Source: Planctomycetota bacterium
Lineage (GTDB): Bacteria > Planctomycetota > Planctomycetia > Gemmatales > Gemmataceae
DNA: 47,220 nucleotides
Direction of reading: 5' to 3'
NCBI GenBank assembly: GCA_021413735.1
Contig: JAIOPV010000140.1
Span: forward strand, 1 to 47,220
A program made the translations under genes and the position numbers. Shown here in pieces: positions 1 through 47,220 of this stretch (position 1 is the stretch's first letter; each line of letters opens with the position of its first letter). The notes beneath the pieces are model-generated. The model saw nothing but the letters and a program-made list of their open reading frames with translations, searched no databases and had not been told where the DNA came from.

Positions 1-55
1 TGCCTAATCCATGCCGCCAACGTTCGTTCTGAGCCAGGATCAAACCCTTCAAAAT
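1..55 (-). rRNA. rrs: 16S ribosomal RNA, 5' end only
   Basis: Read on the minus strand, the first 50 or so bases contain the conserved bacterial 16S start (GTTTGATCCTGGCTCAG, then AACGAACGTTGGCGGC). The gene runs leftward out of the window, so only its first ~55 nt are present. The exact 5' end is set by analogy to the E. coli 16S start and may be off by a few bases. The gene directly upstream is purQ, in the opposite direction. Confidence 0.93.
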
Positions 56-158
56 GTTTTGAATATCTACCCTCTTGCGAAGGCAGAAATAGTTAGGTTG
101 ATCCGCCGTTGTTCGACGCTTACTCAAATTTTCTTGACCTGCCTGACCCCACTGCCAA

Positions 159-178
159 CCGGAGGTTTACACCTCCGG
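159..178. repeat. Short perfect palindrome in rRNA leader
   Basis: CCGGAGGT (159-166) and ACCTCCGG (171-178) form a perfect 8 bp stem with a 4-base loop about 100 nt upstream of the 16S start. It could be an rRNA processing stem, or one copy of a dispersed GC-rich palindrome like the others in this window. The sequence alone does not decide. Confidence 0.5.
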
Positions 179-244
179 CTCGCCTTGAAGCCCGACTTGG
201 GCCAGGGATTTGATTCACGCCGAATACAGCGTAAATCCACCCCT

Positions 245-273
245 CTTAAGGCTATCTGATACCAACTTGTCAA
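245..273 (-). promoter_or_regulatory. Possible rRNA promoter
   Basis: On the minus strand there is a perfect TTGACA (-35, bases 273-268). It is followed after 17 bases by CTTAAG, a weak -10 at 250-245. The distance to the 16S start (about 190 nt) suits an rRNA leader. The -10 match is poor (3 of 6), so this is only a candidate. Confidence 0.3.
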
Positions 274-585
274 AGATCAACATTTGCTTCAAGGTATTCG
301 CTTGGAACCTTGCGGCTCTTTCGCTTTCGCTTGTCGCGGTCACCATTGCGTTGCAGTGGTATCGGAATGATAAGGGAAAGCCCGGAGGTGTCAACCCGCC
401 GGCCGAAAAAAATTGGGAAAGGGTCCCCAAGCCCCCGGAAGGTGGCTTTCTTGCAGATTGGTGACCTGCCAGACTCCGACCGCGTCTCACCCACTAGATT
501 GAGGAGCGTGCAGACGTTACAACGAGTGTGTTCCGTGACTTTGTGCGGGTCAAGCACAAAGTCTGGCCTTCATGGATATTTCGTC

Positions 586-1368
586 ATGGCTACCCCGCAC
601 GCACTGATACTCCGCGCACCGGGCACCAACTGCGACCACGAAGTCCAGTCGGCTTTCGAGATGGTTGGCGGTCGCGGAACCCGCTTGCATCTGAACGCAC
701 TTCGCGAAAACCCACGCCAACTCCGCGACTTCCAGATTCTCGTGCTGCCGGGCGGCTTCTCTTATGGCGACGACATCGCCGCGGGGAAAGTGCAGGCTCT
801 TTACCTGCAGCACTTCCTCAGCGATGCGTTGCGAGCCTTCCGCGACGACACGAACGAAAAGCTTATCCTCGGTATCTGCAACGGCTTTCAGGCCATGCTG
901 AAGGCCGGGCTTCTCGTGCCTGCCGACGAAGACGGCCCGCTCGCCACGCTGACGAACAATGATTCCGGCCACTACGAGGATCGCTGGGTTCATCTCCAGG
1001 CGACACCTGGGAAATGTCCGTTCCTGAAAGGCGTTCATCGCATTCATGTGCCGATCGGGCACGGCGAAGGGAAGTTCGTGACGCGGAAGCAGTGGATCGC
1101 GGAGGGGCTTGCTCAGGCGGGCCAGGTGGTGCTGCGTTATGTCGATGGAAATGGAAATCGTGGCGGCTTCCCCGTGAATCCGAACGGCTCACAGGAAGAC
1201 ATCGCCGGCATCTGCGACGTGACGGGCCGAGCGTTGGGACTGATGCCGCACCCGGATCGGCACCTGTTCCCGACGCAACATCCGCAATGGACTCGCCACG
1301 GCTTGAAAGCCGAGGGCGACGGATTGCAGGTCTTCCGCAACGCCGTCGAGTTCTTCAAGAAAGACTGA
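586..1368 (+). CDS. purQ: Phosphoribosylformylglycinamidine synthase, glutaminase subunit PurQ
   Basis: Predicted 260-residue class I glutamine amidotransferase. PurQ releases ammonia from glutamine for the PurL subunit, which turns FGAR into FGAM in purine synthesis (cytoplasm). Visible motifs are APGTNCDHE near residue 12, GGFSYGDD at 56-63, the nucleophile Cys98 in GICNGFQ, and MPHPDRH at 220-226 supplying the catalytic His222. Most PurQ proteins read HPER there; here the acid is Asp224, a conservative change. The frame is open further upstream, but homology begins at the ATG at 586. purS and purL are not adjacent. A 35 bp inverted repeat lies 16 bases past the stop and may end the transcript. 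Confidence 0.93.
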   Translation: MATPHALILRAPGTNCDHEVQSAFEMVGGRGTRLHLNALRENPRQLRDFQILVLPGGFSYGDDIAAGKVQALYLQHFLSDALRAFRDDTNEKLILGICNGFQAMLKAGLLVPADEDGPLATLTNNDSGHYEDRWVHLQATPGKCPFLKGVHRIHVPIGHGEGKFVTRKQWIAEGLAQAGQVVLRYVDGNGNRGGFPVNPNGSQEDIAGICDVTGRALGLMPHPDRHLFPTQHPQWTRHGLKAEGDGLQVFRNAVEFFKKD

Positions 1369-1384
1369 GGAGAAAAGAGGAAGC

Positions 1385-1500
1385 GTTTTATCCGCAGATT
1401 ACGCAGATAGACACAGATTTGAAAACAGAGAAGAAAGATCAATTTGATTTCTGCTCTGTCTTTATAATCTGTGTCTATCTGCGTAATCTGCGGATAAAAC
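1385..1500. repeat. Long inverted repeat with perfect 35 bp arms between convergent genes
   Basis: Arms at 1385-1419 and 1466-1500 are perfect reverse complements. The 46-base centre contains further complementary pieces (ACAGAG with CTCTGT, ATCAA with TTGAT), so the whole 116 bases could fold into one long hairpin. The arms are built on the motif CGCAGATTACGCAGAT, which resembles short repeats scattered through many environmental bacterial genomes. It lies between the ends of purQ and the aminotransferase and could act as a two-way terminator. It is AT-richer than its surroundings. Confidence 0.9.
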
Positions 1501-1513
1501 TCTTCTGTCCTAA

Positions 1514-2713
1514 CTATTTCCCGCTGGCCATCCACTCCGCGAGTTTCGCCAGGCCGCCCTCGATCGTCGCACGATTTGTCGCGAACGACATCCGCACGAA
1601 GCCCTCGGCGCCGAATGCCACGCCAGGCACCAGGTTCACATACGCCTGCTCCAGAAGCGTGTTACAGAACGTCAGCGAATCGTTCACGACCTTGCCGCCG
1701 AAGGTCTTGCCGAAGACTGCCGACACGTCGAAGAACGCATAGAACGCGCCATCGGACTTCACTACCTTCGCGCCGGGGATCGCGTCGAGCAGCTTGTAGG
1801 TCAGTTCCCGGCGAGCAGCAAACTCCTTCCGCATCTCAGCGACGCATTCCTGCGGGCCATCGAGAGCCGCGATCAGTGCTGCCTGCGACACCGACGACGG
1901 GCAGCTCGTTTCCTGGCTCTGAATCGTATCCATCGCCTTCACCACGGCGGTCGGCGCGATCGCCCAGCCCATTCGCCAACCGGTCATGGCGTAGCTCTTA
2001 CTCGCGCCGCTGATCGTGATGATGCGATCCTTCAACGCCGGCCGCAGCGTCGCCACGCAGGTCGGCTTCGAGTCACCGTAGGTGAGCTGTTCGTAAATCT
2101 CGTCGCTCAGAATCGCGGCGTCGCTGTTGGCCAGCAGCACATCAACGAGCGCTTCCAGTTCCGCACGCGAATACACGGTGCCGGTCGGATTGCACGGCGA
2201 ATTCAGCATCAGGATGCGTGTTTTCGGCGTCAGCGCGGCCTTGAGCTGCGCCGGCGTCATCTTGAAGCCGCTCTCGGGGGTCGCGTTCACGAGAACCGGA
2301 GTCGCACCGGTCATGCTCACGAGGTCGGAATAGCTCACCCAGTACGGCGTCGGAATGATGACTTCGTCACCAGGACCGACGATTGCCGCGAGCGTGTTGT
2401 GGATCGAATGCTTCGCGCCGTTGGAAACGATCACGTTTTCGGGAGTGCAGTCGTAGCCGTGGAATTTCTTGTACCAGCGACAGATCGCGGCCTTCACTTC
2501 CGCAGTGCCCGACGTTGGCGTGTAGTGCGTCTGACCGCCGATCGCCGCTTTCTCGGCGGCATCGCAAATGTGTTTGGGCGTGTCGAAATCGGGTTCGCCG
2601 AGACTGAAGTCCCAGACTTTGATGCCAGCAGCCTTGAGTTGACGGGCCTTCGTGCCCGCGGCTATTGTGGCGGACGGCTTCACGGACGCGGCCAATTGGG
2701 AGATGCGGATCAT
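1514..2713 (-). CDS. Aspartate/aromatic-type aminotransferase, class I (PLP)
   Basis: Predicted 399-residue fold-type I PLP enzyme of the aspartate aminotransferase I-beta group (aspartate, or aspartate/prephenate, as amino donor or acceptor). Visible are LGEPDFDTP (38-47), YTPTSGT (64-70), NSPCNPTG (171-178), the cofactor-binding Asp204 and Tyr207 in SDEIYEQL, and the Schiff-base lysine Lys239 in SGASKSYAMTGWRMGW. The substrate arginine is probably the one in FVRMSFA near the C-terminus. The start at 2713 (MIRISQLAAS) fits the family; an in-frame upstream ATG at 2734 would add seven residues. AGGG lies 11 bases before the chosen ATG. Substrate range cannot be read from sequence. It diverges from the glycosyltransferase gene across 80 bases. 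Confidence 0.9.
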   Translation of the reverse strand: MIRISQLAASVKPSATIAAGTKARQLKAAGIKVWDFSLGEPDFDTPKHICDAAEKAAIGGQTHYTPTSGTAEVKAAICRWYKKFHGYDCTPENVIVSNGAKHSIHNTLAAIVGPGDEVIIPTPYWVSYSDLVSMTGATPVLVNATPESGFKMTPAQLKAALTPKTRILMLNSPCNPTGTVYSRAELEALVDVLLANSDAAILSDEIYEQLTYGDSKPTCVATLRPALKDRIITISGASKSYAMTGWRMGWAIAPTAVVKAMDTIQSQETSCPSSVSQAALIAALDGPQECVAEMRKEFAARRELTYKLLDAIPGAKVVKSDGAFYAFFDVSAVFGKTFGGKVVNDSLTFCNTLLEQAYVNLVPGVAFGAEGFVRMSFATNRATIEGGLAKLAEWMASGK

Positions 2714-2793
2714 GTCGCGTTCGACCCTAAACACAGTGCGTGGGATGCGGTAAACACCAAAGGTTCATGGTACGCGATTCTCTCGAGACGCAC

Positions 2794-4059
2794 ATGCATA
2801 TCGCACAGTTCGTTCACCGATACCCGCCGGCGCTCGGCGGCGCTGAGGCGTACACGGCTCGGCTGTGCGAACATCTCGCGGGTCACGGCGACAGCGTCAC
2901 CGTGTGGACGACGACCGCCGTGGAGTTGAATGAGTTGTGGGGTGTTTGCCACTTGCGGCGTAGCAGTGAGAGCGCCAGTGCAACGCCGCAAGCGGCGAAG
3001 AACCCAACGGTGAATCGTTATCCCCCCCTGCACTTCCCTGGTCGCCGCTACATCCTGAAAGCGCTCTCGCTGCTGCCCATACGCCCGTGGCAATGCCTGA
3101 CCACGCCGTGCAATCCAGTGTGCCCTCAGATGTGGCGCGACGCAGGCAACTTCAACGGTCCGCTCGACGCGGTTCACGCCACCGCGTTCCCGTATTCGTT
3201 TCCGATCATGTGCGGGCTCAGACTCGCGAGGCGACGAAGGGTGCCGTTCTTCATCACGCCGTTCCTGCACATCGGCGACATCGACAACCCCAACGACCTC
3301 ACCCGGCGACAGTACACGAAGCCGCATCTGCGCTGGTTACTGCAACAGGCAGATGGAGTGTTCGTGCAAACGCGAGCCGAGAGTGACATTGCGTTGTCAC
3401 TCGGCGTGAGGGAAGATCGCGTTCACCTGCAAGGGTTGGGCGTGGACCCTGCCGAATGCACCGGTGGCATTCGTGCCGCGTCGGATGAAGTGATCGTCGG
3501 TCATCTCGCGAACAACAGCGAGGAGAAGGGAACGTGCGATCTGTTGCGAGCGGCCGAAAGCCTGTGGGATGCGGGTCAGCGGTTCCGCGTGGTGTTGGCA
3601 GGTCCGGAGATGCCAAACTTCCGTGCGTTCTGGGAAGGCTTCGCGAGAAAGCAGCACGTCACGCGGCTCGGAGTGCTGACCGACGAGCAGAAGCGTGATT
3701 TCTTCGCGGGAATTGATGCGTTTGCGTTACCATCGCGGACGGATTCGTTCGGGTTGGTGCTGCTGGAAGCATGGGCGAACGCGAAACCGAATCTCGTGTA
3801 TCGGGCTGGCGGTCCGGGGGAGCTGGTTCGCCACGAACGCGATGGCTTGCACGCACGCTGCGGCGACGTGGCGGAACTCTCACAACAACTTGCGCGACTC
3901 GTGACCGATGCGGAGCTGCGTCACCAACTCGGTGACAATGGGTTGTCACGGCTGCCGAGTGAGTTCGGGTGGGATCGCTCGCTGTCGCTGTTCCGCGGCG
4001 TGGTGGCGAGCACCCCACGGACCACCAAGGCTCGTCAGAGCGAAGCGATCCCTGTGTGA
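2794..4059 (+). CDS. Glycosyltransferase family 4 (GT-B fold)
   Basis: Predicted 421-residue retaining glycosyltransferase that moves a sugar from a nucleotide donor onto a glycan or lipid acceptor at the membrane face. The N-terminus, MHIAQFVHRYPPALGGAEAY, is typical for GT4: GG loop, then E. The C-terminal donor domain shows SEEKGTCDLLRA, FALPSRTDSFGLVLLEAWA (an acidic-x7-Glu variant with Asp first) and GGPGELV. The start at 2794 matches this N-terminus; earlier in-frame starts give an unlikely leader. Residues about 50-75 are odd: they are encoded by a palindromic repeat inserted in frame (see 2948-2996). It ends 7 bases from the convergent HEAT-like gene with no terminator between. Donor and acceptor unknown. 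Confidence 0.87.
   Translation: MHIAQFVHRYPPALGGAEAYTARLCEHLAGHGDSVTVWTTTAVELNELWGVCHLRRSSESASATPQAAKNPTVNRYPPLHFPGRRYILKALSLLPIRPWQCLTTPCNPVCPQMWRDAGNFNGPLDAVHATAFPYSFPIMCGLRLARRRRVPFFITPFLHIGDIDNPNDLTRRQYTKPHLRWLLQQADGVFVQTRAESDIALSLGVREDRVHLQGLGVDPAECTGGIRAASDEVIVGHLANNSEEKGTCDLLRAAESLWDAGQRFRVVLAGPEMPNFRAFWEGFARKQHVTRLGVLTDEQKRDFFAGIDAFALPSRTDSFGLVLLEAWANAKPNLVYRAGGPGELVRHERDGLHARCGDVAELSQQLARLVTDAELRHQLGDNGLSRLPSEFGWDRSLSLFRGVVASTPRTTKARQSEAIPV
2948..2996. repeat. Palindromic element inside the GT4 coding sequence
   Basis: GCCACTTGCGGCGT (2948-2961) pairs with ACGCCGCAAGCGGC (2983-2996) with one mismatch. The same core (GCTTGCGGCGT / ACGCCGCAAGC) forms the perfect intergenic palindrome at 12213-12260. 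Here it is translated, keeps the frame, and adds a Ser/Ala-rich stretch (LRRSSESASATPQAAK) that looks foreign to GT4 proteins. The centre has diverged, which suggests an older insertion under selection to stay open. Confidence 0.75.
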
Positions 4060-4066
4060 AATCGCG

Positions 4067-4858
4067 TCACTTCCGCTTCTTCTTTTTCTTATCGGCTTTC
4101 CGTTGCTTCGCTCGCGACTCGGCTCGTTGCTTGGGATTGAGAGCCGACTGTGGGCGGACCCAACCACCCTGCTGCCGGAGAGTTGGCTTCGGACCCAGAC
4201 CGAACGCGTATTTCGCATCTGCCACGCTGCCAACGATGCTTTCATCGACCTCACCTCTGAGATACGCGACTTCAATGGCTGGCCACGCTTCGACAGCCTT
4301 CAAATCGAGGAGGTCGCTAACCACGAACCCATTCAAAGTGGGGTCGATTTTGATCCCGGATTGAAGCACCTTCGTAAGGTGGCCGATTATCTCGCCGCGA
4401 ACTTCTGTGTGCTCCTTGGCAATTTGGCCGAGACTCGTCGCAAGATCGTTTGCCGACTCTTGGCCCACATAGCGGCGTTCCAATCTCGCCAGAATCGGCG
4501 CAATCGCAGCGGGACCGATTTGCCCGAGAACCTCGGGTACGTCTTCTGTTACCCAGTCAATCCATTCGCCGTCATCCTGCTCAGCAATCAAGTCAAGCAA
4601 AGGCTCAATCGCAGCCTCAGCACGAAGTTGACCCAGCGCCCGCCAGGCATGGATGAATGCGTAAATCGCAGGCGGCTCCTCCGCGTCATCGTTGTCATAA
4701 TCCCAGTCGAAGAGTTCTTTGTCCTGCATCAAGCGAATCAGTTCCGGGACGTGTTCCATCCCGATCCCGAATTTCGCGTAATCGATCTTGGTGGCCCTGT
4801 CGAGGGCGTCGCGTCCGAGGTTAAGCAACTCACCCACTGGCCCTGTGTAAACTCCCAT
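4067..4858 (-). CDS. HEAT-repeat-like protein, possibly DUF1186-type
   Basis: Predicted 263-residue soluble protein of paired helices, consistent with HEAT-like repeats: YAFIHAWRALGQLRAEAAIEPLLDLI near 68-93, then VPEVLGQIGPAAIAPILARL, then LATSLGQIAKEH. It resembles DUF1186-type proteins, but I hold that family name loosely. The tail is strongly basic and ends in KADKKKKKRK, which could bind nucleic acid or acidic partners. The start is well supported: AAAGGAT lies 7 bases before the ATG. It begins 18 bases after the stop of the radical SAM gene on the same strand, so the two are probably co-transcribed. Function unknown. Confidence 0.75.
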   Translation of the reverse strand: MGVYTGPVGELLNLGRDALDRATKIDYAKFGIGMEHVPELIRLMQDKELFDWDYDNDDAEEPPAIYAFIHAWRALGQLRAEAAIEPLLDLIAEQDDGEWIDWVTEDVPEVLGQIGPAAIAPILARLERRYVGQESANDLATSLGQIAKEHTEVRGEIIGHLTKVLQSGIKIDPTLNGFVVSDLLDLKAVEAWPAIEVAYLRGEVDESIVGSVADAKYAFGLGPKPTLRQQGGWVRPQSALNPKQRAESRAKQRKADKKKKKRK

Positions 4859-4876
4859 GTCTGATCCTTTCTGATG

Positions 4877-5986
4877 TTACCGCGTTTTCAGGCCCAGTTG
4901 CAGCAGTTCCCCAGTGAAGTTCGCTTTCTCAGCGGTCCAGTTACCAACCTTACCGCCGCCACCGTTCACGCCTGCCGCCAGCCCGCGAGTCAGCACGTAC
5001 CAGCAGAAGAAGCAGTGATTGCTCGTCGCGCCCGGCAACGCATTCGGATCACGGGCGAGAATCTCGTCGCGAATCGCGGTCAACCCTTCGCGGAAGATCG
5101 TGCCCACAATCGGATGCTTCCGACCAAACGCGATGATCTCTTCCACCGTATCCGTGTGGATGTTGCCGATCGTCAGTTGATCCAGGTCCGACGCGAACCC
5201 GCAACACGGTTTCACTTCGCCCTTCGGATTCACGATCAGCGCTTGCCCCGGCCCCTCGCAGAAATCCTCCTTGAACCACTCCCCGTCCCACGGATTGCCG
5301 GGCAAACCCTCGGCACGCTCCACTGTTGCCAGGTGATTCCAGCACGCGGTCATGGTCATATCTTCGTTCACCAGCATGAAACGGCCGAGCAGGTCGGACC
5401 ACTCCACCACGGCATCGAGTGCCTTCGCGAGTCTGCGAATTGGCTCCAATCCCGCATCCGGCGACCGGCTCGCATAGCTGAGTGACAACACGTTGTCGCG
5501 GTCGAACACCTCGCGTGTCACCCGGCAGAACTCGGCGAGTTTCGCGATGTCCATGCCGTGGAATTTGTCAACGCTCAGACCAATCTTGCCCGTGAATCCC
5601 GCATCGCGGAGTTGCGTTAGCACCTGGTTGGCGTGCTTCGCGTCGGAATGCCAGACGCCGTTGGTCATGAGCTTGTCGAAGCGGAAGCCGAGTTTCGCGG
5701 CACGTTTCGTGAGGGCGTTCAGGAACTCCGGGTACAGAAATGGTTCGCCGCCGGTGAAGCCGAGGATTTCGATTCCCGCGGCGTGTGCCTGTTCCAGAAA
5801 CCGCACGGCGGTCGGGATGTCAAGGCGATCGGTCCACTCGATGGGAACGCAGCAGTGTGGGCAACTCAAGTTGCACTGATATGTGCCTGCGAACGACAGG
5901 TAGTTCGGCCTGAACGTGCGGGTTCGGCGTTTGACCGGTCGGCTTTCGCCTCGTGATAACGGTGGCGTGCTGTGAGGCTCAGGCAT
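4877..5986 (-). CDS. Radical SAM protein
   Basis: Predicted 369-residue radical SAM enzyme. The 4Fe-4S cluster motif CNLSCPHC (Cys38, Cys42, Cys45; Cx3Cx2C) is followed by the SAM-binding GGEPFLYP. Later cysteines (CEGPGQ, KPCCGF, NHCFFC) resemble a SPASM/twitch-like auxiliary cluster region, suggesting modification of a peptide or protein, or cofactor synthesis. VNPKGEVKPCCGF is typical of SPASM-like ends. The ATG at 5986 is chosen; a TTG at 6010 would add eight residues. It leads the pair with the HEAT-like gene 18 bases downstream. No small precursor peptide is evident nearby, so the substrate is unknown. Confidence 0.85.
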   Translation of the reverse strand: MPEPHSTPPLSRGESRPVKRRTRTFRPNYLSFAGTYQCNLSCPHCCVPIEWTDRLDIPTAVRFLEQAHAAGIEILGFTGGEPFLYPEFLNALTKRAAKLGFRFDKLMTNGVWHSDAKHANQVLTQLRDAGFTGKIGLSVDKFHGMDIAKLAEFCRVTREVFDRDNVLSLSYASRSPDAGLEPIRRLAKALDAVVEWSDLLGRFMLVNEDMTMTACWNHLATVERAEGLPGNPWDGEWFKEDFCEGPGQALIVNPKGEVKPCCGFASDLDQLTIGNIHTDTVEEIIAFGRKHPIVGTIFREGLTAIRDEILARDPNALPGATSNHCFFCWYVLTRGLAAGVNGGGGKVGNWTAEKANFTGELLQLGLKTR

Positions 5987-6151
5987 GGTGTCGGCTCTGG
6001 TGTGGGGCAACTACCAGTTTAGCGGTTACGCACACGAGACAACCCACAGACTCCAGTTGCGAAAAAACGATGAGAATGACTCCAACGGGGCACGTTCGGG
6101 GTTTAATCTGTTACTACCCGTCGTCGTCCGTTGGAATCGGGGTGTCACGCC

Positions 6152-8695
6152 ATGTCTCGTTTTGCCCTCGCAAGCATCGCTCTGGCCCTCGGCTGGAACT
6201 CGCCCGCCCTCGCGCAACCCACCAAGGGAACAGGCTTTGCCGACAAGCCGACACAAGATCAACTCGCATTCTTCGAGAAGAAGATCCGCCCGGTTTTGGT
6301 CGAGAGCTGTTACAACTGCCACTCAGCTCAAGCCGAGAAGGTGAAGGGTGAACTGCTGCTCGACACTCGCGAAGGCATCCGCAAAGGCGGTGCGACCGGG
6401 CCGAGCATCATTCCGGGGAATGTCGAAAGAAGCCCTCTCATCAAGGGTCTGCGACACAAAGACCCCGATACGGCGATGCCACCGAAGGCGAAGCTGCCTG
6501 ACGCTGTAATCGCCGACTTCGAGGCGTGGGTGAAGATGGGCGCACCCGACCCCCGCGACGGGAAAGCGGTCGCCAGCAACAAGTACGTCGTCGATGTCGA
6601 GAAGGGCCGTTCGTTCTGGGCGTTCGTGGCACCCAAGAAGTCGCCGGCCCCGGAAGTGAAGAACGCCGCGTGGGCAACCTCAGACATCGACCGTCACTTG
6701 CTCGCGGATCTGGAGAAGAAAGGTATCAAGCCGGTTGGCGATGCCGACAAGCGAACGCTGCTTCGTCGAGTGTATCTCGACCTCACTGGCTTGCCGCCAA
6801 CCTCCGAAGAGATGGAAGCGTTCGTGGCCGATGCTGCCCCGAATGCGTTCGAGAAAGCCGTCGATAAGTTACTCGCCTCGCCGCGATTCGGTGAACGGTG
6901 GGGTCGTCACTGGCTCGACATCGCCCGCTATGCCGAAAGCACCGGCAAGACCGCGAACTTCAACTACCCGCACGCCTGGCGTTACCGCGATTACGTCATC
7001 GCCGCGTTCAATGCCGACAAGCCTTACGATCAGTTCATCAAGGAGCAACTCGCCGGCGACCTGATGCCGAGTGCCGACCCCAAGACGAAGGCCGAGCGCA
7101 TCGTCGCCACAGGGTTCCTCGCCATCGGTCCGAAGGCGCTCAACGAAAACAGCAGTCTGCAATTCGAACTCGACATCGTGGACGAGCAAATCGACGTCAC
7201 GACGCAGGCGTTCCTTGGCATCACGGCCGCGTGTGCTCGCTGTCACGATCACAAGTTCGACCCGATTCCCACGAAGGATTACTACGCTCTCGCGGGCATC
7301 TTCCGCAGCACCGAGACTTGCTACGGCACCGTGCGATTCGTGCAGAGCCAGCGACCGAGCCCGCTGATTGCGTTGCCTGCGGAATCGGCTCCGAGTGCGA
7401 TCGCGAAGAAGCTCACCGCCGAGGAACGCACAGCGACCGAGAAGGAAATCGCCGACCTGAAGAAGAAGATCGCCGAGAGCACCGACCGCCTTGCGAACAT
7501 CTTCCCAGCTGCCCAGCTTTCGATGGCACAAAGCAAACTCGATAGCTACGAAGCCGATGGCACGCCAAAGCTGCAAGCGATGGGCGCCCGCGACAAGCCC
7601 GAACGCGGTGGCGGCTTCACACCGAAGGGGCCGTTCGGTCCGGGTGGCTTCGGGCCGAAGGGCGGCTTCGGCATGAGTCGCAGCATCGACGACAGCCCGA
7701 TCTACACGCGAGGCGAACCGAACCAACCGACCGCCGAGAAGGTCGCTCGCGGCACGCTTCAAGTGATGTCGAAAACGCCCCTGAAGATCAAAACGGGCAG
7801 CGGTCGCCTCGAACTCGCACAATGGATCGCGAGCAAAGACAATCCGCTGACGGCTCGCGTCATGGCGAACCGAGTGTGGATGCACCTATTCGGTCGCGGC
7901 ATCGTCTCGACCGCCGAGAACTTCGGGGCAGCGGGTCAACCGCCAAGCAATCCGGAACTGCTCGACCACCTTGCGATCAGCTTCATGGAAGACTGGAGCG
8001 TGAAGAAACTCGTGAAGCGAATCGTGATGAGCCACGCTTACCAGCTCGACTCGAAGTTCGACAAGGCCGCGTTCGAAGTGGACCCCGACAACGCGCTGAT
8101 CTGGCGAATGTCGCCGCGTCGGCTCGATGCCGAGAGCCTGCGGGATTCGATGCTTGCCGTGAGCGGTCAACTTGACGCGACGCCGCCGGTGGGTTCGGTC
8201 GTCGCACGAACCGGCGAAGGCCCGGTTGGTCGCCCTCGGCTCGGTGGCGATGGCATTTCGCAGGCGATCAACGACCCGAAGAACACGCACCGTTCGGTGT
8301 ACATGCCGATCGTTCGCGACAACTTGCCCGAAGCACTGGCACTGTTCGACGCCCCGGACCCGAGCCTCATCACAGCCGACCGCCCGACGACCACGGTCCC
8401 CTCGCAAGGGCTGTTCATCCTGAACAATCCGTTCGTGATTCGCTCATCGGAAGCGGTCGCTGACAAGCTGTTGAAGTCTACGACGACTGAAACCGAACGC
8501 ATTCGGGCGGCATACCTGACGTTCTACGGTCGCGCTCCTGGCGAAAAGGAACTCGCCACAGCCGAGAAGTTCCTCAAGGGATTCCAGGCGCAACTGGCGA
8601 AGGATCGTGTTCCCGCGACACGTCAGGAACGCGAGACGTGGGCAGCCTTCTGTCAGGCGTTGTTCGCGAGTGCTGAGTTCCAATATCGGAAGTGA
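6152..8695 (+). CDS. Planctomycete cytochrome c / DUF1549 / DUF1553 protein
   Basis: Predicted 847-residue exported protein of the family expanded in planctomycetes. In order: a signal peptide (MSRFALASIALALGW, cleavage near AQP); a PSCyt1 heme-binding segment with CYNCH at 53-57; DUF1549 (PSCyt2) from about 175 with LLRRVYLDLTGLPPTSEE and FGERWGRHWLDIARYAES; a second heme motif CARCH at 361-365; a Gly/Phe-rich stretch near 490-510; and DUF1553 (PSD1) from about 550 with ANRVWMHLFGRGIV and MSPRRLDAESLRD. The family's function is not established; a redox role in breaking down complex glycans has been proposed. The ATG at 6152 gives the signal peptide; an upstream TTG does not. It is followed by the DUF1501 gene, its usual partner. 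Confidence 0.95.
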   Translation: MSRFALASIALALGWNSPALAQPTKGTGFADKPTQDQLAFFEKKIRPVLVESCYNCHSAQAEKVKGELLLDTREGIRKGGATGPSIIPGNVERSPLIKGLRHKDPDTAMPPKAKLPDAVIADFEAWVKMGAPDPRDGKAVASNKYVVDVEKGRSFWAFVAPKKSPAPEVKNAAWATSDIDRHLLADLEKKGIKPVGDADKRTLLRRVYLDLTGLPPTSEEMEAFVADAAPNAFEKAVDKLLASPRFGERWGRHWLDIARYAESTGKTANFNYPHAWRYRDYVIAAFNADKPYDQFIKEQLAGDLMPSADPKTKAERIVATGFLAIGPKALNENSSLQFELDIVDEQIDVTTQAFLGITAACARCHDHKFDPIPTKDYYALAGIFRSTETCYGTVRFVQSQRPSPLIALPAESAPSAIAKKLTAEERTATEKEIADLKKKIAESTDRLANIFPAAQLSMAQSKLDSYEADGTPKLQAMGARDKPERGGGFTPKGPFGPGGFGPKGGFGMSRSIDDSPIYTRGEPNQPTAEKVARGTLQVMSKTPLKIKTGSGRLELAQWIASKDNPLTARVMANRVWMHLFGRGIVSTAENFGAAGQPPSNPELLDHLAISFMEDWSVKKLVKRIVMSHAYQLDSKFDKAAFEVDPDNALIWRMSPRRLDAESLRDSMLAVSGQLDATPPVGSVVARTGEGPVGRPRLGGDGISQAINDPKNTHRSVYMPIVRDNLPEALALFDAPDPSLITADRPTTTVPSQGLFILNNPFVIRSSEAVADKLLKSTTTETERIRAAYLTFYGRAPGEKELATAEKFLKGFQAQLAKDRVPATRQERETWAAFCQALFASAEFQYRK

Positions 8696-8701
8696 CCATC
8701 A

Positions 8702-8758
8702 TCCGAGCCCGAGCGCCAGCGAGGTAACGCTTATCCCTCGCTGGCGCTCGGGCTCGGA
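8702..8758. repeat. Perfect 23 bp palindrome after PSCyt gene
   Basis: Arms at 8702-8724 and 8736-8758 are perfect reverse complements around an 11-base loop; core CGAGCGCCAGCGAGG. It starts 7 bases after the upstream stop and ends 41 bases before the DUF1501 start. There is no T-run, so it is not a classic terminator. It may be a dispersed palindrome that stabilises or partly terminates the mRNA. Confidence 0.88.
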
Positions 8759-8798
8759 CCAACGCACCCAACATACCCCAACATTCACGGAGCCCGAT

Positions 8799-10238
8799 AT
8801 GTTCACTCGTCGTCAATTGCTCCAATCGACCTCGTCCGGTTTCGGCTACCTCGCGTTCGCGGCTCTCGCACAGGAACAGGCCGCACGCGCTTCCTCCGAA
8901 GCCGCGACGAATCCGCTTTCACCGAAGAAGCCGCACTTCCCCGCGAAGGCCAAGCGGGTCATCTTCCTGTGCATGGATGGTGCCCCGAGCCACGTCGATA
9001 CGTTCGACTACAAGCCCAAACTCACCGCCGACGACGGCAAGGCCGCACCCGCTCGTCGTGGCGTGTTCGGTGGCGGCAAGCTAATGGGGTCGCCGTTCAA
9101 GTTCGAGAAGCACGGCGACAGTGGCATGTGGATCAGCGAACTCTTCCCCGAACTGGCCAAGCACGCCGACAAGTTGTGCATGCTCAACGGGATGCACACC
9201 GACCTGCCGAACCACCCGCAGGCGTTCCTCCAGATGCACTGCGGCATCTTCCAGTCACCGCGACCGAGTTTCGGAGCGTGGGTGCTCTACGGCCTCGGCA
9301 CCGAGAACGCGAACTTGCCGGGCTTCATCACGCTCAGCCCGCCACAGAACAACGGTGGCCCCGTGAACTACGGTGCGTCGTTCCTGCCCGCGATGTATCA
9401 GGGCACGAAGATCGGTCGCGGCGGGTTCGGTCCGGGTGGCGGTGGCAGCCAGCAAGTGAGCAACCTCAAGAACCCGAAACTGACGCTGAACGCCCAACGC
9501 GAACAGCTCGATTTCGTGCAATCGTTAAACCAGAACGCTCTCGAAGAGGTCGGCACGAACCCCGAGATCGAGGGGCTGATTTCGTCGTATGAGCTGGCGT
9601 TCCGGATGCAGGGCGAGTTGCCGAAACTGCTCGACACCAGCAACGAAACGGCCGCGACGCTGAAGATGTACGGCATCGAAGGCGGTGGCGGTGGGCGTCC
9701 GATGGGTCCAGGCGGCTTCGGGCCGATGGGCGGCGGGCGTGGCGGTTTCGGTCAGCAATGTCTGCTCGCCCGGCGACTCATCGAAGCTGGCGTGCGGTTC
9801 GTCGAGATCACGATGCCGGGTTGGGATCATCACCGCAATCTGAAAGACGCCCTCACGAACAGTTGCAGTGCGATCGACAAGCCCATCGCCGGGTTGCTCG
9901 CGGACCTGAAGCAGAAGGACATGCTGAAGGACACGCTCGTGATTTGGGGCGGCGAGTTCGGTCGCACGCCGTCGGGTCAGGGCGATGGCCGCGACCACAA
10001 CGCGAAAGGCTACACGATGTGGATGGCCGGCGGCGGCGTGAAGGGCGGTTACACGCACGGCAAGACCGACGATTACGGCTTCGAGGCGGTTGAAGGCAAA
10101 ACGCACGTTCACGACTGGCACGCAACCGTGCTGCATTTGCTGGGCTTCGATCACGAAAAGCTTGTGTACAAGCACGCCGGTCGAGAAATGCGTTTGACCG
10201 ACACCAAGGGGAACGTCGTCAAGGAAATCGTGGCGTAA
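8799..10238 (+). CDS. DUF1501 (sulfatase-like) exported protein
   Basis: Predicted 479-residue protein of the DUF1501 family, which has an alkaline phosphatase/sulfatase-like fold and usually follows a DUF1549/DUF1553 gene in planctomycetes. The N-terminus MFTRRQLLQSTSSGFGY is a Tat-type signal. Family motifs include FLCMDGAPSHVDTFDYKP (about 52-70), RRLIEAGVRFVEITMPGWDHH, and the C-terminal VIWGGEFGRTP, DHNAKGYTMWMAGGGVKGG and LHLLGFDHEKL. Two Gly-rich insertions (GRGGFGPGGGG, GGGGRPMGPGGFG) are low-complexity. The start at 8799 has CGGAG upstream and a proper signal; the open frame extends further up but without homology. The enzymatic activity of the family is unproven. Confidence 0.93.
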   Translation: MFTRRQLLQSTSSGFGYLAFAALAQEQAARASSEAATNPLSPKKPHFPAKAKRVIFLCMDGAPSHVDTFDYKPKLTADDGKAAPARRGVFGGGKLMGSPFKFEKHGDSGMWISELFPELAKHADKLCMLNGMHTDLPNHPQAFLQMHCGIFQSPRPSFGAWVLYGLGTENANLPGFITLSPPQNNGGPVNYGASFLPAMYQGTKIGRGGFGPGGGGSQQVSNLKNPKLTLNAQREQLDFVQSLNQNALEEVGTNPEIEGLISSYELAFRMQGELPKLLDTSNETAATLKMYGIEGGGGGRPMGPGGFGPMGGGRGGFGQQCLLARRLIEAGVRFVEITMPGWDHHRNLKDALTNSCSAIDKPIAGLLADLKQKDMLKDTLVIWGGEFGRTPSGQGDGRDHNAKGYTMWMAGGGVKGGYTHGKTDDYGFEAVEGKTHVHDWHATVLHLLGFDHEKLVYKHAGREMRLTDTKGNVVKEIVA

Positions 10239-10251
10239 TCACGTCACCGCG

Positions 10252-10305
10252 TTTAGCGGTGGTCCCAACGGGACCACCCGCCGCCCCGTTGGGACCACCG
10301 CTAAA
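10252..10305. repeat. Perfect 21 bp palindrome after DUF1501 gene
   Basis: TTTAGCGGTGGTCCCAACGG plus one G at 10252-10272 is the exact reverse complement of 10285-10305, around a 12-base loop. It starts 14 bases after the DUF1501 stop and lies 66 bases before the next gene. The sequence is unrelated to the other palindromes here. Confidence 0.88.
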
Positions 10306-10371
10306 TGTGAAACCCCGCACCGTGTTCGCGGGTATCATCTCACAACGCTCCTTCGTTCACGGAACCGACCC

Positions 10372-12198
10372 ATGCGTTTGCTTGCGCTCGCTTTCACGTT
10401 CACCGTCGGCATTGCGGCCGCACAAGAACCCAAGAAGAACCCGTTCCGCGATGGCACTGGCAAGGGCGTCTCCGAATCCGACGCGACCAAACCCGATCCC
10501 ACACAAGCCACAAAGCCTGACCCCGTGAAGAACCCGCCCAAGGTGCTGCGGGCTTCCGAAGCAGGCGTCGGCAAGCTCATCCCTGATGTTGCGTTCACCG
10601 ACCTCGCGGGCAAGGCCGGCAAGTTGTCCGACGTCAAGAGCGAGAAACTTACCATCGTCGCGTTCACGAACACGACCTGTCCGCTGTGCAAGAAGTACTC
10701 TCCCGTACTCGCTCGCATCGAAAAGGAATACGCAGCGAAGGGCGTCAGCTTCCTGTTCGTGAACCCCACCGCAACCGACAAGCCCGACAGTTCCGCGTTC
10801 GCAGGTCGCTACGTTCACGACACCGACGGCAAGCTCACCGCAGCGTTCGGGGCGACTTCCACCACGGAAGTGATCGTTCTCGATGCGGCACGTACAGTCG
10901 TGTATCGCGGTGCGGTCGACGACCAGTATGGCCTCGGCTACTCGCTCGACGCCGCCCGCAACAAATACCTCACGGCCGCTCTCGATGACGCTCTCGCGGG
11001 GAAGCTGCCCACGATCGCGGCGACCACCGCTCCGGGTTGTGCCCTCGAACCGGACGCTGCCAAGGCTCCCGCTGTTGCAATGACCTATCACGCACGCATC
11101 GAACGCATCGTGCAAGCGAACTGCGTCGAGTGTCACCGTGCCGGGGGTGTCGGGCCATTCTCGCTCGACACCTACGAAGATGTCGTGAGCCACAAGGGAG
11201 CCATCAAGAAGGTCGTCGATACCGGAACGATGCCGCCGTGGTTCGCGGTTCACGCCAAGGTCGAACATTCACCGTTCGCCAACGACCGCAGCCTGACCCC
11301 CACCGATAAGAAAGACCTGCTCGCGTTCCTCTCGGGCGACATGAAGAAGGGCGACCCCGCCGACGCTCCCCTGCCCCGCAAGTACGAGTCTGGCTGGCTC
11401 ATTGGCAAGCCCGACGCGACGTTCCAGTTGCCGAAGCCGGTCGCGATCAAGGCCGAGGGCACGATGCCTTATCAGCACATCAAGGTCGAAACCGACTTCG
11501 AGGAAGACCGCTGGGTGCAGGCTCTCGAAGTGCAACCGACGGCTCGCGAAGTGACTCACCATGTGCTGGTGTTCGCAACTCCGAAGGGGGCCCGAGTGGG
11601 TGGCGAAGCGGCTGGGTTCTTCGCGGTGTACGTGCCGGGCAACAACTCGCTCATCTACCCCGACGGCTACGCGAAGAAGCTCCCGAAGGGAGCAACGCTG
11701 CACTTCCAGATGCACTACACGCCGAACGGGAAGGCGACGACCGACCAAACGAAGATCGGCATGGTGTTCGCCAAGCAAGCGCCACGGCACGAGGTGTTTG
11801 TCGCGGGCATCTCGAACCACCAGTTCACCATCCCCGCAGGCGACGAAAACTACCGCGTCGAAGCGAAGATTCCGGTGCCGTTCGACGCGAAGGTGCTGGC
11901 TCTGTTCCCGCACGCACACCTGCGGGGCAAGGCCGCGAAGTACGAGATCAAGACGCCCGACGGCAAGACGACCACGCTGCTCGATGTGCCGCGATACGAC
12001 TTCAACTGGCAGCTTCAGTATCGCTTCACGGACCCGGTGACGGCACCACGCGGCAGTTCGATCAGCTACACGGCGTGGTACGATAACAGCGACAAGAACC
12101 CCGCGAACCCTGATCCGAAGAAGGCCGTGCGTTGGGGTCCGCAAACCTACGAAGAGATGCACTTGGGGTATCTGGAGTTTGTCCTCGATCGGAAGTAA
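10372..12198 (+). CDS. Redoxin + cytochrome c + PHM-like copper monooxygenase fusion
   Basis: Predicted 608-residue exported protein with three modules. Residues 1-18 are a signal peptide. About 65-215 is a thioredoxin/AhpC-like redoxin with CPLC at 103-106. About 235-325 has a heme c site, CVECH at 251-255, with Met287 in GTMPPW as a possible axial ligand. About 345-605 resembles the copper type II ascorbate-dependent monooxygenase (PHM/DBH) fold: His396-His397 in THHVLVF, His448 in FQMHYTP, His514/His516 in FPHAHLRG, and Met596 in EEMHLGY match the expected CuH and CuM ligand sets. It could couple thiol or heme electrons to a copper hydroxylation, but the substrate is unknown. Third gene of the run after PSCyt and DUF1501. 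Confidence 0.88.
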   Translation: MRLLALAFTFTVGIAAAQEPKKNPFRDGTGKGVSESDATKPDPTQATKPDPVKNPPKVLRASEAGVGKLIPDVAFTDLAGKAGKLSDVKSEKLTIVAFTNTTCPLCKKYSPVLARIEKEYAAKGVSFLFVNPTATDKPDSSAFAGRYVHDTDGKLTAAFGATSTTEVIVLDAARTVVYRGAVDDQYGLGYSLDAARNKYLTAALDDALAGKLPTIAATTAPGCALEPDAAKAPAVAMTYHARIERIVQANCVECHRAGGVGPFSLDTYEDVVSHKGAIKKVVDTGTMPPWFAVHAKVEHSPFANDRSLTPTDKKDLLAFLSGDMKKGDPADAPLPRKYESGWLIGKPDATFQLPKPVAIKAEGTMPYQHIKVETDFEEDRWVQALEVQPTAREVTHHVLVFATPKGARVGGEAAGFFAVYVPGNNSLIYPDGYAKKLPKGATLHFQMHYTPNGKATTDQTKIGMVFAKQAPRHEVFVAGISNHQFTIPAGDENYRVEAKIPVPFDAKVLALFPHAHLRGKAAKYEIKTPDGKTTTLLDVPRYDFNWQLQYRFTDPVTAPRGSSISYTAWYDNSDKNPANPDPKKAVRWGPQTYEEMHLGYLEFVLDRK

Positions 12199-12212
12199 AC
12201 CGGAATCGGGTT

Positions 12213-12260
12213 TTGCCGCTTGCGGCGTCGCGCTCCTGAGCGCGACGCCGCAAGCGGCAA
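12213..12260. repeat. Perfect 23 bp palindrome between convergent genes
   Basis: Arms 12213-12235 and 12238-12260 are exact reverse complements separated by two bases (core CCGCTTGCGGCGTCGCG). It fills the gap between the copper-fusion gene (stop at 12198) and the CoaB-like gene, whose stop codon begins at 12261. It shares its core with the element inside the glycosyltransferase gene, so this is a repeat family. Position suggests a two-way transcript end. Confidence 0.9.
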
Positions 12261-12944
12261 TCACTTCCGAATCCCCTCCATCCGATCGAGCAGGTAGTCG
12301 GCCAACTCGGCGCGTGTCACGCGCCGGTATCCACTTGGTCCGGCTCCCACGATCGCCCACTCCTTCATCCCCTCCAGCGTGTTCGCCGACATCAGATCGG
12401 CCGACGAATGCACGCGAGCATTCTCCGCAACCGTCAGCAGTTCCGTCTCTGTCAGCCCCACTTCCAGCTTGAACTTCACCAGCACGCCCGCGAAGCCCCA
12501 CACGGAACGGATCTTGTCCACGAGCTTCGGCGTCGGCGTCAGCTTCAGCCACAGTTCTGCGTGCGAACTCTTCACTTTCCCAGCGGACACATTCTCGAAC
12601 TTGCCGTCGGCGTGAGTGAACGCACCTGCCACGCGGTAATCGCTCACCGCTGCCGCGTGAATCACAGCGTCGAACTTGCCCGTGATCAGTTCTTCGCTCA
12701 TCGCCAAGTCGAGATCGTCGAACGTGCGATACGGGCGAACACGCCAATCGGGAGCCGATCGTACACGGGCTGAGGGAATCGAATCGAGAACCCCAGGGTG
12801 CGACGTCAGTAGCGTGATCGCGTGACCGCGTTCAAATGCCCGGCTGGCGATCTGTCCGCCCGTGCGACCGGTAAAGATGTTCGTGATGCAACGCACATCG
12901 TCTACGGGCGTCTGCGTGTTTCCGGCCGTCACGAGGATGTTCAT
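12261..12944 (-). CDS. Phosphopantothenoylcysteine synthetase-like (CoaB domain) protein
   Basis: Predicted 227-residue stand-alone DFP/CoaB-type protein. CoaB joins cysteine to 4'-phosphopantothenate in coenzyme A synthesis. Visible are the N-terminal NILVTAGNTQTPVDDVR with ITNIFTGRTG (nucleotide-binding loop), HAAAVSDYRV near 97-106, GKVKSS, the ptp-type TPTPKLVDKI, LVKFKLE and SANT near 179. Most bacteria fuse CoaB to CoaC (decarboxylase); here the CoaC half is absent and should be encoded elsewhere. The start at 12944 is the only good ATG; no clear ribosome site precedes it. The coaX gene at 44052 belongs to the same pathway but is far away. Confidence 0.8.
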   Translation of the reverse strand: MNILVTAGNTQTPVDDVRCITNIFTGRTGGQIASRAFERGHAITLLTSHPGVLDSIPSARVRSAPDWRVRPYRTFDDLDLAMSEELITGKFDAVIHAAAVSDYRVAGAFTHADGKFENVSAGKVKSSHAELWLKLTPTPKLVDKIRSVWGFAGVLVKFKLEVGLTETELLTVAENARVHSSADLMSANTLEGMKEWAIVGAGPSGYRRVTRAELADYLLDRMEGIRK

Positions 12945-13090
12945 GGTCTCTGCTCGATCGGTTTGCGGGTGAACCTCCTGTTAGATGTAGCCCGCAGCGA
13001 TTTGGTGACACGCCCCAGTCAGCGGGTTACACTTCAATTCATAGACCCTCGTCCGCGGTTTCTCCTGCCAACTCTTACCCGGAAGCTGCC

Positions 13091-14353
13091 ATGTCGCGAT
13101 TCGTCATCCCGGTGCTTGGCCTCGTCCTGTGCATCGCATCTGCCCAAGCTGATAACTGGCCCGCCTGGCGAGGAGCCACCGGGCAAGGCTATGTCGAAGA
13201 GAAAAACCTTCCCTTGAAATGGAGCGCCAAGGAGAACGTGAAGTGGAAGGTGGCGATGGCCGATCAGACCAATTCAACTCCGATCATCTGGGGCGACAAG
13301 ATCTTCATCACCCAGGCAAACAAGGGCGGAACCGTTCGCAGTTTGTTGTGTCTCGCGAAGGCCGACGGCAAGGAAATCTGGAAGAAAGACGTCGCCTACG
13401 ACGCGAAGGAAAAGAACTGGAATGAGTCGTGGTACTGCAATGCATCAGCCACCACCGACGGCGAGCGAGTGGTCGCGTGCTTCGGCTCAGCGGGCGTCTA
13501 CTGCTACGATTTCGAGGGCAAAGAGATCTGGAAGCGAACCGATCTCGGCAAGTGGGAACATCCGTTCGGCAACGGTGCTTCCCCGATTCTGCACGGCGAC
13601 AACGTGATTCAGTGGTGCGGTCCGAACGACGGCAAGGGCGACAACTATCTCCTGGCGATGAAGAAGAAGACGGGCGAAACGGTCTGGCGACATGACGAAA
13701 CTTACGGTTCGTGGAGCACGCCGGTCATCGCGAAGGTTGACGGCAAGGATCAACTCCTCCTCGGGCAATCTCGCGATGTGAAATCTGCTCCCGAGGCGAA
13801 GTGGGGCTCGTTGAAGGGCATCGACCCAAAGACGGGATCGGATCTCTGGTCGTGTCAGGGGTTGAACAGTTACGTTTACACATCGGCGTTGTTCGGGGAC
13901 GGCGTAGCTGTGGGAATGTCTGGGTACGGTGGTTCGTCGTTGGCCGTGAAGCTCGGCGGCACCGGCGACATCACGAAAGATCGACTCTGGATGCACCCGA
14001 AGCCTGCTGGTCAGCGAGTCGGTTCCGGCATGATCGTCGGCGAGCACGTCTACATGGTCGATGAGGGCGGCCTCGCCCACTGCTACGAACTGAAGACTGG
14101 CAAGGATTTGTGGGATAGCGAAAAGCTCAAGGGGCAAACCTGGGGGTCGATGATCCATTCCGACGGGCGGCTCTATTTGCTGATGAAAAACGGCGACACG
14201 GTGGTTCTCGCCGCGAAGCCGAAGTTCGAGCAGTTGGCGTACAACACTCTCGGGCCTGGAGAGCAAACCAACTCCTCCATCGCCGTCTCCGATGGCGAAC
14301 TGTTCATCCGGACGTTCAAGAACCTCTACTGCATCAGCGAGAAGAAGAAATGA
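13091..14353 (+). CDS. Exported PQQ-type beta-propeller protein
   Basis: Predicted 420-residue protein with a signal peptide (MSRFVIPVLGLVLCIASAQA) and a beta-propeller of PQQ/BamB-like blades. Repeated units are recognisable by ADGKEIWKKD, EGKEIWKRTD, KTGETVWRHD, KTGSDLWSCQ and KTGKDLWDSE (a W about every 50 residues). Mature N-terminus DNWPAWRGATGQG is the usual opening of planctomycete outer-membrane-type PQQ-repeat proteins. No dehydrogenase active-site motif is visible, so a binding or scaffold role is more likely than PQQ catalysis. It is followed 46 bases later by the HD-domain gene on the same strand. Confidence 0.88.
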   Translation: MSRFVIPVLGLVLCIASAQADNWPAWRGATGQGYVEEKNLPLKWSAKENVKWKVAMADQTNSTPIIWGDKIFITQANKGGTVRSLLCLAKADGKEIWKKDVAYDAKEKNWNESWYCNASATTDGERVVACFGSAGVYCYDFEGKEIWKRTDLGKWEHPFGNGASPILHGDNVIQWCGPNDGKGDNYLLAMKKKTGETVWRHDETYGSWSTPVIAKVDGKDQLLLGQSRDVKSAPEAKWGSLKGIDPKTGSDLWSCQGLNSYVYTSALFGDGVAVGMSGYGGSSLAVKLGGTGDITKDRLWMHPKPAGQRVGSGMIVGEHVYMVDEGGLAHCYELKTGKDLWDSEKLKGQTWGSMIHSDGRLYLLMKNGDTVVLAAKPKFEQLAYNTLGPGEQTNSSIAVSDGELFIRTFKNLYCISEKKK

Positions 14354-14399
14354 TTGCGGTGTCCAACGAGTTCCACCCTACATCCTGCCGCGACTTCCC

Positions 14400-15056
14400 A
14401 TGATCTCACCCGAACGACTCGATTCCATGCAGGGTGGCTGGGTGCGATTACTCGAACGCTTCGGCGTCACGCCGGCCGAGGCGTATCCGCCATTCGATGA
14501 ACTCGTCGCTGCGTACACCGCCCCCGACCGACACTACCACAACCTCGAACATCTGGCCGAGATGTTCCGGGTTGCCGGTCGCCTCGCGGCTCATACCGAA
14601 GACCCCGCCGCGGTTCAACTGGCGATTTGGTTTCACGATGCCGTGTACGATCCGCGTGCGAAGGACAGCGAAGCACGCAGCGCAGACCTCGCGAGCAAAC
14701 TTCTCGGCAACGTCGGCGTTCCTACGGCGACAATCGAGAAGGTCGCGCGGCTGGTGCGCGCGACGGCTCATCTTCTGCCGACCGAACCGATCGCTGATGG
14801 CGATACGGCTGTGCTGCTCGATGCCGATCTCGCAATCCTGGGAGCATCGGAGGAACGCTATCGCCGCTACGCGGCAGACATTCGCCGGGAGTATGCGTTT
14901 GTGCCAGATGCCGATTACCGTGCCGGGCGTGCGGGTGTGCTGAAGAAATTCCTGGCTCGACCGCGAATCTTCCTGCATCAAGTGCTGGTCGATGAAGGCG
15001 AAGAACGCGCTCGTGCAAACCTGTCGGCGGAGCTGCTGGAACTGAGCGGTTCGTGA
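14400..15056 (+). CDS. HD-superfamily metal-dependent phosphohydrolase
   Basis: Predicted 218-residue cytoplasmic protein of the 'predicted metal-dependent HD phosphohydrolase' family. Metal-binding residues are in RHYHNLEHL (44-52, with His47 and His51) and WFHDAVYD (77-84, HD at 79-80). A later LLDADLAILG supplies another acidic ligand. Family members may act on nucleotides or phosphorylated small molecules; the substrate here is unknown. The ATG at 14400 begins at the homologous region, and 36 residues of open frame upstream overlap the previous gene and are unlikely to be translated. Probably co-transcribed with the beta-propeller gene. Confidence 0.82.
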   Translation: MISPERLDSMQGGWVRLLERFGVTPAEAYPPFDELVAAYTAPDRHYHNLEHLAEMFRVAGRLAAHTEDPAAVQLAIWFHDAVYDPRAKDSEARSADLASKLLGNVGVPTATIEKVARLVRATAHLLPTEPIADGDTAVLLDADLAILGASEERYRRYAADIRREYAFVPDADYRAGRAGVLKKFLARPRIFLHQVLVDEGEERARANLSAELLELSGS

Positions 15057-15082
15057 GGGCAATTTTGCGTTCTGGTTACGGC

Positions 15083-15111
15083 TTGTCAGCCTTCGGATGT
15101 GTTGTTATAGT
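15083..15111 (+). promoter_or_regulatory. Promoter of tRNA-Gln
   Basis: TTGTCA (15083-15088) and TATAGT (15106-15111) are separated by 17 bases, an almost ideal sigma-70-type promoter. Transcription would start near 15118, about 58 bases before the mature tRNA. Confidence 0.7.
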
Positions 15112-15175
15112 TTGGGTAGGTCAGCGGAGCTTTTGGGGTTGGCCACGAGGGTGGCTGAGTCTGAATTGCTCGCAT

Positions 15176-15246
15176 TACCCGATAGTGTAACGGTAGCACA
15201 AGAGATTCTGATTCTCTTCGTCTAGGTTCAAATCCTAGTCGGGTAA
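15176..15246 (+). tRNA. tRNA-Gln (anticodon CUG)
   Basis: Full cloverleaf of 71 nt. The acceptor stem pairs TACCCGA (15176-15182) with TCGGGTA (15239-15245), with discriminator A at 15246. The D-arm contains GTGTAACGGTAGCAC. The anticodon stem AGAGA/TCTCT holds loop TTCTGAT with anticodon CTG at its centre, reading CAG. The T-arm is CTAGG-TTCAAAT-CCTAG. The terminal CCA is not encoded. It has its own promoter upstream and a terminator directly downstream. Confidence 0.95.
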
Positions 15247-15258
15247 CTCCAAAACCTG

Positions 15259-15302
15259 AACAAGGCCCGCCGTAACCTCGGGTTACAGCGGGCCTTGTTT
15301 AG
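15259..15302 (+). terminator. Strong hairpin terminator after tRNA-Gln, probably two-way
   Basis: AACAAGGCCCGC (from 15259) pairs with GCGGGCCTTGTT (to 15299), extended by GTAACC/GGTTAC around a TCG loop; 18 of 19 positions pair. A short T-run follows on the plus strand. It lies between the tRNA and the end of the convergent DM9 gene (stop at 15313) and can serve both. Confidence 0.85.
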
Positions 15303-15312
15303 TTCCGGGCGG

Positions 15313-17709
15313 TCACTCGCCGTCATCATCTTCCGAGCGGCGTCTCTTTGCCGACCGTTTGCGAACGGGTGGGAGTTGCTCGGCACTCAGTTCTTCGTCG
15401 GTCATCAGGGTCATTTGACTGACGATTGCCAGCCCCCGACTCGCGGCACTCAGATAGAACTCCCGAGCGGCCTCAAACGCCTGGAGAGCAACCGCAAGGT
15501 CGGTGCCACTCCGCCGCGGAGCGTAGTCAGTCGCACGAAGGTCGGCGTAGCGGTTGCTGAACCAATCCGCATCCCGCGGCGACAAACGCTCGGCCACGAG
15601 TTTCACACTCTCCGGACTGCATTGATAAAACGCATGGCGACTGTCGTCCCCACCGCACATTTCGTGCGAGAACAGTTCGATACTCGACTCGAGCGAAGAT
15701 TCGATCGGCCACCCACCCTGAAGGCACCGATACACAGCCTCCCAACCGGAGTCCAACCACAGGTCGATGGCGACTGGAAGGTCACGGAAGCGGACTCGCC
15801 AAAGGCGGCTCGTGTCACTGCTGCTGTACTGATTGTTCACTGACCAGGTTTCTTCAAACCAGCGCTCCAGCTCGCCTGGTTCGATTGCCGTGAGGTGAAC
15901 TCGGCCAGAGGCTTTCCCCTTTTTCCAGCAAGGCCCGCTCAGGCCATGGTCGAGGTGCATCTGGCGAATCTCCTTTGCCGTGGTGTCCTCGCCGAGCCCC
16001 ATGCCCAAGGATACTGTCGCAACCCCAGCAATGGTGCCACCAGTTGTGATCCCGCCGACGAAGTACAACTCCCGCGAGCCAGCAAGTCCACCGTGAAGAT
16101 TGATGAAGCCCCGCCAGGCATAGCCGGGTTCGGCAGCCAGCCACTTGTCCCACTCATCCCAGATGACCCAATTGATGCGGGCATCACTCCCGGTCCAGCC
16201 AAAGGCGTTCGCGGCCTCGATGCCTGCTCGGAGGTCGAAATTCGAAGCATCACCGATGACGATTCGTGCCCACGGGTTGATCGTTCCGCCGAACGCGGCT
16301 CGAATAAACGCCTCGGTTGGTTCAGAGGGTCCGGCGGTCCCCCGCTCAGCCGGGAGGACGAACGGGAAGAAGTCCCCAGCACGCGGATACCGAACCGGTG
16401 AGCGGTTCAAACTAACCGCCGCCTCTCGCGCGAGTCGCCACGCCAGCGCGAGATCATCCTGGTCGTAGTCGTGAGAGACCGAGTCGCAGTCACGGGCGAG
16501 CTTGCCGCTACCATACGCCACGGTCCGCAGAGACAAGATGTTGAATGGCCACTCGTTGTCGGGGTGATTGGGTTTCTCTCCGAAGGAATTGATGCACGCC
16601 GCCACCGGGGCCAGCTTACTCGGATCGAGTCGTGCCGCTTCTTCGGGGGTGGGCACCCAGGGGGTTGGCTGCTCGAACGGAGGCACTTCGAGTGGTGGGA
16701 TTCGGACTCGAACGCGAGAGATAACGAAGAGTGATTCCGAAACCACTTTCTTCCAGAACGCTTTGAGTTGGGTGAACTGCTCCCAGATCTCCGCGAGCCC
16801 GACCTCTTCGGTCTTCAGGGCGGCTGGCAGAGCATCAAGCCGTTCTCGGAGCTCGGGCTTTTTGATCTCGTTGAGTGCGACGGAAATCGAATCGGTGAAC
16901 ATGGAAGGTGTCCAACCGACCCAGTCGCGAACACCCCCGTGCCGCTCAAGGTCCGTGACAACGGGTTTGGTCCGATCGACGTTGGGATCATCAGCCACGT
17001 CATCGCGATACTCGTCGTACCCGATCATGGCCTGTCCTTCAGGATAGGCCACATGGGGAAAGTGATCGCCCCCCGTCAAACACAGATGAAGGAGATTCGC
17101 CGCAGGACCGACGAGCAAAAGCCGGTGAACGTGATCGCCTCGACCGACCTTTTGCCAGGCCGTTTGATTCGGGTCGTCGCTGATCCAATCCTGGTCCTCT
17201 TCGGCCATCGCACGAAGTTCGTAGACGGAATCATCTGTCACGGACTCGAGAAGGTCGGGACCAAGCGGCGGGAGATCGGCCGGGATGAGGACGCGATACT
17301 TGCTGCACACCACATGAGAACCATCAACAGCACCGATGACGACTCCCCCTCGAAGCGACGCGAGCCGGCCAGGAATCACTCCACCTTCGTGCTCGGCAAC
17401 GGCGAGGTATTGGGCATACTCGTTGTCGTCTTGACCACCTTTGACGGCCCCGCGTGGGACAGTACCATTCTCCGCCTCCACCCAGACGCCCTCGCCAGTC
17501 AGAACTTCAAACACACGGGCGATGTGCTCCTCACCTTCATCGGTGACGACGACAGCATTCTTCTCGCCGGCCTTCAGTTTGCCAGGAAGGAGGCTGTATT
17601 CGAGTTTCGCACGTGCGAAATAGAGAGGTGTGCCGTCTGCGTCGCGACCAGCGACGAGGGCACCCGACGGAACTTCACCCTTGCGGGCTTTGACCCAGGC
17701 TAATGGCAT
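15313..17709 (-). CDS. Large DM9-repeat protein with unknown central region
   Basis: Predicted 798-residue protein without a signal peptide. The first ~145 residues carry two DM9-like (DUF3421) units: KGEVPSGALVAGRD, TPLYFARAKLE, SLLPGKL and ARVFEVLTG, then NGTVPRGAVKGGQDDN, QYLAVAEHEGGVIPGRL and SKYRVLIP. In eukaryotes DM9 units bind mannose-type sugars. Residues about 150-600 match nothing I recognise. About 640-760 (LDSGWEAVYRCLQGG, SPESVKLVAERLS, WFSNRYADL) resembles DUF1877/YfbM-like proteins, with moderate confidence. The C-terminus is basic, then acidic (RKRSAKRRRSEDDDGE). The start at 17709 has GAGAG upstream; an earlier in-frame start is less likely. It stands alone between two plus-strand units. 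Confidence 0.78.
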   Translation of the reverse strand: MPLAWVKARKGEVPSGALVAGRDADGTPLYFARAKLEYSLLPGKLKAGEKNAVVVTDEGEEHIARVFEVLTGEGVWVEAENGTVPRGAVKGGQDDNEYAQYLAVAEHEGGVIPGRLASLRGGVVIGAVDGSHVVCSKYRVLIPADLPPLGPDLLESVTDDSVYELRAMAEEDQDWISDDPNQTAWQKVGRGDHVHRLLLVGPAANLLHLCLTGGDHFPHVAYPEGQAMIGYDEYRDDVADDPNVDRTKPVVTDLERHGGVRDWVGWTPSMFTDSISVALNEIKKPELRERLDALPAALKTEEVGLAEIWEQFTQLKAFWKKVVSESLFVISRVRVRIPPLEVPPFEQPTPWVPTPEEAARLDPSKLAPVAACINSFGEKPNHPDNEWPFNILSLRTVAYGSGKLARDCDSVSHDYDQDDLALAWRLAREAAVSLNRSPVRYPRAGDFFPFVLPAERGTAGPSEPTEAFIRAAFGGTINPWARIVIGDASNFDLRAGIEAANAFGWTGSDARINWVIWDEWDKWLAAEPGYAWRGFINLHGGLAGSRELYFVGGITTGGTIAGVATVSLGMGLGEDTTAKEIRQMHLDHGLSGPCWKKGKASGRVHLTAIEPGELERWFEETWSVNNQYSSSDTSRLWRVRFRDLPVAIDLWLDSGWEAVYRCLQGGWPIESSLESSIELFSHEMCGGDDSRHAFYQCSPESVKLVAERLSPRDADWFSNRYADLRATDYAPRRSGTDLAVALQAFEAAREFYLSAASRGLAIVSQMTLMTDEELSAEQLPPVRKRSAKRRRSEDDDGE

Positions 17710-18003
17710 GTGATTGCTCTCGTGAGTTTGGGAGGTGATGCTACCCACGAAACGAGAGCGAAACAATCACGGTTATCGCATTCGCAGCGACCGGTAGCCA
17801 GTTTGAACCTCTCCGACCGCATCAGCTCGCTGCGCGAACTTCCACCCTCCTTCCACTGTCCTGACAAGCATTCGGCTGCATTGAGGGGAAGGCGTGACGC
17901 AGGATCCCAGCAACGATGATTGAACGGTGAGCGGCAACGGCAGATAATTGACCTACGCTTCGCCATCCCAGAACGATAGCGGTGTGTCAGGGGGAGAGCT
18001 GAG

Positions 18004-18771
18004 ATGTCAGAAGTTCTGCTTTGCAAGCTTCAGGTTTTGGAGGAGGAGTACGCGGGCCAGCCTCTTGTCGTTCAGCAAGCAGACCTGCTGGAAATCAATC
18101 GGATCCGATCTCAGATCGGGATGCACCCCGTCGATGCGAGTCTGAACGAGATCGGAGTTGCCGTCGAAGAAGCAAAGCCGAAACCGAAACCACAGCACGT
18201 GCCGGATCACAGCAAGGCACGCGCGATCTACCAGGCCTATCTCAAAAAGTCCGAAGAGCTAAAAGCGCACCAGGAATACGCCGAGCGGGTTGTCAAGGCG
18301 ACGGGAGGCCCCGGCCCGACGCCCGTTCGCCCGCTGGCAACCATGGGCACCGACGGCGGCCCTCTCCTGTGCGATCACTGCGGAAAACCGATCGTGTTGG
18401 AAGGCGGACGCTATCACGGGGTCGCTGCGGATGTCGCCTGGAAGCAAAACCCCATCGGCAATTGGACGTCTTGGATCCTCGGAGGCGTGGTCGTCGAAAT
18501 TCAGCTCAACGGCACACTCCGGATCTATCACGGCTATCCGGGGCAGGACACCAGGTATTGCTGCAATGCGGCGAGCCAAAAAGAGGAGACGGCGCAGGCA
18601 GAGTTCAAGTCTCAGAAGAGCCCGGAGACCTTTCACCTGCTCCTGACATTTCTGAAGCACGAGTTCCCGAACATGACGGAAAAAGAACGCTTCAACCTGC
18701 TCAATGAGATCCAGAATACCCTGTACTCCTACGATCCGGGTATTGGGGTCAATCGTCCGAGCCGGGTGTGA
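18004..18771 (+). CDS. Hypothetical protein with cysteine pairs
   Basis: Predicted 255-residue soluble protein; I do not recognise the family. A helical N-terminal half (about 1-100) contains a KPKPKPQ linker at 59-65 and a charged helix AIYQAYLKKSEELKAHQEY. The centre has CDHCGKPI near 123-130 and a second cysteine pair (YCC near 184), which together could form a zinc-binding knuckle. A hydrophobic strand, SWILGGVVVEIQLNG, lies between them. GGGGGAGAG-type ribosome site just before the ATG supports the start. It sits between the DM9 gene (divergent) and a GNAT gene (convergent). It could be a zinc-ribbon regulator or a structural protein; no function is assigned. Confidence 0.7.
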   Translation: MSEVLLCKLQVLEEEYAGQPLVVQQADLLEINRIRSQIGMHPVDASLNEIGVAVEEAKPKPKPQHVPDHSKARAIYQAYLKKSEELKAHQEYAERVVKATGGPGPTPVRPLATMGTDGGPLLCDHCGKPIVLEGGRYHGVAADVAWKQNPIGNWTSWILGGVVVEIQLNGTLRIYHGYPGQDTRYCCNAASQKEETAQAEFKSQKSPETFHLLLTFLKHEFPNMTEKERFNLLNEIQNTLYSYDPGIGVNRPSRV

Positions 18772-18800
18772 TGAGCACAAACGTCTGGGGACGGTCGCGG

Positions 18801-19331
18801 TCAAGCGGGTTCCGGTGCCGGGATACGGAGCGCCGCGATGATTAACCCTCGCTTCTGGCCCTGAACCACGGCGATGTCGCGGAGGTGGCCGCACTGCTCG
18901 AACCCGAGGCTCTCGTTGATCCGGGCAGTGGCGTCGTTGTGGTCGAAGTACATGCTCAACAGTGTCGTGATTCCCAGCCGTGGGCACTGCTCAATGACCC
19001 ACCGTTTCAAATCGCGTCCGATTCCCCGTCGATGGTAAGCGGTGCCGATGTACAGGCTAATCTCGGCGGTGGCATCGTAGGCAGGACGGCCCGCGTAGAA
19101 CGAGGAAAGACTGGTCCAGGCAACGATCTGTCCATCAATCTCGGCAACCCAAATCGGGCGCTTCGCGGGATCGAAATTGCGAAACCATCCGATGCGATCG
19201 GCGACGGTTACAGGCTTGGTGTCGGCTGTGGACCAACCGCCGGGGACTGACTGATTGTAGATTTCAACGATGGCTGGCAGATCGGCCTCTGTCGCGTTCC
19301 GAACCTCAAACTCCGGCACAACGCCCTCCAT
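18801..19331 (-). CDS. GNAT-family N-acetyltransferase
   Basis: Predicted 176-residue acetyltransferase using acetyl-CoA. It begins VRNATEADLPAIVEIYNQSV and has the acetyl-CoA pyrophosphate loop at 100-106 (HRRGIGR), preceded by the strand AEISLYIGTAYH. The layout (IYNQ, WF, SLYIG, NDATARINESLGFEQCG) matches the phosphinothricin/methionine-sulfone acetyltransferase-like group (MnaT/Pat). That group N-acetylates small amines; the true substrate is not visible. The start at 19331 is the first ATG; homology begins at about residue 9. It converges on the unknown gene to its left with 29 bases between stops. Confidence 0.85.
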   Translation of the reverse strand: MEGVVPEFEVRNATEADLPAIVEIYNQSVPGGWSTADTKPVTVADRIGWFRNFDPAKRPIWVAEIDGQIVAWTSLSSFYAGRPAYDATAEISLYIGTAYHRRGIGRDLKRWVIEQCPRLGITTLLSMYFDHNDATARINESLGFEQCGHLRDIAVVQGQKRGLIIAALRIPAPEPA

Positions 19332-19579
19332 TCTTGCTCAACCACATGCAAGTGATTCTGACGCGGGTCGTTCGGCAAAGGCCTGCGGGATTCACGTTCC
19401 CAACATACCCACGCGTGTGTTTTTTAATCGCCGCGTGAGAGAAGGGAAGAGCAACGGAGCAGAGTGAATGCTCCGGTGGGGTATCAACGACCCGCGATCT
19501 CCGGGAAATACCAAACAACACTCTGTCCGACACAGGGTATAAGTAATCCGAGACAAGCAATTCCAACCGGGAGGTTCCC

Positions 19580-21928
19580 ATGCGATCGTTCCCCTCGCGG
19601 CGTCAGTTCCTCCATCAAGCCGGGACTGTGGCAGTCATCCCCACCATCGGCATCAGCACCGACACGCAAGCACACGGCGCAGACGAGGCTGCGGTTTCCG
19701 TCGAGTTGGTGAAAGCTGGCAAGCCCGTCGCCACGATCGTCTCAGCCGCGAAGGCGATCGTGCCAAAGAAAGGCGCGACGAAGCTGCCGGCTGGGGGCGA
19801 AGCGTTCGCGACGCAACTCCTCGTTGATTGGGTGAAGAAGATCACGGGTGCGGAACTGCCGGTTTCCGACAAGCCGCCCGCCGAGGGAGCAGCGATCTAC
19901 GTCGGCAAAGCCGCGACGCAAGCCGGCCTGAAACTCGACGACATCGAAAGTCCCTCGAAGGAAGGCATCCGCATCATCGCCGGTAACGGTCGTGTTCTGA
20001 TCGGCGGCCAGAGCGACGAAGCAACGACCAAAGCCGTGTGCCGATTCCTGGAGGAACTCGGCTGCCGCTACTTCATGGACGGTCCGCTCGGCGAGGTGTT
20101 CCCCAAGTCGGCCGATCTCAGCGTGAAGCCCACGAGCATCACCGAGAAGCCGGGACTGCTGTACCGCAACCCAAAGGGGCCGACATGGTCGGCTGGACCC
20201 TGGAAGACATGGAACGGAGCTGGCGGCGAGGACTTCGCACATTCGCACTCGTGGGGCCGATACATTCCGAAGGGCACGTTCGCCGAGCATCCGGAATACT
20301 TCGCCCAGGGTGCGGACGGCAAGCGAAAGGATGGCGACTGGCTCTGCACATCGAACGCTGGCGCACGCGAGATGTTCGCGAACAATGTCATTGGCGTCAT
20401 CAAGGGCGGAGCGAAGAACCCGTCGATCTCGCCGCCCGATGGTCGTGGCTACTGCCGCTGCGACAAGTGCGTCGCACAGGACGATCCGAAAGCCATTGAG
20501 CCGAGTAGCGGCACCATTTCGATCTCAACTCGCTACGCTGACTTCTTCGATGATGTCGCGCAGCGGGTTGCGAAGGTCTACCCGGACTCGGTGCTGAACT
20601 TCTACGTGTACGCCGATTACACGCAGCCCCCGGTACGCGAGAAGAAACTCGCTCCGAACCTCTGCGCAGTGATCGCACCAATCCGTTACTGTCGGCTGCA
20701 CGCCATCGGCAATGCGGACTGCCCGAGCCGCAAACAGCAACTCGACATGGTCGATGGCTGGTCGAAAGTGGCCACGCGGCTGGGGTATTACAACTACATG
20801 TACAACCTCGCCGACGCGACGTTGCCGATGTTCAAGTTCACGCCGTGCAAGGTGGAGTTTCCGTATCTCGCGGGCAAGGGGCTCGCGTTCATGACCATCG
20901 AGGTGCTGTCGAACTGGTATCTCTACGGCCCGCAGATTTACCTCAGTCTGCGAATGGCGTACAACCCGAAGCTCGACGCCACGGCACTGATGGAGGACTA
21001 CTACGAGAAGTTCTACGGGCCAGCCGCCGCATCAATGAAGACCTACTGGACCGCGATCGACGAGACGACCGCGAAACTCCACAACCATTCTGGCGGCTTC
21101 TACGGTCTCGCGTCGGCGTACTCGCCCGAACTCCTCCGCACATGCGAAACCGCACTCGCGAAGGCTGCCCTCGCTGCCAAGGAAGACGCAACGTATTCCG
21201 AGCGGGTGGCGATGCACACGGCGGGCTTCCAGAACATCCTCGACTATCGCGGCATCTGCGACAGCATGGCAAAGGGCGACTTCGCGAATGCGAAAGAACT
21301 TTTCACCACCATGACGAAACGGATCGAGGGACTCATCGCGAAGAAGCAGGCGAACCCCGAGTACGGCACGTCGTATCTGCGGCGATTCATGCTGAAGACG
21401 CTCGACGGCGGTGCCTCTGCGACTGCCGCACCAAACAAGCTGCTGGCCGTGCTGCCCGACAAATGGAAGTTTGCACCCGACGACGCGGACGAAGGCGAAG
21501 CGAAAACATTCTTCGCGGTGAACCACGACGACGCGAAGTGGCGGCAAGTGGCGACTCACTCGGCCACTCTGAGCGGCCAGGGGATCGGCGAGAACACCGT
21601 GCTCTGGTATCGCTCGAAGTTCACACTGCCCGCTAAGAAACCCGACGCAGTCTCGCTGGTCTTCACGGAGGTCGATGGCGATGTGAGCGTCTATGTGAAC
21701 GGGAAGAAGAGGGAACCGAAGCCCGTGCTGACCGCTCCGGTTCCGAAGAAAGCGAATCCGAACGCACCGGCCGTGCCACGTCGCTCGGTGTTTGCCGTGG
21801 ATGTCGGCGAAGTTGGTGTTGAGGGCGAGAATGTGGTTGCTGTGCGGGTGGACAATCGCAAGATCAGCGAGTTGTTCCTGGGTGGTATTCTTCGCCCGGT
21901 TCTGCTCGTGGAGAAAGGTACGAAGTAA
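19580..21928 (+). CDS. DUF4838 exported glycoside-hydrolase-like protein
   Basis: Predicted 782-residue protein. The N-terminus SRRQFLHQAG is a Tat-type signal. Residues about 40-160 (FATQLLVDWVKKITGAELPV, IYVGKAATQAG, VLIGGQSDEAT, FLEELGCRYFMDGPLGEVFP) resemble the N-terminal domain of alpha-glucuronidase and GH20-like enzymes. The central DUF4838 region (about 200-520) includes ISPPDGRGYCRCDKC, LNFYVYADYTQPP and YYNYMYNL. The C-terminal ~130 residues (VLWYRSKFTLP, VSVYVNGKKR, ENVVAVRVDN) form a GH2-like sugar-binding jelly roll. It probably acts on acidic polysaccharides in the periplasm; catalytic residues are not certain. A purine-rich site (GGGAGG) lies before the ATG. Confidence 0.87.
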   Translation: MRSFPSRRQFLHQAGTVAVIPTIGISTDTQAHGADEAAVSVELVKAGKPVATIVSAAKAIVPKKGATKLPAGGEAFATQLLVDWVKKITGAELPVSDKPPAEGAAIYVGKAATQAGLKLDDIESPSKEGIRIIAGNGRVLIGGQSDEATTKAVCRFLEELGCRYFMDGPLGEVFPKSADLSVKPTSITEKPGLLYRNPKGPTWSAGPWKTWNGAGGEDFAHSHSWGRYIPKGTFAEHPEYFAQGADGKRKDGDWLCTSNAGAREMFANNVIGVIKGGAKNPSISPPDGRGYCRCDKCVAQDDPKAIEPSSGTISISTRYADFFDDVAQRVAKVYPDSVLNFYVYADYTQPPVREKKLAPNLCAVIAPIRYCRLHAIGNADCPSRKQQLDMVDGWSKVATRLGYYNYMYNLADATLPMFKFTPCKVEFPYLAGKGLAFMTIEVLSNWYLYGPQIYLSLRMAYNPKLDATALMEDYYEKFYGPAAASMKTYWTAIDETTAKLHNHSGGFYGLASAYSPELLRTCETALAKAALAAKEDATYSERVAMHTAGFQNILDYRGICDSMAKGDFANAKELFTTMTKRIEGLIAKKQANPEYGTSYLRRFMLKTLDGGASATAAPNKLLAVLPDKWKFAPDDADEGEAKTFFAVNHDDAKWRQVATHSATLSGQGIGENTVLWYRSKFTLPAKKPDAVSLVFTEVDGDVSVYVNGKKREPKPVLTAPVPKKANPNAPAVPRRSVFAVDVGEVGVEGENVVAVRVDNRKISELFLGGILRPVLLVEKGTK

Positions 21929-22399
21929 CCTCGACAGTACGCTGGGAACAAATCGAAGCGTAAGAAACGGTGGGGGAATGAGCGTCTGTGTTGTGAATCT
22001 TGGGTCACGGTAATTCCCCTTACCCGTCTCGCGAAGCCTCGCCGACCTCTCCCCATCAAAGCATGGGGCGAGGTGGAGCTGGTTGCAGTTCTCTTTCACT
22101 CAACACATCCAACATCCTCGAAGAGAAGACCGCCGACCTCGACATTAATGGGTGCCGCGAGCCGAGCGGCACAGCTACCGAGATGACAACGTTATTCGAT
22201 CAACTCGGAAACTATCGAAACCCCGTCGGTTGTCCGGCTCGGCTCGCCGGACCGACGGAAGAAGGCCAGCCACCCCAGCTCGCCCCAGATTTTGGGGAGA
22301 GGTCGCGAGTTTCGATTCTCCAAGGCCAACCACGATCACGGAGATGATACGTTACCCCTGCCATCGAATCGCCTCCGCTCCCCGCGAAACATCATGCAC
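21929..22399. other. Gene-free region with inverted-repeat element
   Basis: About 470 bases with no credible gene. CTCGCGA (22028) followed by GACCTCTCCCCA (22044-22055) near the left matches, in reverse complement, TGGGGAGAGGTCGCGAG (22293-22309) on the right, so 22028-22309 looks like a decayed mobile-type element about 280 bases long. Its left end also holds ATGGGGCGAGGTGG, similar in style to the element inside the mnmE-like gene. A hairpin at 22223-22257 sits inside. The right end carries the hemB promoter. Confidence 0.5.
22223..22257. repeat. GC-rich hairpin inside the 21.9-22.4 kb region
   Basis: CCGTCGGTTGTCCGGC (22223-22238) pairs with GCCGGACCGACGG (22245-22257) apart from a three-base bulge; loop TCGGCT. 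Its core CCGTCGG / CCGACGG recalls the repeat at 23431-23551 but the two are not clearly the same family. Confidence 0.6.
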
Positions 22400-22405
22400 T
22401 ATAAT
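22400..22405 (+). promoter_or_regulatory. TATAAT box for leaderless hemB mRNA
   Basis: A perfect TATAAT at 22400-22405 lies 7 bases before the hemB ATG (22413). Transcription would start at or within a base of the A of ATG, so the mRNA would have no 5' leader. There is no ribosome-binding site before the ATG, consistent with this. No good -35 is visible. Confidence 0.6.
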
Positions 22406-22412
22406 CGCTGAT

Positions 22413-23435
22413 ATGAGCCACACACACCACGACGCCAATCTGCCTTCGCCCGGTTTCCCCACGGTTCGGCCTCGCCGACTGCGGTACAACCCACTCGTCC
22501 GCGAGCTGGTTCGCGAAACCGAACTCTCACCACGCGATCTCATTCTGCCACTGTTCGTGCGGCCGGGAACCGGCGTGCGGCAAGAGATCAGTTCGATGCC
22601 GGGCAACTACCAACTCAGCGTCGATACGCTCGTCGAGGAAGTCGGAGCGGCCCGTGATCTCGGCATCAAAGCGTTCATGTTCTTCGGCATCCCCGAATAC
22701 AAGGACGCGACTGGTTCCAGCGCCCTGAAGCACGACGGCATCGTTCAGCAAGCTCTGCGAGCGACCCGCAAGGCTTACGGCACCGACGTGCTGCTCATCC
22801 CGGATGAATGCTTCTGCGAATACACCGACCACGGGCACTGCGGCATTCTCCACGACCACGGCGGCAAGGTCGATGTCGATAACGACGCAACGCTGACGAT
22901 TCTCGCGGAGCAGTGCGTGAGTCATGCGAAGGCTGGAGCCGACGTGATCGCTCCCAGCGGCATGATGGACGGCATGGTCGGCGCGATTCGTCGCGGGCTC
23001 GACTCGGCAGGCTTCACGCACATTCCGATTCTGAGCTACGCGGCGAAGTATGCGTCGGGGTTCTACGGGCCGTTCCGCGAAGCAGCGGAATCGCCCCCGC
23101 AATTCGGCGACCGCAACACCTACCAGATGGACCCCGCGAACAGCGACGAGGCCATGAAGGAAGTCGCCCTCGATCTCGCCGAGGGTGCCGACATGATTAT
23201 GGTGAAGCCGGCGCTGTCGTACCTCGACATCATCAGGCGAGTGAAGGAACGCTTCAAGGTGCCGGTGGCGGCGTACAACGTGAGCGGCGAGTTCGCGATG
23301 GTGAAGGCTGCCGCCGCGAAGGGCTGGATCGACGAACGCCGTGTGACGCTGGAAATCTTGCTGAGCATTCGGCGAGCGGGGGCCGACATGATCCTGACGT
23401 ATCACGCAAGGGATGTGGCAAAGTGGATGCGGTGA
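22413..23435 (+). CDS. hemB: Delta-aminolevulinic acid dehydratase (porphobilinogen synthase)
   Basis: Predicted 340-residue HemB. It condenses two 5-aminolevulinate molecules to porphobilinogen in heme synthesis (cytoplasm). The zinc-type site [12 protein letters not shown] gives Cys133, Cys135 and Cys143, so this is a Zn-dependent enzyme rather than the Asp-rich Mg type. The two active-site lysines are Lys212 in [12 protein letters not shown] and Lys265 in [10 protein letters not shown]. The start at 22413 gives the normal N-terminus ([18 protein letters not shown] follows). A TATAAT 7 bases upstream suggests a leaderless transcript. The stop codon lies inside the left arm of the 23431-23551 repeat. 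Confidence 0.96.
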
Positions 23436-23551
23436 GCGTCGAGGCGTCAGCCCGACGGTAATTGCGAATAATTTTCGCGCACACCGTCGGGCTGACGCGA
23501 ACACCGTCGGGCTGACGCGCACACCGTCGGGCTGACGCCTCGACGCTCACC
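23431..23551. repeat. Inverted repeat with perfect 29 bp ends and tandem 20-mers
   Basis: 23431-23459 is the exact reverse complement of 23523-23551 (core GAGGCGTCAGCCCGACGGT). Inside, a 20-base unit (ACACCGTCGGGCTGACGCG plus one base) is repeated head to tail three times at 23481, 23501 and 23521, the last merging into the right arm. The left arm overlaps the hemB stop; the right end is 47 bases before uvrC. The unit looks like one arm end that has been duplicated by slippage. A candidate non-autonomous element or REP-like sequence. Confidence 0.9.
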
Positions 23552-23598
23552 GGCGGCTCCGTTCGTGTACAATGGGACACTACCCGCGGAGCTGAATC

Positions 23599-24933
23599 AT
23601 GGCCGAAGAAGCTGTTCCCACTGTTGCCGATCCGAACGACCCTGCCGTGAAGGTTCGCACGTTCCCGCTCGGTCCCGGCGTCTATCTGATGAAGGACGCG
23701 GGCGGCAACGTCATCTACGTCGGCAAGGCGAAGAGCCTTCGCAATCGTGCCGGGTCGTACTTCTCGAAGGAAGCCGCGAACGACGCTCGCATCCGCGACT
23801 GGATCGGCTTCATTCGCGATATCGACTTCATCGAGACGACCGACGCCATCGCGGCGATGTTCACCGAAGCGCGGATGATCAAAGACCTGCGGCCGAAGTT
23901 CAACAAGGATCTCAAGGACGACAAGACCTTCCCATATCTGCAAATCCGAACGCGAGAAGAGTTCCCACGAGTCGAGATCACACGGAAGCCGCGTCAAAAA
24001 GGCGTGCGGCTGTATGGGCCGTTTACGAACACGAAGCAGCTCCGAATGGCGGTCGACGTGTTGCAACGGCTGTTTCAGTTCCGCAGTTGCACGCTCGACA
24101 TCAAATCATCCGAAACGAAGTGGAAGTGGTTTCGGCCGTGCTTGCTGCACAGCATTCGGCGCTGCACCGCACCGTGCAACCTCCGCGTGACACGCGACGA
24201 ATACCGCACGCAGATCAAGAAGCTGATCTTCATTCTCGAAGGCAAGAAAGACAAGCTGATCCGTCGCATGGAACGCGAGATGGTGATCGCGAGCGAAGAC
24301 CTGAACTTCGAGAAGGCGAAGCGGATTCGCGACGAGGTCACGGCGCTGCGTAATCTCGACCTGCGGGGGGACTCGAAGACCGACGTGCAACCCGAAGTGT
24401 TCCCCATTGACCCGAAGAAGGGACTGCACGGGCTTCGGAAGACTCTCGGGCTGGCGAAGACACCGCGAACCATCGAAGGCATGGACATCGCCCACATCAG
24501 CGGGCAGGACACCGTGGCGTCGCTGGTTTCTTTTCTCGATGGCCTGCCGTTCAAGCCCGGATATCGGCGTTTCAAGATCAAGTCAGTCGAAGGCGTCGAT
24601 GACTTCGCGAGTATGCGGGAAGTGGTGACGCGACGCTTCCGTCGGCTGAGCGAAGAAGACGAGGTGTTCCCGGACATCCTGCTGATCGACGGCGGCAAGG
24701 GTCAGTTGAACGCGGCCATCGAGGCGTTCAAGAACCTGGGGATCGACCCGCCGTGCGTGATTTCGCTGGCGAAGCAAGAGGAAGAAATCTTCCGGCCCGG
24801 TGAGTCAGAGTCGATCAAGTTGAGCCGACACTCGGCCGCGTTGCGGCTGTTGCAGTACGTGCGGGATGAATCGCACCGATTCGCCCAACACTACCACCAC
24901 ATGCTGCGCCGGAAACGGATGACTGGGGAGTAA
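23599..24933 (+). CDS. uvrC: UvrC-type excinuclease subunit, short form
   Basis: Predicted 444 residues, against about 600 for ordinary UvrC, which makes both cuts in nucleotide excision repair. The GIY-YIG nuclease is at 27-100 (GVYLMKD, IYVGKAKSLRNR, Glu90). Four cysteines, 164, 181, 189 and 193 (FRSC, RPCLLHSIRRCTAPC), match the iron-sulfur site recently described in UvrC. The UVR helix pair is at about 232-252 (DLNFEKAKRIRDEV). The RNase H-like half has Asp296 (GMDIAH), Asp364 (LLIDGGKGQL) and His426 (DESHRFA). Missing are about 100 residues between UVR and RNase H, and the whole C-terminal HhH DNA-binding region. No frameshift is evident at the end, so the short form appears genuine. GGAG precedes the ATG. 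Confidence 0.9.
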   Translation: MAEEAVPTVADPNDPAVKVRTFPLGPGVYLMKDAGGNVIYVGKAKSLRNRAGSYFSKEAANDARIRDWIGFIRDIDFIETTDAIAAMFTEARMIKDLRPKFNKDLKDDKTFPYLQIRTREEFPRVEITRKPRQKGVRLYGPFTNTKQLRMAVDVLQRLFQFRSCTLDIKSSETKWKWFRPCLLHSIRRCTAPCNLRVTRDEYRTQIKKLIFILEGKKDKLIRRMEREMVIASEDLNFEKAKRIRDEVTALRNLDLRGDSKTDVQPEVFPIDPKKGLHGLRKTLGLAKTPRTIEGMDIAHISGQDTVASLVSFLDGLPFKPGYRRFKIKSVEGVDDFASMREVVTRRFRRLSEEDEVFPDILLIDGGKGQLNAAIEAFKNLGIDPPCVISLAKQEEEIFRPGESESIKLSRHSAALRLLQYVRDESHRFAQHYHHMLRRKRMTGE

Positions 24934-24937
24934 AGCA

Positions 24938-25198
24938 GTGGCTTGGTATTCAAGACTACTAACTCAGACAGATCTGGAAACTCAGCGAGGGCTGCCGGCC
25001 CCGCGTTACAACCCTGGTCTTCAAGTGCGGTCGATTCCTGGCACAATCGGCGATCAGGTCGTCCAAACTACGGTTGTTGCCCCCGTCGCGTGGTACGCGT
25101 GGCATTGGAAGCGGGCAACATGGATCTACCGGCTGGCGATCATCGGTCGGAAACGCGGGCGGTGGTATTTGGAACAGGCTTTGGAGCCCGCTGAATAA
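24938..25198 (+). CDS. Possible small hypothetical protein
   Basis: A GTG-started frame of 86 codons directly after uvrC (4 bases) that ends 6 bases before the surE stop. The product would be tryptophan-rich and basic (WYAWHWKRATWIYRLAIIGRKRGRWYLEQALE). Another overlapping frame of similar length exists, and there is no strong ribosome site, so it may be chance. I recognise no family. Confidence 0.3.
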   Translation: MAWYSRLLTQTDLETQRGLPAPRYNPGLQVRSIPGTIGDQVVQTTVVAPVAWYAWHWKRATWIYRLAIIGRKRGRWYLEQALEPAE

Positions 25199-25204
25199 AG
25201 GCGG

Positions 25205-25975
25205 TCATTCCACGTTCCATTTCTGTGATTGCAATTCCGCTAACTTCGCGTGGTCGGTCAGGTCGAACTTGAGCGGTGTCACCGTGATGTAGCCTTCGGC
25301 GAGAGCTTCGACGTCGGTGCCCGGTCGCGGGTCGGGGCACAGGAAATCCGGACTCGTCCAGAAGTACGTGCGGCCTCGCGGGTTCACCCGACGGTCGAAC
25401 TTCTCCGTGTACGGCGACACATTCTGCGGCAACACCTTCACGCCCTTGATCGGGCCACGTTCCAGCACCGGGATGTTCACGTTGTAGAGGCTGCCCGCGA
25501 CCGGCTTCTGTGCAATGATTTGCTCGATCACCTGACGTGCGTACCCCGCGGCAGCTTGGAAATCGTAGATCTTCTTGTCGTATTCGAGCGACACGGCGAT
25601 CGCGGTGTGATGGTAGAACGCTCCCTCGATCGCGGCGGCCACGGTGCCGGAATACAGCACGTTGATGCCGGCGTTGCTGCCCGCGTTCATGCCGCTGATG
25701 ATGATGTCGGGCGGTTCAGCGAGCAGTTCCAGAAGTGCGAGCTTCACGCAGTCGGCAGGTCGGCCTTCGATGGCCCAACCGATGAACGTGACGGCGTCGT
25801 CCTCGAAGACCTCGCTGACCAACAGCGGATTCAACAGCGTGACGGAGTGCCCCGCGGCGCTCTGCTCCGTCGCGGGGGCAACAACCGTCACCGTTCCGAG
25901 CTTGAGGAGTTCGTGTCGAAGTGCCCGCAGACCGGGAGCGTAAATGCCGTCGTCGTTCGTAAGCAGAATCCGCAT
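25205..25975 (-). CDS. surE: 5'/3'-nucleotidase SurE
   Basis: Predicted 256-residue SurE, a metal-dependent nucleoside monophosphatase (also exopolyphosphatase in some species) linked to stress survival. The N-terminus MRILLTNDDGIYAPG has the metal ligands Asp8 and Asp9. SAAGHSVTLLNPL, GRPADCVKLAL and SGMNAGSNAG near 95-104 complete the metal and nucleotide site. The start is firm: GGAGG lies 7 bases before the ATG. It is transcribed with, or 68 bases downstream of, the VWA gene on the same strand. Confidence 0.95.
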   Translation of the reverse strand: MRILLTNDDGIYAPGLRALRHELLKLGTVTVVAPATEQSAAGHSVTLLNPLLVSEVFEDDAVTFIGWAIEGRPADCVKLALLELLAEPPDIIISGMNAGSNAGINVLYSGTVAAAIEGAFYHHTAIAVSLEYDKKIYDFQAAAGYARQVIEQIIAQKPVAGSLYNVNIPVLERGPIKGVKVLPQNVSPYTEKFDRRVNPRGRTYFWTSPDFLCPDPRPGTDVEALAEGYITVTPLKFDLTDHAKLAELQSQKWNVE

Positions 25976-26043
25976 CGCGCCGCCTCCGTAATGATGAATT
26001 CATTCAACGGAAAGGCGGCGTGTGCGGCGCGGGAACATCCAAC

Positions 26044-27627
26044 TTACTCCTTCGCGGCACGATCCTTCACGCCCGTCGCGGTTCGCACCATATCGATGAA
26101 CTCCTTGCGGTGACCGTTCGGGTCGTGCTTCACCGCACCTTCCGCCAGCGACAGCACATCGTTCAGGTTCGCGTTCGACTTGTACGGCGATTCCCGCAGC
26201 ACCAGCCCGAACTCCGCCACGGCTGCCGCGAACCGGAAGTCTTCGCTCATCGGCTTCTCGCCGCTCACCGGCAGCACTTGCGCCAACTCCTTGCTGACGT
26301 CGCCATCGGGCTGCTTGTACCGCATCTTCACGGTGAGCCATTCGTCGGTCGCGGTGCCTGGTTGCGCCGGCGTGGTGTACTTCAGCGGATCGACGCCCGG
26401 CAGATCAATCTTCACGCCAACCGGAACGATCTCGTACAGAGCCGTGACCGTGTGACCGCTGCCGATGTCGCCCGCGTCCTTGTTGTCGTCCTTGAAATCT
26501 TCATCCTTGAGAATGCGGTTTTCGTAACCGATGAGCCGGTACGCTGCCACCTTCGCCGGGTTGAACTCGACCTGGAACTTCACATCCTTCGCGACGCACA
26601 CGAGCGCCCCGCCTTGCTCCACGAACACTTTGTGAGCCTCGTTGATGCTGTCGATGTACGCGTAGTGACCGTTGCCGTGGTTCGCGAGCTTTTCGAGATT
26701 GCTGTTCTTGAGGTTGCCCATGCCGTAACCGAGGACCGTCAGAAACACCCGGCTCGCTCGCTCCTTCTCGACAAGTTGTACCAGATCGCTTTCGCTTGTT
26801 TGCCCGAGGTTGAAGTCGCCGTCGGTGCAGAGAACGATGCGGTTCGCGCCGCCGTCGATGAAGCTGCGACGAGCCGTTTCGTAAGCGAGTTGAATCCCGC
26901 CCGCACCGTTCGTGCCGCCGCCTGCTGCCAGAGAACGCACCACCTCAAGGATGCGGCCCCGCTGATTGCCCGGCGTCGGCGGCAGCTTCAAGCCTGCGTC
27001 GCCAGCGTAGGTCACGATCGACACAGTATCCTCGGCAGTGAGCCGATCCACGAGCAGTTCGATCGACTTCTTCACGAGTGGCAAACGGTTCTCGCTGCTC
27101 ATGGAGCCGGAAACGTCGATGAGGAACACGAGGTTGCGGCGCGGCGATTCGTGCGGGGCGAGCGTGCGAGCCTTCACGCCGATGCGTGCGAGTTTGTGGT
27201 CGGGCTTCCACGGACACGGAGCGAGATCGAGCGTCATGGAAACCGGTGCATCGCTGACGGGTTCGGGATAACGGTACGGGAAGTAGTTCACCATTTCCGC
27301 GAGGAACACGGCATCACGCGGCGGCAGCTTCCCTTGCGTGATGAACCGGCGGATGTTCGAGTACGACGCGGTGTTCACATCTGCCGAGAACGTGGAACGC
27401 GGAGCAACGCTCGGCGACCGGAACGGATTCTCGACGATTGTGCCGTAAGCCTCGACTTGTGCCTTATTGGGGTCCTTGTGCTCCGATTTCTTCGCGTCCG
27501 GCGACATGACTATCCCAGCTTCACGGCTTGCGGGAGCCATGTCGCCTCGTGGAGCGTTACCGCCCCCGCAGGCGGTGAGCAAGAAGCACAAACCGAAAAT
27601 GGGAACGCACGACACGAAACGTGACAT
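26044..27627 (-). CDS. von Willebrand factor type A lipoprotein (YfbK-like)
   Basis: Predicted 527-residue lipoprotein with lipobox LLTAC (Cys20) followed by GGG. After a linker, the YfbK-type N-terminal domain (RSTFSADVNTASYSNIRRFI, MVNYFPYRYPEP) leads to a VWA domain with the full MIDAS start DVSGSMS, GGGTNGAGGI and LCTDGDFNLG. The C-terminal region (YEIVPVGVKIDLPG, MRYKQPDGD) matches the DUF3520 end of the same family. It is anchored in a membrane and probably binds protein partners in a metal-dependent way. Start at 27627 chosen because it gives the lipobox and has GGAGG upstream; a longer frame would add 20 residues. Confidence 0.92.
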   Translation of the reverse strand: MSRFVSCVPIFGLCFLLTACGGGNAPRGDMAPASREAGIVMSPDAKKSEHKDPNKAQVEAYGTIVENPFRSPSVAPRSTFSADVNTASYSNIRRFITQGKLPPRDAVFLAEMVNYFPYRYPEPVSDAPVSMTLDLAPCPWKPDHKLARIGVKARTLAPHESPRRNLVFLIDVSGSMSSENRLPLVKKSIELLVDRLTAEDTVSIVTYAGDAGLKLPPTPGNQRGRILEVVRSLAAGGGTNGAGGIQLAYETARRSFIDGGANRIVLCTDGDFNLGQTSESDLVQLVEKERASRVFLTVLGYGMGNLKNSNLEKLANHGNGHYAYIDSINEAHKVFVEQGGALVCVAKDVKFQVEFNPAKVAAYRLIGYENRILKDEDFKDDNKDAGDIGSGHTVTALYEIVPVGVKIDLPGVDPLKYTTPAQPGTATDEWLTVKMRYKQPDGDVSKELAQVLPVSGEKPMSEDFRFAAAVAEFGLVLRESPYKSNANLNDVLSLAEGAVKHDPNGHRKEFIDMVRTATGVKDRAAKE

Positions 27628-27715
27628 ACCGGCCTCCGGAAGTGAGAGAGTGCGAACTGCCGAACGACTTGTCTGGATATGTGACACCCTACCGACGGGT
27701 TTATTCCCAATACGT

Positions 27716-27740
27716 GCGGAGACCCAGTTGGGGTCTCCGC
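27716..27740 (-). terminator. Hairpin after the oxidoreductase gene
   Basis: GCGGAGACCC (27716-27725) and GGGTCTCCGC (27731-27740) form a perfect 10 bp stem with a 5-base loop. It lies 15 bases past the stop of the minus-strand oxidoreductase gene. No T-run follows, so it may stabilise the mRNA end rather than terminate alone. Confidence 0.6.
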
Positions 27741-27754
27741 GAAATGACGAATCG

Positions 27755-29053
27755 TTACACGCCCTTCGGCACCGACCAGTGCTCGCGATACTTGCGGCGC
27801 ACCATCGCGTTCGCCTCGGCGCTGTTCGTGATCACTTCCTTCGCGGGGTCGAACTCGATCGTCTTGCGGAGCCGCGTGCTGATGTTCGCCAAGTGACAGA
27901 TGCCCGCCGAGATGTGACCCACCTCCACCGGCGCCGCGAGCTTGTCGCCCTTCAACACGGCGTCGATGAAGTTCTGGTGATGCTTCGCCAGTTCCACCTT
28001 GCCCACCATCTGCTCAATCGGTTTGTTCTTCTCGCCGAACAGCTTCCAGCCTGCTTCATGACCGATGATGAGCATCCCCTTTGTGCCGTAGAAGGCACAG
28101 CCGTTCTCGTAATCTTCCTGCACATACGGCGACCAGATCCGCTGCTCGAAGATGAACTGTCGCGGTGCCTTGCCGCCGTTGCCCGCGTCGTACTCGCACA
28201 CGACATACTGCGTGTCAGGCCATTCCTGATCGTCATCGAAGAAGTATTTGCCGCCGAGCGCCGCGACGCGATTCGGAAGCGCATCGACGCCCAAGCCCCA
28301 CACACCCACGTCGATGTCGTGAACGCCATCGTTGCCCATGTCGCCGGCGCCGTAGTCCATGAAGAATCGCCAGGAACCGTGAACACGATTCGTATAGAAC
28401 GGAGCAACCGGCGCTGGCCCGAGCCAGGTGTCGTAATCGATGTGCGCTGGCGGTTCGCTCGGCTTCACATGCCCGAGGTTGCGGCGAAGTTGACTGTTCC
28501 ACGCCTTCACCGCGAGGATGTCGCCGATCGCGCCGCCCTTGATGCGATCCATCGCTTCCTGGCACGTCTTGGTGCTGCGTGATTGCGTGCCGACCTGGAT
28601 GTTCACCTTGTTGCGCTTCGCCGCGTCGATCATCAATCGACCTTCGCGAATGTTGTGCGAACACGGCTTCTCGACGTAGACGTGCTTGCCGTGGTCGGCG
28701 GCGAGAATCGCTCCCGGCGCGTGCCAGTGATCTGGCGTTGCCATCCAGACGGCGTTCACGGCTTTGTCGTCGAGGATCTTGCGAAGATCCTTCTCGGCCT
28801 TCGGCTCGTGCCCGGCAGCGGTGGCGATCTTCGCGGCGTCAGCGAGTCGCTTCTCGTCGACGTCGCAAACATACGCGATCTTGAGTTGCTTGTTCTTCAC
28901 GAGCAGCGACAGGTGTGCTTTGCCCATTCCGCCGCAGCCGATGAGGGCGATGTTCAGCGTGTCGGCTTTCCCTTCGGCGGGCGCTGACGTGGGCACCGCG
29001 AGCGCCGCGGCACCAACTGCGGACGACTTGAGAAACGTTCGACGTGTTGTCAT
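27755..29053 (-). CDS. Gfo/Idh/MocA-family oxidoreductase, Tat-exported
   Basis: Predicted 432-residue NAD(P)-linked sugar/inositol-type oxidoreductase. The Tat signal is TTRRTFLKSSAVGAAAL, typical of the exported branch common in planctomycetes. The Rossmann motif is IALIGCGGMGKAHL (35-48). The catalytic lysine region is VYVEKPCSHN, followed by VGTQSRS and the C-terminal substrate-binding sheet with YGAGDMGNDGVHDIDVGVW. Substrate is probably a sugar or sugar acid; not identifiable further. The ATG at 29053 gives the complete Tat signal. It lies 62 bases downstream of the lipoprotein gene on the same strand. Confidence 0.93.
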   Translation of the reverse strand: MTTRRTFLKSSAVGAAALAVPTSAPAEGKADTLNIALIGCGGMGKAHLSLLVKNKQLKIAYVCDVDEKRLADAAKIATAAGHEPKAEKDLRKILDDKAVNAVWMATPDHWHAPGAILAADHGKHVYVEKPCSHNIREGRLMIDAAKRNKVNIQVGTQSRSTKTCQEAMDRIKGGAIGDILAVKAWNSQLRRNLGHVKPSEPPAHIDYDTWLGPAPVAPFYTNRVHGSWRFFMDYGAGDMGNDGVHDIDVGVWGLGVDALPNRVAALGGKYFFDDDQEWPDTQYVVCEYDAGNGGKAPRQFIFEQRIWSPYVQEDYENGCAFYGTKGMLIIGHEAGWKLFGEKNKPIEQMVGKVELAKHHQNFIDAVLKGDKLAAPVEVGHISAGICHLANISTRLRKTIEFDPAKEVITNSAEANAMVRRKYREHWSVPKGV

Positions 29054-29115
29054 GGCAGCGAGGGAGTTAGAGGTTGTGAAACGGTTGCCCCAACGGGGCG
29101 ACGCATCAAGCGGGA

Positions 29116-29979
29116 CTAGAAACCAAGTGAGCAGGACAGTTGAACTGGCACGACGATCGACTTCACGTTCTTGGCGTACTTGACCTCGACCTTCACGAAG
29201 TCCACTGGGTGGGAGTAGGTGAAGTTGCTGTCATATGACACGACGCCTCCAACACTCCCGGAACCGCTGGCCCGGTAGGTGCCCTTGAGCGGTTTCCCGT
29301 CCTTCTCGAAGCACGAGACTTGTTTGATGAGGTTCGGATCTGGCGCGCTAAAACTCATATTGCCCTTGCCACCAAACAACTTGATCGGTCCGATTTTCCC
29401 CTGCACTCCGCCATCCTTGGTCGCACCTTCCCAACTGCCAACCTCCAGATCGCCCGCGACCCGGATGCCGAGTTGCCCTTTCACGGTGAGTTCTTTGGCT
29501 CCGGCAGTTGGAAGTGTCGGGACGTGAATCTGGACCATGACGGAGTTGCCCTCGGGGGAGAACCGCAACTCCTTGCCGGCGCAGAGCCACTTCTGGGCAG
29601 ACTTCTCGCCCATGGGTTTGTACAACTCGGTGCCGCGGTCATCGACGATGGACGCCAGTTCGCTGCCATCTTGATCGACGTTGAGGATGTGCTGGTCGGG
29701 TAAGGAGACCCACAAGTAGAGCATTGTGCCGTGGCGTTTCTTGGGCGCGAAGGGATCGTCGCTCACGAACAGTTTCTCGACTTCGGCGTTGTAGACTTCC
29801 AAACCAGCGAGTTTGACAGTGATTTTGGCCGGTGCGTCGGGAGCCTTGACGTCTGGAGTTTTGACGTCCGGTGCGGGTTGAGCCTTCGCCCCCTCCACCG
29901 GCGGGGCGTCGCCTCCGCTTTTGGACGGTTTCGCGTCGCACCCTGCGATAAACCCCAAGAGGATCACAAGTCGCTTCAT
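29116..29979 (-). CDS. Hypothetical lipoprotein
   Basis: Predicted 287 residues; I do not recognise the family. The N-terminus MKRLVILLGFIAGC is a lipoprotein signal with the lipid-bearing Cys14. A Pro/Asp/Ala-rich linker (about 20-55, including repeats of APDVKTPDVKAPD type) leads to a beta-rich body with strands KITVKLAGLEVYNAEVEKLFV, MLYLWVSL, MVQIHVP and LTVKGQLGIRV. The C-terminus (VKYAKNVKSIVVPVQLSCSLGF) is also beta-like. Start at 29979 is chosen for the lipobox and GGAGC upstream; seven more codons lie in frame. Likely a surface or periplasmic binding protein. Confidence 0.75.
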   Translation of the reverse strand: MKRLVILLGFIAGCDAKPSKSGGDAPPVEGAKAQPAPDVKTPDVKAPDAPAKITVKLAGLEVYNAEVEKLFVSDDPFAPKKRHGTMLYLWVSLPDQHILNVDQDGSELASIVDDRGTELYKPMGEKSAQKWLCAGKELRFSPEGNSVMVQIHVPTLPTAGAKELTVKGQLGIRVAGDLEVGSWEGATKDGGVQGKIGPIKLFGGKGNMSFSAPDPNLIKQVSCFEKDGKPLKGTYRASGSGSVGGVVSYDSNFTYSHPVDFVKVEVKYAKNVKSIVVPVQLSCSLGF

Positions 29980-30045
29980 CTCTGGTGCTCCAAATACCAT
30001 GGTGTTTCTGATAGGTCTTTCCCCGCTGCGGGGCGGTAGCCTGAC

Positions 30046-31458
30046 TCACTTCCCGAGCTTATCCAGCACGTTCTTCGTGATGCGAATGACCGCGGCATCG
30101 CCGCCGCGTAAGCCGTGGCTCCAGTCGGTCGTGCCCACGGTCACAACGGTGCCGCCGCGAGTGTAAGTCCCCACGACAGCCTGACCCGTGCGGCCCTTCT
30201 GCCACTTCTCGTACCATTCGCAGTCGTCGGGTGCCCAGCGAGCCGGACACGTCGCCAGCACCTCGAAATTCTTGGGCGTGCCGTCGGTGCACGTCGGGAA
30301 CGGCAAGCCGTCCTTCCACTCCAATTCGCAGCCGTCGCACTCGTAGCCGACGACCTTGTAGCCGGGCAACTTCGCTCCGAAAGAGTCGCCCTTTTTCAGA
30401 TCGGTGCCCGCGAAGAGCCAGTGTTCGGGACGGTGTGCCGTGAACGAACCGGGACCGTCCATGAACTGCCCGTGACTGCGGTGATAGCCGCCCCACAGGA
30501 AGCCGACCCCCGTGAGCGCGTTCTCGGGCCGACCGACGAGGTAGTGACTCCACAGCGACGTGAGCGTCTTGTGTGTGCCAGCTTTGTAGTGCGGGTCGTC
30601 GCCGAAGTTCTGCTTCCAGCACGCGAGCGCCCGGCCATCGTCTTCAGAACGCACTTGCCAGCAGCAGGTGTTGCCGCTGAAGAACGCGACGTTGCCGCCG
30701 TCGCCGATGTACTTTTCGAGATTGTCACGCATCGGTGCCGACCAGTATTCGTCGTGACCGACGCTCAGCACCAGTTTGTAGTTCTTGAGAATCTCGGGGC
30801 GGAATTCGAGATCGGAGTTCACGGCATAATCGAGAGCGTAGCCGTTAGCATCGGCCCACTTCACGAACGGTTCTTCCCACCGCGAGAACTGCGACGACTG
30901 AGGCCGATCGAACGACACTCGGCGACCCTGAACCTTGTGCCGACCGTTGTAGGCGTAGAGGCTGTAGCCACCCCAGTTCGTGTAGGCGTTGTAGGTGTTG
31001 GTGCTGAGTTGCAGCAGGATCTTCGCGTTCTTGCCCGGCTCCTTCGGCCGCACGACGAAGAACGCAACTGCTTTCTCGGCATTACCCCGACCCATGACGA
31101 CTTCGTAGTACCCTGTCTTCCACGACTCGGGGACCTTGATTGTGGTGGTCTTCGCCCAGCGACAACCGTGGGATGAAGCGTCCTTCGGAACTGATTGGGA
31201 TTCGACCGGCACCTTGAGATGCACGTCGGTCGGAGTTCGCTCAACACCAACGCGGAAGATTTTCAGGTCGAAGTACCCCTGATCCCCCGAGGCGAGAATC
31301 TTCATCTCGTCGCCGGGAGCGTAACTCAACTGATCGGTGTAGGCTTCGATGGCCGGCCGCTTCGGTTCTTGTGCGGTAGCCTTGCGAGGTAATCCGGCGG
31401 TTGCGGCAAGTGCGGCTCCGGTCTTCAGAGCGGTTCGGCGTGTGACGCGATGTGCCAC
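30046..31458 (-). CDS. N,N-dimethylformamidase beta-subunit-like protein, Tat-exported
   Basis: Predicted 470 residues similar to the large-subunit C-terminal domain of dimethylformamidase (DMFA2_C type), an amidohydrolase with a mononuclear iron bound by two Tyr and one Glu in the studied enzyme. Tyr-rich motifs NTYNAYTNWGGYSLYAYNG and SVGHDEYWSAPM, and GGNVAFFSGNTCCWQVR, are the recognisable parts. I cannot assign the iron ligands with certainty. The N-terminus, read from the GTG at 31458, carries a Tat signal (VTRRTALKTGAALAATAG); an in-frame TTG at 31524 is less likely. Substrate unknown; most relatives are uncharacterised. It precedes the lipoprotein gene on the same strand (66 bases). 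Confidence 0.82.
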   Translation of the reverse strand: MAHRVTRRTALKTGAALAATAGLPRKATAQEPKRPAIEAYTDQLSYAPGDEMKILASGDQGYFDLKIFRVGVERTPTDVHLKVPVESQSVPKDASSHGCRWAKTTTIKVPESWKTGYYEVVMGRGNAEKAVAFFVVRPKEPGKNAKILLQLSTNTYNAYTNWGGYSLYAYNGRHKVQGRRVSFDRPQSSQFSRWEEPFVKWADANGYALDYAVNSDLEFRPEILKNYKLVLSVGHDEYWSAPMRDNLEKYIGDGGNVAFFSGNTCCWQVRSEDDGRALACWKQNFGDDPHYKAGTHKTLTSLWSHYLVGRPENALTGVGFLWGGYHRSHGQFMDGPGSFTAHRPEHWLFAGTDLKKGDSFGAKLPGYKVVGYECDGCELEWKDGLPFPTCTDGTPKNFEVLATCPARWAPDDCEWYEKWQKGRTGQAVVGTYTRGGTVVTVGTTDWSHGLRGGDAAVIRITKNVLDKLGK

Positions 31459-31557
31459 GGCTGGCCCCAGAGAGAGGAACAATTCCGATCCGCAAGTGTA
31501 CCGGCACCGGCGGCCACAGAGCAAAACGATTCCATTACGTGCTGCTCCAGTCGCTCC

Positions 31558-31563
31558 TATAAT
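31558..31563 (+). promoter_or_regulatory. TATAAT box for a leaderless transcript
   Basis: A perfect TATAAT at 31558-31563 lies 6 bases before the ATG at 31570. Spacing implies transcription from the start codon itself, as for hemB. No ribosome site or strong -35 is present. Confidence 0.55.
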
Positions 31564-31569
31564 GCGAGC

Positions 31570-31926
31570 ATGAGGTACAGTTCCCGAGCAATGCCACGCC
31601 CCACCAACCCGAGCGGATACGTCCGTGTCGTGGCGTTTCTGGCGTGTCTCCTCATGTCGGGGCTAGCTCAGTTTCCGCTGGTGGTTGGCTCCGTGTTCGC
31701 CGGCGCCTCCACGGAAACGGAAGCCCCCACTTCGGACAGCCACGAAGACGGAAACGATTCCGACCCGATTCCAACGCCAGCCACTCGATCCGCAACGGCT
31801 TCGATCGGTTGGCAGAATCGACACGGAAGCGTCAACCGCGTTCCGTTGCTCGGCAGTCCCCAATCGCGGTGTCCACAACCGTCACCCGTCGGTCGCATCG
31901 CTCGCACGTCAACTCTGCGCTGTTAG
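31570..31926 (+). CDS. Small exported or membrane protein upstream of the SulP fusion
   Basis: Predicted 118 residues. One hydrophobic segment (VVAFLACLLMSGLAQFPLVVG, about 20-40) ends near FAGAS, which could be a signal peptide or anchor. Then comes an acidic stretch (ETEAPTSDSHEDGNDSD) and a basic Ser/Arg tail. I do not recognise a family. The start is supported by the TATAAT 6 bases upstream. It lies 126 bases before the SulP-carbonic anhydrase gene on the same strand, so it could be an accessory to it. The C-terminal tail looks low in information and the 3' part may not be conserved. Confidence 0.55.
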   Translation: MRYSSRAMPRPTNPSGYVRVVAFLACLLMSGLAQFPLVVGSVFAGASTETEAPTSDSHEDGNDSDPIPTPATRSATASIGWQNRHGSVNRVPLLGSPQSRCPQPSPVGRIARTSTLRC

Positions 31927-32052
31927 CCACATCACTCGTCGCGTCATCACGCCATCCGACCGGACCGTTCCGGCCTCGGCTCGCGTTCGTTTATCCAACA
32001 GCCATCACTGACCACAACAACCTCCCCCTTAAAACTCAGGAAATTCATCACA

Positions 32053-34326
32053 ATGCCACATACCACTGGTTCGCCACCCTCCCCGCGACACGACCTCACG
32101 GCTGGACTTGTCGTGTTCCTCGTCGCGCTTCCGCTGTGCCTTGGTGTCGCGCTCGCGTCGGGTGCCCCGCTGTTCTCCGGTCTCCTTGCGGGCATCATCG
32201 GCGGCATTCTCGTCGGGTTGCTCAGCGGTTCGCACAGTAGCGTCAGCGGCCCGGCTGCTGGTCTCACGGCGGTCGTCGCTGCACAAATTGTCTCGCTCGG
32301 ATCGTTCGATGCGTTCCTCCTCGCGGTCGTCTTTGCCGGCGTCATCCAGATCGGTCTCGGACTCGCACGAGCGGGGTTCGTCGCCGCGTTCTTCCCGTCG
32401 AGCGTCATCAAGGGACTGCTCGCCGCAATTGGGATCATCTTAATTTTGAAGCAGATTCCGCACGTCGTCGGTCACGACCCCGACCCAGAAGGCGACATGG
32501 CTTTCGGCCAACCCGACCAACAGAACACGTTCACCGAACTGATCGAGACGATCAGCGACATCCAACCCGGAGCTGCGCTCATCGGCGTGTTGTCCGTTCT
32601 GCTGCTGGTGGGTTGGGACCGTTCCAAGCGTTTGAAGAAGTCCGCCGTGCCGGCTCCGCTCATTGTCGTGTTGTTCGGCGTCGGCTTAACGCAGCTCTTC
32701 CGTTACTTCGGTGATTTCTGGTCGATCGAACAGACGCATCTCGTTCAGGTTCCCGCAGCGGACAGCGCTGCCGATTTCTTCCGATTCCTTCGATTGCCCG
32801 ACTTCTCGCAATGGGCGAATCCAGCCATCTATCTCGCGGCCTTCACGCTGGCTGCCGTCGCTTCCCTGGAAACGCTGTTGAACCTGGAAGCCGTCGATAA
32901 GATCGACCCACAACAACGCAACTCGCCTCCGAGCCGCGAACTGATCGCACAGGGTTTCGGGAATGTCGCCTCCGGATTGGTCGGCGGTTTGCCCATCACG
33001 TCGGTGATTGTGCGGAGTTCCGTGAACATCAACGCGGGTGCGCAGTCGAAACTCTCCGCGATCTTCCACGGCGTTTTGCTGCTGGTCAGCGTCGCGTTCC
33101 TGGCAACGTGGCTGAACTACATTCCGTTGTCATGCCTCGCTGCAATCTTGTTCGTCACCGGGATCAAGCTCGCGAGTCCGAGTCTGGTTCGACAGATGTG
33201 GGCGGGTGGCAAGTCGCAGTTCATTCCGTTCGTGGCAACGGTGGTGTCCATCGTGCTGACGGACCTGCTCATCGGGGTCATGCTCGGGCTGGCGACGAGC
33301 ACGGCGTTTATCCTCTGGAGCAACGCGAGGCGAGCGATTCGGGTCGTCGTGGAGAAACATCTCGGCGGCGACGTTGTTCGCATCGAACTGGCGAATCAGG
33401 TGAGCTTCTTCAACAAGGCCGCACTGATGAAGGTCCTCGATAGCGTGCCGCGAGGTGGGCACGTTCTCCTTGATGCCAAGAGCACGGACTACATCGACGC
33501 GGATGTGCTTGACGTGATCCGCGACTTCAAGGAGCAGACCGGTCCAGCACGCGGCGTCGAAGTGAGCATGATGGGGTTCCGTCGCCGCTATCATCTGGAG
33601 GATCGCGTTCAGTACGTGGACCACTCCACTCGCGGTCTTCAAGCTGCGATCAGCGCAGCGCAGGTGCTTCAGATTTTGAAGGACGGCCACGAGCGGTTCC
33701 GTACCGGTCGGCGACTCACTCGCGATCTTGGTCGGCAAGTGGAAGCGACGGCTGCGGGGCAGCACCCGCTGGCGGTCGTGCTGAGTTGCATCGACTCGCG
33801 GGTTCCCGTGGAGATGATCTTCGACCTTGGAGTCGGCGACATCTTCAGCGCTCGCATCGCGGGGAATGTGACGAGCCGAAAGGTGCTCGGAAGCATCGAG
33901 TACGGCTGTGCGGTTGCCGGGGCGAAGCTGGTTGTCGTGATGGGGCACACCCGTTGCGGTGCGGTGAACGCAGCACTGGATTTTGCGTGCTCGGGCAAGA
34001 CCGCGGCGGAAGCCACGGGATGCCAGCACCTCGATCACGTCCTGTGGGCTGTACAGCAATCGATCGATCTGGGGACGTGCAAGGGCTTCGATCATTTGCC
34101 GCCGAACGAGCGGGAAGCGTTCGCCAACAGCGTGGCGAGGCGGAACGTGCAGTTCTCGGTCGAGACGCTGCTGCGAGAAAGTCAGGCGCTGGCTGATCTG
34201 GTGGCAGCCGGGAAGATCATGGTCATCGGCGCGTTGTACGACGTGGCGACCGGTGGCATCGAATTCCTGCCCGCCCCGGAAGGGAACGAATCCCATCACG
34301 GAGCGGGTCCGATCGGCACGAGGTAG
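32053..34326 (+). CDS. SulP anion transporter fused to beta-carbonic anhydrase
   Basis: Predicted 757-residue inner-membrane protein. About 1-420 is the SulP/SLC26 transporter: LTAGLVVFLVALPLCLGVALASG, GSHSSVSGPAAGLTAVV and several further hydrophobic helices. About 445-540 is a STAS-like domain (VSFFNKAALMKVLD, LLDAKSTDYIDADVLDVI). About 555-757 is a beta-class carbonic anhydrase with zinc ligands Cys579, His632 and Cys635 (LSCIDSR, GHTRCGA) and the Asp581/Arg583 pair. The fusion probably imports bicarbonate or exchanges anions while interconverting CO2 and bicarbonate on the cytoplasmic side. AGGA precedes the ATG by 12 bases. Its last 31 bases overlap the end of the convergent ABC permease gene. 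Confidence 0.94.
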   Translation: MPHTTGSPPSPRHDLTAGLVVFLVALPLCLGVALASGAPLFSGLLAGIIGGILVGLLSGSHSSVSGPAAGLTAVVAAQIVSLGSFDAFLLAVVFAGVIQIGLGLARAGFVAAFFPSSVIKGLLAAIGIILILKQIPHVVGHDPDPEGDMAFGQPDQQNTFTELIETISDIQPGAALIGVLSVLLLVGWDRSKRLKKSAVPAPLIVVLFGVGLTQLFRYFGDFWSIEQTHLVQVPAADSAADFFRFLRLPDFSQWANPAIYLAAFTLAAVASLETLLNLEAVDKIDPQQRNSPPSRELIAQGFGNVASGLVGGLPITSVIVRSSVNINAGAQSKLSAIFHGVLLLVSVAFLATWLNYIPLSCLAAILFVTGIKLASPSLVRQMWAGGKSQFIPFVATVVSIVLTDLLIGVMLGLATSTAFILWSNARRAIRVVVEKHLGGDVVRIELANQVSFFNKAALMKVLDSVPRGGHVLLDAKSTDYIDADVLDVIRDFKEQTGPARGVEVSMMGFRRRYHLEDRVQYVDHSTRGLQAAISAAQVLQILKDGHERFRTGRRLTRDLGRQVEATAAGQHPLAVVLSCIDSRVPVEMIFDLGVGDIFSARIAGNVTSRKVLGSIEYGCAVAGAKLVVVMGHTRCGAVNAALDFACSGKTAAEATGCQHLDHVLWAVQQSIDLGTCKGFDHLPPNEREAFANSVARRNVQFSVETLLRESQALADLVAAGKIMVIGALYDVATGGIEFLPAPEGNESHHGAGPIGTR

Positions 34327-37241
34327 ATCAGATCGTCTGGTCGGGTTGGGGTCGGACCTGGGGGCACGCTCGACTGATTTCTCGCGGGGTCGCTCGGGCT
34401 GGGTCCATGGCACCAGATCATCGCCTGACCGGGTGGAACAAACCACACGCTCGGGTTGTCCCCCGCACGAGGAGGCCGCACTCCCGCTGGGCGAGGGCGG
34501 GGTTGCGGTGATGCCACGCCGAGAGGCCCAACTCGATAGCCGAATGATCGCGCTTCGTCGTAAGCATCCGGCGGAATCCGGTGCAGATATTTATCTTCCA
34601 CGAGAACCGCAAGCGGATCAGGGCGGTCTTGATCGGGATATTTGCCGTGTTCCGCACGATACGTCCGCAACGCGAGCTTCAATAACGCCGCTCGACGATG
34701 CGAACGCAAATTCCGTTCGACTTCGATCAATTCGGCGGGCAGACGCGGGCGAATCAAGATGCCGGCACCTGGGCGACCCACGATCAACCCGTACTCGGTC
34801 GGAAGACCAGTCTCGAACCCCAACCCGACGAGGCGGCGAGTTCGTTCTCGCTCCCACGGAACGGTCCAGGCGAGAGTCACGATGTCGATCTCGGGGTTGG
34901 TCGTCTCTTGATTGCTCGGCAACCCCATGATGTATGGCAACCACTGAGCGGGCGCTTTCATCGCTTCGCGGATCACATACCGTTCCGCCAGGAAATGCGG
35001 CGTGGGGTCGAATGGCTGCGTCGGGTCCTCCGGTTCGAGTATCGCAATCATCGTGCGAAGCAAATCGGGCCGACGGTCGAAACCGGACGCGATCACTGCT
35101 CCGAATTCGGGGAAGGGTGCCATAGCCGCCCGGAGGTAGATCGCCTGAGGTGGCAACGCTTCGAGCCAACGGTCGAGCGCGTGCAGTGCGATTTCCTCGA
35201 TCACGCGGCCGGTCTGGAAGGCGGAAACAATCGTTCCGTTTCGCATTGTCTGTGCGAGCGTGACAACGGTTCGGAATGCCTCAATGAACGCCTCCGAATC
35301 GCCTGCGGCCTGCTGTTGAAGTCCGCGAACCAGCAGCGAGGTGGCCATTCGTTGCGCGCTCGCCGCCGACGCTTCACGCTGCGCCGACACGGTGATAAGC
35401 TGCGGCGATTCGTAGATCCCAACGGGATAAGTCGCAGCCGTCGCAGCCGTCGTGTACCACGTTTCGCTGTTCGGGTCCACGTCGGGGCCGAAGAGGCGAT
35501 CGAGCCAGGCCTCCATTTCCGCGTCGCTCGCCGACCAACCCTTCAACGGAACCTCATTGAGCCGTTCCTCGATTCGCAGTTTGCGAGTCGACGGTGTTCC
35601 CGCAGGTGGAGCCGGAACCACTCGGTCGAACTCCGGAGCGAGAGTCGTGACCATTCGAGCATGTCGTTCCGCAGCAGTTCGGAAGCCTGTGCCGCTTCGG
35701 TTCGCATCGAGCGGGGGAAGGCTCGAAACGTATTCGACGTCTGCTTCAGCATCCGGTCGATCCGGAACTTCAAGTACACGAAAGCCGATTCCCAGGGCCA
35801 ACACGATAACGCCCGCCAGACATCCGCCGGCCAACCTGCCAAGCGGGCCGCCCGCCGTGAGGCGATCGGTGGCCCACGCCGGGATCAGCATTCTCGCAGT
35901 GATGAGGCCGATCAGAGGCGGCAGCCACAGTTGCCAGTTGGCGACACCACCCGCGAGCAACGAGGGTTCCCACGCAGCAGTTCCAACGGCACCCAGGATT
36001 CCGGCCACACCGCACGCCACCACGAGTTTGCGGAAGGTCAGCCCACACAGATGGCCAGCAGTGAACCCGTAGACCGCCGGGAGAAGCAGGAACTTCCACC
36101 CTTGGCGGCCGAGTTCGTCGAACAACGGCGACCGAAAGATGACCGCGAGGGTGGAGTGCTCCCTCATGTGGGCTCGATCAGCGAACTGCGATCGGACGAT
36201 CAACGGCAGCGCAAGGATGAACAGGAGGCCGAGGCACATCAAGAAGTGCAACCCGACCTTCACGACCCACACGCGACCGATCGGTAGCCGTTGCTCGCCC
36301 CAGAATCGGGCAACGCCGCGAGTCTGTTCGTCGGCGAGGCAGGTCACGCCGCAGAGCACGCCCGCCGACAGAGCCAGCGCCGGCCACATGAGAAATGGCT
36401 GGGCATTCGGCGCGAGCATCATCAGACCGAAGATGAAGGCGAAGACCGACAGCACAGCCCCGACGCCTCGCATTTGGTGGAACGTGAGCCAGACCAACGC
36501 GCGGACACCGTTGCGAGATCGTCCGCGGGTTTGCCCAACTGTCGTAACGTCGCCCGAGTCGTCGGCAGCACGGAGTCGGTCGGGTTTGGTGAACACCCAC
36601 GCGGACAGGCCCAGCGGCACGGTGAACATTGAGACGAGAAATGCAGCGGCGGCCGAAGGTCGCAATGAGAGCGTGAGCGGGTCGTGCGTGAACATGGCCA
36701 GGAAGAAGACAATCATCACCAAAACAGCAACCGTCGCCAGCACGGCAGAAGGGATCGCAACGCCGATTGAGCCGAGGGTTGTTCGCGAAAGCGTGGACCC
36801 CAACATTCCCCAGACGAACGCGAGCAGCGCGAACACGCCGACAGCACGCCCCCAACCGAATGTTGGCACCAACCCGAGGGCGGTCGCGACCGCGATCAGA
36901 ACGGCGACCTGAGCAACGGCCAATCCGGCACCAGCGAACAGCTTCGATCGCCACAGCAGCCAGCGAGACACCGGGAGCGAATCGAGGAAGCCCATTGTTC
37001 CCGCTTCGCGTTCGGCAGCGAAGACTGCTCCACCACAGACCATTCCCGCCGTGACGCAGAGCATGAGCGTGGCAAGAAGGCCCAACCCAAGGTTACGAAT
37101 GACATCGCCAGCCGGAGCACCCTGGCCCGGTGGCTCCGCAAGCGACGCGACACCCACGAGCACCCCAGATCCGAGGACAACGAGGGTGAGGCCGATCAGT
37201 CCTTGCTCACGGAGTTCTTTCCAGATGACGGCTTTAATCAT
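34296..37241 (-). CDS. ABC-2-type permease with long C-terminal extension
   Basis: Predicted 981 residues. Residues 1-520 hold two sets of membrane helices with the ABC-2 layout: MIKAVIWKELREQGLIG at the start and FAAEREAGTMGFLDSLPVSRW near 75-95, with a second half-permease from about 245 (VWLTFHQMRGVGAVLSV, LADEQTRGVARFWGEQRLP). About 530-981 is a large soluble part of unknown fold with predicted helices and a Pro-rich C-terminus; it includes LLKLALRTYRAEHGKYPD, a type II pseudopilin-like phrase common in planctomycete proteins. It partners the ABC ATPase 30 bases upstream. Cargo unknown. Its 3' end overlaps the SulP gene by 31 bases. Confidence 0.85.
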   Translation of the reverse strand: MIKAVIWKELREQGLIGLTLVVLGSGVLVGVASLAEPPGQGAPAGDVIRNLGLGLLATLMLCVTAGMVCGGAVFAAEREAGTMGFLDSLPVSRWLLWRSKLFAGAGLAVAQVAVLIAVATALGLVPTFGWGRAVGVFALLAFVWGMLGSTLSRTTLGSIGVAIPSAVLATVAVLVMIVFFLAMFTHDPLTLSLRPSAAAAFLVSMFTVPLGLSAWVFTKPDRLRAADDSGDVTTVGQTRGRSRNGVRALVWLTFHQMRGVGAVLSVFAFIFGLMMLAPNAQPFLMWPALALSAGVLCGVTCLADEQTRGVARFWGEQRLPIGRVWVVKVGLHFLMCLGLLFILALPLIVRSQFADRAHMREHSTLAVIFRSPLFDELGRQGWKFLLLPAVYGFTAGHLCGLTFRKLVVACGVAGILGAVGTAAWEPSLLAGGVANWQLWLPPLIGLITARMLIPAWATDRLTAGGPLGRLAGGCLAGVIVLALGIGFRVLEVPDRPDAEADVEYVSSLPPLDANRSGTGFRTAAERHARMVTTLAPEFDRVVPAPPAGTPSTRKLRIEERLNEVPLKGWSASDAEMEAWLDRLFGPDVDPNSETWYTTAATAATYPVGIYESPQLITVSAQREASAASAQRMATSLLVRGLQQQAAGDSEAFIEAFRTVVTLAQTMRNGTIVSAFQTGRVIEEIALHALDRWLEALPPQAIYLRAAMAPFPEFGAVIASGFDRRPDLLRTMIAILEPEDPTQPFDPTPHFLAERYVIREAMKAPAQWLPYIMGLPSNQETTNPEIDIVTLAWTVPWERERTRRLVGLGFETGLPTEYGLIVGRPGAGILIRPRLPAELIEVERNLRSHRRAALLKLALRTYRAEHGKYPDQDRPDPLAVLVEDKYLHRIPPDAYDEARSFGYRVGPLGVASPQPRPRPAGVRPPRAGDNPSVWFVPPGQAMIWCHGPSPSDPARNQSSVPPGPTPTRPDDLIYLVPIGPAP

Positions 37242-37271
37242 GTGATTCGAACGCTCCGCATCCCGTCGCGG

Positions 37272-38216
37272 CTAAACGGGATCGACCTTGCGCACCATCG
37301 GAATCCCACCGGCGGCAGCAAGTGTGCCGTTCGTGGATCGAGCCATGAGCGCCGCGTACACCTCTTCGAGCGTGACGGGTGCATCCTCGAAGTCGCTGAC
37401 GCCGGTGCTTTCTCGCAACACAGCGACCGCTGCGGGATCGGGGTCTTGCACGAGCGCTTGCCAGAAATGGCCCGTCCCGTTGCGTTCCAGCACCGTGCCG
37501 AGATTCGACGCCTCCGGCGGCCGATCCGCGAACCGCAAACTGAACCGACGCACCTTTGCCCGCAACACCGCGAGCGGTGCCGAGAGAATCATCTTGCCAT
37601 CTTTGAGAAGCCCGACGTGCGTGCAGGCCTTTTCGAGTTCCGCGATCGAGTGACTCGATATGAGAATGGTTCGCCCTGCCGCGGCGAGTTCAACGAGGCT
37701 CGCCAGAAACTCCCGGCGTGTGAGCAGATCAAGGCCCGATGTGGGTTCATCGAGGAGCAACACTTCGGGGTCTGGAGCGAGGGCGAGTGCAAGGCCGACG
37801 CGAGCATAGCCGCCTTTGGAGAGGTCGCGGAGTTTCTTCTCCTGATCGAGCCCGAGGCGGTCGGACCATTCGCGGAACCTGGCGAGAAAGCCTGGCCGAT
37901 GGAACGACGATGTGAACCATCCGATCTCGGCGACAGTCATCCAGTCGTAGAAGCGGGGGCGTTCGGGCATGTACCCGACGCGGTGCCGCAGTTCGGTCGC
38001 CTTCGACCAGCAATCGAGGCCAAGGATGGTGGCACGGCCGGTGTCGGTGGGTGCGAGGCCGGTGAGAATCTTCATCGTGGTGGTTTTGCCGGCACCGTTA
38101 TCACCGAGGAAGGCGAACACGCTGCCGTGCGGCACGCGGAGGTCGAGGCCATCGAGGGCCGCCTTCCCGCGATACCGCACCACGAGTCGTTCTGTGACGA
38201 TCACATCTTCCGGCAT
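37272..38216 (-). CDS. ABC transporter ATP-binding protein
   Basis: Predicted 314-residue ATPase of the ABC-2 exporter group (CcmA/NodI-like). Walker A is GDNGAGKTTT (38-47), the signature is LSKGGYARV (132-140, a variant of LSGGQ), Walker B is VLLLDEPTSGLD (152-163), followed by ISSHSIAELE with the switch His. The C-terminal ~90 residues are the usual extension. It is the first gene of a two-gene unit with the permease 30 bases downstream. The start at 38216 is the natural ATG of the domain. It energises the large permease; substrate unknown. Confidence 0.93.
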   Translation of the reverse strand: MPEDVIVTERLVVRYRGKAALDGLDLRVPHGSVFAFLGDNGAGKTTTMKILTGLAPTDTGRATILGLDCWSKATELRHRVGYMPERPRFYDWMTVAEIGWFTSSFHRPGFLARFREWSDRLGLDQEKKLRDLSKGGYARVGLALALAPDPEVLLLDEPTSGLDLLTRREFLASLVELAAAGRTILISSHSIAELEKACTHVGLLKDGKMILSAPLAVLRAKVRRFSLRFADRPPEASNLGTVLERNGTGHFWQALVQDPDPAAVAVLRESTGVSDFEDAPVTLEEVYAALMARSTNGTLAAAGGIPMVRKVDPV

Positions 38217-38304
38217 CCGACTCCTCGGATCACTCTCCGCGTTGGTTCGCGGCCGTTTCGGACAGGTGGTAGAATAGTACAGAAATGCGCCGGAGAATGC
38301 TGTG

Positions 38305-38715
38305 ATGGAACCGGTGATCGTTCATCACTTCTTGGTTTGCCGCCGGGCGACCTCCGATTTTAGTCAGCCGGATAACCCATATTCGTTGCACAACGTCGTG
38401 TTCCAACTCTCGCCGGAAGCTGGCGAAGCATACCCACTCGACGGAATCGATTTGTGGGTGTTCGTGCGGTTCGAAGGAGAAGACGAGCACGAGTTCTGGG
38501 TTGATGTCGTCCGCGTCGCGAGCGATGATGAATATGAGGTGGAAGAAATCACAACGTATGGTCCTTTGATAGTGCCCTTTGGTCACGCCCCGCGAACGGT
38601 GATTCGGGCGTGGTATCTCCGAGGAGTTCCGTTTCCAATCGCCGGGGTTTACGAGTTTCGATTAAGACAAGGAAGCGAGATAATTGCCGTCGAAACTATT
38701 CGTTTGGAGGAGTGA
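38305..38715 (+). CDS. Small hypothetical protein, beta-sandwich-like
   Basis: Predicted 136 residues; family not firmly recognised. Beta-rich: IVHHFLVCRRA, NVVFQLSP, DLWVFVRFEG and the ending GVYEFRLRQGSEIIAVETIRLEE, which recalls DUF6941-type proteins, though only weakly. The ATG at 38305 is favoured: CGGAG ends 9 bases before it; a GTG at 38302 is also possible. The next gene starts 2 bases after its stop, so they form an operon. It is acidic and has no signal peptide. Confidence 0.7.
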   Translation: MEPVIVHHFLVCRRATSDFSQPDNPYSLHNVVFQLSPEAGEAYPLDGIDLWVFVRFEGEDEHEFWVDVVRVASDDEYEVEEITTYGPLIVPFGHAPRTVIRAWYLRGVPFPIAGVYEFRLRQGSEIIAVETIRLEE

Positions 38716-38717
38716 GA

Positions 38718-38972
38718 ATGCCAGCCGAGCCCGAAAAGCAACAACCGAAAATCCCAAGGCGACGACTTCCGGCCAAGCCGAAAGAAAATGACTCACCGGA
38801 TATGACCGAATACGAGCCCATTTTCCCGGTCACGCCCGAAGAACGAAAGGGGCAGTCTCCCTCCCATATCTGGGGGCCGATCCGGTTGGCGGAACAACGG
38901 GCGGCCAGGGCCAAACTTGCCCAACCGCAACCGCCCACTGAGCCACCGCCCGAACCGCCGCCCGCGACGTGA
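38718..38972 (+). CDS. Small proline-rich hypothetical protein
   Basis: Predicted 84 residues: a basic Lys/Pro-rich start (PKIPRRRLPAKPKEN), a short hydrophobic or aromatic middle (YEPIFPVTPEE, SHIWGPIRLAE) and a Pro/Glu tail (PPTEPPPEPPPAT). Probably disordered. GGAGG overlaps the end of the upstream gene and sits 8 bases before the ATG, which is strong support. Stop is one base from the convergent dehydrogenase stop. No family known. Confidence 0.65.
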   Translation: MPAEPEKQQPKIPRRRLPAKPKENDSPDMTEYEPIFPVTPEERKGQSPSHIWGPIRLAEQRAARAKLAQPQPPTEPPPEPPPAT

Positions 38973-38973
38973 C

Positions 38974-39978
38974 TTAGCGGGCGAAGAACTTGGGCTTTAC
39001 CTCCGGATTCACGACCCAACCGGCGGGCCACTCACCCGCCAGCAACTTCACAATCGCTTGCGCCGCGACCAACGCCATGTCTTCGCGTGATTTCAGATCG
39101 ACGCCTGCTGTGTGAGCTGTCAGGAGCACGTTATCCAGTTCGCACAACGGACTGCCGGCCAGCGGTTCTTTCTCGAACACATCCAGCCCAGCCCCTGCGA
39201 GTCGCTTCGTCGTGAGGGCTTCGTACAGATCAGCCTCGTGAACCACGCCGCCGCGACTCGTGTTGATGACGATCGCGTCCGGCTTCATCAACGCGATCGT
39301 TTCCTTGCGAATCATGTTCTTCGTCAGCGGCGTCTTCGGAACGTGAAGCGTGACCACGTCGGATTGCTTCAGCAGTTCTTCATACGGCACGAGTTCAACT
39401 CGATGTGATTCGCAGAAGCCCAAATCGGGCATGATTTCGGCGGCCAACACCCTCATGCCGAAGGCGTTCGCTCGCGTTGCCATCGCCTTACCGATTCGCC
39501 CAAGGCCAACGATGCCAAGGGTCGTGCCGCGAACGAATCGCACTGCTGTGCGTGGCCACTTGCCCGCACGAATCGCGACGTCTTGCCGGCGTACTTCGCG
39601 GATTAGTCCGAGGATCAGCGCGAAGGCGTGTTCGGCGACCGCTTCGTGGTTCGCACCCGGAGCGAAGCAAACCGCGACGCCATGTTCCGTGGCGGCTTCG
39701 AGGTTGATGGCGTCGTACCCGACACCGGCACGCGCGAGAACCTTCAGCCCCGCTGCCGCGAGTTTCGCGATTGTGCTGGGCGTGTATGGCTCGCCGCCCG
39801 CGAGGACTGCAGCGCAGCCCGGAACCTGTGCGAGAATTTCCTGCTCGGTGAGGATCGCATTGAACGCGAAGCCTTCGCGCTTGGGGTACTCGAAGTTGAT
39901 CCCCGCGGCACGGAGAGTCGGACCGAATGCGTGTTCGATATCTCGCAGTGGCCCGGGGGCAATCAGAACGCGGGACAT
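38974..39978 (-). CDS. D-2-hydroxyacid dehydrogenase (phosphoglycerate dehydrogenase-like)
   Basis: Predicted 334-residue NAD-dependent enzyme. NAD-binding fold has GTTLGIVGLGRIGKAMA near 152-167. Catalytic residues are the Arg in LKVLARAGVGYD, Glu in LDVFEKEPL and His in LLTAHTAG. The family includes SerA, glyoxylate reductase and D-lactate dehydrogenase. No C-terminal ACT domain is present, so if it is a phosphoglycerate dehydrogenase it is the short type. Start at 39978 is the ATG of the family start MSRVLIAPGPL. The left arm of the 39995-40132 repeat begins 17 bases upstream of its start, which is unusual for a promoter region. Confidence 0.9.
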   Translation of the reverse strand: MSRVLIAPGPLRDIEHAFGPTLRAAGINFEYPKREGFAFNAILTEQEILAQVPGCAAVLAGGEPYTPSTIAKLAAAGLKVLARAGVGYDAINLEAATEHGVAVCFAPGANHEAVAEHAFALILGLIREVRRQDVAIRAGKWPRTAVRFVRGTTLGIVGLGRIGKAMATRANAFGMRVLAAEIMPDLGFCESHRVELVPYEELLKQSDVVTLHVPKTPLTKNMIRKETIALMKPDAIVINTSRGGVVHEADLYEALTTKRLAGAGLDVFEKEPLAGSPLCELDNVLLTAHTAGVDLKSREDMALVAAQAIVKLLAGEWPAGWVVNPEVKPKFFAR

Positions 39979-39994
39979 TTTGGTGTTTAGTGTT

Positions 39995-40132
39995 TGGTGT
40001 TTGGTGTTTCGTGTTTAGTGTTCTGTGTTTGGTATCAATCCGACGGTGATTTGTCTTCCCATGGCTCGATCAATCCGCCCGGCGATGGCGCGAGTCCAGC
40101 CCACCCCACTAAACACGAAACACCAAACACCA
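39995..40132. repeat. Inverted repeat with perfect 26 bp arms in a 506-base gap
   Basis: 39995-40020 (core GGTGTTTCGTGTTTAGTG) is the exact reverse complement of 40107-40132. The left end extends into a decaying run of TGTTTGGTG-type units (39981-40031). The 86 bases between hold no gene. The rest of the gap up to 40298 has nothing I can name; it ends in the rsfS leader. Likely a repeat of mobile-element type, sitting where the dehydrogenase promoter should be. Confidence 0.88.
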
Positions 40133-40298
40133 ATCGCCGAACCTCTGTGGTGAACCCCGTGTCCGTTCGCCAACCCCCGCTGACCAGAAATTGTGTCAGC
40201 AGCCAATTTGAACACGCCAATTGTTCGGATTGGGTGGGTGGTAACAGGTTCTGACAGCCGTCCATCACCACTAAAACGCGGGAAACGTGCCATGTTCC

Positions 40299-40327
40299 TT
40301 GACTGAACGCCCATGCCGTCTGATGAT
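40299..40327 (+). promoter_or_regulatory. Probable promoter of rsfS
   Basis: TTGACT (40299-40304) and GATGAT (40322-40327) are separated by 17 bases. The -35 matches 5 of 6, the -10 matches 4 of 6. An alternative -10, TATACT at 40327-40332, would need a 22-base spacer to the same -35. Start is near 40335, giving a leader of about 150 bases. Confidence 0.5.
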
Positions 40328-40335
40328 ATACTAGA

Positions 40336-40484
40336 CGGTTGCGGATAGTCCGCACCGCATCAGTCGGCATGGCACGGTCGAGAGACCGCCCCCGGAGGCA
40401 TCCCCACGACAACGGTGAATTCCCACCTGTTAGCGCGGCACCGCCGACCTCCGGAGGCAACCCCCATGCCCTGAAGGAGGTCAC
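40336..40484 (+). promoter_or_regulatory. Structured leader RNA upstream of rsfS
   Basis: Several hairpins are visible by eye: GCGG/CCGC at 40341-40353; CGGTC-GAGA-GACCG (40375-40388), a 5 bp stem with a GNRA tetraloop; AACGGTG/CACCTGTT near 40413-40433; and a long closing pair GGCATGG (40366-40372) with CCATGCC (40464-40470). The motif CCGGAGGCA-CCCC occurs twice, near 40393 and 40451. The ribosome-binding site AAGGAGG is just past the closing pair, so folding could control translation. I cannot match it to a known riboswitch or Rfam class from memory. Confidence 0.45.
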
Positions 40485-40895
40485 TTGAACACCGCAACGA
40501 TGAGCACGGTGGACACGGTGTCCGACCCACTCGCCCCGAGCCTCTCCAGTGCCCTTCACCGGGCCTGTGTGGCGGCTAAGGTCGCTGCCGACAATAAGGG
40601 CCGAGACATCCTGGTCCTGGACATGCGTCCTTGCACCCCCTTGTTCGATTACTTCGTCATCTCCACAGGCACGAGCCGCCGCCAGATTCACACTGTGGCG
40701 GAGGAGACCGATGACGCCCTGAAAGCCGAAGGCGACTCTCGCATCGGCATTGAGGGCTACGAAGCGAGTAAGTGGATCGTGCAAGACTACGGCGACGTCG
40801 TGATCCACGTGTTCGACTCAGACACTCGCGACTACTACAAGCTCGAAGAGCTATGGGCAGACGCACCACGGGTGGACTGGGAACGCGAAATCTGA
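40485..40895 (+). CDS. rsfS: Ribosomal silencing factor RsfS
   Basis: Predicted 136-residue RsfS (Iojap) protein. It binds ribosomal protein uL14 and blocks 30S/50S joining under starvation. Family motifs: KVAADNKGRDILVLDMR, LFDYFVISTGTSRRQ, VAEETDDALK, GYEASKWIVQDYGDVVIHVF and YYKLEELWADAP. Two starts are possible. The TTG at 40485 lies 4 bases after a perfect AAGGAGG, slightly close; the ATG at 40500 has 19 bases, too far. I favour TTG. A terminator follows at 40928. Usually next to nadD or proA; not here. Confidence 0.93.
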   Translation: MNTATMSTVDTVSDPLAPSLSSALHRACVAAKVAADNKGRDILVLDMRPCTPLFDYFVISTGTSRRQIHTVAEETDDALKAEGDSRIGIEGYEASKWIVQDYGDVVIHVFDSDTRDYYKLEELWADAPRVDWEREI

Positions 40896-40927
40896 TCCCG
40901 CGTCTTGCGATGACGCGGTTTCTATAA

Positions 40928-40991
40928 CGAACCCGTCGGCCGGGCCGCGCCTCTAACAGGGTGTCGGTCGCGGCCGACGTCTCGTTTTTGT
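40928..40991 (+). terminator. Terminator after rsfS
   Basis: CGTCGGCCG (40936-40944) pairs perfectly with CGGCCGACG (40973-40981), flanked by an AACGA/TCGTT extension and followed by a run of five T (40986-40991). This resembles a rho-independent terminator 33 bases after the rsfS stop. Confidence 0.75.
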
Positions 40992-41049
40992 GACATCACC
41001 AAGTGTAGCGGCAGCCCCAAGGGGGCTGCGTCCGATCGAGTTCTCACCG

Positions 41050-42870
41050 ATGAATCTCCTTCAACACGTTCGTTCGCTGTTCGCCCCGGTGCTAACCGAG
41101 GTCGCGCCGGACCTTTTGAAGGTGCCGGACTATCTCGGCATGGTGAAGCCGTCGTCGAACGCGGACAACGGCGATTACCAGGCGAACATGGCGATGGCGA
41201 TGGGGAAGGCACTCGGCCAGAAGCCGCCGGACGTGGCGAAGGCGATCATTGCCGCGTTGCCCGCGAACGATGTGATCGATACGCCAACGGTTGCGGGGCC
41301 AGGCTTCATCAATCTGAAACTGAAGGACACTTGGCTGGCGGCACAGGTCCGCAACATTGCCACTGATCCGAAACTCGGCGTCGAACCGTGTCCGAAGCCG
41401 AAGACGTTCGTGATTGACCTGAGCGGTCCGAACGTGGCGAAGCCATTGCACGTCGGGCACCTGCGAAGCACGATCATCGGCGATTCGCTCGTGCGAATCC
41501 TGCGTTTCCTGGGTCACACGGTCGTCGGCGACAACCACCTCGGCGACTGGGGGCTTCAGTTCGGCATCCTCATTCACGGCTACAAGAACTTCCGCGACGA
41601 CGCGGCGTTCAAGGCCGACCCGGTGCGTGAACTGGCTCGCCTGTATGTCGCCATCAACAAGATGTTCAAAAAGGAAGGCGACGAGGAAGACGGCCCAACC
41701 GACGATCTGATCAAGAAGGTGTGCCAGGAGGAAACCGCGAAACTACACGCAGGTGACCCCGAGAACGTCGCTCTGTGGAAGCAGTTCATGCCGGCGTGTC
41801 TGGAAATGCTGCGCCCGATCTACGAACGCCTCGACGTGAAGATCGACCACGCGCTCGGCGAGAGCTTCTACAACCCGATGCTGGCGGGCGTCGTGGCGGA
41901 CATGCTGGCGAAAGGACTCGCATTTGAGAGCAAGGGTGCGGTGGTGATCCCCAATGCGAAGGGCATCATTCCGCAGAACGAAGAAGAGCAGAAGAAGGAA
42001 GAGCCGCCCGCGATTCTCCGGAAACGAGACGGAGCGTTCACATACACCACGACTGACCTCGCGACGATCAAGCATCGTGCCGAGACATGGAAGCCCGACG
42101 CAATGCTGTACGTCGTGGGTGCGCCGCAAGCGTTGCACTTCAAGACGATCTTCGCACAGGCTCGTCGTTGGGGTTACGACCAGAGCGCGTACGAACACGT
42201 TCAGTTCGGCTCGATGTTAGACAAAGACCGAAAACCGTTTGGTGCTCGGAAGGGTGGCGTGATCGAACTGATGTCGTTACTCGACGATGCGGCCCGACTC
42301 GGGTTGGAGAAGTATGAGTCGAGTGTGGCTGAACGTCGCGCGAATGGGCATCAGGTGTTGGAGCTTGACGCTGCCGAGAAAGCCGTTATCGCGGAAGTGA
42401 TCGGTGTCGGAGCGGTGAAGTATGCCGACCTGAGCCAGAGCCGCACCACCGACTATGTCTTCGACCTCGACAAGATGACCGCCACGGTCGGCAACACGGC
42501 CACGTACATGCAGTACGCTTACGCTCGTTGCCGAGCGATCTTCCGCGAAGGCGATATCGACGTGACACCCTTTCGCACGAACCCGCCGACTGTGATTCTC
42601 GGACACCCAGCGGAACGTGCGCTCGCATTGCAGTTGCTCCGCTTCCCAGAAGCTGTCGAAGCTGCGGCAGCCGATTATGTGCCGCACCTGATTTCGGCCT
42701 ACCTTTGGGATTTGGCGAAGTGCTACAGCGGGTTCTACGAGAACTGCAAAGTGCTGAAAGCCGAGACGCCGGAACTCAAAGAGAGCCGGCTGTTGCTCGT
42801 CGATTTGGTGGGTCGCGTCATCAAGCAGGCACTCGATCTACTCGGTATCCGCACCGTCGAGCGCATGTAA
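41050..42870 (+). CDS. argS: Arginyl-tRNA synthetase
   Basis: Predicted 606-residue class I synthetase that charges tRNA-Arg with arginine. The N-terminal Add-1-type domain is followed by the HIGH motif HVGH (134-137) in SGPNVAKPLHVGHLRST, then GDNHLGDWGLQFG. As in many bacterial ArgS, there is no clear KMSKS; the loop reads KPFGARKGGVIEL. The C-terminal DALR anticodon-binding domain ends in the typical LLGIRTVERM. Start at 41050 gives the usual beginning MNLLQHVRSL; an earlier in-frame start at 40990 overlaps the terminator and is unlikely. Confidence 0.95.
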   Translation: MNLLQHVRSLFAPVLTEVAPDLLKVPDYLGMVKPSSNADNGDYQANMAMAMGKALGQKPPDVAKAIIAALPANDVIDTPTVAGPGFINLKLKDTWLAAQVRNIATDPKLGVEPCPKPKTFVIDLSGPNVAKPLHVGHLRSTIIGDSLVRILRFLGHTVVGDNHLGDWGLQFGILIHGYKNFRDDAAFKADPVRELARLYVAINKMFKKEGDEEDGPTDDLIKKVCQEETAKLHAGDPENVALWKQFMPACLEMLRPIYERLDVKIDHALGESFYNPMLAGVVADMLAKGLAFESKGAVVIPNAKGIIPQNEEEQKKEEPPAILRKRDGAFTYTTTDLATIKHRAETWKPDAMLYVVGAPQALHFKTIFAQARRWGYDQSAYEHVQFGSMLDKDRKPFGARKGGVIELMSLLDDAARLGLEKYESSVAERRANGHQVLELDAAEKAVIAEVIGVGAVKYADLSQSRTTDYVFDLDKMTATVGNTATYMQYAYARCRAIFREGDIDVTPFRTNPPTVILGHPAERALALQLLRFPEAVEAAAADYVPHLISAYLWDLAKCYSGFYENCKVLKAETPELKESRLLLVDLVGRVIKQALDLLGIRTVERM

Positions 42871-42873
42871 TCG

Positions 42874-42910
42874 TATAATGCCTTTTGGCGTGCGGGGGGC
42901 ATCTGCCCCC
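42874..42910 (+). promoter_or_regulatory. Possible obg promoter and leader hairpin
   Basis: TATAAT (42874-42879) just after the argS stop could be a -10, though no good -35 is seen. It is followed by GGGGGC-ATCT-GCCCCC (42895-42910), a 6 bp GC stem with a 4-base loop, which could instead be the argS terminator. obg starts at 42934 with AGGTG before it. Confidence 0.4.
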
Positions 42911-42933
42911 TGTTTGCGTTTCCCAGGTGAAAT

Positions 42934-44055
42934 ATGTTCGTCGATCGCGTGGAACTGTTCGTGAAGGGTGGAGACGGCGGTCGCGGGCTTGCGACCTTCC
43001 GACGTGAGAAGTTCGTCCCCAAGGGCGGTCCCGATGGCGGCGACGGCGGCAACGGCGGCTCCGTCATCATTCGTGCGGACCCGAACGCCGACAATCTCGC
43101 CGGCCTCACGATGAAGAAGCACTGGCGGGCACGCAACGGCGACTCCGGCGGTGGCGCTCGCAAGACCGGCGCGAACGCCGAGGATATCGTGCTGCTCGTG
43201 CCGCCCGGCACCATCATCCGCGACCGTGAACGCGGCAACGTCCTCAAGGATCTGGTAACGCCCGGCGACGAACTGATCGCGGCGAAGGGCGGTCGCGGCG
43301 GCCACGGGAACGTTCGCTTCAAGAGCAGCACAAACCGCACGCCGCGACAATTCGGGCCAGGCGAAGAAGGCGAAGAACGCTGGATTTCGTTGGAACTGAA
43401 GGTGATCGCTGACGCCGGGCTGGTCGGCTTCCCGAACGCCGGCAAGTCGACGCTGCTCTCGCGTCTGAGCCGAGCGACGCCGGAAATCGCGTCGTATCCG
43501 TTCACGACGAAACACCCGAATCTCGGCATCGTCACTGCTGGCGACGCGGGCTTCGTACTGGCCGACCTTCCTGGGTTGATCGAAGGGGCCGCACAGGGCG
43601 TGGGGCTTGGTCACGAGTTCTTACGGCACGTCGAACGCACGCGAATTCTGGTTCACCTTGTCGAGCCGTTCCCGACAGACGGTGCCGACCCCGTGCGGAA
43701 CTATCATCTCATCCGCAAGGAACTGCACGACTACACCATCCCCCTGGATGGCAAGCCGGAGATCGTCTGCATCAGCAAGGCGGAACTAACCGGTGCCGAG
43801 GAAGTACGCGATCGCCTTGCCGCCGAGTTGGGCTGCGAAGTGCTGATGTTCTCGGCCGTGACGGGTCAGGGGCTTTCGGTGCTGGCTGGTCGCATGGCAC
43901 ACATGCTCGCGGACATCAAGCGTGCCGAAGCTGAAGAGGCAGCACGCCGGAAGCCGGTGATCGAGTTCGCAACGGAGGCGGTGGTTCGCACTGGCGATTT
44001 CCAGACGGCAGACGTGGCCAGCATCACGCCGACCGCTGACGAGACCGCGCCATGA
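42934..44055 (+). CDS. obg: Obg-family GTPase
   Basis: Predicted 373 residues. The Gly-rich Obg fold is at 1-155 (VKGGDGGRGLATFRREKF, GGPDGGDGGNGGSV, GRGGHGN). The GTPase domain has G1 GFPNAGKST (165-173), G2 around SYPFTT, G3 DLPGLIEGA (211-219) and a G4 loop that reads SKAE (281-284) instead of NKxD. G5 is SAVTGQG. Obg acts in 50S assembly and stress signalling. The tail is short (no OCT domain). The next gene starts inside its last codons (ATGA overlap), so it heads an operon with coaX and the mnmE-like gene. Confidence 0.95.
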   Translation: MFVDRVELFVKGGDGGRGLATFRREKFVPKGGPDGGDGGNGGSVIIRADPNADNLAGLTMKKHWRARNGDSGGGARKTGANAEDIVLLVPPGTIIRDRERGNVLKDLVTPGDELIAAKGGRGGHGNVRFKSSTNRTPRQFGPGEEGEERWISLELKVIADAGLVGFPNAGKSTLLSRLSRATPEIASYPFTTKHPNLGIVTAGDAGFVLADLPGLIEGAAQGVGLGHEFLRHVERTRILVHLVEPFPTDGADPVRNYHLIRKELHDYTIPLDGKPEIVCISKAELTGAEEVRDRLAAELGCEVLMFSAVTGQGLSVLAGRMAHMLADIKRAEAEEAARRKPVIEFATEAVVRTGDFQTADVASITPTADETAP

Positions 44056-44804
44056 CGCCGGATGTGGTGGTTGACATCGGCAACACCCGCGTCAAGTGGG
44101 GCGTGTGCAAAGGCAACCGCGTCACCGAAGTGCGACGACTTTCGCTCGACGAACCTGCGATCTGGGATGCGGAGCTGGCAACACTTCCTCCGCGAACAGA
44201 GGCGCGTCGTTGGGCACTCGCGAGTGTTAACCCGCCTGCCCTCGCCCGGTTCCGGGACTGGTTACAGCCTCACGGTCGCATTGCCGTCTTCGAAAACGCC
44301 ACCGCACTTCCGATTCGAGTGAATGTCGATGAACCCGCGAAGGTCGGGATTGATCGACTATTCGGAGCAATTGCCGCGAAGTCGCTTGTTCCCAAAGGCA
44401 CACCAGCCATTACCGTCGATGTTGGCACAGCGGTCACGGTGAACCTGATCGACGCCAATGGCGTGTTTCAGGGCGGCGCCATCTTCCCTGGACCGCGGTT
44501 GATGGGTCGCGCACTGCACGAACACACTGCGAAGTTGCCGTTGATTGATCTCGGCGAGGTCCCGGAAGTCAGACCCCCTGGCAAGAATACCGCAGACGCC
44601 ATCCGGGCTGGAATTGCAGCGGCAGTTCAGGGCGGCGTTGCTGTGTTGCTCGAACGTCTCGGGGCTCCGTGGCCGCGTTTGTTTCTCACCGGCGGGGCTC
44701 GCGGATCACTGTCGAAGTACCAGTTTCGGAACGTCGACGAAGTGGTTGAGTTGCCCACGCTCGTGCTCGAAGGTATTCGCATCGCGGCGGAGGCGTTGCC
44801 GTGA
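44052..44804 (+). CDS. coaX: Type III pantothenate kinase
   Basis: Predicted 250-residue CoaX, which phosphorylates pantothenate, the first step to coenzyme A. Its fold is ASKHA-type: phosphate motif DIGNTRVKWG (6-15), GIDRLFGAIAA, DVGTAVTVNLID near 125-136, GGAIFPGPRLMGRAL and FLTGGARGSLSK. Type III kinases need a monovalent cation and are not feedback-inhibited by CoA. It overlaps obg by 4 bases at the start and the mnmE-like gene by 4 bases (GTGA) at the end. The pathway's later CoaB-like protein is encoded at 12261. Confidence 0.93.
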   Translation: MTPDVVVDIGNTRVKWGVCKGNRVTEVRRLSLDEPAIWDAELATLPPRTEARRWALASVNPPALARFRDWLQPHGRIAVFENATALPIRVNVDEPAKVGIDRLFGAIAAKSLVPKGTPAITVDVGTAVTVNLIDANGVFQGGAIFPGPRLMGRALHEHTAKLPLIDLGEVPEVRPPGKNTADAIRAGIAAAVQGGVAVLLERLGAPWPRLFLTGGARGSLSKYQFRNVDEVVELPTLVLEGIRIAAEALP

Positions 44805-46069
44805 GTGACACCACGGTGTCACTGCTCACGCCTATCGGCGTCGGAGCCATCGCCACCATCGAAATCGCAGGTGATCGTGCTTGGGAACAGGCACGCCAAC
44901 TCTTCCGACCTAGTGGGAAGCCGCTGCCCGATTCGCCGGAACTGCATCGCTTCTGGTTCGGCACATGCGGCGATGGCGTCGGCGACGAAGTGATTCTCGC
45001 TATCACCGGTGCGCAGAGAGTCGAGATTCATTGCCACGGCGGACGGCGCGTAGTCCAGTGGATCATCGACCAGTTCCTGGCGAACAACGTGTCTTTGCCC
45101 TCCCCCCTTGTGGGGGAGGGTGGCGAGGCTTTGCGAGCCGGGTGGGGGGTGCTGCCTTCACAGCAGTTCGAGCCTTACCCCCCACCCGCCACTCGAAGAC
45201 TCGTGGCGACCTTCCCCCTTGTGGGGGAGGTCAAAAACCAACAACCCCTTAATGTGGCTCGCCTGTTGCAGCACGCTCCGACACTTCGCACCGCGGCGAT
45301 TCTGCTCGATCAACTTCACGGTGCGTTCGACAACGCCGTGCGGCATGTCCTCGAACTGCTCGAAGCGAACGACGCTTCGAATTACCCGGTGCTCCTCACA
45401 GAGTTCAGCGATCTCGTGCGGTTCGCACCGATCGGCAGGCATCTCGTCGAGCCGTGGAAGGTCGTCGTTGCGGGGCCGCCGAATGTCGGGAAGAGTTCGC
45501 TCGTGAACGCTCTCGCGGGCTATCATCGTGCGGTCGTTTCGGAGATCGCAGGCACCACTCGCGATGTCGTCAGCGTGCAACTCGCCTTCGATGGTTGGCC
45601 GGTCGAACTCACCGACACCGCTGGCTTGCGAGATGCGGAAGGACTCGAAGCCGAAGGCATAGACCGTGCGAAGTTGATGATCGCGGAAGCCGATTTGGTG
45701 CTGTGGGTGATCGACGGCACCGCCCCACAAATGCAGATGGCGAACGAGGACATTCCGCCGACGAAGTTGCTTGCCGTCATCAACAAGGCCGATGCGATAG
45801 TTGGCTGGGGGCCAGACCCGAAAGCAGGCGACACATGGGGAGCGTTGCTGGTGTCGGCAAAGACGGGGGCAGGGCTTCCCGAACTGGTGAAATGGATCAC
45901 AACGATATTTGTACCGGAGCCACCGCCGCCCGGTGCTGCCGTGCCGTACATGCCTGAACTCGCCTCCAACGTAACTGACGCCTACCTTGCCTTAGTGCAT
46001 GGCAATGGGAACGTTCGAGTCCGTGCCGAAGCGATTCGCCTTCTCCGCGACTGTCTGCAATCCGACTGA
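44801..46069 (+). CDS. MnmE/TrmE-like GTPase, short and interrupted by a repeat
   Basis: Predicted 422 residues, starting at GTG. MnmE with MnmG modifies U34 of some tRNAs. N-terminal domain 1-95 is divergent (SDTTVSLLTPIGVGAIATIEIAG, EIHCHGG). Residues about 98-145 (SPLVGEGGEALRAGWG, FPLVGE) are encoded by an inserted inverted repeat between the N-terminal and helical domains. The GTPase domain is complete: GPPNVGKSS (225-233), GTTRD (251-255), DTAGLRD (272-278), NKAD (328-331). After the G domain only about 50 residues remain, and the usual C-terminal CxGK is replaced by CLQSD. Without the insert the protein is about 370 residues, against about 450 for the family. It may be a divergent paralogue; another MnmE could exist. 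Confidence 0.85.
   Translation: MSDTTVSLLTPIGVGAIATIEIAGDRAWEQARQLFRPSGKPLPDSPELHRFWFGTCGDGVGDEVILAITGAQRVEIHCHGGRRVVQWIIDQFLANNVSLPSPLVGEGGEALRAGWGVLPSQQFEPYPPPATRRLVATFPLVGEVKNQQPLNVARLLQHAPTLRTAAILLDQLHGAFDNAVRHVLELLEANDASNYPVLLTEFSDLVRFAPIGRHLVEPWKVVVAGPPNVGKSSLVNALAGYHRAVVSEIAGTTRDVVSVQLAFDGWPVELTDTAGLRDAEGLEAEGIDRAKLMIAEADLVLWVIDGTAPQMQMANEDIPPTKLLAVINKADAIVGWGPDPKAGDTWGALLVSAKTGAGLPELVKWITTIFVPEPPPPGAAVPYMPELASNVTDAYLALVHGNGNVRVRAEAIRLLRDCLQSD
45094..45236. repeat. Inverted-repeat element inserted in the mnmE-like gene
   Basis: The left arm (about 45097-45150, CCCTCCCCCCTTGTGGGGGA onward) and right arm (about 45177-45232, ending TTGTGGGGGAGGTC) are imperfect reverse complements of about 54 bases, around a 26-base centre. 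Outer ends TTTG/CAAA also match. The insert is close to 140 bases and keeps the reading frame. Repeats whose translation reads SPLVGEGG-like are known from many bacterial genomes, but usually lie between genes. Confidence 0.85.
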
Positions 46070-46105
46070 TACAAAAACATCGCACACTCACCCCGGAGTC
46101 CCCTC

Positions 46106-46960
46106 ATGCAGTTCGGCAAGATTCGACGAGCCAACAGCGATCACGTGGTCGCCATCGAGAACGGCACCGTCTTCACGCTCGACATGGCCGTCGATCCGGA
46201 GATTCACTCACTCGCAACTCTGCTCACCGTTGCTGATCCGGTTGCGACCGCCCGCGAACTCGTCGATCCGCGATTCGCACCCGAACCGCTCGGCGATCAG
46301 GTCTTCATTGCACCCGTCGACCGCCAGGAAATCTGGGCTGCCGGCGTCACGTATAAGCGCAGCAAAATCGCACGCGAAGAGGAGTCGGCCGGGGCCGCAC
46401 AATTCTACGACAAGGTGTACAGTGCCCCGCGTCCCGAGCTGTTCATGAAGGCCACGCCGGAGCGAGTGGTGCCGCCCGGAAAGCCCGTTCACATTCGCGC
46501 TGATAGCAAGTGGAACGTTCCCGAACCCGAACTGACGCTCGTGATTTCGCCAGCCGGGAAGATCGTCGGCTACACCATCGGCAACGACATGAGTTCTCGC
46601 GACATTGAAGGCGAGAACCCGCTGTATTTGCCGCAGGCGAAGATCTACAAGCAGTCGTGTGCCATTGGGCCGGTCATCACGCCGGTGTCGAAGATGCCAC
46701 CACTTGCAGGGGTCGAGATCAAGCTCGTCATCAGTCGCGGTGGGAAGCCCGCATACGAAGGCACCACGACGCTGGCTCAGTTGAACCGCACGCCGGAAAG
46801 CCTCGCCGACTGGCTGTTTCGCGAGCAGGAGTTCCCGCACGGTGCGTTGCTCCTCACCGGCACAGGCATCGTTCCACCGGATGAATTCAGCCTGGCGGCT
46901 GGCGACGATGTGGCCATCACCATCGCGGGTATTGGCACGCTGCGCAACCCGGTGAACTGA
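46106..46960 (+). CDS. Fumarylacetoacetate hydrolase-family protein
   Basis: Predicted 284-residue metal-dependent enzyme of the FAH family. The C-terminal catalytic domain has the metal ligands Glu140 and Glu142 in VPEPELTLV and Asp161 in GYTIGNDMSSRD. The phrase IWAAGVTYKRSKIAREEES followed by YDKVYSAPRPELFMKAT resembles 2-keto-3-deoxy-D-arabinonate dehydratase-like members (pentose oxidation), but other FAH activities (ureidoglycolate lyase, acylpyruvase) cannot be excluded. Start at 46106 is the family start. 36 bases separate it from the mnmE-like gene; it may be transcribed with it. Confidence 0.88.
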   Translation: MQFGKIRRANSDHVVAIENGTVFTLDMAVDPEIHSLATLLTVADPVATARELVDPRFAPEPLGDQVFIAPVDRQEIWAAGVTYKRSKIAREEESAGAAQFYDKVYSAPRPELFMKATPERVVPPGKPVHIRADSKWNVPEPELTLVISPAGKIVGYTIGNDMSSRDIEGENPLYLPQAKIYKQSCAIGPVITPVSKMPPLAGVEIKLVISRGGKPAYEGTTTLAQLNRTPESLADWLFREQEFPHGALLLTGTGIVPPDEFSLAAGDDVAITIAGIGTLRNPVN

Positions 46961-47079
46961 GCAAACCAATTGAAATCGCCGCACGATAAACGCAGATAAA
47001 AGACACGATCCATAGGTGTTACGCAGTGTGTCACATTGGGTAGTTTACGCTTGGTTTTCGGGCTGGCGTACAATCAGGT
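46961..47079. other. Short gap with a possible repeat remnant and transposase promoter
   Basis: CGCACGATAAACGCAGATAAAAG near 46980 (first 20 bases: CGCACGATAAACGCAGATAA) resembles one arm of the 1385-1500 repeat in decayed form. A TACAAT at 47069-47074 lies 5 bases before the ATG at 47080. The left end of an insertion sequence may lie here, but I cannot place it. Confidence 0.35.
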
Positions 47080-47220
47080 ATGAGTGCTCCCAAAGTCCAC
47101 CCGAATGATTACATCGATTTCCTGATCGCGACGCCGAAGCTGTGCTCTGCCACGGAGGCCGCCCGCGTGCAACCCGACCAGCCCGATCCTCCGGCCCACG
47201 ACGCCTTTACCCGACTGCTG
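47080..47220 (+). CDS. Probable transposase, N-terminal part only
   Basis: The first 47 codons are visible and the gene continues past the right edge. The start NDYIDFLIATPKLCSATEAA, followed by PPAHDAFTRLL, resembles the beginning of IS4/IS701-like DDE transposases common in planctomycetes. The catalytic residues are outside the window, so the family is tentative. No terminal repeat could be assigned on the left. Confidence 0.5.
   Translation, partial: MSAPKVHPNDYIDFLIATPKLCSATEAARVQPDQPDPPAHDAFTRLL

What the first reader, a model, noticed from the sequence alone, without database searches (positions are those of the whole stretch)
2948..2996. Palindromic repeat inserted in the glycosyltransferase coding sequence
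The core of the perfect intergenic palindrome at 12213-12260 recurs inside the GT4 gene with one arm mismatch and a diverged centre, and is translated in frame. This is the second case in 47 kb of a repeat invading a coding gene.
Basis: seen in the sequence. Interest (0 to 1): 0.62.

Follow-up and report, generated by a model that had tools for sequence, protein, structure and literature searches.

The report
Repeat hairpins inside protein linkers
A short palindromic repeat that normally sits just after genes has been inserted, in reading frame, into a floppy loop of a sugar-transfer enzyme in a planctomycete bacterium, and related bacteria carry unrelated repeats at the same spot, so such loops seem to collect mobile repeats again and again.

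Summary
At 2949-2995 the GT4 glycosyltransferase gene carries, with one arm mismatch and in frame, a copy of a high-copy palindrome: 136 exact copies in the 9.8-Mb host genome, reversed control 0. Of 59 copies sampled, 55 are intergenic, 53 lie within 30 nt of a stop codon, and 2 are inside predicted genes.

The insert encodes residues 52-68, inside the loop that AlphaFold leaves unstructured (45-68). The larger finding is in the homologues: 13 of 47 GT4 loci (46 cover the linker) have an inverted repeat there, of nine sequence types, with arms up to 42-43 nt. Six of the eight types tested are common in their own genome; one is rare. Sister species carry unrelated types. One linker insert has a 91-nt identical intergenic copy elsewhere in its genome. 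A second, unrelated gene repeats the pattern in 12 of 19 loci, and an mnmE-like gene of this window holds another family.

Best reading: REP/REPIN-like elements insert widely and, inside genes, survive mainly in disordered linkers. Intragenic REPs are known; the scale of recurrence at one linker looks new. Transposase (RAYT) linkage was tested and not found for these families.

The parts
2794..4059 (+). GT4 glycosyltransferase gene, 421 aa from the ATG at 2794 (start inferred from homologues; the ORF opens at GTG 2740)
   Evidence: PF00534 6.6e-24, PF13579 3e-14; Foldseek: PglA, MshA, BshA
2938..3006 (.). full inverted repeat, 31-nt arms, 81% complementary, 7 nt between the arms
   Evidence: RNA fold z -7.0
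2949..2995 (.). family-A core inside the GT4 gene: CCACTTGCGGCGT, 21-nt centre, ACGCCGCAAGCGG; encodes residues 52-68 of the 421-aa protein
   Evidence: family copies; AF2 residues 45-68 have pLDDT under 50
12213..12260 (.). perfect intergenic family-A palindrome between two convergent ORFs (ends 12198 on + and 12261 on -)
44801..46069 (+). mnmE/trmE-like GTPase gene carrying another repeat in frame
   Evidence: PF10396 TrmE_N residues 5-98, PF01926 residues 220-314
45091..45240 (.). family-S element (about 150 nt) read in frame inside the mnmE-like gene (peptide ..SLPSPLVGEGG..PPPATRRLVATFPLVGE..)
   Evidence: 72% over 152 nt to the G022 GT4 insert; z -5.8

Best explanation
The stretch at 2949-2995 is an in-frame insertion of a REP/REPIN-like palindromic element into a GT4 gene. 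The host has over 130 close copies, in the sample mostly a few bases after stop codons. Such elements insert at many places; inside genes they are nearly always removed by selection, and survive where they fall in a disordered linker and keep the frame open. The GT4 linker between two N-terminal strands is such a place and has been filled repeatedly in different species, mostly by element families common in those genomes. Shown: identity with a high-copy family, in-frame reading, a low-confidence loop, different families in sister species, and (in G019) an identical intergenic twin of the linker insert. Inferred: that the elements move by transposition or a similar copying process, that selection rather than targeting explains the location, and that the enzyme stays functional.
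For: Copy number: 136 exact copies in the host, control 0; 82 in G015, 6 in G013, 1 each in G016 and G024, 0 in the other 14 of 19 genus genomes. Location: of 59 copies (up to 4 mismatches) in 595,033 bases, 55 intergenic, 2 overlapping gene ends, 2 inside predicted genes; 53 of 59 within 30 nt of a predicted stop; 1 of 54 typed copies between divergent genes against 19.2 expected. Strong inverted repeats of the host sample: 109 intergenic, 23 overlapping a gene end, 3 inside genes, of 135, although 88% is coding (both window insertions score below that threshold and are not among the 3). Linker: 13 of 47 homologue loci have an inverted repeat there; 13 of the 19 repeats found in these genes lie in the linker. 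Own-genome families: G015 type 354 matches in G015; family B matches on both strands 212 in G010, 153 in G009, 250 in G024 (the pattern is nearly self-complementary, so one copy can count twice); family C 71 in G026; 30 copies in G016; S type about 40 other places listed in G022 and the G019 type about 30 in G019 (capped list). Recent copy: 91 nt, 100% identical, between two predicted convergent genes of G019. Tree: sisters G024 and G013 (support 0.97) carry different types; 9 state changes on 42 homologues. Structure: residues 45-68 are the only internal stretch of more than 4 residues with pLDDT under 50. Second gene: 12 of 19 loci have a linker repeat, of several types.
Against: No transposase linkage for these families: none of 11 Y1_Tnp loci of the host carries the family-A arm within the fetched flanks, up to 1.5 kb. 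Of 30 Y1_Tnp loci from 9 further genomes only one (L145, G019) holds a near-complete own arm, about 1.4 kb away. G010 has no Y1_Tnp match. The G013 insert type is rare in its own genome (7 matches, two of them its own arms) but has 47 in G015 and 25 in G024, while other families that G013 has in number (B; S) are not what its linker holds. The G044 type shows only 3 other places in the capped list, and the G052/G053 type was not tested. Presence alone needs only 3 changes on the tree, and the 9 changes by type are fewer than in any of 500 label shuffles (smallest 13), so inserts are partly inherited; one old insertion with later replacement of its sequence is possible. The window linker has 25 residues; of 22 measured linkers without a repeat 18 have 14-26 and four have 31-49, so the net gain in the window gene is small or nil.
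Confidence: 0.8

Rival explanations
1. One ancestral insertion in the genus, whose palindrome is repeatedly overwritten by gene conversion from abundant copies in each genome, so the linker tracks resident families without new insertions.
For: Presence/absence needs only 3 changes. G009 and G010 share recognisable loop sequence yet differ by paired changes in both arms (TAAAGGG/CCCTTTA versus TGAAGGG/CCCTTCA). G000 and G016 share site and linker length, but each has the variant common in its own genome (GGCGT versus GGCTT).
Against: Several types share no evident sequence from which conversion could start (A, B, S and C; inspection). Two groups outside the genus also have a repeat (G044; G052/G053) while their sisters G047 and G051 have none. 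The rare G013 type is not what conversion from the commonest local family would give.
Confidence: 0.35
2. Targeted insertion: the linker DNA is a preferred target, and the concentration is not due to selection.
For: 13 of 19 repeats in the gene fall in 32 of 408 columns, binomial p 7e-11 (not corrected for shared ancestry).
Against: A second gene shows the same in an unrelated interdomain linker, which fits tolerance of linkers better than one target sequence. By eye the flanks of different inserts share no motif; no motif search was run.
Confidence: 0.15
3. The hairpin in the linker has a function (for example mRNA structure that slows translation between subdomains), so a palindrome is kept although its sequence changes.
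For: Strong folding (z -7.0). Arms stay complementary while sequences differ.
Against: 33 of the 46 loci that cover the linker have no repeat of score 12 or more. In G009 the reading frame breaks in the repeat, and in G011 and G012 the repeat is decayed.
Confidence: 0.1
4. Chance similarity in a GC-rich gene.
For: The window is 61% GC and single arms such as CTTGCGGCG also occur alone (27791).
Against: 0 of 100 shuffles match; reversed-pattern control 0 in 9.8 Mb.
Confidence: 0.01

Closest known systems
Intragenic GTAG/CGTC REPs (PMC3733652; passages found and the section on genome distribution read)
   Same: High-copy palindromes mainly between convergent and same-direction genes and near gene 3' ends; some lie inside ORFs, and more than half of those inserts encode 20-30 residues. 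The paper says that the different REPs in recB of X. campestris and X. oryzae sit at about the same site.
   Different: Here nine sequence types share one linker in one genus and its neighbours, and a second gene repeats the pattern. Family A has no fixed tag: the four bases after the stem read GTAG, GTTG or GTCG in most listed copies (inspection).
REPINs and RAYTs (PMC3116915, passages found; PMC2817692, start of the abstract in the listing)
   Same: Two inverted REP-like arms form one unit; REPs are mostly extragenic.
   Different: No RAYT-type (Y1_Tnp) gene was found flanked by these families in the loci tested. Another palindrome of the host does flank one on both sides (L115).
Rickettsia palindromic elements (RPE), as described in PMC3733652; original papers not read
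   Same: Palindromic repeats inserted in frame in many ORFs.
   Different: Different lineage; sequences were not compared. Whether RPE families reuse one linker in this way I did not check in the RPE literature.

Membership tests
REP (repetitive extragenic palindrome) | short palindrome in high copy | tested here: met
   136 exact copies with 11-nt arms (GCGT type) and 158 with the wider pattern in the host
REP (repetitive extragenic palindrome) | mainly extragenic, near 3' ends | tested here: met
   55 of 59 intergenic; 53 of 59 within 30 nt of a predicted stop codon
GTAG/CGTC REP superfamilies | fixed GTAG or CGTC tetranucleotide at one end | tested here: not met
   by inspection of the copies listed the bases after the stem vary (GTAG, GTTG, GTCG and a few others); no formal scan was made
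REPIN | two inverted REPs that occur together as one unit elsewhere in the genome | tested here: met
   listed G015 REP matches are mostly close inverted pairs; the whole 91-nt G019 element is identical at a second locus. For family A the paired arms recur, but the centres differ between copies
RAYT-mobilised REPIN | element flanks a RAYT gene of the same genome | tested here: not met
   0 of 11 host Y1_Tnp loci; 1 of 30 loci of 9 further genomes had a near-complete own arm, about 1.4 kb away; further Y1_Tnp matches were not fetched
Rickettsia palindromic element | in-frame insertion in ORFs | tested here: met
Rickettsia palindromic element | sequence relationship to RPE families | not tested
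   no RPE sequence was compared
Known RNA families (Rfam 15) | match above the gathering score | tested here: not met
   only one tRNA in the window

The most novel reading that the evidence does not exclude
Disordered linkers of certain genes act as standing capture sites for palindromic mobile elements in Gemmataceae-type planctomycetes. Each lineage refills the same linkers with element families of its own, so linker peptides are continually rewritten from mobile DNA, a steady source of new protein sequence.
Probability: 0.35. Interest if true: 0.75.

Novelty: new variant of a known kind. Interest (0 to 1): 0.58.

Why it matters
It gives a natural series of experiments: the same loop of the same enzyme replaced by unrelated repeat-encoded peptides in about a dozen species. 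That makes it testable how often mobile palindromes enter genes, where proteins tolerate them, and whether repeat-derived peptides become part of working proteins. It also warns that linker peptides such as SPLAGEG (G022) or LPDGRGSP (G015) can be repeat-derived.

Tried and rejected
Chance similarity was rejected. An intrinsic terminator was considered for family A; in the 15 copies printed with flanks no T run follows the stem (typical flanks TTTCGCC...GGCGAAA), judged by eye. RAYT linkage was tested and not found for these families, but other palindromes lie near 4 of the 11 host Y1_Tnp loci (L112-L115), so mobilisation by such an enzyme acting in trans is not excluded. An Rfam scan gave only a tRNA. 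The 100-kb and 97-kb samples of G010 and G013 held no hit of their own GT4 insert; whole-genome patterns then gave 212 strand matches of family B in G010 and 7 in G013. Literature: Gemmata with 'repetitive extragenic palindromic', 0 papers; Gemmataceae with 'palindromic repeat', 3 papers, judged not on point from title and start of abstract; searches on intragenic REPs and REPINs returned PMC3733652 as the paper on point; some searches gave background. I say only that these searches of an open-access library did not show this pattern in planctomycetes.

Limits: gene calls come from my own hexamer gene finder, not a standard annotation, and the same model was used for the other genomes. The 40 host stretches were chosen because they hold listed copies, so they are not random. 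Repeats were judged by an ungapped inverted-repeat score with arbitrary thresholds. P0002 was chosen because its host copy has a repeat, so its host hit (and the same type in G016 and G022) is not independent. Many genomes are MAGs; in G018 the GT4 frame runs into an unrelated sequence after the palindrome and in G009 it breaks, either of which may be assembly error; a TAG flagged in G012 was not examined. G011 was put in family B by eye and G012 from its decayed repeat for the tree count. The listings are capped; only their totals are whole, and one search scored 40 candidates per genome.

Full report
What is there. The window is contig C119 of a 9.8-Mb, 293-contig genome. The GT4 gene at 2794-4059 carries at 2949-2995 a palindrome with 13-nt arms, one of which has one mismatch. 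It is in frame and encodes residues 52-68 of a 421-aa protein with Glycos_transf_1 and Glyco_transf_4-type domains.

The family. Pattern searches found 135 copies with exact 12-nt arms and 136 with exact 11-nt arms in the host, against 0 for the reversed control. In the genus, G015 has 82, G013 6, G016 and G024 1 each, and 14 of 19 genomes none. Each arm is itself self-complementary (GCCGC-TT-GCGGC), and inner stem bases usually vary together (TAGC/GCTA, TTGC/GCAA, TCGC/GCGA; inspection). In 595,033 bases of the host with 509 predicted genes I found 59 copies allowing 4 mismatches: 55 intergenic, 2 overlapping gene ends, 2 inside predicted genes. One of those two is the window copy; the other lies at the first residues of a 129-aa ORF and is probably a start mis-call. 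53 of 59 lie within 30 nt of a predicted stop codon. Divergent gaps hold 1 of 54 typed copies against 19.2 expected from their length, convergent gaps 17 against 5.8. Whatever its role at gene ends, a copy inside a gene is exceptional. The wider class agrees: of 135 inverted repeats of score 16 or more in the sample, 3 lie inside genes and 23 overlap a gene end. That count misses weaker ones: both insertions of the window score below the threshold. The other samples gave 0 of 7 (G010), 2 of 17 (G024), 2 of 36 (G015) and 3 of 22 (G013) inside genes; the G024 and G015 figures include their GT4 linker, and the second G015 repeat lies at the C-terminus of the same GT4 gene.

The site. Tblastn against 95 family genomes found relatives in 92, paralogues included. 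Several same-genus matches break at residues 68-94 of the query, where the repeat sits. I took 50 loci; 3 are partial (G018, G020, G090) and were left out of the main count, and one of the 47 others (G091) does not reach the linker. 13 of the 47 have an inverted repeat of score 12 or more in the linker, and 6 repeats lie elsewhere in these genes, the strongest in G044. The linker repeats are of nine types: A in the host and G016; a GGTCGCGG type in G015; a GTCGCTGACG type in G013; a CCCGCAAGGGCGG type in G019; S in G022; B (CCCTCCCT) in G009, G010 and G024; C (GGCGAGCGGGG) in G026; one in G044; one in G052 and G053. Arms are perfect over 29 nt in G015 and G019 and over 42 nt in G024. Of the partial loci, G018 (52-nt arms, 2 mismatches) and G090 also have one, and G020 a short hairpin at its contig end; G011 and G012 have decayed B-like repeats below threshold. 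Measured linkers with a repeat have 25-76 residues; of 22 without one, 18 have 14-26 and four 31-49.

Host match. Six of the eight types tested are common in their own genome. The G015 type has 354 matches in G015, 256 in G019, 52 in G044, 10 in G013, 9 in the host and 0 in G016. Family B has 212 strand matches in G010, 250 in G024, 153 in G009, 161 in G012 and 72 in G018, against 1 in the host, whose control gave 4; one copy can match on both strands. Family C has 71 in G026, 14 in G011, 12 in the host and 1 in G010. S has about 40 other places listed in G022 and also many in G013, and the G019 type about 30 in G019. G016 has 30 copies of CCGCTTGCGGC...GCCGCAAGCGG, 20 of the 25 listed in the GGCTT variant that its GT4 insert also has. 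The G013 type is the exception, with 7 matches, two of them its own arms, against 47 in G015 and 25 in G024. The G044 type shows 3 other places in a capped list; the G052/G053 type was not tested. In G019 the whole linker element is found, 91 nt and 100% identical, between two predicted convergent genes, about 3 nt from each; this is the best sign of recent copying.

Tree. A FastTree of 42 homologues without the linker columns puts G024 and G013 together (support 0.97) although their inserts differ, and groups G015, G022 and G000+G016, which have three different types. Parsimony gives 9 changes of type, 8 if the G015, G013 and G019 types (shared GGCGAACC ends) are merged, and 3 for presence alone; 500 label shuffles gave 13 or more changes. 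So inserts are partly inherited, and the type turns over faster than presence; independent insertion and sequence replacement cannot be fully separated.

Structure. AlphaFold2 on an alignment of 7 sequences gave mean pLDDT 80 for the best of five models (the others 49-66). Segments under 50 are 11-14, 45-68 and the C-terminus; 45-68 contains a short predicted helix (45-53) and lies between strands 34-40 and 72-76. Foldseek best hits are PglA, MshA and BshA. The repeat thus encodes a loop that the model leaves undefined; low confidence in a variable insert is also expected when few sequences align there.

Generality. I took one of the three genes with a strong internal repeat in the host sample, an acyltransferase/dehydratase protein of 1080 aa, and compared 19 genus loci. 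In 12 the linker around residues 455-489 holds an inverted repeat of score 13 or more; 3 further repeats lie elsewhere; the G018 locus does not reach past the linker. Types differ: C-like in the host, G016 and G022; B-like in G019, G013, G024, G025, G020, G026 and G010; others in G015 and G017 (by eye). In the window itself the mnmE-like gene holds an S-type element between its TrmE_N match and its GTPase domain.

Mechanism. Shown: family identity, depletion in coding DNA, linker concentration, type turnover, a recent twin copy. Inferred: the movement process, continued enzyme function, and selection as the filter. RAYT mobilisation is not supported by linkage for these families, so I file the elements as REP/REPIN-like and not as RAYT-mobilised REPINs; a different host palindrome does sit on both sides of one Y1_Tnp match (L115).

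Novelty. Intragenic REPs, and different REPs at about the same place of recB in two Xanthomonas species, are in print (PMC3733652, section read). What my searches did not show in print is the scale: one linker filled by nine types across a genus and its neighbours, and the same in a second gene.

Noticed in passing
window 45091-45240: Second in-frame repeat in the window: an S-type element of about 150 nt inside an mnmE-like gene, 72% identical to the element in the GT4 linker of G022.
   Followed up: partly
window 1380-1505: Long intergenic inverted repeat (45-nt arms, 93% complementary, 36 nt between) of unrelated sequence.
   Followed up: no
window 8702-8758; L115 1276-1333 and 1943-1994: The same palindrome (GAGCCCGAGCGCCAGCGAGG core) occurs in the window and on both sides of a Y1_Tnp match (L115 1501-1695) of the host genome: a candidate RAYT-linked element of another family.
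   Followed up: no
L112, L113, L114: Other strong inverted repeats lie within the flanks of three further host Y1_Tnp loci.
   Followed up: no
L046 (G018): After the GT4 linker palindrome the frame runs into unrelated sequence; a rearrangement or misassembly at the repeat.
   Followed up: no
L033 and L212 (G009): The GT4 frame breaks inside the linker repeat (stops; N and C parts in different frames), and a stop also appears in the linker of the acyltransferase gene of the same genome.
   Followed up: partly
L051 (G061): A different loop of the same GT4 gene reads FLPSPTGRAVVGEGG, which looks repeat-derived too.
   Followed up: no
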